From an uncultured Bacilli bacterium (GTDB lineage: Bacteria; Bacillota_I; Bacilli_A; RF39; UBA660): DNA of 40,335 bases. This document shows positions 1-40,335 of this stretch, piece by piece. The notes under the pieces are model-generated. The model had not been told where the DNA came from. It was given only the letters and a program-made list of their open reading frames with translations, and ran no database searches. The stretch covers positions 1 through 40,335 of the forward strand of contig CANRDB010000011.1 in the NCBI GenBank assembly GCA_947629315.1, read 5' to 3'. A program made the translations under genes and the position numbers. Positions within the stretch are counted from its first letter, which is position 1; every line of letters starts with the position of its first letter.

Positions 1-77
1 TAATAAAAATCTCTCCATTTCTTTTATTTTATCATGGAAAGATTTTTTATTTACACAGATTTATTTACAGACTCAAA
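1..77. other. Contig-end non-coding sequence beyond the left repeat
   Basis: AT-rich sequence outside the left copy of the 74-bp repeat. It has no convincing ORF. If the repeat is the end of a dispersed element, this stretch would be the next 77 bp of that element, read inward on the minus strand. The right-hand contig end stops before any equivalent sequence, so this cannot be compared within the window. Confidence 0.4.
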
Positions 78-151
78 TTATCAAAATTCAATTTTTAAAA
101 TTTGCATAAGAAAACCTCTAGAAAAAATCTAGGGGTTTGTCTACACTCTGA
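78..151 (-). repeat. Left copy of a 74-bp repeat
   Basis: Identical over 74 bp to the reverse complement of 40262-40335. Read outward from mscL it starts TCAGAGTGTAGACAAACCCC and carries an 11-bp hairpin. Both copies begin right after a short hairpin that overlaps the stop codon of the adjacent gene (mscL here, the HIT gene at the other end). They are therefore in the same orientation relative to the gene they follow. This looks like the end of a dispersed, possibly mobile, element at which the assembly broke. Confidence 0.85.
112..138. terminator. Hairpin inside the left repeat
   Basis: Arms at 112-122 and 128-138 pair over 11 bp with one G.U, around an A5 loop (T5 on the minus strand). The minus strand continues with a T-rich run, so it could terminate transcription from mscL. 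The same hairpin occurs at 40275-40301. Confidence 0.6.
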
Positions 152-169
152 ATAATCTTTTCGATTATT
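151..169 (-). terminator. Truncated mscL terminator hairpin
   Basis: On the minus strand AATAATC, loop GAAAA, GATTATT form a 7-bp stem. The first arm contains the mscL stop codon (167-165) and follows an A-rich run. Instead of the T-tract expected of terminators in this genome, the stem is followed at once by the 74-bp repeat. Confidence 0.55.
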
Positions 170-605
170 TTTTCTTTTTCTCTTTGGATTCTTTAGAAGT
201 TTTTTTAGTTTCGCTTACTGGTTCATTTTTTAAAATATTACGAATTTCTTCTAATACGAGTACTTCATCGCTCTTTTTAGGTTTTTCTTCTTTCTTCTCT
301 TCTTTCTTTTCCTCTGTGTGTAAAATCTTATTTACTACTTTTACCATTAAGAAAATACAGAATGCCACAATCAAGAAGTCAATGACACTTTGTAAGAACA
401 TTCCAAAATTAATAGTAGCATCTCCCACTTTCAATACAAATTGTTTTGAAAAATCGATACCACCAGTAATTACTCCTATGATTGGCATTAAGATATTTTC
501 AACAAGAGAAGTAACGATAGAACTAAAAGCACCTCCAACAATGACACCGACAGCCAAATCCATGACATTACCACGGGCAATGAATTTTTTAAATTCCTTC
601 AACAT
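165..605 (-). CDS. mscL: Large-conductance mechanosensitive channel MscL
   Basis: MscL forms a homopentameric membrane pore that opens under high membrane tension and releases solutes during hypo-osmotic shock. The N-terminus MLKEFKKFIARGNVMDLAVG and the following GVIVGGAFSSIV segment are the family signature helix and TM1. TM2 is the hydrophobic stretch ending LMVKVVNKI. The C-terminal tail is long and highly charged (runs of Lys/Glu), giving about 146 residues. I start at the ATG at 605, which has GAGGTG 5 nt upstream; a TTG five codons earlier has no ribosome site. An extended -10 (TGCTATAAT, 624-629) lies just upstream, so the leader would be only about 10 nt. Confidence 0.95.
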   Translation of the reverse strand: MLKEFKKFIARGNVMDLAVGVIVGGAFSSIVTSLVENILMPIIGVITGGIDFSKQFVLKVGDATINFGMFLQSVIDFLIVAFCIFLMVKVVNKILHTEEKKEEKKEEKPKKSDEVLVLEEIRNILKNEPVSETKKTSKESKEKKKK

Positions 606-623
606 ACTAACACCTCGCAACGT

Positions 624-632
624 ATTATAGCA
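624..632 (-). promoter_or_regulatory. mscL extended -10 promoter
   Basis: TGCTATAAT on the minus strand, with 18 nt between the -10 and the ATG. No good -35 at 17 bp. It belongs to the recurrent extended -10, short-leader class seen across the window. Confidence 0.5.
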
Positions 633-642
633 AATAAAATCA

Positions 643-667
643 AATAAAAAAAGAGTTTATGCTCTTT
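643..667 (-). terminator. Terminator of the zinc-ribbon gene
   Basis: On the minus strand AAAGAG, 6-nt loop, CTCTTT, then a T7 run. The stop codon of the zinc-ribbon gene (657-659) lies in the loop. Confidence 0.7.
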
Positions 668-836
668 CTTCTGTTTTTTCTTGCATTTTTTGTTCTTTTT
701 TCTTCATACGACACTCTTTACAACGAACTGGTTGATGTTCTAACCCTTTTTCCTCGTAAAAATTTTGTTCGCCAACTGTGAATAAGAACTCTTGACCACA
801 ATCTTTACAAACGATTTTAATATCTTCTTTTTCCAT
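657..836 (-). CDS. Small zinc-ribbon protein
   Basis: A 59-residue protein with two CxxC pairs (VCKDCG near the N-terminus and RCKEC about 28 residues later) and a highly charged Lys/Glu C-terminus. This matches the small 'probable zinc-ribbon' family common in Firmicutes, which has no established role; Zn binding by the four cysteines is expected. AGGAGG lies 5 nt before the ATG. Unlike most genes here it has a leader of about 65 nt from the extended -10 at 908-916, with an 8-bp hairpin directly in front of the ribosome site. It ends in a terminator whose loop contains its stop codon. Confidence 0.85.
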   Translation of the reverse strand: MEKEDIKIVCKDCGQEFLFTVGEQNFYEEKGLEHQPVRCKECRMKKKEQKMQEKTEERA

Positions 837-847
837 ACTTACCTCCT

Positions 848-873
848 ATCGTTTTGAGTTAATAAAAAACGAT
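848..873 (-). promoter_or_regulatory. Leader hairpin before the zinc-ribbon gene
   Basis: ATCGTTTT (848-855) and AAAACGAT (866-873) are a perfect 8-bp inverted repeat with a 10-nt loop. It abuts the AGGAGG ribosome site (842-847). Possible 5'-UTR regulatory hairpin or protein-binding site. Confidence 0.4.
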
Positions 874-907
874 TACCGAAAGCAAGTGTTCTTTATTAAT
901 CTACAAC

Positions 908-916
908 ATTATAACA
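908..916 (-). promoter_or_regulatory. Extended -10 promoter for the zinc-ribbon gene
   Basis: TGTTATAAT on the minus strand, located between the ADP-ribosylglycohydrolase stop and the zinc-ribbon start. -35 weak. Confidence 0.45.
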
Positions 917-934
917 TAAAAATGGGTTTCGTAC

Positions 935-1870
935 TTATAATCTTCGCAAATAATATTCATAATCTTCACAGATTCTCTCTAAGTAATCTCTTTTCCGAAG
1001 ATCTTCTAAGTACTCTTTGGGAATATTATTGTATCCGTAAAAAATTCCAGCTAAAGCACCAGCTATCGCCCCAATGGTATCGGTATCTCCTCCAATATTC
1101 GTGGTAGCAATGACACATTCCTTAAAACTATTTGACTGTAGAAAGCACCAAAGGGCTGCTTCTAAACTATCTACAATATAGCCAGTACTACGGATATCAT
1201 CGATTGTGAGTTTCATGTAATCTGCTTCAAAAAAGCGATGGTATCGTTCTAAGGTATCTGTTGAAAACATACTGTAATCTAAATTTCGTACCTGAGATAA
1301 CGCAGAAAACTTATTATTGCCATGTAAGAGATTCATGACATAACGTACATAAATATAGCAACCACAGATAGAAATTTCATGAGCATGGGTAATAGAAGAT
1401 GTTTTTTTAACAATTTCAAAAATTTTTTTATCGTTGCATCTTTGAACAAAGCAATAGTAGGCAACTGGTAAGATTCGCATGAGTGAACCATTCCCATTAT
1501 CCTGAATACTGTCTAATCCACATTGATAAGCCTCTTGTTGATGTTGGGTATATTTGACTAGTGCTTTCAAGGTTGTCTTGCCAATTCCAAAGGACTCATT
1601 GATGGAACAAAATTGATTCGCTGTAAACCAACGCACAAAATTATCTGCCATCGCCGTATAGTTCATTCCACTTTTCGTAATGGCATCCATCGTAGCAATC
1701 GTTAAAGAGGTATCATCACTCCAAGCACCCTTCGGAATACCATCCCGAATTTTAGGAATCATTTTTAAGACAGGCTTTTCTAACAAATTGTCACGCTTAC
1801 TAAACTCCGTCGGTACACCCATAGCATCACCGATTGCAAGTCCTATTACTCCATCTTTTACATGATACAT
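935..1870 (-). CDS. ADP-ribosylglycohydrolase family protein
   Basis: Family of dinuclear-Mg enzymes that remove ADP-ribose from proteins or small molecules (DraG/ARH-like). Three hallmark motifs are present: the N-terminal GLAIGDAMGVPTEF, the WSDDTSLTIA motif (Asp-Asp-Thr metal ligands) and the C-terminal GGDTDTIGAIAGALAG. At about 311 residues the domain fills the protein. I prefer the ATG at 1870: a promoter -10 (1887-1892) followed by GAGTATGGTGA lies just before it, the same 17-nt sequence that precedes the gene at 15607. An in-frame TTG at 1906 would overlap that promoter and has no ribosome site. The substrate cannot be told from sequence. No toxin-like ADP-ribosyltransferase is next to it. 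Confidence 0.9.
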   Translation of the reverse strand: MYHVKDGVIGLAIGDAMGVPTEFSKRDNLLEKPVLKMIPKIRDGIPKGAWSDDTSLTIATMDAITKSGMNYTAMADNFVRWFTANQFCSINESFGIGKTTLKALVKYTQHQQEAYQCGLDSIQDNGNGSLMRILPVAYYCFVQRCNDKKIFEIVKKTSSITHAHEISICGCYIYVRYVMNLLHGNNKFSALSQVRNLDYSMFSTDTLERYHRFFEADYMKLTIDDIRSTGYIVDSLEAALWCFLQSNSFKECVIATTNIGGDTDTIGAIAGALAGIFYGYNNIPKEYLEDLRKRDYLERICEDYEYYLRRL

Positions 1871-1886
1871 ATCTTTCACCATACTC

Positions 1887-1892
1887 ATTATA
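1887..1892 (-). promoter_or_regulatory. -10 box for the ADP-ribosylglycohydrolase
   Basis: TATAAT 16 nt upstream of the preferred ATG. The 17-nt string TATAATGAGTATGGTGA recurs before the gene at 15607-16020. A 12-bp palindrome (AAGAACGTTCTT, 1934-1945) lies about 45 bp further upstream and could be an operator. Confidence 0.45.
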
Positions 1893-1976
1893 CTAAATTT
1901 TTTCAAAAAAAACTATCTTTTCTCTAAAAAAGCAAGAACGTTCTTTTGTTTCTCTTTTTTCTCCTATTCTTCCCAT

Positions 1977-2000
1977 CAGAAAAAGAGTATTGCTACTCTT
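1977..2000 (-). terminator. spoIVB terminator
   Basis: On the minus strand AAGAGTA, loop GCAA, TACTCTT, then TTTCT. The spoIVB stop codon (1993-1995) lies across the first arm and loop. Confidence 0.75.
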
Positions 2001-2964
2001 CTCGTTCGGCTTCTTCTAACATATTGGTAATTAGTATACCGTATCCTTTCTCTGGACCATTTACTACGACATGTGTTACTGCTCCAACGATATAATCTCC
2101 TTGAATAATCGGTGAGCCACTCATACCCTGAATAATGCCCCCTGTTTCTTCTAGTAACTGTTGATCGGTAATCTCAAAAATAATATTTTTCGTCTTATCT
2201 TTGGTATTGGATACCTTGAGAATTCGAATACTATATTCTTTGATCTCTTGACCTTTCAAAACAGTTCTAATCACCGCATCTCCCTCTTTAATATCTTCGA
2301 TATGCGCTACTTTATAAGTCTTGGTATTATCAAAATTCTCTTCATAAGTACCAAATATTCCTTTATTGGTATTTTTACTAATAATTCCTAATGTATCCGT
2401 AACATTTAAAGTAGCATTTTTTTCTCCTGGAATTCCATCTTTACTCTTTTGAATACTTCGGATGGAAGAAGTAAAAATAGAACCTTCCTTGATACTCGCT
2501 ATTTTTCCACTACTAGAATCGACAATTTCATGTCCTAAAGCACCAAACCTTTTGGTTGTTGGATCAATAAAAGTAAGAGTACCAATTCCAGAGATGGTAT
2601 CTTTTAGATAAAGACCTGTTTTTTGATTTTTCATTGTTAAAGTGGTCTTCTGTTCTTCTCCATTTCTAACGTAGCCTATCACAATAGAGACATCTCTATT
2701 ATGAGATAGAAGAGAAGTCATTTCTCGAATCGAAGAAATTTTATTCTGGTTAATGGAAATAATCTTATCTCCTTCTTGTAAACCAGCTTCTACGGCAGGA
2801 TTTTCACCATCTATATCATAGGTTCCAATAATCATAACACCATCCATCTTCAGTTGAATACCAATGTTATCTCCCCCAGCTATGATATAGTCAGAATAGG
2901 CAAGCACAATATTAGGAAGAGTCATAAGAAGCAAAACTAATAGGAAATTTATTTTTTTAAACAT
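1993..2964 (-). CDS. spoIVB: SpoIVB serine peptidase (sporulation)
   Basis: SpoIVB is a PDZ-containing serine peptidase (family S55) secreted from the forespore; in Bacillus it triggers pro-sigma-K processing across the intermembrane space. Seen here: a signal/anchor segment at residues 5-22, a PDZ-like domain at about 30-110 (NPAVEAGLQEGDKIISIN), the GALGHEIVD motif with the catalytic His at about 145, and GMSGSPI with the catalytic Ser at about 284. Its 323 residues are somewhat short for the family but all parts are present. The RBS AAGGAG precedes the ATG. The upstream promoter fits the sigma-G consensus, which agrees with forespore expression. The gene ends in its own terminator. Confidence 0.93.
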   Translation of the reverse strand: MFKKINFLLVLLLMTLPNIVLAYSDYIIAGGDNIGIQLKMDGVMIIGTYDIDGENPAVEAGLQEGDKIISINQNKISSIREMTSLLSHNRDVSIVIGYVRNGEEQKTTLTMKNQKTGLYLKDTISGIGTLTFIDPTTKRFGALGHEIVDSSSGKIASIKEGSIFTSSIRSIQKSKDGIPGEKNATLNVTDTLGIISKNTNKGIFGTYEENFDNTKTYKVAHIEDIKEGDAVIRTVLKGQEIKEYSIRILKVSNTKDKTKNIIFEITDQQLLEETGGIIQGMSGSPIIQGDYIVGAVTHVVVNGPEKGYGILITNMLEEAEREE

Positions 2965-2990
2965 AAAAAACTCCTTATAGGCTACAATAT

Positions 2991-3020
2991 TAATATGGAA
3001 AAATATTCAATCGATATTCA
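2991..3020 (-). promoter_or_regulatory. Sigma-G-like forespore promoter of spoIVB
   Basis: On the minus strand TGAATA (3020-3015), a 17-bp spacer, then CATATTA (2997-2991). This fits the sigma-G consensus (-35 gnATr, -10 cATnnTA). No sigma-A TATAAT with a TTGACA-like partner is seen in this intergenic region. Confidence 0.6.
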
Positions 3021-3021
3021 C

Positions 3022-3048
3022 AAAAAAAAGAATTCCTAAGAATTCTTT
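3022..3048 (-). terminator. Sortase-gene terminator
   Basis: AAAGAATTC, CTAA loop, GAATTCTTT with an 8-nt T-run on the minus strand. The sortase stop codon overlaps the base of the stem. Confidence 0.8.
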
Positions 3049-4391
3049 TAACGAGCTTGTGTTTTTACTAATTTGGCATGGATTACAATTCTATCCCCTG
3101 TTAAATTTAAACAAGTAGATAACGTTAAAATTTTGTCATCCTTATCTACCTCTACATCAAAGTCATAAATACTTCTAGAGACAATCTTCTTTAAGAATTT
3201 TTCATAATCTGCATCACTAGCAAAGTTATGAGTTAAATAATAAGATTCCTCTTTAATCGTATAGATAGATACAATTTGCCATAATGTATTTTGAGTTGGT
3301 GTTGACAATTTAATGATTTGGTTTTCAGTTTTCGTATACCAACTTTTGTTAGTAACTTTTCCTAAACTACCAAACATAACTTGATCTTTCCGACGATGTC
3401 CATAAATAACGGTATTTCTCTTAAAGTTCTCTAAATCAGAACGATAATCTGCAAATACCCAACCTGCACTATTCTTTGACTTATCAAAGGCATGGGTTAA
3501 ATAATAATCATTATTCGTCGTCTGTACAACGGGATAATTTACATTGGTATTATTGACATATAACCATGCCACAGTATCAGGGTTTTTAGATTTTAACTTT
3601 GTAAAATCAACACTCATCAATGGTGTTTCCATATACGTCCAATAATCGTTTTTCTTACTAGAAGTAGTTTTATTACTACTAGAGTTGGTATTAGAAGTCT
3701 TGTTTGTATTAGAATTCGTATTGGTATTGGTTGGAGTTTCGATGACCTCTCCATCCGTTACTTCTTCTATATTAGCATCCGCAATTAATTCTTCTGTCGT
3801 TTCTGTTGCACTAGAACCTTCCATTTTCCAATCTGCATAGGCACTATAGCAATTCATGAAACCTACAAACGAAATAGCCACTACTAACATATAAATAAAT
3901 TGTTGAACGGGTACTGATAATGGTTTTCTGTTCCCCTTCTTTTCTTTCTTATAATCTTTCTTTGGAACCTCTAACTCTAATAGTTGAGCCACTGTTCTTT
4001 TTTCATAATGACCTAATTGATTTTCAAACATTTGATTAAATTGTTCTTTCGAAAATACTTCGACATTTTCTTTCACAAAATAAGTTGGATGGTGAAAAAC
4101 AATTTCATAGAGTGCATTTTGAACACTCAACAAAGATTCCATCTTTAATTGTTCTTGAAAAGAACTTAATAAATTTACAATATTTTGAAAAGATACTGTT
4201 TGGTATTGAGGTAAAGTTTTTTGTAAAGCAAGCACCGGTGTATAAGTGATTCGATCATTTACCTCTTTATATTTAAAGCAAGAATATTCATTTTGTTCAT
4301 TGATACAAATAGCAAAATCCATGCCACTAATTGTTACAATTGTTAAAACAGTATAATGTCCATTTTGATTAGAAAAACACTGTTGTTTCAT
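3048..4391 (-). CDS. Class B-like sortase with an N-terminal cytoplasmic domain
   Basis: Sortases are membrane transpeptidases that cut an LPXTG-like signal and attach proteins to the cell wall or to pilins. The C-terminal 200 residues carry the catalytic triad: His332 in VIYGHRRKD, Cys427 in LTLSTC and Arg434 in GDRIVIHA. Class B features include NNDYYLTHAFDKSKNSAGWVF. Unusually, about 158 residues precede a single TM segment (159-182). They contain no signal peptide and would be cytoplasmic. A 60-residue Thr/Asn/Ser-rich linker (186-248) then spaces the catalytic domain from the membrane. The family is normally about 220-270 residues with an N-terminal anchor. The next upstream gene encodes an IPNTG-containing surface protein, its likely substrate. 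The gene has its own sigma-A promoter. Confidence 0.9.
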   Translation of the reverse strand: MKQQCFSNQNGHYTVLTIVTISGMDFAICINEQNEYSCFKYKEVNDRITYTPVLALQKTLPQYQTVSFQNIVNLLSSFQEQLKMESLLSVQNALYEIVFHHPTYFVKENVEVFSKEQFNQMFENQLGHYEKRTVAQLLELEVPKKDYKKEKKGNRKPLSVPVQQFIYMLVVAISFVGFMNCYSAYADWKMEGSSATETTEELIADANIEEVTDGEVIETPTNTNTNSNTNKTSNTNSSSNKTTSSKKNDYWTYMETPLMSVDFTKLKSKNPDTVAWLYVNNTNVNYPVVQTTNNDYYLTHAFDKSKNSAGWVFADYRSDLENFKRNTVIYGHRRKDQVMFGSLGKVTNKSWYTKTENQIIKLSTPTQNTLWQIVSIYTIKEESYYLTHNFASDADYEKFLKKIVSRSIYDFDVEVDKDDKILTLSTCLNLTGDRIVIHAKLVKTQAR

Positions 4392-4425
4392 AAATATCCC
4401 CCCTATTCCCTCATTGGTAGCGTTT

Positions 4426-4454
4426 ATATTACCACAAAATTAAGAAAAATGCAA
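4426..4454 (-). promoter_or_regulatory. Sortase promoter
   Basis: On the minus strand TTGCAT (4454-4449), a 17-bp spacer, TAATAT (4431-4426), then GGGGGGAT before the ATG at 4391. Confidence 0.6.
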
Positions 4455-4542
4455 ATTCATAAAAAAGAATGTAAAAAAATACAAATTAATTATATAACTT
4501 GTATTTTCTCTTAAATTTTTCCAACATTTACTTTACTTCACC

Positions 4543-4568
4543 AAAAAAGAATACTTTCGTATTCTTTT
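4543..4568 (-). terminator. Terminator of the surface-repeat protein gene
   Basis: AAAAGAATAC, GAAA loop, GTATTCTTTT on the minus strand (10-bp stem) with a T-run. The stop codon 4567-4569 touches the stem base. The rest of the 4392-4566 gap holds the sortase promoter and no ORF. Confidence 0.85.
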
Positions 4569-6171
4569 AGCTTTGATGACTTAATTTATACATACCGAAT
4601 GCACCGATTCCTAAAGTAAGAGCAAATCCTGCATAAATAAGCATAATGCTTAAATCTCCTGTATTTGGAATTGCTGAATGAGAAATCGTTACTTCAGAAA
4701 TTGTATCACACTCTTCAATGATATCTACTGGGATAACACCATCATTTAATCCGTATCCTTTTGATACACCAACAACGACAACGGTATATTTTCCTGGTTT
4801 TAATCCTATAATCACATGAGCACTTTTTCCAGATACCCATTTCTCAACTACTTTACCATTTTCATCTCTCAATTCAATGGTAGTACCAGCTAAAGCTTTC
4901 TTGGTAGTAGCATCGATATTGTATACTTTAATAGTTCCTACTTTTTCAGAAGAAGAACTTTGTGAAGTTTTAGTAGCAACTACATTGATAGTTTGTTCAG
5001 CCTGTCCTTCAGAAATTGTAAAATTCAAATCATCATTCGTTTGATATCCACTAGCTGCCGTTAAAACAACGATAGAGTATTTTCCTGCCTTTAATCCTTT
5101 TACTCTGTAAAGTTGTGTAGTAGTATCCCATGTATGAAGGATATTTCCATTTGCATCTCTGATTGCTAAAGTAGCTCCTGCTAATGTCTTATTCGTACTT
5201 TTATCTTTATAGTTGATAACTACACTATAAGTAGTAGCTGTTTGTTTAGTCTTTTCAGCACTGACAACAATTGTCTTTTCTGATTGACCTGCTGAAATAA
5301 CGAAGTGTAAATCTTTATTTTTTTCATATCCACTAGCAGCACTTGTTGTACTGATTACATAGTTTCCTGCTTTTAATCCTTTAATACGATAAAGATTTTC
5401 AGTAGTTTTCCATGTATAAATGGTATTTCCATTCGCATCTTTTAATGCTAAAGTAGCTCCTGCTAATGTTTTATTGGTGCTTTTATCTACATAGTTTACA
5501 ACGATACTATAAGTAGCAATTTGTTCTGACTGTTCAGCACCAACAACAATTGTCTTTTCTGATTGACCTTCTGAAATAACAAAGTGTAAATCTTTATTTA
5601 CTTTGTATCCATTGGCAGCACTTGTTGTACTAATCACATAGTTTCCTGCTTTTAATCCTTTAATACGATAAAGATTTTCAGTAGTTCTCCATGTATGAAT
5701 GGTATTTCCATTCGCATCTTTTAATGCTAAAGTAGCTCCTGCTAATGTTTTATTCGTATTTTTATCTGCATAGTTGATGATTACACTGTAAGTAGTAGCT
5801 GTTTGCTCTGACTTTTCAGCGCTGACAACAATTGTCTTTTCTGATTGACCTGGTGAAACAACAAAATGTAAATTTTTATTTACCTTGTATCCGTTTGGAG
5901 CACTTACTGTAGTAATCATATAGTTTCCAGCTTTTAATCCGCTAATACGATAAAGCTTTCCACTCGTTGTCCATTTGTGAATGGTGTTTCCATTCGCATC
6001 TTTTAATGCTAAAGTAGCTCCTGCTAATGTCTTGTTTGTACTTTTATCTGCATAGTTAATGATTACACTATACGTTTGATTCTCCGTTACATATATATCT
6101 GTTGCAGATACCTTTCCTGTTACAAAGAATACAAACATTGCAAATACTATCAAAAATATTTTATTTTTCAT
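4567..6171 (-). CDS. SpaA/Cna-B-like five-repeat cell-wall-anchored surface protein
   Basis: A 534-residue secreted protein. The signal peptide spans about 1-23 (MKNKIFLIVFAMFVFFVTG). Four near-identical 93-residue repeats follow (about 34-127, 128-220, 221-313, 315-403), each with TLAGATLALKDANGN and GLKAGNY. A divergent fifth repeat is at 412-498. The sorting signal is IPNTGD (501-506), then a hydrophobic helix and the short tail KLSHQS. The fold matches prealbumin-like SpaA/Cna-B domains. The usual isopeptide Lys (VxK) and Glu (ETxAPxGY) are replaced, for example by Tyr and by Thr/Val in ITTVSAPNGY, so intramolecular crosslinks are unlikely. The start at 6171 is set by AGGGGG and the signal peptide. 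It has the best sigma-A promoter in the window, so it may be a major surface protein. The adjacent sortase is the likely anchor enzyme. Confidence 0.9.
   Translation of the reverse strand: MKNKIFLIVFAMFVFFVTGKVSATDIYVTENQTYSVIINYADKSTNKTLAGATLALKDANGNTIHKWTTSGKLYRISGLKAGNYMITTVSAPNGYKVNKNLHFVVSPGQSEKTIVVSAEKSEQTATTYSVIINYADKNTNKTLAGATLALKDANGNTIHTWRTTENLYRIKGLKAGNYVISTTSAANGYKVNKDLHFVISEGQSEKTIVVGAEQSEQIATYSIVVNYVDKSTNKTLAGATLALKDANGNTIYTWKTTENLYRIKGLKAGNYVISTTSAASGYEKNKDLHFVISAGQSEKTIVVSAEKTKQTATTYSVVINYKDKSTNKTLAGATLAIRDANGNILHTWDTTTQLYRVKGLKAGKYSIVVLTAASGYQTNDDLNFTISEGQAEQTINVVATKTSQSSSSEKVGTIKVYNIDATTKKALAGTTIELRDENGKVVEKWVSGKSAHVIIGLKPGKYTVVVVGVSKGYGLNDGVIPVDIIEECDTISEVTISHSAIPNTGDLSIMLIYAGFALTLGIGAFGMYKLSHQS
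4990..6070 (-). repeat. Tandem ~281-bp coding repeats
   Basis: Four copies of a roughly 281-bp unit within the surface protein gene. The string GCTAAAGTAGCTCCTGC (plus strand) recurs near 5168, 5448, 5730 and 6009. Long stretches of copies 1-4 are nearly identical, so copy number could change by recombination or replication slippage. Confidence 0.85.
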
Positions 6172-6178
6172 ACCTTTT

Positions 6179-6193
6179 CCCCCTTTGACGGGG
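6179..6193 (-). promoter_or_regulatory. GC-rich hairpin over the ribosome site of the surface protein gene
   Basis: On the minus strand CCCC GTCAAA GGGGG. The GGGGG is the Shine-Dalgarno of the surface protein gene, so pairing would hide it. The predicted transcription start is close to the CCCC, so the hairpin forms only if transcription begins at or before 6193. Confidence 0.35.
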
Positions 6194-6196
6194 CCT

Positions 6197-6225
6197 ATAA
6201 TAACACAAAAATTTTTAAATGTCAA
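6197..6225 (-). promoter_or_regulatory. Strong sigma-A promoter of the surface protein gene
   Basis: On the minus strand TTGACA (6225-6220), a 17-bp spacer ending TGT, then TATTAT (6202-6197). It has a consensus -35 plus an extended -10. Confidence 0.75.
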
Positions 6226-6245
6226 ATTTTTGTGAAAATTTTATT

Positions 6246-6271
6246 AAAAAAGATAGAAATTTCTTTCTATC
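6246..6271 (-). terminator. Terminator of the CotH-VTC-DUF4956 operon
   Basis: On the minus strand GATAGAAA, loop GAAA, TTTCTATC, T6. The DUF4956 stop codon (6267-6269) is inside the first arm. Confidence 0.85.
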
Positions 6272-6923
6272 CATCGATATTTACTAAGTGAATGCTTTCA
6301 ATTTCCTCTTTATCTTTCAGTTTGGCAATCTCGGATGAGATATCTTTTGTCGCAAGTTCATACGTGAATTCGACCGTATTTCCCTTATAAGATTCTGTCT
6401 TTAAAGTACATTTTTTCGATTTATTCATAATTTTTGTGATATTATCAGCAAAATCTTTCTCGCCTTTAATTACTAAAAGATACTTTTGATGAGGTTTAAA
6501 GGATGTCATATAACAAATCAAATAGAAAATACCTAACATTAACGTCGCAATAATCGTGATGACATAAAGTCCTGCCCCTGACATAATACCGACAGTAATA
6601 GCCCAGAACATGAAGATGGTATCGACAGGATCTTTTACTGCTGTTCTAAAACGAACAATAGAAAGAGCACCTACCATACCTAAAGAAAGCGCTAAATTAG
6701 AATTGATGGTTTGAATGACTAAAGAAGTAACCATCGCTAATAAAACAATCGATAGGCAAAAGGATTTCGCATAGGAAACACCAGTATAGGTTTTCTTATA
6801 TATCATAATGATAATAATGGCTGCTACAAAAGCTGTCAATAGTGAGAAGAAAATATCCGTTGCTGATAAAGTGGCTGTAAACTCCTCAATTACACTTTTT
6901 TTAATCATATCTAAAAAGCTCAT
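6267..6923 (-). CDS. DUF4956 multi-pass membrane protein
   Basis: A 218-residue protein with four predicted TM helices in the first 150 residues. It has the conserved segment MVGALSIVRFRTAVKDPVDT and a soluble C-terminal domain of about 75 residues. The family is typically encoded beside VTC-domain and CotH proteins, as here, and its function is unknown. The ATG at 6923 has AGGAGG, is 1 nt from the VTC stop codon, and overlaps the VTC gene's last codons through that ribosome site, so expression should be coupled. Because the VTC domain next door lacks TM helices, I infer that this protein may give it a membrane site or conduit. The operon ends here with a terminator. Confidence 0.88.
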   Translation of the reverse strand: MSFLDMIKKSVIEEFTATLSATDIFFSLLTAFVAAIIIIMIYKKTYTGVSYAKSFCLSIVLLAMVTSLVIQTINSNLALSLGMVGALSIVRFRTAVKDPVDTIFMFWAITVGIMSGAGLYVITIIATLMLGIFYLICYMTSFKPHQKYLLVIKGEKDFADNITKIMNKSKKCTLKTESYKGNTVEFTYELATKDISSEIAKLKDKEEIESIHLVNIDG

Positions 6924-6924
6924 G

Positions 6925-7620
6925 TTATCCCTCCTTTTTCTCTCTACATAAAGCAAATTTAGAAACTGCTAAACGAATCATCGGTATCGTCATAATAACA
7001 CTCGCTATATGACTAGGAATGGCATTATTAAATTTCACCTCTAATACTACCTCCTCTGGTTCTAATACTGGTAAGGAAAGAAAATGAGAATCGAAAAGAT
7101 TCTGTTCAAATCTTCCTGACTGAATTTCTTCATCAAAAGTAATTCGCGTATCTTCTACTGGATAGGTATAGGCTAATCGTTTATAATCGACGATAACAGA
7201 TGGTCGTATTTCATGCAGTTTTTGTTTCAAAGCAAATTCCCGAATCAAACTATCTTCTTCTAGAGAAACATGAGAAAAATCTCCTGATAAAAACTCTAAA
7301 CATTGTTGTTTGGTAATTTTCGTTTGCTTCTTATAAGTTAAATCTCTATTTTTTTCTTTTCGTTCTAAACGAATAAAAGAATCATCTTGGTTATAGATAC
7401 GAATTCGATATTTCTCTCTCTTTTCTAATCCATCTATTTTTTCATAGTAAGCAGAATCATAGATATCATCAAAATAAAGACTTCGAATGAAATACGTGTG
7501 ATCTGGATTAGCAGAATTCGCATCAATATCCATTAGAAAGGATAAACGATACTTTAAGATTTCCGCTTGTTTCCGACTGATGATAAACTTTAATTCGTGA
7601 CGATAGCGTTTCTTATCCAA
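6925..7620 (-). CDS. VTC-domain polyphosphate polymerase-like protein
   Basis: A 231-residue stand-alone VTC domain (triphosphate-tunnel fold). In yeast Vtc4 this domain makes polyphosphate from ATP. Expected motifs are visible: YRHELKFII at the N-terminus, SLYFDD, YRIRIYN, LERKEK, VDYKRLAY, RITFDEEI and VVLEVKFNN. These give the Arg/Lys/Glu residues that line the tunnel. There are no TM segments, so it is cytoplasmic. The start is TTG at 7620, because the YRHELKF motif lies only a few residues in and no ATG precedes it. It overlaps the last 8 nt of the cotH-like gene, which implies coupling. Polymerase activity is inferred from the family. It could instead use another nucleotide or polymer. 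Confidence 0.88.
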   Translation of the reverse strand: MDKKRYRHELKFIISRKQAEILKYRLSFLMDIDANSANPDHTYFIRSLYFDDIYDSAYYEKIDGLEKREKYRIRIYNQDDSFIRLERKEKNRDLTYKKQTKITKQQCLEFLSGDFSHVSLEEDSLIREFALKQKLHEIRPSVIVDYKRLAYTYPVEDTRITFDEEIQSGRFEQNLFDSHFLSLPVLEPEEVVLEVKFNNAIPSHIASVIMTIPMIRLAVSKFALCREKKEG

Positions 7621-10480
7621 AGTATTTTTCCACTTCCTTACTACTCAAACCGAAATAACTTTTCGTTTGATTAATGAGATAACTTCTTCTTTTTAAGATG
7701 TAGTTTTTCAATTCTTGACAGTTATCTTCCCATTCTTGATAGGTCATCTTCCAACGTTTTTGATTTCTTTTCATCTCCGGTTTAATCAAATCTACCAATT
7801 CTTGATATCGCTTTAGAACAATTTCATCAGACCACACATTTTTCATATTGTAAGATAATCGATCTAAAAAGCGTTGTTTGAAAGTATTATTTTTCAATAA
7901 TCCTCTTAAAATCGTATTATTATATCCCCAGTCTCCTAGTCCATTAGGGGAAGTCATCCAATTCATATAATTTCTAGAATAATTATAGAACGCATAATCG
8001 AAGTCATAGAAAATCATTTTGATTTTTCCACCCTCTAATTTAGGATTATTAAAATACCGGGTATTCACAATATCATTATTGGTAGTATAGAGTTCTCCAA
8101 TCCAAAAATCAATAAAGTTATCAATATCTAATTTAGATTCTACATAAGCATAGGCATCCGCATTAGCCATATTATGATTTTGAATATAGTTTCTAAGGGA
8201 AACATAATCTTTTGAACTACCGGAACTTAAGACGTTATCTATCCGAATAATATTGGTTCCCTCTCTAGGAACATCATAATGGTGTTGGACAAATTCCTCA
8301 TCTACTTTTTCTCTTAGAAAATAAACACCCCAGTATTCCCCATTAATATAAAGAACAATCGCTTTATAAGCCTGTACATCGACTGTTCCATAATCATCCA
8401 TGATAGAGGTAGCAAGTTCATCTCGAATCATCGAACCGACAGAATCTTGAGAACCGCTTCTCACGACTAACGTATCATAACTTACCGCATCACGATTATC
8501 AAATACTTTATATTGTAATTTAGATGCACCGTATTCCGATTTAAATTTTAAAGCAAAACTTTTTTTGGAAATAAATCTAGTTTGTCCTCCAAATAATTTC
8601 ATTCCACAATCGATGGAAAAGGAAGATTCTTTTTCGTATAGTTCCGCATGTGCTGCTACTGTCAAGGTAGTATTATTAGGATTATTACTAATCTTTTTAA
8701 AAGAAGCATCCGGTAAACTGAGAGATAGTACTGGTAAAGTATGATTTTCATTGATGATATAACTTCCCGTTACCACTTTACTGGCTTTTTTTCCATTCTC
8801 ATAGGCAATGGCTTTCAAAACGGTAGTCTCATCTAAAAGAATAGGACTACTATATACTTTAGAACTGGTAGTTGGTATGGATCCATCTAAAGTATAATAA
8901 ATAGTCCCTGGTCCTTGCAATTCAATGCTTAAATTTTCAACATCATTATAAACTCCTGGTTGTATATTGAAAACTGGTTCATAGGCAATTTCCAAAATTC
9001 CACTTTTGCTGTTGGCTGCTAAAGGAGTAGGCTTAGAAAAATAGTAAAAACCACTTGACTCTCCTCTTCCATAACTGTATCCCACTGGGATACTAGCGAC
9101 AAATACAGAATCCACTAATTCATTATTTTTATATAAGTAGAGACTTTCCGTAGCAGATATTTTAAAATTGGCATGATCATACTTAGAATTGCTATAAGAA
9201 GTATTTCCTGATGCCATGATGACATAGTATTCTCCACTTTTTAATTCTTTCTTTGGTAGAACATACATCGTCTTATTTCCATCACTCGTCGTAAGAGCAT
9301 AATCACTCAATTGAATCGTATGGCTAGAATTATTGTATAGTTCTATCCAGTCGTAATATTCTCCCCCATTTTGCGCTAAATAAGAATCATTAGAACTCAT
9401 TACTTCATTAATCATTAAATCACTAGGATTCTTTCGATTATTTTTAACGTATTCTTCCATACCGGCTGAAGTATTAGGATATCCAGGGGTAATGTTATAA
9501 GCCTCTTTAAAAGTATTATCGGAAAGGCGAATATAGGCTGTTCCCCCCTCCAAATCCGTGTAAGATACTTTCTCTACGATATGATTCTTTTTCGATAACA
9601 ACACCGTCCCGGATTTTTTCTTCAAACTGAAACTAGCGTGATTCTCTTTTCCAAGTTCCGAAGTATAGATAAGATAAACTTCTCCAGGTTCTAGATTTTT
9701 ATCAGGCAATCTCCATAAAAATGGTCTTGCTTCATCATTCGATAGGAAATAATCTTGTAAGGAAATCGTTTCCTCTCCCTGATTCATCAATTCGATATAA
9801 CTGAAGAAATGAGAATTAAAAGAGACATTTCCTTGATTATTTGGTAAAAATTCATTAATGACTAACGCATCCGTACTTTCGTCAGAAGGATTTAAATAAG
9901 CATCTCTTCCCTCTTTATTATTAGGATATCCAGGGGTAATCTCTGCTGTTTCTATCCATTTTCCTTTCTCATTTCGAGCCATGACTGTATTTTTATCAAT
10001 GGAGGTAGTCTTAACACTATCGACTACTTTTCCTGATTTTCTCTTTAGGGTGATGGTCTCTCCGCCTGCTTTATTTAAAGCAAAATTGGCATACAAGCCC
10101 TCTTCATTTTTACCGGATAAATAAATGATTAAATATTCTTTACTCTTGATGACAACGCTAGGAAAAATCCATTTGACGTTTCCTGATACCTCATCACTTA
10201 AACCATATCCTGCTAAATCGATATCTTCTTCAGTACCATTATAAAGTTCAATCCAGTCGTAAGCATTGCCCTCACTATCTACGTAAGCACCCTTGTTCGA
10301 TGTCATAATTTCATTAATCACCAGAGTCGAAATAGCGATATCTTGATCTCCCAACGATTCCGTACTCGATTCTTTAGGGGTAAAGAAATATTCTGCTAAC
10401 ACCAGTACCACTATCGCAAGTACCATGGCAAACAAGGTGCCGATATTTTTTTTGAATTTTTTCTTATCTAATTTCGCCAT
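7613..10480 (-). CDS. CotH-kinase protein with three lamin-tail domains
   Basis: A 955-residue membrane-anchored extracytoplasmic protein. An N-terminal TM spans about 15-33. Three lamin-tail (LTD) domains lie at about 50-165, 205-320 and 354-460, each with INE(I/F/V) and, in the first and third, YDWIELYN. A chitobiase C-terminal-like domain is at 503-575 (TIYYTLDGSIPTTSS). A CotH kinase-like domain is at about 600-930 (KSFALKF, MIRDELA, YINGEYWGVYFLREKVDEEF, MIFYDFDYAF). CotH of Bacillus is an atypical protein kinase acting on spore-coat proteins. The Asp residues of YDFDYAF probably bind metal/ATP. It has no C-terminal sorting signal. It is first in an operon with VTC and DUF4956. AGGAAG precedes the ATG. 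The surface location is inferred from the TM and LTD content, and the substrate is unknown. Confidence 0.9.
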   Translation of the reverse strand: MAKLDKKKFKKNIGTLFAMVLAIVVLVLAEYFFTPKESSTESLGDQDIAISTLVINEIMTSNKGAYVDSEGNAYDWIELYNGTEEDIDLAGYGLSDEVSGNVKWIFPSVVIKSKEYLIIYLSGKNEEGLYANFALNKAGGETITLKRKSGKVVDSVKTTSIDKNTVMARNEKGKWIETAEITPGYPNNKEGRDAYLNPSDESTDALVINEFLPNNQGNVSFNSHFFSYIELMNQGEETISLQDYFLSNDEARPFLWRLPDKNLEPGEVYLIYTSELGKENHASFSLKKKSGTVLLSKKNHIVEKVSYTDLEGGTAYIRLSDNTFKEAYNITPGYPNTSAGMEEYVKNNRKNPSDLMINEVMSSNDSYLAQNGGEYYDWIELYNNSSHTIQLSDYALTTSDGNKTMYVLPKKELKSGEYYVIMASGNTSYSNSKYDHANFKISATESLYLYKNNELVDSVFVASIPVGYSYGRGESSGFYYFSKPTPLAANSKSGILEIAYEPVFNIQPGVYNDVENLSIELQGPGTIYYTLDGSIPTTSSKVYSSPILLDETTVLKAIAYENGKKASKVVTGSYIINENHTLPVLSLSLPDASFKKISNNPNNTTLTVAAHAELYEKESSFSIDCGMKLFGGQTRFISKKSFALKFKSEYGASKLQYKVFDNRDAVSYDTLVVRSGSQDSVGSMIRDELATSIMDDYGTVDVQAYKAIVLYINGEYWGVYFLREKVDEEFVQHHYDVPREGTNIIRIDNVLSSGSSKDYVSLRNYIQNHNMANADAYAYVESKLDIDNFIDFWIGELYTTNNDIVNTRYFNNPKLEGGKIKMIFYDFDYAFYNYSRNYMNWMTSPNGLGDWGYNNTILRGLLKNNTFKQRFLDRLSYNMKNVWSDEIVLKRYQELVDLIKPEMKRNQKRWKMTYQEWEDNCQELKNYILKRRSYLINQTKSYFGLSSKEVEKYFG

Positions 10481-10503
10481 GTCACTTCCTACTTTCTGTT
10501 AAT

Positions 10504-10531
10504 ATCATATCATAAAAAAGACATACGTAAA
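10504..10531 (-). promoter_or_regulatory. Possible promoter of the CotH operon
   Basis: On the minus strand TTTACG (10531-10526), 16-bp spacer, TATGAT (10509-10504). Weaker than its divergent partner. Confidence 0.35.
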
Positions 10532-10538
10532 GAAATGA

Positions 10539-10567
10539 TTGTCTAAATATGTATTTTTTGGTATAAT
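10539..10567 (+). promoter_or_regulatory. Promoter of the duplicated-module/NAGPA pair
   Basis: TTGTCT (10539-10544), 17-bp spacer ending TGG, TATAAT (10562-10567). It combines a good -35 with an extended -10 and is divergent from the CotH operon. Confidence 0.7.
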
Positions 10568-10597
10568 GAGTAAAGTTATGATTAAGCGAGGGAAGTT

Positions 10598-11953
10598 ATG
10601 AAAAAGAAGAAAAAAGTACGCGTAAAAAAGCAAGCAATCTTTAATCTAATGAGTGTAGTATTCCTACTAACAGTTGGAATTTACTATCTTACTAGACTCA
10701 TCCACTATAAAATAGAAAATGATCGCCCAATCGAATTATCTTCCCATTTAGCTACCCGTCTAAAGCAGGAAGATGATACTTATACATCGAAAAAAGTTTT
10801 AATAGAAACGAATGATATTTATCGTTATGTGGGAAATGCAGATAATAACTATCTTCAATATCGAGGATATCTTTGGAGAATTGTCCGAATTAATGAAGAT
10901 AATTCTGTTACGATGGTAACAGAAGAAGCAATTACCTATTTACCGTATGGTGGTTCTCTACAAAATTATATTCTATCTTGGTTAAATCATGATGATAGTA
11001 AGCACAGTGGTATCTTTGAAGACACCTTGGAATCAGATGAACTTCTTACAACAAAAATTTGTTTAGATAAATTTCCAGAAATTGAAGTTGCTGGATGCTT
11101 TGAAGGAAATAAAGATTATAAGATTGGTCTACTAAGTGTCTACGATTATATGGAAGCCGATGCAACTGAAAGTTACCTCAATAATGGTACGAATTTTTGG
11201 ACTACTAATAGTTATGATAGTAGTACGGCGTGGTATATTGCTGAAGACGGATTAATTGGAACCGATAGTTATAGTGCTAAATATGGAATTAGACCGGTCA
11301 TTACCCTATCTGGCGATACCGTTATTCTATCTGGAAATGGTACTTCCGAAGACCCTTATCTCATCGAAGAAAGAGACGTCAAAACCTTACAAGATAGTTA
11401 TGTAGGAGAATATATCCGTTATCAAGATCAATTATGGCGAATTATTTCCAAACAAGAGGGAAAAGTAAAAATCGCAAGTGAATCCTGTCTACAGGAGAAA
11501 CAAGGAGAATGTAAACTCGCCTACTTCTCTAAATACTCTAATGATTTTAATGAAACAGAGGAAGATAATTTACTATACGATTTAAATCATGACTATTATC
11601 GCAAAATCAACAACGATAATCTTTTAACAGAAGGAAACTTCTATACAGGTACTTATTCCTTAACTGATAATAACTATCGGGTTTGTCTAGATGACAAATT
11701 AACTTTACACGTAGGATTTCTATCTGTCGCAGAGCCATTTGCTTTTGAGGTTACGAATACTTTCTTAATGACAACGAGTCCTAATAATGAGATGAGTATC
11801 TATACGGTAAATGATGCGCATGCGATGTTTGAAGATAGTGTAACCCAAACCTTAGCCATTAGACCGGTTCTCTATATGAAAGATAAAGTTACCATTACCG
11901 GTGGCAAAGGAAACTATTTATCCCCTTATGAATTAGGAGGTTTAGAAGAATGA
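10598..11953 (+). CDS. Membrane-anchored surface protein with two related modules
   Basis: A 451-residue protein with a short basic cytoplasmic N-terminus, one TM at about 14-35, and an extracytoplasmic remainder. Two related halves are visible: YLQYRGYLWRIVRINEDNSV with KYGIRPVITLSG, and YIRYQDQLWRIISKQEGKV with TLAIRPVLYMKD. Each half ends in a Gly-rich turn and DPYLIE or SPYELG. The WRI...IRPV(I/L) pattern resembles the DUF6273-type module of gut Firmicutes surface proteins. I am not certain of that family, and no function is known. GAGGGAAG precedes the ATG. It overlaps the next gene by ATGA, so the two products are probably made together. Several cysteines are present outside the membrane. 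Confidence 0.75.
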   Translation: MKKKKKVRVKKQAIFNLMSVVFLLTVGIYYLTRLIHYKIENDRPIELSSHLATRLKQEDDTYTSKKVLIETNDIYRYVGNADNNYLQYRGYLWRIVRINEDNSVTMVTEEAITYLPYGGSLQNYILSWLNHDDSKHSGIFEDTLESDELLTTKICLDKFPEIEVAGCFEGNKDYKIGLLSVYDYMEADATESYLNNGTNFWTTNSYDSSTAWYIAEDGLIGTDSYSAKYGIRPVITLSGDTVILSGNGTSEDPYLIEERDVKTLQDSYVGEYIRYQDQLWRIISKQEGKVKIASESCLQEKQGECKLAYFSKYSNDFNETEEDNLLYDLNHDYYRKINNDNLLTEGNFYTGTYSLTDNNYRVCLDDKLTLHVGFLSVAEPFAFEVTNTFLMTTSPNNEMSIYTVNDAHAMFEDSVTQTLAIRPVLYMKDKVTITGGKGNYLSPYELGGLEE

Positions 11954-13080
11954 CACAAACGAAAGAAAAAGACAAAAAACAGATAAAAAAAGAAAAAAGA
12001 AAAGAACAATCCTCTAAAGAAGAGAAACAAGAATCAAAGAACAAAAAGAAAAAAGAGTCCCCTACTCCTAAGAAAAAGAAAACCAAAAAGAAAAAATTAT
12101 CCATTTTCACAATCATCTGTGGATTCTTTGATTTATTAGCGGTAGCATTCTTCATCGTTGTTTATATGGTTCCTAACTTCAAAACTTGGTGGATTACGAC
12201 TGCTTTAGCGACTGGGAATCATAAATATTTTGCCAATGTGCTTTATTCTAAAGAAGATATTGATAGAGTATTAACGAAAAATAACGTAGAAGAATTCAGT
12301 GATAATACGGATGTCGATGCCATTACCTTTCATGATACAAAAACCGATACTTATGAATCTCGCTTTGAAGAACAAATTCTAAAACGAGATGAGGGTAATG
12401 ATCTATATAAAGTGGTAGAAATTGATGAGAAAGATTACCGTGGATATTTAGTAGTCATCTATGATGCTGCGCGTGTTTCGCTCGTTTCTTCTTCTAAAAG
12501 TTACGGACAAAAACTTACGCAAATGTCGCAAGAAAACAATGCAATTGTCGCAATTAACGCCAGTGGATTTTCTTATGCGGGTGGTCATATGACAGCGACT
12601 GGAACGGTTATTCAAAATGGAAAAGTAACATCGGTTGGTAGTCGAAATACCCATGGTGGAGGCCTTGTTGGATTTACCAAGAATCACGTTTTGATGTTGA
12701 CGACAGATAGTGCTCAAACTGCTATTAAAAACGGAATGTGGGATGCTATGACATTTGGTCCATTCTTAATTGTCAATGGAAAACCTGCCACAGTAAAAGG
12801 GAATGGTGGTTGGGGAATTGCAAACCGAACGGCGATTGCGCAAAGAAAAGACGGTATTGTCTTATTCCTGGTAATCGATGGTAGAGGGGCTAACAATAGT
12901 GAAGGAATTTCCATCGCTGATATGATTACCCTACTTCAAAAATATAAAGCCTATAATGCTGCTAATCTTGATGGTGGAGGTTCTTCTACTCTAGTTATCA
13001 ATGGAAAACTCATTAATAATCCAAGTGGCTATGCCGTAAAAGGAGAAAGATACTTACCAAATTCTTGGATGGTCAAATAG
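11950..13080 (+). CDS. NAGPA-type phosphodiester glycosidase, membrane-anchored
   Basis: The family includes the uncovering enzyme that removes GlcNAc from GlcNAc-phosphodiesters, and bacterial relatives linked to surface polymers. Residues from about 165 carry family motifs: IVAINASGFSY, TFGPFLIVNGK, RTAIAQRKDG, LFLVIDGRG, AANLDGGGSSTLVINGK and the C-terminal RYLPNSWMV. The first 48 residues are extremely Lys/Glu-rich and cytoplasmic, followed by a TM at about 50-72, so the enzyme domain is outside. It is coupled by a 4-nt ATGA overlap to the upstream surface protein and is divergent from the CotH/VTC operon. The substrate is likely a sugar-phosphate diester in a wall or capsule polymer, which is inferred from the family. 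Confidence 0.9.
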   Translation: MTQTKEKDKKQIKKEKRKEQSSKEEKQESKNKKKKESPTPKKKKTKKKKLSIFTIICGFFDLLAVAFFIVVYMVPNFKTWWITTALATGNHKYFANVLYSKEDIDRVLTKNNVEEFSDNTDVDAITFHDTKTDTYESRFEEQILKRDEGNDLYKVVEIDEKDYRGYLVVIYDAARVSLVSSSKSYGQKLTQMSQENNAIVAINASGFSYAGGHMTATGTVIQNGKVTSVGSRNTHGGGLVGFTKNHVLMLTTDSAQTAIKNGMWDAMTFGPFLIVNGKPATVKGNGGWGIANRTAIAQRKDGIVLFLVIDGRGANNSEGISIADMITLLQKYKAYNAANLDGGGSSTLVINGKLINNPSGYAVKGERYLPNSWMVK

Positions 13081-13102
13081 AACTTCGGTTCTATTTTTTT
13101 TT
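13076..13102 (+). terminator. Terminator of the NAGPA gene
   Basis: AATAGAAC, TTCG tetraloop, GTTCTATT, then T7. The TAG stop codon (13078-13080) is in the first arm. Confidence 0.9.
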
Positions 13103-13104
13103 GG

Positions 13105-13131
13105 GGAAAAAAAGAAGAGTTATTCCTCTTC
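13105..13131 (-). terminator. Terminator of nusB-xseA-xseB
   Basis: On the minus strand GAAGAG, loop GAATAA, CTCTTC, T7. The loop contains the xseB stop codon. Confidence 0.85.
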
Positions 13132-13353
13132 TTCATAATGAAACTCTTCTAACGTACCGTCTTCTTTCACAATTTGATTTACTTGTTCTTCAATAGACTT
13201 TAATTTAGCGTCACATTCTTCCACTAATTTCATCGCTCTCATATATTTTTCAATAGAGGAATCTAAATCGATTTCCCCTGTTTCTAACTCATTGATAATG
13301 GTTTCTAATTCTTTCATTTTATCTTCAAATTTTTCTGTTTTTTCTTTTGCCAT
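13120..13353 (-). CDS. xseB: Exodeoxyribonuclease VII small subunit
   Basis: A 77-residue protein with the XseB signature FEDKMKELETIINELETGEIDL and a coiled-coil helical hairpin. It binds the XseA large subunit to form the single-strand-specific exonuclease VII. Its ATG follows the xseA TAG stop with no gap, and its ribosome site (AAGGAGG) lies in the end of xseA, so the two are coupled. The acidic tail ends in Glu-rich residues. It is last in the operon nusB-xseA-xseB. Confidence 0.95.
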   Translation of the reverse strand: MAKEKTEKFEDKMKELETIINELETGEIDLDSSIEKYMRAMKLVEECDAKLKSIEEQVNQIVKEDGTLEEFHYEEEE

Positions 13354-14697
13354 CTATTTGACCTCCTTTTTCCATACAGTTGCTTCTACCAATCCATCAT
13401 AAAAATGAATTTGTAATGGTTTTTGATCCTCTATATCTTGAATGCCTTTAACTACACGATCTCCTTGATAAGTTACAGTATAGCCCCGTTTTAAGACGCC
13501 TAAAGGATTTACTAATTCTAATTTTTGGATATCATGAACCATCGATACTTTTCGCAGTTCTATTTGCTTTTGCATCGCTTTATGCAATGTTGAAACATGA
13601 CCCTGTAAAGTTAGAATCATTGGTTCATAGAGAAGTTTTGGATTTTTCAGTAAATAATGTTTTTGATATTGCTCTAACAATCCCCTTTTCTTCTCTACAT
13701 AATCATTCATTTTCTCCACTAATTTTGTATGTAATAAATCAAGTCCTTGTCGTTTATTATCAAATAGAATCATTGGACTTTTTATCACGAAAGAATTCTT
13801 GATAGATTCTAGTGTTAAGGCTTGATATTTGATTTTCTTTGTCATAGCCTCACTCAATCGAATTTGTAATTGATGCGTATATTTGAGTAAGTCTACAACA
13901 TTGGGAACAGCCATCTCAGCCGCTCCTGTTGGAGTAGGCGCTCGATGATCGGCTACAAAGTCCGCTATCGTAAAATCAATTTCATGTCCTACCGCACTTA
14001 TAATAGGAATTTCTGATTCATAGATAGCTCTAGCTACTATTTCTTCATTAAAAGCCCATAAATCTTCAATAGAACCTCCACCACGACCTACAATCAATAA
14101 ATCAATCGGATAACTAGCTGCTCTCTTAATATTCCGAACAATATCTGGAGCAGCATACTCTCCTTGTACTAAACTAGGAAAAAGAATGGTCTCACACATT
14201 GGAAATCGTCTTTTGATAGTCGATAGAATATCCCGAATCGCTGCTCCTGTTGGGGCGGTAACAATCCCAATGCGTGTAGGATAACGAGGAAGTGCCTTTT
14301 TATGCTTCGGATCAAAAAGACCCTCTTTAGAAAGTTTTTCTTTCAATTGTTCAAAGGCAATATATAGGTTTCCTACCCCATCTTCTTGCATCTCTTCCAC
14401 ATAGATTTGATAACTACCCGTTGCTTCATAAATACCAATTCTTCCTACGACTAACACTTTCGTACCATCTGCTGGTTTAAATTTCAATTTAGCCGCATTC
14501 CTACTAAACATAATAGCATTAATTTTACTATTTTCATCTTTTAATGAAAAATAAAGATGACCTGTCGTATGATCTTTAAAGTTTGATATCTCTCCTTTTA
14601 AAAAGACCATTCGTAAATGTTCATTCCGATCAAACTGATCTTTTAAATAACGATTAATAGCGGTAACCGTTAAATATTTAGAAGTATTAGGATTCAT
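13354..14697 (-). CDS. xseA: Exodeoxyribonuclease VII large subunit
   Basis: XseA degrades single-stranded DNA in both directions to oligonucleotides. The 447-residue protein has the N-terminal OB-fold (FLKGEISNFKDHTTGHLYFSLKD) and the catalytic segment PTRIGIVTAPTGAAIRDI, LLIVGRGGGSIEDLWAFNEE, ISAVGHEIDFTIADFVADHRAPTPT, then a long coiled-coil region. Full length for the family. It overlaps nusB upstream by 11 nt and abuts xseB downstream. Confidence 0.97.
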   Translation of the reverse strand: MNPNTSKYLTVTAINRYLKDQFDRNEHLRMVFLKGEISNFKDHTTGHLYFSLKDENSKINAIMFSRNAAKLKFKPADGTKVLVVGRIGIYEATGSYQIYVEEMQEDGVGNLYIAFEQLKEKLSKEGLFDPKHKKALPRYPTRIGIVTAPTGAAIRDILSTIKRRFPMCETILFPSLVQGEYAAPDIVRNIKRAASYPIDLLIVGRGGGSIEDLWAFNEEIVARAIYESEIPIISAVGHEIDFTIADFVADHRAPTPTGAAEMAVPNVVDLLKYTHQLQIRLSEAMTKKIKYQALTLESIKNSFVIKSPMILFDNKRQGLDLLHTKLVEKMNDYVEKKRGLLEQYQKHYLLKNPKLLYEPMILTLQGHVSTLHKAMQKQIELRKVSMVHDIQKLELVNPLGVLKRGYTVTYQGDRVVKGIQDIEDQKPLQIHFYDGLVEATVWKKEVK

Positions 14698-15103
14698 GAT
14701 CCACCTTTTGGTGATATACCTTATCTAATACACCATTAATCATTTTTCGTACATCATCATCGCTATAAGATTTCGCTAATTCAATGGCCTCATTAATAGC
14801 CACTACCTCGGGAGTATCTGTATATAATAACTCATAAATACCTAATCTTAAAATGGCTTGATCAGTATATCCTAAACGAGAAATCGTCCATTTATGAAGA
14901 TATTGATTCGCTATCTCATCGATATCCTTCTGATTGGTAATGACACCGTATACACAGTTTTTTACAAATTCATTATCGATATCTAATACTCCTTGAATCA
15001 CTTGATCAATCTCATATTCGATTTTATTACTCTGATATACACCAATTTGATAAAGAATTGTCATAATCTTTTGTCGAAGTTCACTTCTTGTCATTTGTTC
15101 CAT
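14687..15103 (-). CDS. nusB: Transcription antitermination factor NusB
   Basis: NusB binds boxA RNA together with NusE and supports antitermination of rRNA operons. The 138-residue all-helical protein shows the family end (AILRLGIYELLY, VVAINEAIELAKSYSDDDVRKMINGVLDKV). I start at the ATG at 15103, preceded by AGGTGA; a GTG three codons upstream is less likely. An extended -10 (TGTTAAAAT) lies 17 nt upstream. The order nusB-xseA-xseB is the usual one in Firmicutes. Confidence 0.93.
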   Translation of the reverse strand: MEQMTRSELRQKIMTILYQIGVYQSNKIEYEIDQVIQGVLDIDNEFVKNCVYGVITNQKDIDEIANQYLHKWTISRLGYTDQAILRLGIYELLYTDTPEVVAINEAIELAKSYSDDDVRKMINGVLDKVYHQKVDHES

Positions 15104-15120
15104 CCCAATCACCTAGTAAT

Positions 15121-15129
15121 ATTTTAACA
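15121..15129 (-). promoter_or_regulatory. nusB operon extended -10 promoter
   Basis: TGTTAAAAT on the minus strand; 17 nt separate the -10 from the ATG. -35 not clear. Confidence 0.4.
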
Positions 15130-15132
15130 TAG

Positions 15133-15166
15133 AACCAAAAAAAATAGAATATCCGATATTCTATTT
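15133..15166 (-). terminator. Terminator of the gene at 15170
   Basis: A 12-bp near-perfect inverted repeat (AAATAGAATATC and its complement, 15142-15166) with an 8-nt T-run on the minus strand. Here the stop codon lies 3 nt outside the stem. Confidence 0.8.
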
Positions 15167-15169
15167 CTT

Positions 15170-15565
15170 TTATTTTAAAATGGAATTTAAATTGTTTCTT
15201 AAGGATTCCAACTCAATATACTTTTTAGAGCGAATAGAAGTGTATTTTCTAAGTGTCAATAATAACTTCGTAATAGCAAGAGAAAATGCGATTAACACGA
15301 GAATTACACCCAATAATACTTGTTCCGTTGCTACTAAATAAAGACCTAATCCCAACAATAAGAAAGAAATGACAATCGTAATAAAAATAGCAATATTATT
15401 TTGATAATCACTTTCCATACTAGAAACTTTCGTTTTTAAATACTCAATCTGTTCCTCTTTCGTCATTTTTAGATTGTCCATCGCATCTACGATGTTGTTA
15501 TAGATAATCTCATTTTTATTTTTTTCTTCTCCACTAATAGCAATATTTAATATTTCTCTTTCCAT
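15170..15565 (-). CDS. Small membrane protein with coiled coil
   Basis: Not recognised as a known family. About 131 residues: a soluble N-terminal segment with a predicted coiled coil (about 20-50, LKMTKEEQIEYLKTKV), two closely spaced TM helices (about 57-100), and a charged C-terminal helix. The ATG at 15565 follows AGGAGGG. An upstream in-frame start would lie within the promoter. An extended -10 (TGGTACAAT, 15593-15601) lies upstream, so it appears to be transcribed on its own. It sits between nusB and two other small membrane proteins. Confidence 0.7.
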   Translation of the reverse strand: MEREILNIAISGEEKNKNEIIYNNIVDAMDNLKMTKEEQIEYLKTKVSSMESDYQNNIAIFITIVISFLLLGLGLYLVATEQVLLGVILVLIAFSLAITKLLLTLRKYTSIRSKKYIELESLRNNLNSILK

Positions 15566-15592
15566 TGTTACCCTCCTGAATATATGACATCT

Positions 15593-15601
15593 ATTGTACC
15601 A
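15593..15601 (-). promoter_or_regulatory. Promoter of the gene at 15170
   Basis: TGGTACAAT on the minus strand, 27 nt before the ATG. -35 weak. Confidence 0.4.
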
Positions 15602-15606
15602 CAAAA

Positions 15607-16020
15607 TTAGATATTTTCAATGTCTTTTTCTTTATTTTCTAAATATTTTTCTCCTTTTCCATGCGCTAGCGCAACGAGTGTGGCAATCTCTAAATAAAGG
15701 AAAGCAATCACAAAGGCTATCCAACCAAAAATAGGAACAATGAGACAAGCAATCCATACAAAAGGAGATAAATACCATTCTTTTCCAGGTACCTCTAATT
15801 TAGCAGCGGCCTGAATTAACATATCGATTAAGAAGACAAATAGCATAATGCCAAATGGAATGAGCAAACAAACCAGTCCTAAAATCCAATTTTTCTTCTG
15901 CGCATACCATGCCTCTTCATCATAATTATCTAGTAAGATGGATAAAAACACGGCATGTCCACCACCCGACACTATCCATAAAATTAACCAAACCCACCAA
16001 TTCTGTTTCTTTAACAACAT
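15607..16020 (-). CDS. Hypothetical integral membrane protein
   Basis: A 137-residue hydrophobic protein with three to four TM segments (about 9-29, 44-70, 86-118) and a charged C-terminus. No enzyme motif is seen and I cannot assign a family. The leader is very short: TATAATGAGTATGGTGA, then the start, identical over 17 nt to the ADP-ribosylglycohydrolase leader at 1876-1892. It is transcribed separately from the gene upstream (16049-16375). Confidence 0.7.
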   Translation of the reverse strand: MLLKKQNWWVWLILWIVSGGGHAVFLSILLDNYDEEAWYAQKKNWILGLVCLLIPFGIMLFVFLIDMLIQAAAKLEVPGKEWYLSPFVWIACLIVPIFGWIAFVIAFLYLEIATLVALAHGKGEKYLENKEKDIENI

Positions 16021-16035
16021 ACTATCACCATACTC

Positions 16036-16044
16036 ATTATATCA
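16036..16044 (-). promoter_or_regulatory. Extended -10 promoter of the gene at 15607
   Basis: TGATATAAT on the minus strand, 15 nt between the -10 and the ATG. Confidence 0.5.
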
Positions 16045-16048
16045 TATT

Positions 16049-16375
16049 TTATTCACTTACAAAACCAGATATTGTACCAAAAATCTTAATCACACTCTTT
16101 TCGACAATGGTACTAATTCCTCGCGATAACTGTAATCCTACTTTGGAAAATCGATTTTGATAATTTTTATCAGTATTGACTACATAGTTTTCAATATCGA
16201 TTTCTTTTCCCTCTTTGACATCCTGTTCAAATTTTTGAATCTGCTCTTTTGTCAGAGTCATTTTGGTATAATTTTGATATTCATAATAACCAGTTAATTG
16301 TGAAAAATAGAGAGTAAGAAAGGTAACAAAGAAAAATAAAAAGGTCCATTTAAATACTTTATATCGTCTGCTCAT
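16049..16375 (-). CDS. Hypothetical membrane protein downstream of spoIIP
   Basis: 108 residues: a basic N-terminus, one TM at about 8-28, and a charged extracytoplasmic part rich in Lys, Gln and Glu. No family recognised. It overlaps the end of spoIIP by 17 nt, so it is probably co-transcribed and coupled with it. A role in engulfment or in the same membrane complex is possible, based on position only. Confidence 0.65.
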   Translation of the reverse strand: MSRRYKVFKWTFLFFFVTFLTLYFSQLTGYYEYQNYTKMTLTKEQIQKFEQDVKEGKEIDIENYVVNTDKNYQNRFSKVGLQLSRGISTIVEKSVIKIFGTISGFVSE

Positions 16376-17225
16376 AAAGATATTCTCCTATTAGTGGCGC
16401 TAGTAAATCAATCGTATTTTGGACCTCCTCATAAGTATTTTGATTCCCACCGAGTTCTAACAGAATGATGTGATCGTTTAGGTCTTGATTGTATATCCCA
16501 TTCACATTAGGTCCACTCTGTAGTAATACTCCCCTACTTAAATCTGGATATTTTTTTTGTAATTTTTGATGTAAAGCATAGGCTACCTGATAATTTTTTT
16601 GATAATTCTCATGTTCTTTTCCAATCACCCATAGTATCTTGGCATAACTTTTACCATTCATAGTCAAAGTAGAATTCTTTTTACTGATTGCGTCTCTATG
16701 GACATCAATGATTAAATCATACGTATTCTTAGACATTTCTTCTTCTATGAAGTAACGACTAGCCTTGTAACTGGCAGTATAGTCATAATTATTGGCTTTC
16801 ATAAATTCAGCAATACTTCCCGTTTCTCTAACCACTTGAATATTTTGTTTACTTAAAGCTTGTTCTAAATATTTAGAAGCATCCAGTATTGTTTGTTTCG
16901 TCGCATATTTTTCCGTATCATGGGTACTATAAAGATAAACTTTTTTGATATTTGTCTCTTCGTTCATCACAGGTAATTCATTGCCGTTTTGTTTTGGCTC
17001 GCCGTGATAATTCAATAGAAAAATAGGATTATTGATCGTCTTATCTTTCAATTGTCCATAAAATTGTTGACCGATGGTCTCTATTTGCAGAAGTGAATCT
17101 ACAGGAATATTGACTAACGAATAAATACAGAGTTTCAATATCAAATACGCTAACGCAATGAAAAACAAATATTCTAACAACCACTTTTTTCGCAAATGTC
17201 GTTTTGTTTGAAAATGTTTTGCCAT
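16359..17225 (-). CDS. spoIIP: Stage II sporulation protein P
   Basis: SpoIIP is a peptidoglycan amidase/endopeptidase that works with SpoIID and SpoIIM to thin septal wall and drive engulfment. The 288-residue protein has an N-terminal TM (about 14-33) and an outside amidase domain with VYLYSTHDTEKY, DLIIDVHRDAIS (metal-binding His) and LLELGGNQNT (catalytic Glu). AGGAGGG precedes the ATG. SpoIID and SpoIIM are not in the window. Together with SpoIVB it supports a functional or recently lost sporulation programme. Confidence 0.93.
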   Translation of the reverse strand: MAKHFQTKRHLRKKWLLEYLFFIALAYLILKLCIYSLVNIPVDSLLQIETIGQQFYGQLKDKTINNPIFLLNYHGEPKQNGNELPVMNEETNIKKVYLYSTHDTEKYATKQTILDASKYLEQALSKQNIQVVRETGSIAEFMKANNYDYTASYKASRYFIEEEMSKNTYDLIIDVHRDAISKKNSTLTMNGKSYAKILWVIGKEHENYQKNYQVAYALHQKLQKKYPDLSRGVLLQSGPNVNGIYNQDLNDHIILLELGGNQNTYEEVQNTIDLLAPLIGEYLYEQTI

Positions 17226-17245
17226 ATTTTCCCTCCTTATTATTT

Positions 17246-17275
17246 ATAATACAAAGACAAGAAAAAATATGTCAA
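17246..17275 (-). promoter_or_regulatory. spoIIP promoter
   Basis: On the minus strand TTGACA (17275-17270), 18-bp spacer, TATTAT (17251-17246). The -35 overlaps ACATATT, which also resembles a sigma-E -35, but the -10 fits sigma-E poorly. A sigma-A reading is simpler. Confidence 0.5.
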
Positions 17276-17299
17276 AAAAAAGAAGAATTACCACTCTTC
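17274..17299 (-). terminator. Terminator of the HAD phosphatase gene
   Basis: On the minus strand GAAGAG, loop TGGTAA, TTCTTC, T8. The stop codon is in the loop. The T-run runs into the spoIIP -35 box. Confidence 0.75.
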
Positions 17300-17998
17300 T
17301 TCCTCTTCTGTTTCTTGGTCTAATAATGTAATTAATTCTTTAATACTAGATACGGTTCCTTTCGCAACCGGCATTAAATCTTTCATACTATGCGGTAACA
17401 AATATCCTTGATAGGCTTCAATCATCTGAAAATCATTCATTCCATCCCCAATCGTATAAATATCGGATGGATTGTAGTGATAAGTATCTACTAGGTAATC
17501 AATTGCAGCTTTTTTGGATACCTCTTTATCAAAGAGATTAATCCAATTAGTACTCATATAACCATGAACCTCTGGATATTTTCTCAATATCACATCTAAA
17601 GTTACTAAGGCTGCATCTTTATCATATGGTCTTGCAATAATCCCATTCGCACATTTACTCGTATCTGTCACATATCCATGACTCGTATCAATAAATGTCT
17701 CCAACATGTTATCATCATCTTTTAACAGATAATAAATTGGTCTAACGACATTTTGATTAATATCTTTTCGATAGAGAACATTAAAATATTTATCAAAGAT
17801 AACAGCTCCATCATTACAGATATAATACTCACACTCTAAATCAATCATACTCAAATCTTCTGCTAGATAGTTCATCGCTCTTCCCGTGGCAATGATAAAT
17901 AAGTTTCCCCGATGAACAAAATCATTGATTGCTTTTCTATTTTCTTCAAAGTCATCACCAAATAAGGTGCCATCAAAATCACTGACAATAATTTTCAT
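17288..17998 (-). CDS. HAD-superfamily (Cof-type) phosphatase
   Basis: A 236-residue HAD type IIB hydrolase. Motif I is VSDFDGTLFG with the nucleophile Asp near the N-terminus, motif II IIATGRAMNY, a conserved Lys lies in KEVSKKAAI, and motif IV is YTIGDGMNDFQMIEA. The cap domain between motifs II and III fits sugar-phosphate or cofactor phosphatases; the substrate is not predictable. It ends in a Glu-rich tail with the stop inside the terminator hairpin. It is last in a likely operon prepilin-tcdA-hypothetical-HAD. Confidence 0.9.
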   Translation of the reverse strand: MKIIVSDFDGTLFGDDFEENRKAINDFVHRGNLFIIATGRAMNYLAEDLSMIDLECEYYICNDGAVIFDKYFNVLYRKDINQNVVRPIYYLLKDDDNMLETFIDTSHGYVTDTSKCANGIIARPYDKDAALVTLDVILRKYPEVHGYMSTNWINLFDKEVSKKAAIDYLVDTYHYNPSDIYTIGDGMNDFQMIEAYQGYLLPHSMKDLMPVAKGTVSSIKELITLLDQETEEEEEW

Positions 17999-18008
17999 TC
18001 TTCACCTT

Positions 18009-18548
18009 CTAACTAATCAAAGCCGCAGATATCATATCTCCCATATTATGGAAAGTATCTACGATGACATAGAATTTGGCTTTCAACCAATTTCCTTTAC
18101 TGTGTTCATTATGGACGATGAGGAGAAATTTGTCTCCACTATGAGAAACCTCCACCGTCGCATGGTATCTTTGAAACCGTTTCGCTAACACATTAGGATC
18201 AATGTACTTCGATTCTCCATACACATATAATTCTTTTTTATTGATATAGACACTATCATAGAGAAAGTACTTAAAATATTCATAGATATCATTGATATTA
18301 CATAACATATAATCAATGGACTTCTTTTTAAACCGTTTTCGTAACTTTTTCATGTTTACCTTTTTTCCATCCTGTAATCGAGTCTTCGATTGACGACGGA
18401 ACAAACCACCTTTAGAAACAGTTCTTTCAATGGTATAAACTTCTACTTTATGATTCTTTCTTAAGGAATATAGGATACTATCCTCAAAAGTACCAATACA
18501 TAAAACTTTCCCTGTAAATTTTCTAACTTCCTCTTTTAAACTATTCAT
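18009..18548 (-). CDS. Hypothetical protein, possible Rossmann/methyltransferase-like fold
   Basis: 179 residues, soluble and Lys-rich. The N-terminus FTGKVLCIGTFEDSIL then VEVYTIE resembles a nucleotide- or SAM-binding beta-alpha-beta, and IDYMLCNINDI could be a motif IV-like strand, but the Gly-rich loop is degenerate. I do not recognise a family. It lies 4 nt downstream of tcdA and 10 nt before the HAD gene, so it is part of that operon. Confidence 0.6.
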   Translation of the reverse strand: MNSLKEEVRKFTGKVLCIGTFEDSILYSLRKNHKVEVYTIERTVSKGGLFRRQSKTRLQDGKKVNMKKLRKRFKKKSIDYMLCNINDIYEYFKYFLYDSVYINKKELYVYGESKYIDPNVLAKRFQRYHATVEVSHSGDKFLLIVHNEHSKGNWLKAKFYVIVDTFHNMGDMISAALIS

Positions 18549-18552
18549 GGCA

Positions 18553-19227
18553 TCACCTACTTATGATTTGACGGATAATATAACTTGCGCACAATAGTCC
18601 AGCAGTACCAGGAACAAAGGCATTAGAAGGAATGACTTTCTTTCCCTCTTGTTGTTTGGGTTCGCTACTAGAAACAACCATAATTTTTCCCTTTACATGA
18701 GAATCCTTCACCATCTTACGAAGTCTCTTGGCAAGAGGATCATAACTCGTATCTTCTAACCTCATAATTTTGAAAAGAGAAGGATCTAATTTATTACCAG
18801 TTCCCATAGAAGAAATAAAAGGAATTCCTTTAGCAAGACATTGTTCTATAATGGTAAACTTGGTGGAAAGAGTATCACAAGCATCTATCACATAATCGAC
18901 AGAAGATAAAAAGGATTCTAGATTTTTGGAATCAACAAAAGTATCTGCAACTTGGACATTCGTGTTCAATCCCATATCTTGAATTCTATCTCGCATGACA
19001 TTTACTTTTTTTTGACCAATCGTACTTTGTAACGCAATCAATTGTCGATTAATATTACTCTCTTCTACGACATCATGATCAATGAGAAAAAGATTTCCAA
19101 TACCAGAACGCGCTAATGCTTCAACAGCATATCCTCCTACGCCACCTATACCAATAACTAAAACGCGAGCCTCTTTTAATTTTTCTATATTCTCTTTTCC
19201 TACTAATAGTTCTAGTCGTTCTAACAT
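18553..19227 (-). CDS. tcdA: tRNA threonylcarbamoyladenosine dehydratase TcdA
   Basis: TcdA (CsdL/YgdL) uses ATP to cyclise t6A37 of tRNA to ct6A. The 224-residue E1-like protein has VLVIGIGGVGGYAVEALARSG (nucleotide loop), LIDHDVVEESNINRQ, VIDACDTLSTK, and the C-terminal SSSEPKQQEGKKVIPSN and FVPGTAGLLCAS typical of the family. It starts inside the end of the upstream prepilin gene (ATGTTAG overlap), so translation is coupled. A membrane anchor seen in Gram-negative homologues is absent. Confidence 0.94.
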   Translation of the reverse strand: MLERLELLVGKENIEKLKEARVLVIGIGGVGGYAVEALARSGIGNLFLIDHDVVEESNINRQLIALQSTIGQKKVNVMRDRIQDMGLNTNVQVADTFVDSKNLESFLSSVDYVIDACDTLSTKFTIIEQCLAKGIPFISSMGTGNKLDPSLFKIMRLEDTSYDPLAKRLRKMVKDSHVKGKIMVVSSSEPKQQEGKKVIPSNAFVPGTAGLLCASYIIRQIISR

Positions 19228-19577
19228 CCTGTTTCCCTTACTTGAAAATTCACATATTTTCCATTTTGATACTCGTAACTAACACTCCAATAATTGGCAA
19301 TCGTCTCTGATTTTTCACTATCTTGATTGGCAATAGGAGTTTCCGTATAAGCTTCCTCAATTAAAGTGTGGACAGTAACGCATCCTGACGCAGCAGGTTC
19401 GGTATCGGTAACATAACTTCTCGCATTCGCAATTAACAAGCGCTCGGTCGCATCATCAATCTGTTTTTTAGTACCTTGAATAGTTCCTAAAATACTAGGA
19501 AAAGCAACAACCACAATGACAGATAACAGTACTAACACACCAAGCAATTCCACTAGCGTAAATCCCTTTTTAGACAT
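19221..19577 (-). CDS. Type IV prepilin-like (pseudopilin) protein
   Basis: 118 residues beginning MSKKGFTLVELLGVLVLLSV. This is a class III prepilin leader, cut by prepilin peptidase between Gly and Phe, with the conserved Glu5 and the N-terminal pilin helix. Two cysteines (SGCVTV and the C-terminal TGC) could form a disulfide that closes the globular domain. I start at the ATG at 19577 (AGGAGG); a longer reading frame upstream is non-coding. No assembly ATPase, prepilin peptidase or other pilin is in the window. It may be an orphan pilin or a ComGC-like relative. Confidence 0.88.
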   Translation of the reverse strand: MSKKGFTLVELLGVLVLLSVIVVVAFPSILGTIQGTKKQIDDATERLLIANARSYVTDTEPAASGCVTVHTLIEEAYTETPIANQDSEKSETIANYWSVSYEYQNGKYVNFQVRETGC

Positions 19578-19605
19578 ACTTCGTCCTCCTATCCAACTTA
19601 TCACT

Positions 19606-19635
19606 ATTGTATCACAAATAAGAACAAAAAAACAA
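19606..19635 (-). promoter_or_regulatory. Promoter of the prepilin-tcdA operon
   Basis: On the minus strand TTGTTT (19635-19630), 18-bp spacer ending TGA, TACAAT (19611-19606). The -35 overlaps the histidine kinase terminator. Confidence 0.55.
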
Positions 19636-19650
19636 GTAAATTTACTTGTT
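19624..19650 (-). terminator. Terminator of the two-component operon
   Basis: AACAAGTA, AATT, TACTTGTT with T7 on the minus strand. The histidine kinase stop codon (19642-19644) is inside it. Confidence 0.85.
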
Positions 19651-21042
19651 CTCTGTTGGATTTGCTTTTCGCAATTCAAAATAGAAAATAGTTCCTGTTG
19701 GCTTACCGGATTCTATTCCATAAGGCAGACCGTTTTTCTCTAAAATATTTTTAACAATCGAAAGTCCTAATCCCGTACCAATTCGATTTCGTTTATGTTT
19801 TTTAGCAGAATGATAATACTTATTCCATACATTCTTTCGTTCTTCCTCAGGAATTCCTACCCCTGTATCCTGAATTTCTACACGAACAGTATCTTTTTGT
19901 TCTTGAACTCGTATCATCACTTTCTTATCTTCTCCCGTATAGTTAATGGCATTATTGATGATGTTATAAATCACTTGTTCTGTTCTTTTCTTATCCGCTA
20001 ATACATGACAAGGAACTGGTTCATAAAGAATCTGATAGTTCTCTTCTTTCAGTAATACATGAAAGTGTTCAACAATACTATTCATCAGTTCATCTAGTGA
20101 AAATTCATGATATTCTAATGGTATCATTTCTGCTTGCATACTAGAAAGTGTCAAAATATCATCTACCAAAGCATTTAACCGTTCACTTTCTTCAATAATG
20201 ACATTGAGATTTTCTGTTCTTTTCTTTTTATCTTTATAAGTTAAGTCTCGAACCATTTCAGCATACGCTTTAATCATCGTCAGTGGTGTTTTTAAATCAT
20301 GACTCACATTCGCCATCAAGTCTCTTCGCAATTCCTCTGTCTTTTGGAATTCCTCTTTCATCTCTTCTAGACTGTTTTCCAACATTCGAATTTCCTTAAT
20401 CTCACTATTAGAATGGAACGTTTCTTGAAAGTTTCCATTCGCAATATCCGATGCCTGTCTACTGATACGTTCCATTGGTCTAGAGATCATCTTCGATAAG
20501 AAATAGGCAATTAAAATGGATAGGCAAAGAATAAAAATGGAAATAATGAGAAATTGTTTACGAAGTAATCGTGTCGCAGAATCTAATGGTTCTATCGATG
20601 TACTCACATAGGCATAGGTATTAGAATCTAACTGAACCGCATAAATGAGAATTTCATTTTCAAACTTCGGATTATCTAATTTGTATGCTTTTAATTCTTC
20701 TCCACTCTTTTTAAAGTCTTGACGATAGTACTGACTATCCCCTTTTACCATACATCCTCGATTGAAACTAAAGGTACGATACGAAATATAACCATTTTTT
20801 TCAATATCGATACAAATCCCCTCATCATACGATAGTCGATCTAAAAACTCTTGAAAATTTTCCTCTCCATAATGAGATTGTAGTTCTAAGGTTGCCTCTT
20901 TTAATTCTTTACTCTTATGAGATTCATAATAAGTATTAAAAAAGAGAATTTGAATCAGCCATAAGAAAATTAAAATGAATGTTGAAAAAAGAAGTAAGAA
21001 AACCCAAATCTGACTATGGAGTGTTCTACTCTTCGCTTTCAA
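19642..21042 (-). CDS. Membrane sensor histidine kinase
   Basis: 466 residues in the PhoR/VicK-like arrangement: TM1 at about 12-36, an extracytoplasmic sensor of about 120 residues (two Cys at about 77 and 97), TM2 at about 164-183, a HAMP domain, HisKA with the phospho-acceptor His248 in NVSHDLKTPLTM, and HATPase_c with N (IINNAINYTG), G1 (DTGVGIPEEE) and G2 (GTGLGLSIVK) boxes. It overlaps the response regulator gene by 17 nt, so the two are made together. The signal is unknown. Confidence 0.95.
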   Translation of the reverse strand: MKAKSRTLHSQIWVFLLLFSTFILIFLWLIQILFFNTYYESHKSKELKEATLELQSHYGEENFQEFLDRLSYDEGICIDIEKNGYISYRTFSFNRGCMVKGDSQYYRQDFKKSGEELKAYKLDNPKFENEILIYAVQLDSNTYAYVSTSIEPLDSATRLLRKQFLIISIFILCLSILIAYFLSKMISRPMERISRQASDIANGNFQETFHSNSEIKEIRMLENSLEEMKEEFQKTEELRRDLMANVSHDLKTPLTMIKAYAEMVRDLTYKDKKKRTENLNVIIEESERLNALVDDILTLSSMQAEMIPLEYHEFSLDELMNSIVEHFHVLLKEENYQILYEPVPCHVLADKKRTEQVIYNIINNAINYTGEDKKVMIRVQEQKDTVRVEIQDTGVGIPEEERKNVWNKYYHSAKKHKRNRIGTGLGLSIVKNILEKNGLPYGIESGKPTGTIFYFELRKANPTENK

Positions 21043-21691
21043 ATTTATATCCCATTCCTCTCACCGTCACAATCCAATCTCGATACTTTCCTAGATTATT
21101 TCGAAGCATCTTGATATGCGTATCAATCGTTCGATCATCTCCATAAAAATCATATCCCCATACTTTATTCAATAATTGTTCTCGGGATAATGCTATATGT
21201 TCATTTTCAATAAAATAGACAAGCAATTCGTACTCTTTAGGAGTCAATTTTACTTCTTCCCCTGCAATCTTTAAAGAATGCCCTTGAAAATTTAAGACAA
21301 AGTCCCGTCGAATATAGACATCTTCTGGTTCTTTCTTTCCTCTCCGTAAAACCGCTTTTACGCGAGCCATCAATTCTCTCGGTGAGAATGGTTTCGTTAA
21401 ATAATCATCAATGCCCAATTCAAAGCCGAGTAATTTATCATATTCTTCTTTTCTAGCAGATAACATAATAACGGGAACAGATTGAATCTCTTTCATCTCT
21501 TTTAAAGTTGTATAACCATCCATATTCGGCATCATAATATCCAAGATAACTAAATCCACTCTACTTTCTTTTAAGACATGGATAGCTTCTATTCCATCTT
21601 TTGCTTCATAGACTTCATAAGAGGAAGCCTCTAAATATTCCCGTATGACCTGACGGATTAATTCTTCATCATCTACTACTAAAACTTTCAT
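21026..21691 (-). CDS. OmpR/PhoB-family response regulator
   Basis: 221 residues: a receiver domain with the acidic pocket VVDDEE, phospho-acceptor Asp51 in VILDIMMPNMDGY, Ser in MLSARKEE and Lys in LTKPFSPREL. A winged-helix DNA-binding domain follows (KLTPKEYELLVYF, RTIDTHIKMLRNNLG, TVRGMGYKFE). Partner of the kinase encoded directly downstream. AGAGGTGA precedes the ATG. A -10 (TATAAT, 21710-21715) lies 18 nt upstream. Confidence 0.96.
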   Translation of the reverse strand: MKVLVVDDEELIRQVIREYLEASSYEVYEAKDGIEAIHVLKESRVDLVILDIMMPNMDGYTTLKEMKEIQSVPVIMLSARKEEYDKLLGFELGIDDYLTKPFSPRELMARVKAVLRRGKKEPEDVYIRRDFVLNFQGHSLKIAGEEVKLTPKEYELLVYFIENEHIALSREQLLNKVWGYDFYGDDRTIDTHIKMLRNNLGKYRDWIVTVRGMGYKFESEE

Positions 21692-21709
21692 ATGTCACCT
21701 CTTCTTCAT

Positions 21710-21715
21710 ATTATA
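21710..21715 (-). promoter_or_regulatory. -10 box of the two-component operon
   Basis: TTGTATAAT on the minus strand, 18 nt before the ATG. A TTCACG hexamer lies 18 bp upstream. Confidence 0.45.
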
Positions 21716-21737
21716 CAATAAATATGGATTTTACGTG

Positions 21738-21765
21738 AAAAAAAGAAGATTTCTCTTCTTTTTTT
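21738..21765 (-). terminator. Terminator of the candidate RNA upstream of the response regulator
   Basis: AAAAGAAGA, GAAA loop, TCTTCTTTT and a T-run on the minus strand, about 50 nt before the response regulator ATG. It is symmetric enough to act in both directions. Confidence 0.8.
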
Positions 21766-21866
21766 GTTAGCTGGAGTATTAACAAAAAAACTTGCTAATA
21801 AGGTTTGTAGTAGAAAAGTAATAAGTGAGAGGAGTATTTCACACTTATGTTTTTCAGCTAACAAAC
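21738..21866 (-). ncRNA. Candidate structured small RNA between yjjX and the response regulator
   Basis: Between the yjjX stop and the response regulator start is a segment without a credible ORF. It has an 11-bp closing helix (minus strand TTTGTTAGCTG, 21865-21855, with CAGCTAACAAA, 21773-21763), an internal hairpin with 7-bp arms (ATAAGTG/CACTTAT), a further weaker stem, then an intrinsic terminator. A TATAAT (21869-21874) lies where a start at about 21862-21866 would put the closing helix at the 5' end. The 5'/3' closing stem plus terminator resembles a small RNA of about 125 nt. It could instead be a leader of the regulator mRNA that attenuates transcription. It matches no RNA family that I recognise. 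Confidence 0.45.
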
Positions 21867-21898
21867 TCATTATATACAAGCATTGTGTTATTTCTGTG

Positions 21899-21917
21899 AA
21901 AAATGATTCCATTTTTA
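21899..21917 (-). terminator. Weak terminator-like hairpin at the end of yjjX
   Basis: On the minus strand AAAAATG, GAAT, CATTTTT. The yjjX stop overlaps the first arm. AT-rich, so weak. Confidence 0.4.
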
Positions 21918-22439
21918 CCAATTATCGTTAATAAAATGAATTAAAGCTGTCATAAAGGATTCTTGAATCAAATCTTTACGAGTCAACTTTCCATGCGTTA
22001 AAAATCCGATGCCTCCTTTATGATGTCCGGAATCATCATCCGCAAAAATACGATTCATCACAACTCCTAAACCATCGCGAATAATTTCATCTACACACTC
22101 TCTTGGAACCGGATAACTCGCACTCGTCGAATAACTAGTATTCCCCTCTTTATCTTCAATTCCTGCTACACTAGTAATCATCCAATGTTGAAAATAATTA
22201 TGAATGCCAGATTCCACCGCTGCATAATAGTCAACATCTAGATGGTGTTCCAAAGCATACTGTTTTAAATTTTTAATACGATTCTTCGTACCGTTTCCAA
22301 TCTCATCATTTAAAGGCATCTCACTGACCTCTGAGGGAACAAAAACTGCCTCTACCTCGACATTCTCAAAATAAGTACTAAAAGCATTTTGACATGCTTC
22401 TACTTTGGTATTATTTTCGGTTGCAATTAATACTTTCAT
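21915..22439 (-). CDS. yjjX: Inosine/xanthosine triphosphatase (YjjX/DUF84 family)
   Basis: House-cleaning enzyme that hydrolyses non-canonical ITP/XTP. The 174-residue protein has VLIATENNTKVEACQNAF at the N-terminus, VPSEVSEMPLNDEIGNGTKNRI and YYAAVESGIHNYF, with conserved Glu/Asp for metal, followed by FADDDSGHHKGGIGFLTHG. The ATG at 22439 follows AGGAGG; a longer in-frame extension lacks a ribosome site and family similarity. Monocistronic by position. Substrate preference follows the family and is not shown by the sequence alone. Confidence 0.9.
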   Translation of the reverse strand: MKVLIATENNTKVEACQNAFSTYFENVEVEAVFVPSEVSEMPLNDEIGNGTKNRIKNLKQYALEHHLDVDYYAAVESGIHNYFQHWMITSVAGIEDKEGNTSYSTSASYPVPRECVDEIIRDGLGVVMNRIFADDDSGHHKGGIGFLTHGKLTRKDLIQESFMTALIHFINDNW

Positions 22440-22556
22440 AAGACCTCCTAGTATCATTATACCAAGAAACCAATCTTTACGCAATGAAAGAAACTTTCCT
22501 TTACAGGAAAAACAATCTCTTTTTTTACAAATAGATTTTCTCTCTTATCAGTTTTA

Positions 22557-22565
22557 TGCTATAAT
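22557..22565 (+). promoter_or_regulatory. Extended -10 promoter of the lipoprotein at 22581
   Basis: TGCTATAAT, then 15 nt with GGTGAT and the ATG. The predicted leader is about 9 nt, so the ribosome site is essentially the 5' end. Confidence 0.55.
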
Positions 22566-22580
22566 GGTGGTGGTGATGAT

Positions 22581-23108
22581 ATGAAAAAAAGAATGTTATG
22601 GGTATTACCAGGATTGATTCTTCTTCTTATGACAGGATGTGAAGAAGAACAAAAAGAAGAGTTATCAGCCAATTTATCCAGTCAAATTGTTCTAGATGAA
22701 AAAGGTGCACAAATGGTTTGTAGTGTCGATAAAGATTACAAAGAGCAAGGATATGTAGAGAGTTCTAAATTTGTTATATATGCCGATGAGAATGGGGTTG
22801 TCACTAAGTTAGTATCCCAACAAATTATCTCTTCTAATGATAAAGAAGCTCTACGAAATACTTTAAATAATACCGAAAAGAACGCTGATATCGTTAGTCA
22901 ATATGGTGGATATGAATCAAGTGCAAAGATTACCGGAAATAAATTAATTGTGGATACGACGATTGACTATACCAAATTTAATTTGGAAGAATTATCTCAA
23001 GATAATGAAGATATTCAAGTATTCTTAAATGATAATTATCAATATACCCTCACAACAATGAAGCAAATGTACCTATCTGTGGGTGTGGATGAATGTCATG
23101 AAATTTAA
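22581..23108 (+). CDS. Lipoprotein of unknown function
   Basis: A 175-residue protein with a type II signal peptide: basic start, hydrophobic core and lipobox LMTGC, so it is anchored outside the membrane by Cys20. The mature part has MVCSV and a C-terminal DECHEI, plus a central helical region. Its layout (lipobox, a Cys-containing first strand, acidic helix, late Cys) resembles the two tandem lipoproteins at 32441-33332, perhaps a distant paralogue. YehR/DUF1307-like is possible, not certain. It ends in a bidirectional terminator shared with queH. Confidence 0.75.
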   Translation: MKKRMLWVLPGLILLLMTGCEEEQKEELSANLSSQIVLDEKGAQMVCSVDKDYKEQGYVESSKFVIYADENGVVTKLVSQQIISSNDKEALRNTLNNTEKNADIVSQYGGYESSAKITGNKLIVDTTIDYTKFNLEELSQDNEDIQVFLNDNYQYTLTTMKQMYLSVGVDECHEI

Positions 23109-23129
23109 AAGAGAGGTTACCTCTCTTTT
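23107..23129. terminator. Bidirectional terminator between the lipoprotein and queH
   Basis: AAAAGAGAGG, TTA, CCTCTCTTTT. The three-base loop is exactly the queH stop codon, and the lipoprotein stop (23106-23108) overlaps the stem base. T-runs on both strands. Confidence 0.9.
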
Positions 23130-23737
23130 TGTTCGCGTGCTTCTTTCGAAAAACGACATCCACAATACTCTTGCCGATACAATCCATATTCCTTGGATAA
23201 AACAATAGAACGTTGATAACCGTTTTTCTTTTTAAAATCCGCATAGAAATATGGAACAGAATATTCGTTGGATAAATTTTCTCCGATTTCATTAATCCAA
23301 TCACTATTTTTATAAGGGCTAATGGATAAGGTTGTAGTAAAATAATCAAAGTGATGTTCTTTCGCATAGCAACAAGCTTTTCTAAGACGAAATTCATAAC
23401 ATTGATAACAACGTCTACTTCTTTCTCCTAATTCTTCTAATCCAGCAATACTTTGATTATACTCTTGTGGTTCATAAGGAAGTTCCACTAGGGATACAGG
23501 ATGAGAAAGAGGTATTTTGGTTAAGAATACTCGTAGTTCGGATAATCGGCGTTGATACTCTTCTTCTGGATAGATATTCGGATTATAGTAGAGAATCGTA
23601 ATATGAAAATAAGAACTTAAATATTCTAATACATAACTGCTACAAGGAGCACAACAAGCATGAAGAAGAAGAGATGGAATATCTCTTCTTTTTTGAATCT
23701 GCTTTAATTCTTCTTCACATTTTAATTGAAAATTCAT
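23117..23737 (-). CDS. queH: Epoxyqueuosine reductase QueH
   Basis: QueH (formerly DUF208) makes the last step of queuosine synthesis in tRNA, reducing epoxyqueuosine, and uses Fe-S/Cys centres. The 206-residue protein has all signatures: LLLHACCAPCSSY, YYNPNIYPEEEYQRR, RCYQCYEFRL, FTTTLSISPYKN and KKKNGYQRSI followed by YRQEYCGCRFS. Its start overlaps the stop of the thioredoxin-like gene (TAATG). It is last in the operon from 27958. Other queuosine genes are not in the window. Confidence 0.95.
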   Translation of the reverse strand: MNFQLKCEEELKQIQKRRDIPSLLLHACCAPCSSYVLEYLSSYFHITILYYNPNIYPEEEYQRRLSELRVFLTKIPLSHPVSLVELPYEPQEYNQSIAGLEELGERSRRCYQCYEFRLRKACCYAKEHHFDYFTTTLSISPYKNSDWINEIGENLSNEYSVPYFYADFKKKNGYQRSIVLSKEYGLYRQEYCGCRFSKEAREQKER

Positions 23738-24492
23738 TAACAGTCCTCATCACAATAATCAGGTTCCATCACTTCATCGATATACTTCGTATAGATATCA
23801 CGAAGTTCTTTCTTTTGATCACTTGAAAGTTCATCGTATGCTGTTTGAGTTCCTGATAAAATAACCGTTCCTACATGTGTACCAACAATTTTACCACCTT
23901 TGATGAAGACAACCATAGGAACATATACTCTCTTTTCTCCAACAGAATACTCTTTTCCCTCTTCATCTGTAACAGTATATTCGTCTAAATACTTATCAAG
24001 AGCAGCAAGTAAATCATAGTAACCTTCTTTTTCCTCTTGCGTCTTCACTACTTTACCATCTTGAACTGCCCATTCATTCTTCACTTCATTCACATTATAG
24101 TAGAAAATATCTTTTACACCATTTTCCTGAGCGGCATCCACTAGTACAGGAACGGCATTTCGACACCATGGGCAATTTGGTCTACCAAAATAGATAATTC
24201 CTGTTCCATGATCTAAAAGTTCTAATACTTCTTCTAAAGATGTATATTTCATAGGATTATCTTCTGGAATCGTAATCGATAAGTATTTTTTTTGATTGGC
24301 TGTATTCTCTTGACCATTGAGTGCTTCATATTCTTCTTTGAATTGCATAGCATCTGTCTTTTCGCCTGAATTGGTATTCGAATTTGTTTCTTCTTTTTCC
24401 TCTTTTTGCGCTTTTAGGGATAATGATATTCCCACTAATACAATGGCAAAGCATAGCATAACCGCAACAATTTTTAAAACTCTTTCCTTCAT
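23737..24492 (-). CDS. Membrane-anchored thioredoxin-like protein
   Basis: 251 residues: an N-terminal signal anchor (about 7-27), a Glu/Asn/Thr-rich linker (about 30-45), and a thioredoxin-fold domain outside the membrane. The active site is a CPWC motif in IIYFGRPNCPWCRNAVPVL; a later VYVPMVVFIKGGKIVG gives the cis-Pro strand. The fold resembles 'bacteriocin transport accessory' type thioredoxins. The C-terminal DYCDEDC is Cys/acid-rich. It lies 9 nt after alaS and overlaps queH. A role in reducing or isomerising disulfides of exported proteins is inferred. Confidence 0.85.
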   Translation of the reverse strand: MKERVLKIVAVMLCFAIVLVGISLSLKAQKEEKEETNSNTNSGEKTDAMQFKEEYEALNGQENTANQKKYLSITIPEDNPMKYTSLEEVLELLDHGTGIIYFGRPNCPWCRNAVPVLVDAAQENGVKDIFYYNVNEVKNEWAVQDGKVVKTQEEKEGYYDLLAALDKYLDEYTVTDEEGKEYSVGEKRVYVPMVVFIKGGKIVGTHVGTVILSGTQTAYDELSSDQKKELRDIYTKYIDEVMEPDYCDEDC

Positions 24493-24501
24493 ATTATCCT
24501 C

Positions 24502-26247
24502 CTACTCTAGTACTGCTTTAATTCTTCTGACACCAGCACTACTAGCTTCCTCTTTCTTAATTCTAAAGGTACCCAACTCCTTTGTATTGTGAACATGTGG
24601 TCCCCCACACAATTCACGAGAGACGGTTCCAATTTCATAAACTGTTACTACATCAGGATATTTTTCAATGAACATGCATTCTGCTCCACTCGCAATCGCA
24701 TCTTCCTTTTTCATTTCTTTAACGGTAACATCTAGACCTTCTTGAATCCATTGATTCACTAAATCTTCTGTTCTCTTTTTTTCTTCATCTGATAATTTAT
24801 GATCACAACTAAAATCAAAGCGCATTCTCTCTGCAGTAATATTGCTTCCTCTCTGGTGAACATCTGGACCTACAACTACTTTCAAAGCAGCATTTAATAA
24901 ATGAGTAGCTGTATGATATTTCGTTTCCATTTCTCCATCTCCAGCAAGACCACCTTTAAATTTACCAGCAGAAGCAGTACGAGATAACTCTTGGTGTTCT
25001 TTAAACTTTTGAGCAAATCCCTCTTCATCGACAGTAATTCCTCTTTCACTAGCTAACTCAACTGTAAGTTCAATAGGAAAACCATAGGTATCATAAAGAT
25101 GGAAAGCAGTGGTGGCATCGACTATAGTCGTATCTTTGGTAGCCTTTTCAAACTCTTTTAATCCCTTTTCTAGCGTGCGATTAAATTGCTCTTTTTCTTT
25201 TTTCAATACTTCTAATACAATAGCAGCATTCTCTTCTAATTCCTTATAATAACTTTTATATTTTTGAAGAATTAACGTCGCAATTTCTTCCTCCCAAGGA
25301 GTAGACATATCCATATTCAATTTCTTCGCATGACGAATCGCCCGACGAATCAATCTTCTTAAAATGTATCCTTGATCGGTATTGCTAGGACGAATGCCAG
25401 CTGGATCAGCACTAATAAAGACAGCAGTTCTCATGTGATCGGCAATAATACGCATACTCTTTTTTGCTTCTCCCTCATAAGGAGTTCCAGAAATACGAAC
25501 AATTAAATCAATCATATCTTTAAAAATACTAGAAAGGTAGTTATCATTTACTCCCTCTAAAATAGCAGTTGTTCTTTCTACACCCATACCGGTATCTACA
25601 TTTTTATGAGGAAGTTCACTCACAGTACCATCGGTATCTTTATAATATTGCATGAAGACATTGTTCCATATTTCTACCCAACGGTCATCCTCTGGATCAA
25701 AGGTTGTAGGAATCTCTTCTTCACTACGGAAATAAAAGATTTCTGTATCTGGTCCACAAGGTCCAGATTCTCCTGCTATCCAGAAGTTATCCTCTACTGT
25801 CTTCGCAATTCGAGAACTTGGAATTCCTAAACTCAACCATTTCTCATAAGATTCTTGATCAAAAGGAATCGTGTCATTTCCAGCAAAGACAGTAACCGCT
25901 AACCGATCAAGAGGAATATGTAGTCTAGTTGTTAAGAATTCAAAACTCCAAGCAATGCTATCTTGCTTAAAATAATCTCCTAAACTCCAATTTCCTAACA
26001 TTTCAAAGAAAGTATGGTGAGTAACATCTCCTACGGCATCTAAATCGTTCGTACGAACGCACTTTTGATAATCACAAAGTCTCGTTCCATAAGGATGTGG
26101 CTGCCCCATCAAATAAGGAATGAGGGGTTGCATACCTGCTGTATTGAATAGAACACTTGGATCATTTTCTGGTACAACTGGTGCGCTTGGAATTTGTTTA
26201 TGTCCTTTCTCTATAAAAAACTGTATGTATAAATCCTTTAGATTCAT
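24502..26247 (-). CDS. alaS: Alanyl-tRNA synthetase, short form
   Basis: Charges tRNA-Ala. 581 residues instead of the usual about 870. Present: the class II catalytic core (DPSVLFNTAGMQPLIPYL, FFEMLGNWSLGDYF, NVDTGMGVERTTA, RRLIRRAIRHAKKL) and an editing domain with zinc ligands HTATH and CGGPH. The region between the tRNA-recognition helices and HTATH is very short, with no sign of the beta-barrel subdomain (canonical PFYAESGGQVGD motif). The protein ends at GVRRIKAVLE, so the C-Ala domain is missing too. This fits a known compact AlaRS subtype marked by CGGPHV. The stop is clean, with no trace of a disrupted extension downstream. Confidence 0.95.
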   Translation of the reverse strand: MNLKDLYIQFFIEKGHKQIPSAPVVPENDPSVLFNTAGMQPLIPYLMGQPHPYGTRLCDYQKCVRTNDLDAVGDVTHHTFFEMLGNWSLGDYFKQDSIAWSFEFLTTRLHIPLDRLAVTVFAGNDTIPFDQESYEKWLSLGIPSSRIAKTVEDNFWIAGESGPCGPDTEIFYFRSEEEIPTTFDPEDDRWVEIWNNVFMQYYKDTDGTVSELPHKNVDTGMGVERTTAILEGVNDNYLSSIFKDMIDLIVRISGTPYEGEAKKSMRIIADHMRTAVFISADPAGIRPSNTDQGYILRRLIRRAIRHAKKLNMDMSTPWEEEIATLILQKYKSYYKELEENAAIVLEVLKKEKEQFNRTLEKGLKEFEKATKDTTIVDATTAFHLYDTYGFPIELTVELASERGITVDEEGFAQKFKEHQELSRTASAGKFKGGLAGDGEMETKYHTATHLLNAALKVVVGPDVHQRGSNITAERMRFDFSCDHKLSDEEKKRTEDLVNQWIQEGLDVTVKEMKKEDAIASGAECMFIEKYPDVVTVYEIGTVSRELCGGPHVHNTKELGTFRIKKEEASSAGVRRIKAVLE

Positions 26248-26257
26248 CTTAACACCT

Positions 26258-26800
26258 CTATATTTCTTCTAGAATGGAAAGTAATCGTTTCTGATAACTT
26301 TCTATATCATGACTGTTATCGATATAATAATCCGCAAAAGCGATTGGTCCACCTTTCGCAAGATTTTCAATTTCAGCAATATCTCTTGCCATCGCTTGCT
26401 CTTTCGTAAAAGGTCGAATCTCTCTTTTCGCAAGACGTTCATATCGCAATTCTTTATCTGCAATAATCGCAATTACTTTCATCTGTTCCCCTAATTCATC
26501 CTTTAGAATTTTTAATTCATCCCAGGAATAAAGTCCATCTAAAACCGTATTTTCTTCTTCAGCATAGGAACGAATCCGTGGTAACAAAATGGTCGCATAT
26601 GCTCCCATTCCATGTTCTTTGCGAAGGCGCTCCCGCATCATTTTTTCATTTTCTGGAGTAACTTCTAATCCTTCTTTTTGTAACTGTTCCATCGTTACTC
26701 CGCCAAAGTATACTTTTTTCCATCCAAGAGATTCTAATAACTCGGAAGCAACAGATTTACCGCTTCCACACATTCCAACAATGGCAACAATTTTTTTCAT
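26258..26800 (-). CDS. P-loop nucleoside/nucleotide kinase-like protein
   Basis: 180 residues with Walker A GMCGSGKSVASELLE near the N-terminus, then a lid-like region (LRKEHGMGAY), VLDGLYSWDELKILK, and an Arg-rich segment (RYERLAKREIRPFTKEQ). It resembles dephospho-CoA kinase/adenylate kinase-like proteins of the 'UPF0200' type. The substrate is unknown. Its ATG follows directly on the stop of the AI-2E-type gene, with GAGGTGGA as ribosome site. Confidence 0.75.
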   Translation of the reverse strand: MKKIVAIVGMCGSGKSVASELLESLGWKKVYFGGVTMEQLQKEGLEVTPENEKMMRERLRKEHGMGAYATILLPRIRSYAEEENTVLDGLYSWDELKILKDELGEQMKVIAIIADKELRYERLAKREIRPFTKEQAMARDIAEIENLAKGGPIAFADYYIDNSHDIESYQKRLLSILEEI

Positions 26801-27958
26801 TTAATCCACCTCATCTACATAATCTAATATTTTCCACTTTTCATCAATAAACTGGAAGAGAATTTTGAAAATCGCAATAATAGGTGTAGAAATAGCCATT
26901 CCAATAATTCCCCAGAAATGTCCAAACACTAAAAGTCCTAAAATAATCGTAACCGGATGTAACTTGGTAGTTTTGCTCAAGATGTATTCCTGTAGGAAAT
27001 TTCCCTCAATAAATTGAATCACTACAATAGAAGCTACTGTTAAAAGACCAATCGTTGGACTCATCGAAAATCCCACGATAACGGCAGGAACTGCTCCTAT
27101 ATAAGGTCCTACATAAGGAATGACATTGGTAATCGCACAGAAGATAGCAAACAAAAGTGGTGCCCGTAAACCAACTAACCCAAAAGTAATCGCACAGATT
27201 GCAAAGATAACTAACGCATCTAATAAGACACCAACTACATAATTTCGTAATGTCTCATTAATTCTTCCAAATAGATAATCCGCACTCTTTCTCATTTTCT
27301 TAGGGAAAAAGTAGATAAACGTTTCTTCTACATCATCAAAACTTAACAGTAAGAAGAACCCAATCACAAATCCTACTAAAACCGTACTCAAAACTGAAAT
27401 GATAGAGCCAACTCCTTGTACCAATAAATCAGGAAGCATCTCATATAAACCATTTCCAAATTCATCTAACTGTTGGAACATACCGTTTTTAGCGCTTTCC
27501 ATGTCAAAGAATTCCAAATGATCCAAACGAGATAAGAAACTATCAATCCAAGATTCAATCGTATTAAATAAACCTGGTAACGTATTGGCGAAATCCAAAA
27601 TTTGTTCATAGAGAATCGGAATGAGTGTTCCAAAAAAGAGAGCTATTCCACCTATTAATAAGGCATACGAAATAATAACACCAAATAATCGTTTTACCTT
27701 TTTCTTCTGTAACCATTTGACAAATGGATTGAAGAGCCAAGCAATCAAAATACCGATAAATAGAGGACTCACAATTTCTAGAATGGTCATAAAAATACTC
27801 GCAAGTTTTAACTCTCGAATAATGACAAGAGTCACCCATGAAATTAAAATGATCATTAAGACAAGCAATACTTTTAAAATATTTTTAGTAAGACCAATCA
27901 CTTCATTTACTGCGTGACGGTCAATTTGATTTTTATCATCCTTTAACACATCTCTCAC
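26801..27958 (-). CDS. AI-2E family transporter (TerC/PerM-like permease)
   Basis: 385 residues with about eight TM segments in the family's pattern: three near the N-terminus, a long soluble loop (about 130-190, containing ESWIDSFLSRLDHLEFFD), then five. Conserved end motifs are present (VIPYVGPYIGAVPAVIVG, GNFLQEYILSK, HPVTIILGLLVFGHFWGIIGM). Members export signals, ions or unknown substrates, so 'AI-2' is only the family name. The start is uncertain: GTG at 27958, or GTG at 27949, which has a better ribosome-site distance. First gene of a five-gene operon. Confidence 0.88.
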   Translation of the reverse strand: MRDVLKDDKNQIDRHAVNEVIGLTKNILKVLLVLMIILISWVTLVIIRELKLASIFMTILEIVSPLFIGILIAWLFNPFVKWLQKKKVKRLFGVIISYALLIGGIALFFGTLIPILYEQILDFANTLPGLFNTIESWIDSFLSRLDHLEFFDMESAKNGMFQQLDEFGNGLYEMLPDLLVQGVGSIISVLSTVLVGFVIGFFLLLSFDDVEETFIYFFPKKMRKSADYLFGRINETLRNYVVGVLLDALVIFAICAITFGLVGLRAPLLFAIFCAITNVIPYVGPYIGAVPAVIVGFSMSPTIGLLTVASIVVIQFIEGNFLQEYILSKTTKLHPVTIILGLLVFGHFWGIIGMAISTPIIAIFKILFQFIDEKWKILDYVDEVD

Positions 27959-27967
27959 CCTTTTATC

Positions 27968-27976
27968 ATTATATCA
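27968..27976 (-). promoter_or_regulatory. Extended -10 promoter of the AI-2E/alaS operon
   Basis: TGATATAAT on the minus strand, close upstream of the GTG start. Confidence 0.5.
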
Positions 27977-28042
27977 AATATAGAGAATGAGTGCAAATAA
28001 AATAGTCGGATTTTATCGGAATTCATCAAAAGAAAGTAAACT

Positions 28043-28069
28043 AAAAAAGAGGGATTAGTGTACCTCTTT
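28043..28069 (-). terminator. ABC exporter operon terminator
   Basis: On the minus strand AAAGAGG, 10-nt loop containing the stop codon, CCTCTTT, T-run. Confidence 0.75.
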
Positions 28070-28690
28070 AATCACTCCATTATCGACCCGATAAATCATA
28101 TCTGCTACTTTTTCAATATCTTCTTTGATATGCGTTGATAAAATGATTAGTTTTCCCTCTTCTTTCAACTTTAGCAAGTAATTTCTTAATCGTTCTACAG
28201 TCTCCTCTTCAATCCCGTTAAAGGGTTCATCTAATAGCAGAATGTCTGGATCTTCCATGAGTGCTTGCGCTAATCCTAATTTTTGCTTCGTTCCTAGAGA
28301 ATATTTATAATAAAGCTTATTCCGTTCTTCATAAAGTCCTACTAATTTTAAGGTCTCTATCATTTTCTGTTTGTCAATCTTTTTGTTAATTTTCGCAAGC
28401 ATTTCTAAGTTTTCTAATCCTGTCATAGAATCGATAAAAGAAGGATTTTCAATCAAAGCTCCTAAATTTTTAGGAAACTGATTTTTTTTAAAATAATCGA
28501 TGCCATCAAATAAAACTTCCCCACTCGTAGGATAATAAAGTCCACATAAAATTTTTAAAAGAACCGTTTTGCCACTACCATTTCGACCAATTAAACTATA
28601 TATTTTTCCACTTTCAAAAACCATACTGGTCTCTTTTAACACTTCATTTTTTTGAAACTTTTTCGATACCTTTTTTACTTCAATTTTCAT
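28055..28690 (-). CDS. ABC transporter ATP-binding protein
   Basis: 211 residues with Walker A (LIGRNGSGKTVLLK), Q-loop (LIENPSF), a modified signature (YSLGTKQKLGLAQAL, where LSGGQ would be), Walker B (DILLLDEPFNGIE) and the H-loop His (ILSTHIKED). It is of the small exporter type (CcmA/NatA-like). It is co-transcribed with two membrane genes upstream, which would form the permease. The operon makes a likely exporter of a peptide, lipid or drug; the substrate is unknown. Confidence 0.92.
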   Translation of the reverse strand: MKIEVKKVSKKFQKNEVLKETSMVFESGKIYSLIGRNGSGKTVLLKILCGLYYPTSGEVLFDGIDYFKKNQFPKNLGALIENPSFIDSMTGLENLEMLAKINKKIDKQKMIETLKLVGLYEERNKLYYKYSLGTKQKLGLAQALMEDPDILLLDEPFNGIEEETVERLRNYLLKLKEEGKLIILSTHIKEDIEKVADMIYRVDNGVIKEVH

Positions 28691-28698
28691 AAATCCTC

Positions 28699-29439
28699 CT
28701 ATCCAATATCAAACTTTCGATGACGTAACACTCTATATAGCACGATTCCTATCAGGCTTAAAAAGAAAAGATAAAGACTAGTCAACCCTATTTGTAGGAA
28801 AAAGTTTTGGAATCGCTGACTATAAATATATCCATTAGGAGTTAAAATCATATCTTTTATCCCATTGATAGGTACATTTTCGATGGATGAAAAACTAAAG
28901 AACAAAATTATGACAAGGGATATATAAGAAATTACCTTCGGCAAGTATTTTAAGAGAAGAACAAATATACTAAGGAGCAATTGCATTAAGAAATAATATT
29001 TTATCGTTTCGAATATACAATATGGAATTCCTAATCCTTCTAAATAAGTTCCTTCAAAAATAGAGGCATTTGTCCCCGCTACTAGAAAAGTAATATAGGA
29101 AATAAGGCAAGTAATCAAGATGATAAAAAAGTAAACAATGCCATTATGAATCCAAACTTTTTTGAGAAGTCTCCTCACATAATAAGAGCGATCTTTGTAC
29201 CGTAAAATCCATACCGTATCTAAATCGTGGTATCTACACACTTGAATCGTCATATAAATCATAATTAAAAAAACAGGAAACAGAATCATTTGAAAATGAG
29301 AAGAAAAATAACTGGTATAATCAAAAGAAAAATTACTATTGACAATATCTAAAAGATTCATAATCTCTAAAGCAACAATAGAAAGCAATGTTAAAAGAAA
29401 TCCTACATCATTTTTGGTATAAAGTCTAATTTCTTTCAC
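28699..29439 (-). CDS. ABC exporter membrane subunit
   Basis: 246 residues, six predicted TM helices and an Arg-rich cytoplasmic loop (YKDRSYYVRRLLKK). No named family, but position and topology fit an ABC-2-type permease. It overlaps the end of the upstream membrane gene by 14 nt and precedes the ATPase gene by 8 nt. Confidence 0.75.
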   Translation of the reverse strand: MKEIRLYTKNDVGFLLTLLSIVALEIMNLLDIVNSNFSFDYTSYFSSHFQMILFPVFLIMIYMTIQVCRYHDLDTVWILRYKDRSYYVRRLLKKVWIHNGIVYFFIILITCLISYITFLVAGTNASIFEGTYLEGLGIPYCIFETIKYYFLMQLLLSIFVLLLKYLPKVISYISLVIILFFSFSSIENVPINGIKDMILTPNGYIYSQRFQNFFLQIGLTSLYLFFLSLIGIVLYRVLRHRKFDIG

Positions 29440-30334
29440 TATCTATCAACACCCTCTCTTTATTTTTATAACATAAACAAACGATTCCAAACGTTATCAA
29501 GGAAAAGAAAAGAACCATGAAAAGAGGAAAATAGAAGTCAGCAGTTTGAAAATAACTAAAAGTAAAGATATCGCCTAATTCTGGATAATTTGTCCAGCCA
29601 ATATGGTAAACCAAACGCCTGATGAGCGAGTTTCCAATATCGCATAATACAAATAAAGCGAAAAAGATAAGCATCGTAAGAAAAAAGTTTTTACTCTTCC
29701 TATCAGCTATTAGCGCTAAATGGTAGATGCCTAAGGCAAATAGGAAAAGCGTTAGAAAATGAATCCCATAAGGCAATAGTTCAGAAGATGGAAGTGTCTT
29801 TGTAAATACATAGCATAAAAGATAAGCCATTACCAAAAAAAGAATTGGAATCATCGCTATCACAGCCCCTGCGAAATAATTGTTTCGGAACCATTTTTGA
29901 TAAGAGATACGAACGAATTCATTTTTGAGTCTCCCTTTTTTCTTTTTCATATGCCATAAATAAATCGATGATACTGCAATCAAGAGTGTGAGAACAATAC
30001 TAAACTCGTCATAAAAACGTTCTGTTTCATACTCCTCATCTATCACGCCTTCTTCTCCTGCTAATAATTGATATAGTTTTCCTCCATCATAATTATCTAG
30101 AAAATGAGCACCAGAAACATCTTTTAAAGTTTCTTCGAAGGAAGCACAAAGTTCTTCGTATTCAGAAGGAATAGGATCACAATAAATACGAATTTGTTCT
30201 AGAATTTGTTCCTTTTGAATTTCTTCATAATCTTGATCATATTTTAAAAGGGAATAAAAGGTAGATCCTAAAAACATAAGAAGGATGACTGAAGATAGTA
30301 TAGCCCCAAAATATTTTTTTAAAAATAGATTCAT
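29426..30334 (-). CDS. ABC exporter membrane subunit with large outside loop
   Basis: 302 residues: TM1 at about 9-30, then an extracytoplasmic loop of about 90 residues rich in Glu/Tyr with two Cys, then five more TMs. It is consistent with an ABC-2-like permease subunit pairing with its neighbour. The ATG at 30334 fits the short-leader class (extended -10, 16 nt, ATG); a longer in-frame reading runs through the promoter and frr terminator. First gene of the exporter operon. Confidence 0.75.
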   Translation of the reverse strand: MNLFLKKYFGAILSSVILLMFLGSTFYSLLKYDQDYEEIQKEQILEQIRIYCDPIPSEYEELCASFEETLKDVSGAHFLDNYDGGKLYQLLAGEEGVIDEEYETERFYDEFSIVLTLLIAVSSIYLWHMKKKKGRLKNEFVRISYQKWFRNNYFAGAVIAMIPILFLVMAYLLCYVFTKTLPSSELLPYGIHFLTLFLFALGIYHLALIADRKSKNFFLTMLIFFALFVLCDIGNSLIRRLVYHIGWTNYPELGDIFTFSYFQTADFYFPLFMVLFFSLITFGIVCLCYKNKERVLIDSERN

Positions 30335-30350
30335 ACGATTCACCATCTTC

Positions 30351-30359
30351 ATTATAACA
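30351..30359 (-). promoter_or_regulatory. Extended -10 promoter of the ABC exporter operon
   Basis: TGTTATAAT on the minus strand, directly downstream of the frr terminator. 16 nt to the ATG with GGTGAA. Confidence 0.5.
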
Positions 30360-30369
30360 TACTTCATCA

Positions 30370-30392
30370 AAAAAGATGAGTTAAACACTCAT
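30370..30392 (-). terminator. frr terminator
   Basis: On the minus strand ATGAGT, loop GTTTA, ACTCAT, C then T6. The stop codon (30381-30383) is at the loop edge. Confidence 0.7.
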
Positions 30393-30926
30393 TAATTCCG
30401 TTTCTTTTACTTTAAATTTTTCATCTACTTCTTTATTGTATTGATTAATTAAATCTTGAACGTTTTCTTCGCCTAATTTTTTTTCATCTTCTGTAGATTC
30501 CGTCTTCGCAATCGCTTTATTGGCTTCTTGACGAATATTTCTTAAGACAATACGGCAATCTTCCGCATATCCTTTGGCTTGTTTTACATATTCTCTTCTC
30601 GTATCCTCAGTAAGCGCTGGAATATTTAGAATGATGACCTCTCCATTATTATTGGGAGTAATACCAATATTAGCCTCAAAAATGCCTTTTTCAATCGCAC
30701 TAATAGAACTTCTATCAAAAGGCTTAATACATAACTGTCTAGCTTCTGGTATAGAGATTGTCGCTAACTGTTTAAGGGGAGTTGGTGCTCCATAATAATT
30801 AACCAATACCCCATCTAACATAGCAGGATTCGCTCTCCCTGCCCGAATATTGGTAAATCTTTTCTCCATATTGTCGATGGCTTCTACCATTTCCATTTCA
30901 GTACTCTCTAATATCTCTTCTATCAT
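30381..30926 (-). CDS. frr: Ribosome recycling factor
   Basis: RRF splits post-termination ribosomes with EF-G. 181 residues with family motifs FTNIRAGRANPAMLDGV, YYGAPTPLKQLATIS, PEARQLCIKPFD, IPALTEDTRREYVKQAK and VRNIRQEANK-like VLRNIRQEANKAI. I start at the ATG at 30926; AGGAGG is partly made from the TAG stop of proS (TAGGAGG), tying it to proS. The neighbour is proS rather than the usual pyrH/tsf. Confidence 0.97.
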   Translation of the reverse strand: MIEEILESTEMEMVEAIDNMEKRFTNIRAGRANPAMLDGVLVNYYGAPTPLKQLATISIPEARQLCIKPFDRSSISAIEKGIFEANIGITPNNNGEVIILNIPALTEDTRREYVKQAKGYAEDCRIVLRNIRQEANKAIAKTESTEDEKKLGEENVQDLINQYNKEVDEKFKVKETELMSV

Positions 30927-30934
30927 ATTTCCTC

Positions 30935-32350
30935 CTAATATTGTTTTCCCCAATAAATATCATATTTTGCATCTTTCCCACAACAAACACATTTTCCATC
31001 ATGGCATTCATCAATAATACATCTAGATTTATAAGTGGTATCCTCTTTAATCTTATCTTCACAAGTTCCTTCTCCACACCACTTACTCTTAATAAATCCT
31101 GTTTTTTCTTTCGCAATCTTTAAGAATTCTGGATAATCTTTTGCTTCATAAATCATAGAGTCACGTCTTACACGTGCTTTTTCCAACATATCTTTTTGGA
31201 TGGTTTCTAAAAGACCTTCTATCTTGTCTACCGCTTCATCTTTTGCTACCTTTATCTTTTCTAATGTATCTCTTCTGACAATCGTGACTTCTCCTTGTTC
31301 TAGATCTCTTTTTCCAATCTCTAATCGAATTGGATATCCTTTGACCTCAGCTTCCGCAAATTTATATCCAGGAGATTTATCACTGCAATCTACCATAAAA
31401 GAAATCTCTCGTGCAGCAAGACAATCCGTCATGGAAGTAAGAACATCTTCTACGTCTCCAATTGGAATAATTGCTACTTTTGTAGGCGCTATTTTAGGTG
31501 GTAACACAAGGCCTCGATCATCGCCATGAACCATAATCAAAGAACCAATCATACGAGTAGTCACACCCCATGATGTCTGATAAGGAGTTTCTAATTCATT
31601 ATTTTTATTTAAAAATTGAATATGGAATGCTTTCGCAAAACCGTCTCCAAAGTAATGACTCGTTCCATTTTGTAAGGCAACTCCATTCCACATCATAGCC
31701 TCTACCGTATAAGAAGCCTCTGCTCCTGCAAATTTTTCCTTTTCTGTTTTCTTACCAGTAATGACAGGAAGCGCTAAAAAGTCTTCTTGTAACTTTCGAT
31801 AACATTCTAACATTCGTAATGTTTCTTCCATAGCCTCTTCTTTCGTAGCATGCATCGTATGACCTTCTTGCCATAAGATTTCACGACTTCGTAGGAATGG
31901 TCTTGTTTCCTTTTCCCAACGAACGATGGTACACCATTGATTATAGAGAATTGGTAAATCCCGATACGATTTGATAATCTTCTTAAAGTGTTCACAGAAG
32001 AGTACTTCACTAGTTGGTCGTACAATCATCTTCTCTTCTAATTCTTCTTTTCCACCTCTCGTTACCCATGCAACTTCTGGTGCGAAACCCTCGACATGTT
32101 CTTTTTCTATATTAAATAAACTTTCGGGAATAAACATCGGCATTTGTACATTCACATGCCCCGTCTCTTTAAACATCTTGTCTAACACAGACACAATGTG
32201 TTCCCATATGGCATAACCGTATGGGCGAATAATCATACTTCCTTTCACAGAAGAATAATCCACTAAGTCAGCAGCTTTGCATACATCCGTATACCATTGA
32301 GCAAAGTCTACTTCTCTTGACGTAATTTTTTCATTGCTTTTCTCACTCAT
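30935..32350 (-). CDS. proS: Prolyl-tRNA synthetase, eukaryote/archaea-type
   Basis: Charges tRNA-Pro. 471 residues, class II. Motifs are MIIRPYGYAIWEHI, IVRPTSEVLFCEHF, RWEKETRPFLRSREILWQEG and the GTSHYFGDGFAKAF active-site loop. The anticodon domain and a C-terminal zinc-like extension with several Cys (CIIDECHDGKCVCCG) ending in Tyr are typical of the eukaryote-like type. It lacks the long INS editing insertion of the bacterial type. Such ProRS also occurs in some Bacilli/Mollicutes lineages. An extended -10 lies 20 nt upstream of the ATG. Confidence 0.96.
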   Translation of the reverse strand: MSEKSNEKITSREVDFAQWYTDVCKAADLVDYSSVKGSMIIRPYGYAIWEHIVSVLDKMFKETGHVNVQMPMFIPESLFNIEKEHVEGFAPEVAWVTRGGKEELEEKMIVRPTSEVLFCEHFKKIIKSYRDLPILYNQWCTIVRWEKETRPFLRSREILWQEGHTMHATKEEAMEETLRMLECYRKLQEDFLALPVITGKKTEKEKFAGAEASYTVEAMMWNGVALQNGTSHYFGDGFAKAFHIQFLNKNNELETPYQTSWGVTTRMIGSLIMVHGDDRGLVLPPKIAPTKVAIIPIGDVEDVLTSMTDCLAAREISFMVDCSDKSPGYKFAEAEVKGYPIRLEIGKRDLEQGEVTIVRRDTLEKIKVAKDEAVDKIEGLLETIQKDMLEKARVRRDSMIYEAKDYPEFLKIAKEKTGFIKSKWCGEGTCEDKIKEDTTYKSRCIIDECHDGKCVCCGKDAKYDIYWGKQY

Positions 32351-32370
32351 CTTATTCCCTCCATATTCAA

Positions 32371-32379
32371 ATTATATCA
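32371..32379 (-). promoter_or_regulatory. proS-frr extended -10 promoter
   Basis: TGATATAAT on the minus strand, 20 nt before the ATG; GGAGGG in between. Confidence 0.5.
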
Positions 32380-32401
32380 TAAAGTTTTCTTTTTTGAATA
32401 G

Positions 32402-32425
32402 AAAAAAAGATATTTCTATCTTTTT
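32402..32425 (-). terminator. Terminator of the tandem lipoprotein genes
   Basis: AAAAAGATA, GAAA, TATCTTTTT with T-run on the minus strand. Here the stop codon is 15 nt away from the hairpin, unlike most others. Confidence 0.8.
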
Positions 32426-32440
32426 CGGTTATAAATGTAA

Positions 32441-32878
32441 TTATTGACAAGTAAAACCTGTCTCTTCCATCATCGTCCGTAGAGAACTCATCGTTCGTCC
32501 CTCTAATTCTTCGATTGCAAATTCTTTTTTACTTTCCTCATCTAATTGAGAGAGAGTTAAAGTTTCTTCTACGATTAAGGTATGATTTTCTTTGGTAACA
32601 CTACACTGAATACCACTTAACTCTTGATACTGTTGACAATGTTTTTGATACTCTTCATAATCTTCTGCTAAGACAGAATCATCCTCTTCATAAGTAATGG
32701 TCGTGATGGTAGAATATTTTTCGAGCGTTTTACCAGAGGAATCATAGAGAAATTGAAATTCTATCTCTCCTGTTGGGTCCTTCGTTTGATAATCATATGT
32801 ACAAGTTAATTTCTCTTGCCTACCACAACCACAGACGAGTACTATTAAAAAAAACAGGAATCCTAATTTTTTCATCAT
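32441..32878 (-). CDS. Lipoprotein, second of a tandem paralogous pair
   Basis: 145 residues; lipobox VCGC after a hydrophobic core, so membrane-anchored outside. It shares with the next upstream gene a Cys pattern in the mature part (LTCTY, KHCQQY, IQCSV, FTCQ at the C-terminus) and the sequence QYQELSGIQCSV versus QYNNLKGFQCSV. Four conserved Cys suggest two disulfides. Possibly related to the YehR/DUF1307 lipoprotein group. It starts 4 nt after its paralogue and shares its promoter. Confidence 0.8.
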   Translation of the reverse strand: MMKKLGFLFFLIVLVCGCGRQEKLTCTYDYQTKDPTGEIEFQFLYDSSGKTLEKYSTITTITYEEDDSVLAEDYEEYQKHCQQYQELSGIQCSVTKENHTLIVEETLTLSQLDEESKKEFAIEELEGRTMSSLRTMMEETGFTCQ

Positions 32879-32882
32879 TCAC

Positions 32883-33332
32883 CTACTCACACACAAATTT
32901 TGAAGAGGAAATAGAAGTTTTAATCGCATCATAATCATATTCGCGAATAGACGTTACTCCATAAGTTTTCGCATCCTCTTCTCCTACTTTACTAATCGTA
33001 ATAGTCATTGTTTTGATAATCGTATCTTCATCACTCTTTACAGAACATTGAAATCCTTTCAAATTGTTATATTGTTCACAACTCTCCTTGACACCCTCTA
33101 ATTCTTCTTGAAAGTTTTCAGATTTGGCTTGTTCGGTTAAAAAAGTAACCGTTTCAATATTCGTCATTTTCTTCAAGTTTTGACCATCCGTATCAAATTG
33201 ATAAATCAATTCCGCTTTTATTTTTAAATCTTCTCCACTATTTTCATAACTACAATGTAATTTTTTTCCAGAACCACATCCGGATAAAACAACTAGAATC
33301 ATGACCAATAGTAACAAAATTGTTTTCTTCAT
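32883..33332 (-). CDS. Lipoprotein, first of a tandem paralogous pair
   Basis: 149 residues, lipobox LSGC. The mature part has the same four Cys as the following gene (LHCSY, ESCEQY, FQCSV, C-terminal FVCE) and a similar alternation of strands and one acidic helix. Function unknown. It has a promoter of the extended -10 type 20 nt upstream, and mutL ends shortly before that. Confidence 0.8.
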   Translation of the reverse strand: MKKTILLLLVMILVVLSGCGSGKKLHCSYENSGEDLKIKAELIYQFDTDGQNLKKMTNIETVTFLTEQAKSENFQEELEGVKESCEQYNNLKGFQCSVKSDEDTIIKTMTITISKVGEEDAKTYGVTSIREYDYDAIKTSISSSKFVCE

Positions 33333-33352
33333 AGGAACCTACTTTCTTCTTC

Positions 33353-33361
33353 ATTATATCA
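33353..33361 (-). promoter_or_regulatory. Extended -10 promoter of the lipoprotein pair
   Basis: TGATATAAT on the minus strand. No terminator separates it from mutL, so read-through from mutL is possible. Confidence 0.5.
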
Positions 33362-33370
33362 CATTTCCTA

Positions 33371-35140
33371 TTAAAATCCACTTCTTTTAAATAACTTTTC
33401 TAAGTCTTGTTTCGAATAATAAATGACCGTTGGTCTTCCGTGTGGACAGTGAAAAGGATTCTCACATTGTCGTAAATCTTGAATGAGATGTTCCATTTCT
33501 TCTAAGGTAATATTCGTATTCGCTTTAATACTCATTTTACAGGCTGCCGTTGCCGATACCAAATCATAGAAACGCGCTAAATCAAAGTTCTTCTCTTGAT
33601 AGATTACCGTCTCTAGAATTTTTTTAATATTATCTTCTGTATAGTCCGTTGGAATCCAAACAGGATGAGCTTTGATGATGACAGAATTAAGACCAAACTC
33701 CTCTATCTCAAAATTCATCTCTCGCAATAGATCAAAGTTTTCTTTTAAAATGATAAATTCATTAGCGGGATACTCTAGTGTAATGGGAACAAGCAAGGAA
33801 ATGGATTCTTTTTTAGGATGTAACAGTTTTGATCTGACTTTTTCATAGTTCACTCGTTCTTTGGCAGCATGCTGATCAATTAAATACATCCCCTTATCGT
33901 TTTGACAGACAATATATGTTCCATGGACAAGTCCTACGGGATAAAGAGGCGGAAGTTTTTCTTCTACATCCTCATGAATTTCTACTGGTTCTTCTATCTG
34001 TGCCAGTTCTTCTTGAACGACATAGGATTCTTCGGGGATCTCATAAGTTTCCTCTTGTTCCGCAACCGTATCCAAAGATAACGTCATATTTTCATAGTGT
34101 TGTGTTACTGCCGGTTCTTCTAGAGAAGTTGGCTCTTCTTCAATATGAGGAATCAATGTCTTTGGTTTCCAAGCATCTTGAATCGTTCGATAGACTAATT
34201 CATTTAGTTCTTCTTGTTTTCCAAATTTAATATCCATTTTCGTAGGATGAATATTGACATCGACAATACTGGTATCTACATGGATATTTAAAACGACGAT
34301 GGGATAACGATTTTCTGGTTGATAAGAATGATATCCTTCTTTCATCCAATGATTTAATTCCGCATTACGAACAATTCTGCCATTGACAAATGTCATCATC
34401 GCATTACGATTCGCGCGGTGAATTTCAGGAAGAGAAATATATCCCTCAATTTCATAATCCGTATTGGATGCATGAATAGGAATCATCTTGCGTGCTAAAG
34501 AAGCTCCATACAAGAAATGAATCACTTTTAGTAAGTTTCCACTACCATCCGTTTTTAATATCTCTTTTCCATCATTCGTAAGAGTAAAACGAATCTCTGG
34601 ATGAGAAAGCGCTAATTTATGCATGTATTCAGTAATGTTTGATAATTCCGTATAGAGACTTTTTAAGTGTTTCAACCTAGCAGGGGTATTATAGAATAAA
34701 TCTTGAACAGTGAGAATGGTTCCCTTTCGACTATCCCCTTTTTCTTGAGAAATCAGTTTTCCACCTTCTAAATGAACAACCGTACCAATATGACCAGTAG
34801 AAGTAGATAACGTTACTTTCGATACAGAGGCAATTGATGCTAAAGCCTCTCCACGGAATCCTAAAGTACCAATTCGATACAAATCTTCTTCTCTCAATAT
34901 TTTACTGGTAGCATGCCTAGAAAAAGCTAAAACGGCATCTTCCTCTTCCATTCCTTTTCCGTTATCAATGACTTTAATTTCTTTCGTACCAGATTCTAAC
35001 AGTTCTACTTTAATTTCTGTACTTTCGGCATCAATACTATTTTCTACTAATTCTTTTACTACAGAAGAACATCGTTCCACTACTTCTCCTGCTGCTATTT
35101 TATTCGCTAATACTTCATCTAAAACATGGATTACTGACAT
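33371..35140 (-). CDS. mutL: DNA mismatch repair protein MutL
   Basis: 589 residues. The N-terminal GHKL ATPase has VLANKIAAGEVVERCSSVVK, IKVIDNGKGMEEEDA, FSRHATSKI and TLGFRGEALASIASVSKV. A Glu/Pro-rich linker (about 345-415) follows, then the C-terminal domain with the endonuclease motif DQHAAKERVNYE, which fits DQHA(X)2E(X)4E, and CPHGRPT. MutL here is thus a nicking type that needs no MutH. MutS is not next to it. I start at the ATG at 35140, where AGGTGG and the conserved MSVIHVLDE begin; an upstream in-frame stretch covers the promoter and terminator. Confidence 0.97.
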   Translation of the reverse strand: MSVIHVLDEVLANKIAAGEVVERCSSVVKELVENSIDAESTEIKVELLESGTKEIKVIDNGKGMEEEDAVLAFSRHATSKILREEDLYRIGTLGFRGEALASIASVSKVTLSTSTGHIGTVVHLEGGKLISQEKGDSRKGTILTVQDLFYNTPARLKHLKSLYTELSNITEYMHKLALSHPEIRFTLTNDGKEILKTDGSGNLLKVIHFLYGASLARKMIPIHASNTDYEIEGYISLPEIHRANRNAMMTFVNGRIVRNAELNHWMKEGYHSYQPENRYPIVVLNIHVDTSIVDVNIHPTKMDIKFGKQEELNELVYRTIQDAWKPKTLIPHIEEEPTSLEEPAVTQHYENMTLSLDTVAEQEETYEIPEESYVVQEELAQIEEPVEIHEDVEEKLPPLYPVGLVHGTYIVCQNDKGMYLIDQHAAKERVNYEKVRSKLLHPKKESISLLVPITLEYPANEFIILKENFDLLREMNFEIEEFGLNSVIIKAHPVWIPTDYTEDNIKKILETVIYQEKNFDLARFYDLVSATAACKMSIKANTNITLEEMEHLIQDLRQCENPFHCPHGRPTVIYYSKQDLEKLFKRSGF

Positions 35141-35155
35141 ATTACCACCTAATTC

Positions 35156-35164
35156 ATTATACCA
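35156..35164 (-). promoter_or_regulatory. mutL extended -10 promoter
   Basis: TGGTATAAT on the minus strand, 15 nt before the ATG, directly after the terminator of the upstream gene. Confidence 0.55.
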
Positions 35165-35191
35165 CAAAAAATAGGCAATTACTTGCCTATT
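35165..35191 (-). terminator. Terminator of the CYTH-like gene
   Basis: AATAGGCAA, loop GTAA, TTGCCTATT, T-run on the minus strand. The loop contains the stop codon. Confidence 0.9.
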
Positions 35192-35652
35192 CCTTGTAGT
35201 TCTATCGAAACTTTCGTCACAGTCTCTTTTTTCCCTTCTACGGTAACCATACAATAACACTCTGGCTCTAGGTATTGATCTATTTCTATCCGAACATTTT
35301 CCAGTTCGTACACGAAACGATTCCTCACAAAAGTTGTTGTCAGTGTATATTGAAAAATCGATAAAATTGAAAAAATAGCTTCCTGATTATTTTTCATAAC
35401 CTTTAATGGTAAAGTTTCTGTCTTTCCTTGATGAATAGCGTCAAAACGACAATCTTCTTTAAAATCCAATACTGTTTCTGATCTCTCTACATCAATCGTA
35501 ATTCTTGCTACGACATCCGTTCCATTTTGATAGAGTTTTCGAATTTCTTTCGTCTCTTTGCGTTTATGATAGCCATGATGGACACAATAATCTACATATG
35601 GTTTTATAGAGGATACCTGGAAATGATATTCCTGTTCCACAATATTTCTCAT
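35179..35652 (-). CDS. CYTH/triphosphate-tunnel-like protein (atypical)
   Basis: 157 residues. The pattern fits CYTH (triphosphate tunnel) proteins: an N-terminal EQEYHFQV where the family has ExExK, then VVARITIDV, FVRNRFVYELENVRIEIDQY and CYCMVTVEG, which would be the Arg/Lys/Glu tunnel strands. The Lys of ExExK is His. The assignment is by pattern only, so moderate. CYTH proteins hydrolyse triphosphates or act as adenylyl cyclases. It lies before mutL but has its own terminator. AGGGAGG precedes the ATG. Confidence 0.6.
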   Translation of the reverse strand: MRNIVEQEYHFQVSSIKPYVDYCVHHGYHKRKETKEIRKLYQNGTDVVARITIDVERSETVLDFKEDCRFDAIHQGKTETLPLKVMKNNQEAIFSILSIFQYTLTTTFVRNRFVYELENVRIEIDQYLEPECYCMVTVEGKKETVTKVSIELQGIGK

Positions 35653-35673
35653 ACCAATTCCTCCCTAGAAATA

Positions 35674-35699
35674 AAGAAGGTTAATCCCTTAACCTTCTT
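35674..35699 (-). terminator. Terminator of the Gln/Met-tail membrane protein gene
   Basis: AAGAAGGTTAA, GGGA, TTAACCTTCTT on the minus strand (11 bp). The stop codon 35698-35700 overlaps the stem base. The T-run is short, so it may be partial, allowing read-through to the CYTH-like gene. Confidence 0.7.
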
Positions 35700-36843
35700 A
35701 TTGCATTGGATTGTTATTATTTTGACTTGGTTGATACGTAGCAGGTTGTTGTGCCATAGGAGCAGTATTCATAGGTTGCCCCATCATTGGTTGTTGTTGC
35801 ACTGGTTGATTCATCGTTGGTTGCTGCTGAGGCATCATTTGTTGATTCATCATTGGTTGTTGTGGCATAGCATTGGTAGCTACTCCTCCTGCTGCTACTG
35901 CCACTGGGGCAACACCAACAGATGCTCCTTCTGCTTCTGCTTTTGAACAAAGATTAGCGAATTTTTTACTCCATCCTTTGGCTTTATTATATAAGTCAAA
36001 CTGTGGTTGTTGATTATAACTTACTTGCATATACTTATTCACTACAGAAATCGTAATCCATGAATCTACGAAAGATTCCTTTAAAGATAACATAATTAAA
36101 CATGCACTAATAATTGCAATCAAAGTCACTAGGAAAGAGGATTCTGTAAAGAACATAGAGAATAAACCTGATAAAATCATCCAGAATACAAAAGTTCCTA
36201 CTACATAGAATACGATAATAAAGATAACTATTCCAACCGCATTCTTTAAGATTTCTTTCCAGTTTTGGAAATATAGAACAACACCATCTGCTGCTCCTTT
36301 CCAAGCACTTTCATCTTTGCGAATAAAAATTCTAGCGAGAACTGCCTCATCTACATATCCAAGAACAATTCCAACAAACATATTGATAATGCTCACAATA
36401 TTTTGAACCGCTTGAACATTTCCAAATACTCCACCAATTTTACTAATGATGGCTTGAATTTGTTTGACAGCACCAGCAATTAATCCATCTAATCCATAGA
36501 ACACAGAAGAGGCAACAAATCTTCTTTTTACTTGTTCCTGTCCATACTTTACTACGGATACTCCTTGTGGCATCGTTCCGGTAACGGCTAATTCCGAAAT
36601 AACCGCAATATGAGCTGCTTTCACTAAATAGTTGATATATCTACTGAAAGCGGCATAAATCGCTATACCAATAATAATAGCGACCAAACCAATAAAGGCT
36701 CCGATACTGCCCGTTGCTAACGAACCAATAATTAAAAATATAATCACATAATATGCAATAATTCCTACACCTAGTAAAAGATATAGAAAAAATCTCATCC
36801 AGACAAATGGCATTGTCCGTTTTAAAATATCTGTATTTTTCAC
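35698..36843 (-). CDS. Multi-pass membrane protein with Gln/Met/Pro-rich tail
   Basis: 381 residues with about five to six hydrophobic segments in the first 270 (about 15-45, 48-70, 150-165, 200-230, 235-255). The last 55 residues are low-complexity PQQPMMNQQMMPQQQ-like sequence, presumably cytoplasmic and disordered. The membrane part is not a family that I can name; it loosely resembles uncharacterised 'DUF' membrane proteins of gut Firmicutes. The promoter has a good -35 and an extended -10. Confidence 0.75.
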   Translation of the reverse strand: MKNTDILKRTMPFVWMRFFLYLLLGVGIIAYYVIIFLIIGSLATGSIGAFIGLVAIIIGIAIYAAFSRYINYLVKAAHIAVISELAVTGTMPQGVSVVKYGQEQVKRRFVASSVFYGLDGLIAGAVKQIQAIISKIGGVFGNVQAVQNIVSIINMFVGIVLGYVDEAVLARIFIRKDESAWKGAADGVVLYFQNWKEILKNAVGIVIFIIVFYVVGTFVFWMILSGLFSMFFTESSFLVTLIAIISACLIMLSLKESFVDSWITISVVNKYMQVSYNQQPQFDLYNKAKGWSKKFANLCSKAEAEGASVGVAPVAVAAGGVATNAMPQQPMMNQQMMPQQQPTMNQPVQQQPMMGQPMNTAPMAQQPATYQPSQNNNNPMQ

Positions 36844-36867
36844 TTCACTACCCTACTTTCTATATTG

Positions 36868-36896
36868 AATATAACAAATTTTTTAAAAGTTATCAA
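36868..36896 (-). promoter_or_regulatory. Promoter of the Gln/Met-tail membrane protein gene
   Basis: On the minus strand TTGATA (36896-36891), 17-bp spacer ending TGT, TATATT (36873-36868). Confidence 0.65.
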
Positions 36897-36913
36897 GTTT
36901 TTTTTGAAAAAAC

Positions 36914-36957
36914 AAAAAAGAAGAGTAAAGGATTTATCAACCTTATATAATCTCTTC
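36914..36957 (-). terminator. suf operon terminator
   Basis: On the minus strand GAAGAG, long interior with AAGG/CCTT pairing, CTCTTC, T6. The sufS stop (36943-36945) lies inside. It marks the end of the operon. Confidence 0.7.
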
Positions 36958-38133
36958 TTTCATTTTTGGATTCTTTAACACTTCTACCAATGTATCAATT
37001 TCTTCTTTGGTATTGTAAAAATATAGACTCATTCGACAGGTATTCTTAATTCCTAAATCATCTTTTAATATTTTAGCGCAATGATTACCAGCTCGTACAC
37101 AGATGCGATATTTATTGAGATAAATCGCTAAATCTTGGGCAAAAATATCGCGAATATTAAACGTGACAATACCACTTTCGCTATGTTCATTGTAAAGAAT
37201 GATGTCTGGTACTTCTTTTAATCTTTGAATGGCATATGCTCGTAGTTCTTGTTCCATCTTCAATATGCGTTCCATACCAATGTTTTCTAAGTATTCGATA
37301 ACTGCTCCAAAACCAATTACAGCTGCTATATTAGGGGTTCCTGCCTCAAAGAATTGAGGAATCTCATGATAGACGACAGTTCCATCAAATTCAAAGGAAG
37401 AATTCATTCCTCCTCCAACAATAAGTGGTCGAAATTGTTTTAAATATTTTTCTTTGCCGTATAAAACTCCTAATCCCGTTGGTCCACACATCTTATGCGC
37501 TGAAAAAGCCATAAAATCGACATCTAAATCTTTCACATCTATTTTTTGATGAGGAACACTTTGCGCACCATCACACACTACTAAAATATTATTGTGATGA
37601 GCAAGTTCGGTAATTTCTTTGATAGGTCGAATATCTCCTACTACATTGGTAACATGGGCAAGGGAAATTACCTGCGTCCGTGGAGTAATACTATTTTGGA
37701 CATTTTCCAAAGTTACTTTTAAATCCTCATTTAAAGGAATATATTTGACGACAATGCCTTTCCTTTTCGCTAACTCAAACCAAGGTAATATGTTAGAAGC
37801 ATGTTCTGCTTTCGTTAGTAAGACTTCATCTCCCTCTTCCAAATAGTCTTCAAAGAATCCCCAGACAATTTTAGAAAGAGAATCCGTAGCATTATTGGTA
37901 AAAGCTACTTCATTGACATTAGCATTAATAAAGTTACTCACTAAATATCTTGTTTTCTCATATAGTGCATCAACCTTTAAACTGATATCATAATCTCCCC
38001 GATGAGCATTCGCACTATAATGATTATAGTATTCACTGATAGTATCCGCTAATACCTTTGGTTTTAAAGTTGTTGCCCCACTATCTAAATAGATAAGATC
38101 ATCTTGATACATTAAAAAATCTTCTCGATTCAC
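36943..38133 (-). CDS. sufS: Cysteine desulfurase SufS
   Basis: PLP enzyme that takes sulfur from cysteine for Fe-S assembly. 396 residues. PLP-lysine Lys214 lies in AFSAHKMCGPTG, and the catalytic Cys352 in RAGNHCAK. Other landmarks are LDSGATTLKP, NATDSLSKI, TKAEHASNILPW and VCDGAQSVPH. It follows sufD by 3 nt, in the order sufC-sufD-sufS. No sufU or sufB follows; a terminator does. A scaffold/activator must come from elsewhere in the genome. Confidence 0.97.
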   Translation of the reverse strand: MNREDFLMYQDDLIYLDSGATTLKPKVLADTISEYYNHYSANAHRGDYDISLKVDALYEKTRYLVSNFINANVNEVAFTNNATDSLSKIVWGFFEDYLEEGDEVLLTKAEHASNILPWFELAKRKGIVVKYIPLNEDLKVTLENVQNSITPRTQVISLAHVTNVVGDIRPIKEITELAHHNNILVVCDGAQSVPHQKIDVKDLDVDFMAFSAHKMCGPTGLGVLYGKEKYLKQFRPLIVGGGMNSSFEFDGTVVYHEIPQFFEAGTPNIAAVIGFGAVIEYLENIGMERILKMEQELRAYAIQRLKEVPDIILYNEHSESGIVTFNIRDIFAQDLAIYLNKYRICVRAGNHCAKILKDDLGIKNTCRMSLYFYNTKEEIDTLVEVLKNPKMKEEII

Positions 38134-38136
38134 AGT

Positions 38137-38928
38137 TCACCTCCACTCTTTTTTAATCATACGTTCTATCTCTTTTTGCATTTTAGAATTTTCAATATCA
38201 CTTTTCAAAAATCCTTGAAGAAGAAGTTTTGTCGCATCTATCTGGGAAATACCACGACTCTGTAAATAGAATAGTTCTTCTTTACTAAATCTTCCAATTA
38301 AAGCAGAATGATTCGCTTCTACGTCATATTCTTCAATATAGAGATTAGGACGAATCTCATTTTTCTTTTCATTATTACTGATAATGCGATTATTTTGATT
38401 GGCTACACAGCCTTTCATTCCCTTTGGAATGAATGTCGATACTTGAATTGTTTCTGAACCATCTTCTTTACTCACAATATTATTCTTAATAGAACTGTTC
38501 GTTTCTTTCGCATCGTGATAAATATAGTAATCGATGGTTTCTTTTCCTGTCACAATATCTTTTAAGAAATATTGGATGGATGCTCCCTCTGCTTGCAAAT
38601 GAACTTCGACCATTTCCTTACTTGGTGCATTTTGTAGTTTATAAACTGTTCCTTGAGACATTTTTCCAATTTGATAACAATATTGTACTTTCGTTTGAAC
38701 TAAATTTTGATAGAGGTAAAGATGAAACTGACAGTTTGGATCTACCTCTACGATAACTTTCCATTTTTTATCGTGAGCAGAAAAACGAAATTCTATGTCA
38801 CAGTTCTTATGAATTTGAATTCTCAGTTCAGCAATCTCAAAAATATCATGGGCTGGTTTCACAAAGACAGACACTTTCTTCGAAACTTTTGTTTCTACTT
38901 GTTCTTCTACTACTGTTATTTTATTCAT
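38137..38928 (-). CDS. sufD: SufD-like Fe-S assembly protein, short
   Basis: 263 residues versus roughly 430 for SufD. The conserved C-terminal SufBD core is visible: KGCVANQNNRIISNNEKKNE, IRPNLYIEEYDVEANHSALI, GRFSKEELFYLQSRGIS and ATKLLLQGFL. The N-terminal helical domain is missing. It starts inside sufC (8-nt overlap). It would pair with SufC in the scaffold or iron-acquisition complex. It has no cluster-ligand Cys like that of SufB; Cys in KGCVANQ is seen. Confidence 0.88.
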   Translation of the reverse strand: MNKITVVEEQVETKVSKKVSVFVKPAHDIFEIAELRIQIHKNCDIEFRFSAHDKKWKVIVEVDPNCQFHLYLYQNLVQTKVQYCYQIGKMSQGTVYKLQNAPSKEMVEVHLQAEGASIQYFLKDIVTGKETIDYYIYHDAKETNSSIKNNIVSKEDGSETIQVSTFIPKGMKGCVANQNNRIISNNEKKNEIRPNLYIEEYDVEANHSALIGRFSKEELFYLQSRGISQIDATKLLLQGFLKSDIENSKMQKEIERMIKKEWR

Positions 38929-39709
38929 GATGTGCCATTTCCTTCATCATACAAGTACCAAGATTCGATTGTTTTTTTTCTATTTTTTCATATCCGTTTT
39001 TCTCAATGTAATCTACCAGTTGAAAATCCCCACTTTGCACAATTCTTCCATTCATCATGACATGAACAAAATCGGGATGAATATATTCTAATAAACGGCG
39101 ATAATGAGTAATTAATAAAACACCACAATGACTTTCTTTTTGATAATCCATGACATTTTCTCCCACTATCTTTAAACTATCGACATCGAGACCAGAATCA
39201 ATTTCATCTAATAAAACCATATCTGGTTTTAAAAGTTCCATTTGAAGAATTTCACTCTTTTTCCGTTCTCCTCCACTAAATCCTTGATTAATTCCTCGAT
39301 TCACCATATCATGATCCATACTTAATTTATCAATCGTTGCATCTAGTTCTTTAATAAACGGAAACAGTTTAAAATTTTCTTTTTCTTTCGTTGAAACAAT
39401 GGTTCTTAAGAAATCCGCATTACTAACTCCCTCTATGGCAACAGGAGATTGCATACCTAAGAATATTCCTAAATGAGCCCGTTCATCGACTGTTAAGTTC
39501 GTAATATCTTTTCCATCATACAAAATAGAACCCGATACCACATGATAGCTGTCATCTCCCATAATCACTTTTGTCAATGTACTTTTCCCAGTTCCGTTAG
39601 GTCCCATAATCGCATGGATTTCTCCACTGTTCATGGTTAGAGAAAAGGATGATAAGATTTCTTTATCCTCGATCGTAACAGTTAAATCTTTGATTTCTAA
39701 TGTATGCAT
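38921..39709 (-). CDS. sufC: Fe-S assembly ATPase SufC
   Basis: ABC-type soluble ATPase of the SUF complex. 262 residues: Walker A MGPNGTGKSTLTK, SufC-type Q-loop region (GMQSPVAIEGVSNADFLR), signature FSGGERKKSEILQ, Walker B DMVLLDEIDSGLD and H-loop LITHYRR. First gene of sufC-sufD-sufS. GGAGAT precedes the ATG. A -10 (39728-39733) lies 18 nt upstream. Confidence 0.97.
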   Translation of the reverse strand: MHTLEIKDLTVTIEDKEILSSFSLTMNSGEIHAIMGPNGTGKSTLTKVIMGDDSYHVVSGSILYDGKDITNLTVDERAHLGIFLGMQSPVAIEGVSNADFLRTIVSTKEKENFKLFPFIKELDATIDKLSMDHDMVNRGINQGFSGGERKKSEILQMELLKPDMVLLDEIDSGLDVDSLKIVGENVMDYQKESHCGVLLITHYRRLLEYIHPDFVHVMMNGRIVQSGDFQLVDYIEKNGYEKIEKKQSNLGTCMMKEMAHHE

Positions 39710-39727
39710 ATAATCATCTCCAAAAGT

Positions 39728-39733
39728 ATTATA
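39728..39733 (-). promoter_or_regulatory. suf operon -10 box
   Basis: TAGTATAAT on the minus strand, 18 nt from the sufC ATG. -35 weak. Confidence 0.45.
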
Positions 39734-39763
39734 CTAAAAAATAGAAAAATTAAAAAGTCTTTG

Positions 39764-39846
39764 TATAATTTTTTCTAGATTCGTTCATGATATTTATGAA
39801 TATCCGCAAATATTCACGTCAAGACGAATTTCTCGTCTTTTTTGAT
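39764..39846 (+). ncRNA. Candidate small structured RNA upstream of the HIT gene
   Basis: Plus-strand segment between divergent sufC and the HIT gene. A TATAAT (39764-39769) is followed by overlapping inverted repeats (TTCAT/ATGAA and GAATAT/ATATTC), then a T-tailed terminator (39821-39843). No upstream plus-strand gene needs this terminator, and the HIT promoter lies after it. This implies a short transcript of about 65-70 nt, or an attenuated leader. The -35 is poor, so it is tentative. Confidence 0.3.
39821..39843 (+). terminator. Orphan plus-strand terminator before the HIT gene
   Basis: AAGACGA, loop ATTTC, TCGTCTT and a T6 run. The T-run is only on the plus strand, where no upstream gene is known. 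Confidence 0.65.
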
Positions 39847-39852
39847 GGGACG

Positions 39853-39861
39853 TGTTATAAT
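39853..39861 (+). promoter_or_regulatory. HIT gene extended -10 promoter
   Basis: TGTTATAAT, 19 nt to the ATG, with GGAG in between. Confidence 0.55.
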
Positions 39862-39880
39862 AAAGACGGAGTGTGAATAT

Positions 39881-40249
39881 ATGGAAAATTGTTTATTTTG
39901 TAAAATTATCAAAGGAGAAATTCCGTCTTTTAAAGTATATGAAGATGAAGTAGCATTTGCTTTTTTAGATATTCATCCAAAAGCCGATGGACATACCCTA
40001 ATCATTCCCAAAAAGCATTATCGAGATCTTCAAGATATCGACCAAGATACCCTTCTTCACTTAATAGAGATTGTGAAAACAAAAATGAAAGAATACGAAG
40101 AACAACTTCACTGTACCGGTTTTACTATTGCTCAAAATAATGGAGATGTCCAAGAAGTAAAACATTTTCATCTACACTTGATTCCTTCTTATTCAGAACA
40201 AGAATCAATCAGTTCTCCAGAAGAAATTTATCAGAAACTAAAAAAGTAG
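39881..40249 (+). CDS. HIT-family hydrolase (Hint-like)
   Basis: Small nucleotide-binding hydrolase that cleaves AMP-linked compounds (HinT type). 122 residues: N-terminal NCLFCKIIKGEIPS, central DIHPKADGHTLIIPKKHY, and the histidine triad HFHLHLIP near the C-terminus. I start at the ATG at 39881, which has GGAG and an extended -10; an upstream in-frame ATG lies in the promoter. Its stop codon is in a hairpin that runs straight into the right copy of the terminal repeat. Confidence 0.95.
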   Translation: MENCLFCKIIKGEIPSFKVYEDEVAFAFLDIHPKADGHTLIIPKKHYRDLQDIDQDTLLHLIEIVKTKMKEYEEQLHCTGFTIAQNNGDVQEVKHFHLHLIPSYSEQESISSPEEIYQKLKK

Positions 40250-40262
40250 TCTTCAAACTACT
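40245..40262 (+). terminator. Truncated terminator hairpin of the HIT gene
   Basis: AGTAGT, CTTCAA, ACTACT; the TAG stop is in the first arm. Instead of a T-run the 74-bp repeat follows, as at mscL. Confidence 0.55.
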
Positions 40263-40335
40263 CAGAGTGTAGACAAACCCCTAGATTTTTTCTAGAGGTT
40301 TTCTTATGCAAATTTTAAAAATTGAATTTTGATAA
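40262..40335 (+). repeat. Right copy of the 74-bp repeat
   Basis: Exact inverted copy of 78-151, running to the contig edge. It begins after the HIT gene hairpin and contains a hairpin terminator at 40275-40301 with T-rich tail. See the left copy. Confidence 0.85.
40275..40305 (+). terminator. Hairpin terminator in the right repeat
   Basis: AAACCCCTAGA, TTTTT, TCTAGAGGTTT with one G.U and a T-rich tail. Likely functional as a terminator for the HIT gene. Confidence 0.65.

Follow-up and report, generated by a model that had tools for sequence, protein, structure and literature searches.

The window, which is the whole stretch of 40,335 nucleotides that was analysed and comes from a gut bacterium, carries on its reverse strand a set of three genes, referred to here as the trio. 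In order of transcription these encode a CotH protein with lamin-tail repeats (7613-10480), a VTC-domain protein (6925-7620), and a DUF4956 membrane protein (6267-6923, within an open reading frame called at 6267-6956). The original prediction described the three genes as coupled by overlaps. This is true of CotH and VTC, which share 8 bases, but not of VTC and DUF4956, since the latter starts at the ATG at 6923, behind GGAGG and one base past the VTC stop, which is also the start position in most homologues. An intrinsic-terminator-like hairpin with a T-run, recognised in the sequence, follows on the same strand at 6238-6276 (fold -8.8 kcal/mol, z -3.0), and the trio is one operon closed by this terminator. 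On the forward strand, the gene of a DUF6273-like single-pass membrane protein (10598-11953; weak Pfam DUF6273 match), an accessory missing from the original prediction, overlaps by 4 bases the gene of a membrane-anchored NAGPA-type phosphodiester glycosidase (11950-13080). The two operons are separated by a divergent promoter region (10481-10597), defined by consensus matches only, with candidate promoters TTGTCT-17-TATAAT at 10539-10567 on the forward strand and TTTACG-16-TATGAT at 10531-10504 on the reverse strand, both with TG. Beyond the trio terminator lie, on the reverse strand, a SpaA-repeat surface protein (4567-6171) and a class B sortase (3048-4391). The family assignments first made for the sortase, SpaA, DUF4956, VTC, CotH and NAGPA proteins were confirmed by Pfam and NCBIfam. 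The genes spoIVB (1993-2964) and spoIIP (16359-17225) are also found near the trio.

The VTC protein of the window scores 121.7 bits with Pfam VTC, and the family profile matches the yeast VTC4 structures at 2.6e-22. Across 118 VTC rows, K11, R72, R74, K88, K97, R148, R159, E194, S220 and K221 are invariant or 99% conserved and map onto the tunnel of VTC4, whose basic tunnel residues and catalytic glutamate we take to be K200, R264, R266, K281, K294, R361, R373, E426, S457 and K458. The loss of tunnel residues that had been named as fatal to the proposed function was not seen, and the protein is a predicted cytosolic polyphosphate polymerase. VTC neighbours DUF4956 in 117 of the 121 surveyed DUF4956 loci, and the two are therefore a near-obligate pair. 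They share a strand in all 117 linked loci and are adjacent in 116, with a median gap of 13 bases; their protein distances correlate (r = 0.93), and 36 of 37 VTC-bearing genomes of the order also carry DUF4956. This linkage is more than chance, and no natural fusion of the two was found in the 121 loci.

DUF4956 itself is recognised by its family profile (Pfam PF16316, 50.8 bits against a gathering cut-off of 30.6), and its AF2 model (pLDDT 77.7) has an ACT-like C-terminal domain. The best PDB fold matches of the model are the C-terminal domains of MgtC, a weak resemblance (E 3.4e-3, TM 0.55 by target), and 10 of 20 members of the alignment gave an MgtC signal with E allowed up to 1. At the same limit, the window protein itself has no Pfam MgtC match, and sequence search of the PDB returned a chance-level match only. 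DUF4956 differs from MgtC in being a separate Pfam family that is tied to VTC, and its nearly invariant R104 is absent from the MgtC-like protein of locus L072. No role as a channel for polymers is known for MgtC.

The third member is a membrane-anchored, extracellular protein with three lamin-tail domains (LTD, 151 bits), an Fn3-associated/CHB_HEX domain, and a CotH kinase domain at residues 629-935 (147.9 bits). D803 and D826 are invariant in 96 CotH rows, and their distance of 23 residues matches the spacing of the catalytic pair D228 and D251 of Bacillus subtilis CotH (PMC7821199). The window protein thus keeps the catalytic aspartate pair of the CotH atypical kinases and is a predicted kinase. 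In other loci this position is occupied by Cthe_2159, a carbohydrate-binding protein. The N-terminus of the CotH or Cthe_2159 protein is hydrophobic in 114 of 116 cases, that of VTC in 1 of 116, and the layout of the trio is therefore inside, membrane, outside. The Cthe_2159 label changes 7 times on the VTC-DUF4956 tree, at least 5 of these being forced, and the trio is retained in four gene orders. The outside partner has been swapped several times between CotH and Cthe_2159, which is newly described here.

The trio has been published as a set of Pel-polysaccharide accessory genes in streptococci, clostridia and bifidobacteria (PMC7112168). In Streptococcus intermedius, Pel rises when the DUF4956 gene is deleted and falls when CotH is; both deletions cut aggregation, and no phenotype was reported for the VTC deletion (PMC12345266). 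The original prediction held that the joint function of the trio had not been shown, which is half right: the trio was already known beside Pel (PMC7112168) and single deletions had been made (PMC12345266). Our literature search found no report in which polyphosphate was measured for a bacterial trio. Contrary to the published statement, the trio often stands apart from Pel genes (in 55 of the 62 CotH loci that are well flanked), a new observation. The Pel biofilm-sugar cluster is missing here and in dozens of relatives: PelG exceeded the cut-off in none of 193 genomes of the order, the window has no pel genes, and this genome, 79.8% complete and searched throughout for PelG, yielded none. At most loci, no polysaccharide synthase was recognised in the neighbourhood. 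The expected co-occurrence of the trio beyond this lineage was borne out in Bacilli, Clostridia, Paenibacillus and Exiguobacterium. Loci L087 and L147 are natural trios of Exiguobacterium or Peribacillus, which are tractable and non-pathogenic.

The NAGPA protein (Pfam NAGPA, 141.3 bits; NAGPA relatives with solved structures) is linked to the trio in 15 of 121 loci, and the DGGGS motif at D341-G-G-G-S345 is conserved in the linked proteins. These loci are unevenly spread: where CotH is of the lamin-tail type NAGPA is present at 14 of 34 loci, and elsewhere at 1 of 83, in three different arrangements and with 6 changes on the tree. NAGPA is tied to the lamin-tail version of CotH, an association reported here for the first time, and is therefore an add-on and not part of the core; it is likely an accessory of that version. 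The place first given to NAGPA in the system holds as linkage but not as core membership. The DUF6273-like protein accompanies NAGPA in L033-L036, L074, L075, L078 and L084. Its AF2 model (pLDDT 69.7) gives a weak fold match (E 0.04) to the C-terminal domain of Legionella Lcl, and this identity was not adopted. Profile scores do not support the linked NAGPAs as a dedicated subfamily marking trio genomes: the linked-NAGPA profile ranks several NAGPAs of G069, G096, G083, G135 and G140, genomes that lack a trio with lamin-tail CotH, above unlinked ones of trio genomes, and the apparent clade of linked NAGPAs in a first tree was a product of row choice.

Our favoured reading, held tentatively and at a little less than an even chance, is that the trio is a membrane-spanning surface-phosphate module. 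Judging from the invariant tunnel residues, cytosolic VTC would polymerise phosphate from nucleoside triphosphates; DUF4956, MgtC-like and with a cytosolic ACT-like domain, would be its dedicated membrane partner, acting as conduit or as gate; and the anchored extracellular protein, CotH here and Cthe_2159 elsewhere, would act on the surface matrix. Cthe_2159 would bind a glycan. CotH would phosphorylate proteins or glycans of the surface and, since ATP is scarce outside, might take the phosphate from the exported polymer. In this lineage, the anchored and divergently transcribed NAGPA would act on the same surface polymer by trimming its sugar-phosphodiesters. The VTC-DUF4956 linkage, the conserved tunnel and catalytic residues, the inside-membrane-outside layout, the four gene orders, the partner exchange and the effects of the DUF4956 and CotH deletions on Pel speak for this reading; the silent VTC deletion, the lack of a natural VTC-DUF4956 fusion and the weakness of the MgtC match speak against it. 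A stronger form, in which DUF4956 passes polyphosphate made by VTC through the plasma membrane for use by an interchangeable outer protein, and in which exported polyphosphate is the donor for surface phosphorylation in the CotH version, is improbable as a whole. It would account for how a kinase outside the cell can do without ATP; we know of no precedent for polyphosphate as donor for a CotH kinase.

The main rival to the surface-phosphate module is a brake on surface-polymer production, which we consider quite possible, though less likely than not. Here, MgtC-like DUF4956 would use its ACT-like domain to sense ATP, phosphate or Mg and would lower exopolysaccharide output, VTC would buffer intracellular phosphate or polyphosphate, and CotH would tune surface proteins by phosphorylation, with no polymer exported. 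The fold of DUF4956 fits this reading, as do the silent VTC deletion and the two-component genes that adjoin some loci. The rise in Pel upon DUF4956 deletion (PMC12345266) also parallels the effects of MgtC, the loss of which raises biofilm and exopolysaccharide in Pseudomonas aeruginosa and which represses cellulose in Salmonella (PMC6454036). Against this, VTC keeps all its catalytic residues and hardly ever occurs apart from DUF4956, neither of which a purely regulatory role would require. In nearly all loci the third partner lies outside the cell, and the surroundings of most loci hold no recognised polysaccharide synthase.

Compatible with either mechanism, and quite possible though clearly short of an even chance, is that the trio alone forms a system and that the surface genes gathered with it in the xseA-spoIVB interval, those of NAGPA, sortase and SpaA, have no relation to it. 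For sortase and SpaA we accept this. Their membership, part of the original prediction, was rejected, as they form transcription units of their own and are not conserved with the trio; the surface-phosphate interpretation keeps its trio core, through linkage and conserved tunnel and catalytic residues, and loses these two. The supposed TTG start of SpaA (open reading frame called at 4567-6225) is instead the -35 box of a likely promoter that belongs to this gene (6225-6197), the gene starting at the ATG at 6171, and a hairpin with a T-run follows SpaA (4530-4575) as one follows DUF4956. The SpaA C-terminus is sorting-like (IPNTG, a hydrophobic stretch and a short tail), and the sortase (TIGR03064, 168 bits against 154) is one of three in the genome. 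Both adjoin the trio only within this genus, are missing at the same-genus locus L034, and are absent from nearly all other trio loci; in G160 the SpaA relative is on a different contig from the trio. For NAGPA, independence is favoured by its presence in 137 of the 193 genomes, mostly without the trio, but the repeated linkage to lamin-tail CotH loci argues against it, and we do not accept it there. A spore-coat system, with CotH phosphorylating coat proteins as in Bacillus, is suggested by the nearby spoIVB and spoIIP and is very unlikely. Trio-type CotH proteins have an N-terminal membrane anchor, in contrast to Bacillus CotH, which acts inside the mother cell, and spoIVB, xseA and nusB are usual chromosomal neighbours in Firmicutes. 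The trio is also present in streptococci and bifidobacteria that do not sporulate (PMC7112168).

Previously treated as a Pel accessory set, the trio appears here as an independent, widespread module, and its fixed inner pair with an exchanged outer protein points to a general function at the surface. The trio offers a testable candidate for a bacterial system that makes polyphosphate and delivers it at the surface, and for the source from which extracellular CotH kinases draw phosphate. Its closest known counterpart is the Pel accessory set cotH-PPP-DUF4956 (SIR_1594-1593-1592; PMC7112168, PMC12345266), with the same three families adjacent: an extracellular CotH, a VTC-type polymerase and an MgtC/ACT-like DUF4956. 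Unlike that set, the window trio is not contiguous with pelDEADAFG, its CotH has three lamin-tail domains, and a NAGPA-DUF6273 operon takes the place of the DUF4832 hydrolase or c-di-GMP gene. The core is also shared with Clostridium perfringens NELoc-2, which contains VTC, a 'tubulin' of DUF4956 size, CotH, a 685-aa protein, HEAT and a glycosyltransferase (PMC2879425). The NELoc-2 layout recurs in six loci of the order, whereas the window has neither the HEAT nor the GT2 gene, and its CotH is upstream, not downstream, of VTC. With the eukaryotic VTC complex (VTC4 polymerase and a VTC1-type membrane part, which is a helix bundle), the window system has in common the tunnel residues and a dedicated membrane partner, but this partner is MgtC-like, there is no SPX domain, and the membrane is the plasma membrane and not that of the vacuole.

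Every domain named in the original prediction, which had joined CotH, VTC, DUF4956, NAGPA, sortase and SpaA into one surface-phosphate system, was recovered in the window by Pfam/NCBIfam profile search. The window, contig 11, belongs to a 1.44 Mb genome, 79.8% complete, and its best named relatives among the matches listed are uncultured gut Bacilli MAGs. The trio lies on the minus strand, with CotH carrying three lamin-tail domains (7613-10480), VTC (6925-7620) and DUF4956 (6267-6923). The CotH and VTC genes overlap by 8 bases, GGAGG precedes the DUF4956 start, 1 base past the VTC stop, and a terminator-like hairpin with a T-run (z -3.0) follows 3' of DUF4956; promoters and terminators were called from sequence patterns.

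Two sets of loci were surveyed. For the first, 193 genomes of the order RF39 were sampled and the 20 kb around each of 40 DUF4956 homologues was taken; the second comprises 80 named bacterial and archaeal loci, which are those nearest the window among the matches listed. ORFs were labelled with profiles built from window proteins and from proteins neighbouring them, and the fractions describe listed loci nearest the window, not population estimates. Among the matches listed, 117 of 121 loci have VTC no more than four genes from DUF4956. Four loci depart from this: in L072 the homologue lacks the DUF4956-specific Arg and its alignment is that of an MgtC-like protein, in L109 and L128 DUF4956 is at a contig end, and in L105 an unlabelled VTC-sized ORF takes VTC's place. 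Beside these 117 pairs, the third gene among the matches listed is CotH (87), Cthe_2159 (24) or neither (6); the listed CotH loci read VTC-DUF4956-CotH 42 times, CotH-VTC-DUF4956 42 times, and otherwise in 3. The Cthe_2159 label changes 7 times on the joined VTC and DUF4956 tree, which was built quickly and has some long branches, and well-supported branches force at least 5 changes. Given this proximity and these repeated changes, the inner pair is constant and the outer protein is swapped. No account of a CotH-Cthe_2159 exchange was found in the literature searched, and it is counted as new. L033, a locus from a same-genus genome (G137), holds a second lamin-tail CotH gene right behind DUF4956 (10455-13343), giving the outer partner twice. 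Two-component genes also occur near the VTC operon, namely a response regulator and histidine kinase at L150 (1983-3909) and a histidine kinase at L125 (13254-14750).

The original prediction could have failed on the VTC tunnel residues; they are not lost. Window K11, R72, R74, K88, K97, R148, R159, E194, S220 and K221 correspond to yeast VTC4 K200, R264, R266, K281, K294, R361, R373, E426, S457 and K458, which line the VTC4 tunnel, and these positions are invariant or 99% conserved across 118 VTC rows. CotH D803 and D826 are invariant in 96 rows, with the same 23-residue spacing as D228 and D251 of Bacillus subtilis CotH, where their replacement inactivates the protein (PMC7821199). The DUF4956 model (pLDDT 77.7) shows a membrane protein that includes an ACT-like domain, and the almost invariant R102 and R104 of DUF4956 would, from helix order, sit at the cytosolic mouth.

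The third protein, CotH or Cthe_2159, has a hydrophobic N-terminus in nearly all loci, on which the predicted layout rests: VTC would be cytosolic, DUF4956 in the membrane, and the third protein extracellular and anchored. In the simplest reading, VTC would carry out synthesis inside the cell, DUF4956 would deliver the product at or through the membrane, and the anchored protein would use it outside. As the chief rival, DUF4956 would behave like MgtC and limit surface-polymer output. MgtC C-terminal domains are the best solved fold matches of DUF4956, at a weak E of 3.4e-3. MgtC limits exopolysaccharide in Pseudomonas aeruginosa and cellulose in Salmonella (PMC6454036), which matches the higher Pel seen in Streptococcus intermedius after DUF4956 deletion (PMC12345266). 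In that work, CotH deletion lowered Pel, deletion of CotH or DUF4956 reduced aggregation in artificial sputum medium, VTC deletion retained aggregation with no defect reported, and the authors proposed a role in phosphate metabolism.

NAGPA lies at most four genes away in 15 of 121 loci among the matches listed: 14 of the 34 with lamin-tail CotH, L084, whose CotH would fall past the contig end, and none of the others (Fisher p 4e-8 for NAGPA against lamin-tail CotH, ignoring kinship among loci). It is placed divergently behind DUF6273, right after DUF4956, or after DUF4956-DUF6273, and the linkage changes 6 times on the VTC and DUF4956 tree; its retention through rearrangement argues for shared function. 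However, NAGPA occurs in 137 of the 193 genomes, commonly without the trio, and linked NAGPAs form no private subfamily of trio genomes. NAGPA is a likely accessory. In the window it comes second in a divergent operon of two genes on the other side of the trio, after a DUF6273-like membrane protein (10598-11953) whose gene it overlaps by 4 bases. The DUF6273-like protein seems, from its repeated motifs, to have two similar halves, and its fold weakly matches the C-terminal domain of Legionella Lcl; it is possibly a surface lectin partner of NAGPA.

Sortase and SpaA, also predicted as parts, were rejected. They adjoin the trio in the window and in three of the four same-genus genomes first sampled (L033, L035, L036); in the fourth (G160, locus L034) the SpaA relative is on a different contig. 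SpaA carries a promoter-like site (TTGACA-17-TATTAT with TG) and a hairpin terminator (z -3.3) of its own, and the sortase gene follows about 175 bases beyond. We judge them neighbours: the block is flanked by xseA and spoIVB, which usually lie next to each other on Firmicutes chromosomes. The genome holds three sortases; the class B sortase here (3048-4391) is extended at its N-terminus, with about 165 residues ahead of its membrane helix. Where SpaA is missing, other proteins that end in a sorting-like sequence (VPDTG, PETG) are encoded close to the trio, at L034 10673-11833 and L039 16233-17474.

In streptococci, clostridia and bifidobacteria, genes for CotH, a polyphosphate polymerase and DUF4956 have been described next to pel and regarded as accessory to it (PMC7112168), and the authors of PMC12345266 could find no such three-gene arrangement outside Pel loci. 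Among the matches listed, PelF/PelG adjoin just 9 of 87 CotH trios and are lacking in 55 of the 62 with at least 5 kb on both sides; PelG exceeded the profile-search cut-off in 0 of the 193 genomes, 37 of which have VTC. The trio therefore exists outside Pel loci, and frequently, which is new and contrary to the published statement. At L102 (Paenibacillus), which holds PelF/PelG-type genes and the trio, a DUF2194 protein lies upstream (2917-4749). The Clostridium perfringens NELoc-2 list includes VTC, CotH, HEAT and glycosyltransferase genes (PMC2879425), and six surveyed loci (L043, L046, L048, L049, L051 and L052) share its gene order, sizes and domains, each with VTC-DUF4956-CotH, then a 705-aa protein, a HEAT-repeat protein and a GT2 glycosyltransferase. 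Loci of the NELoc-2 type suggest that the trio serves a second type of polysaccharide.
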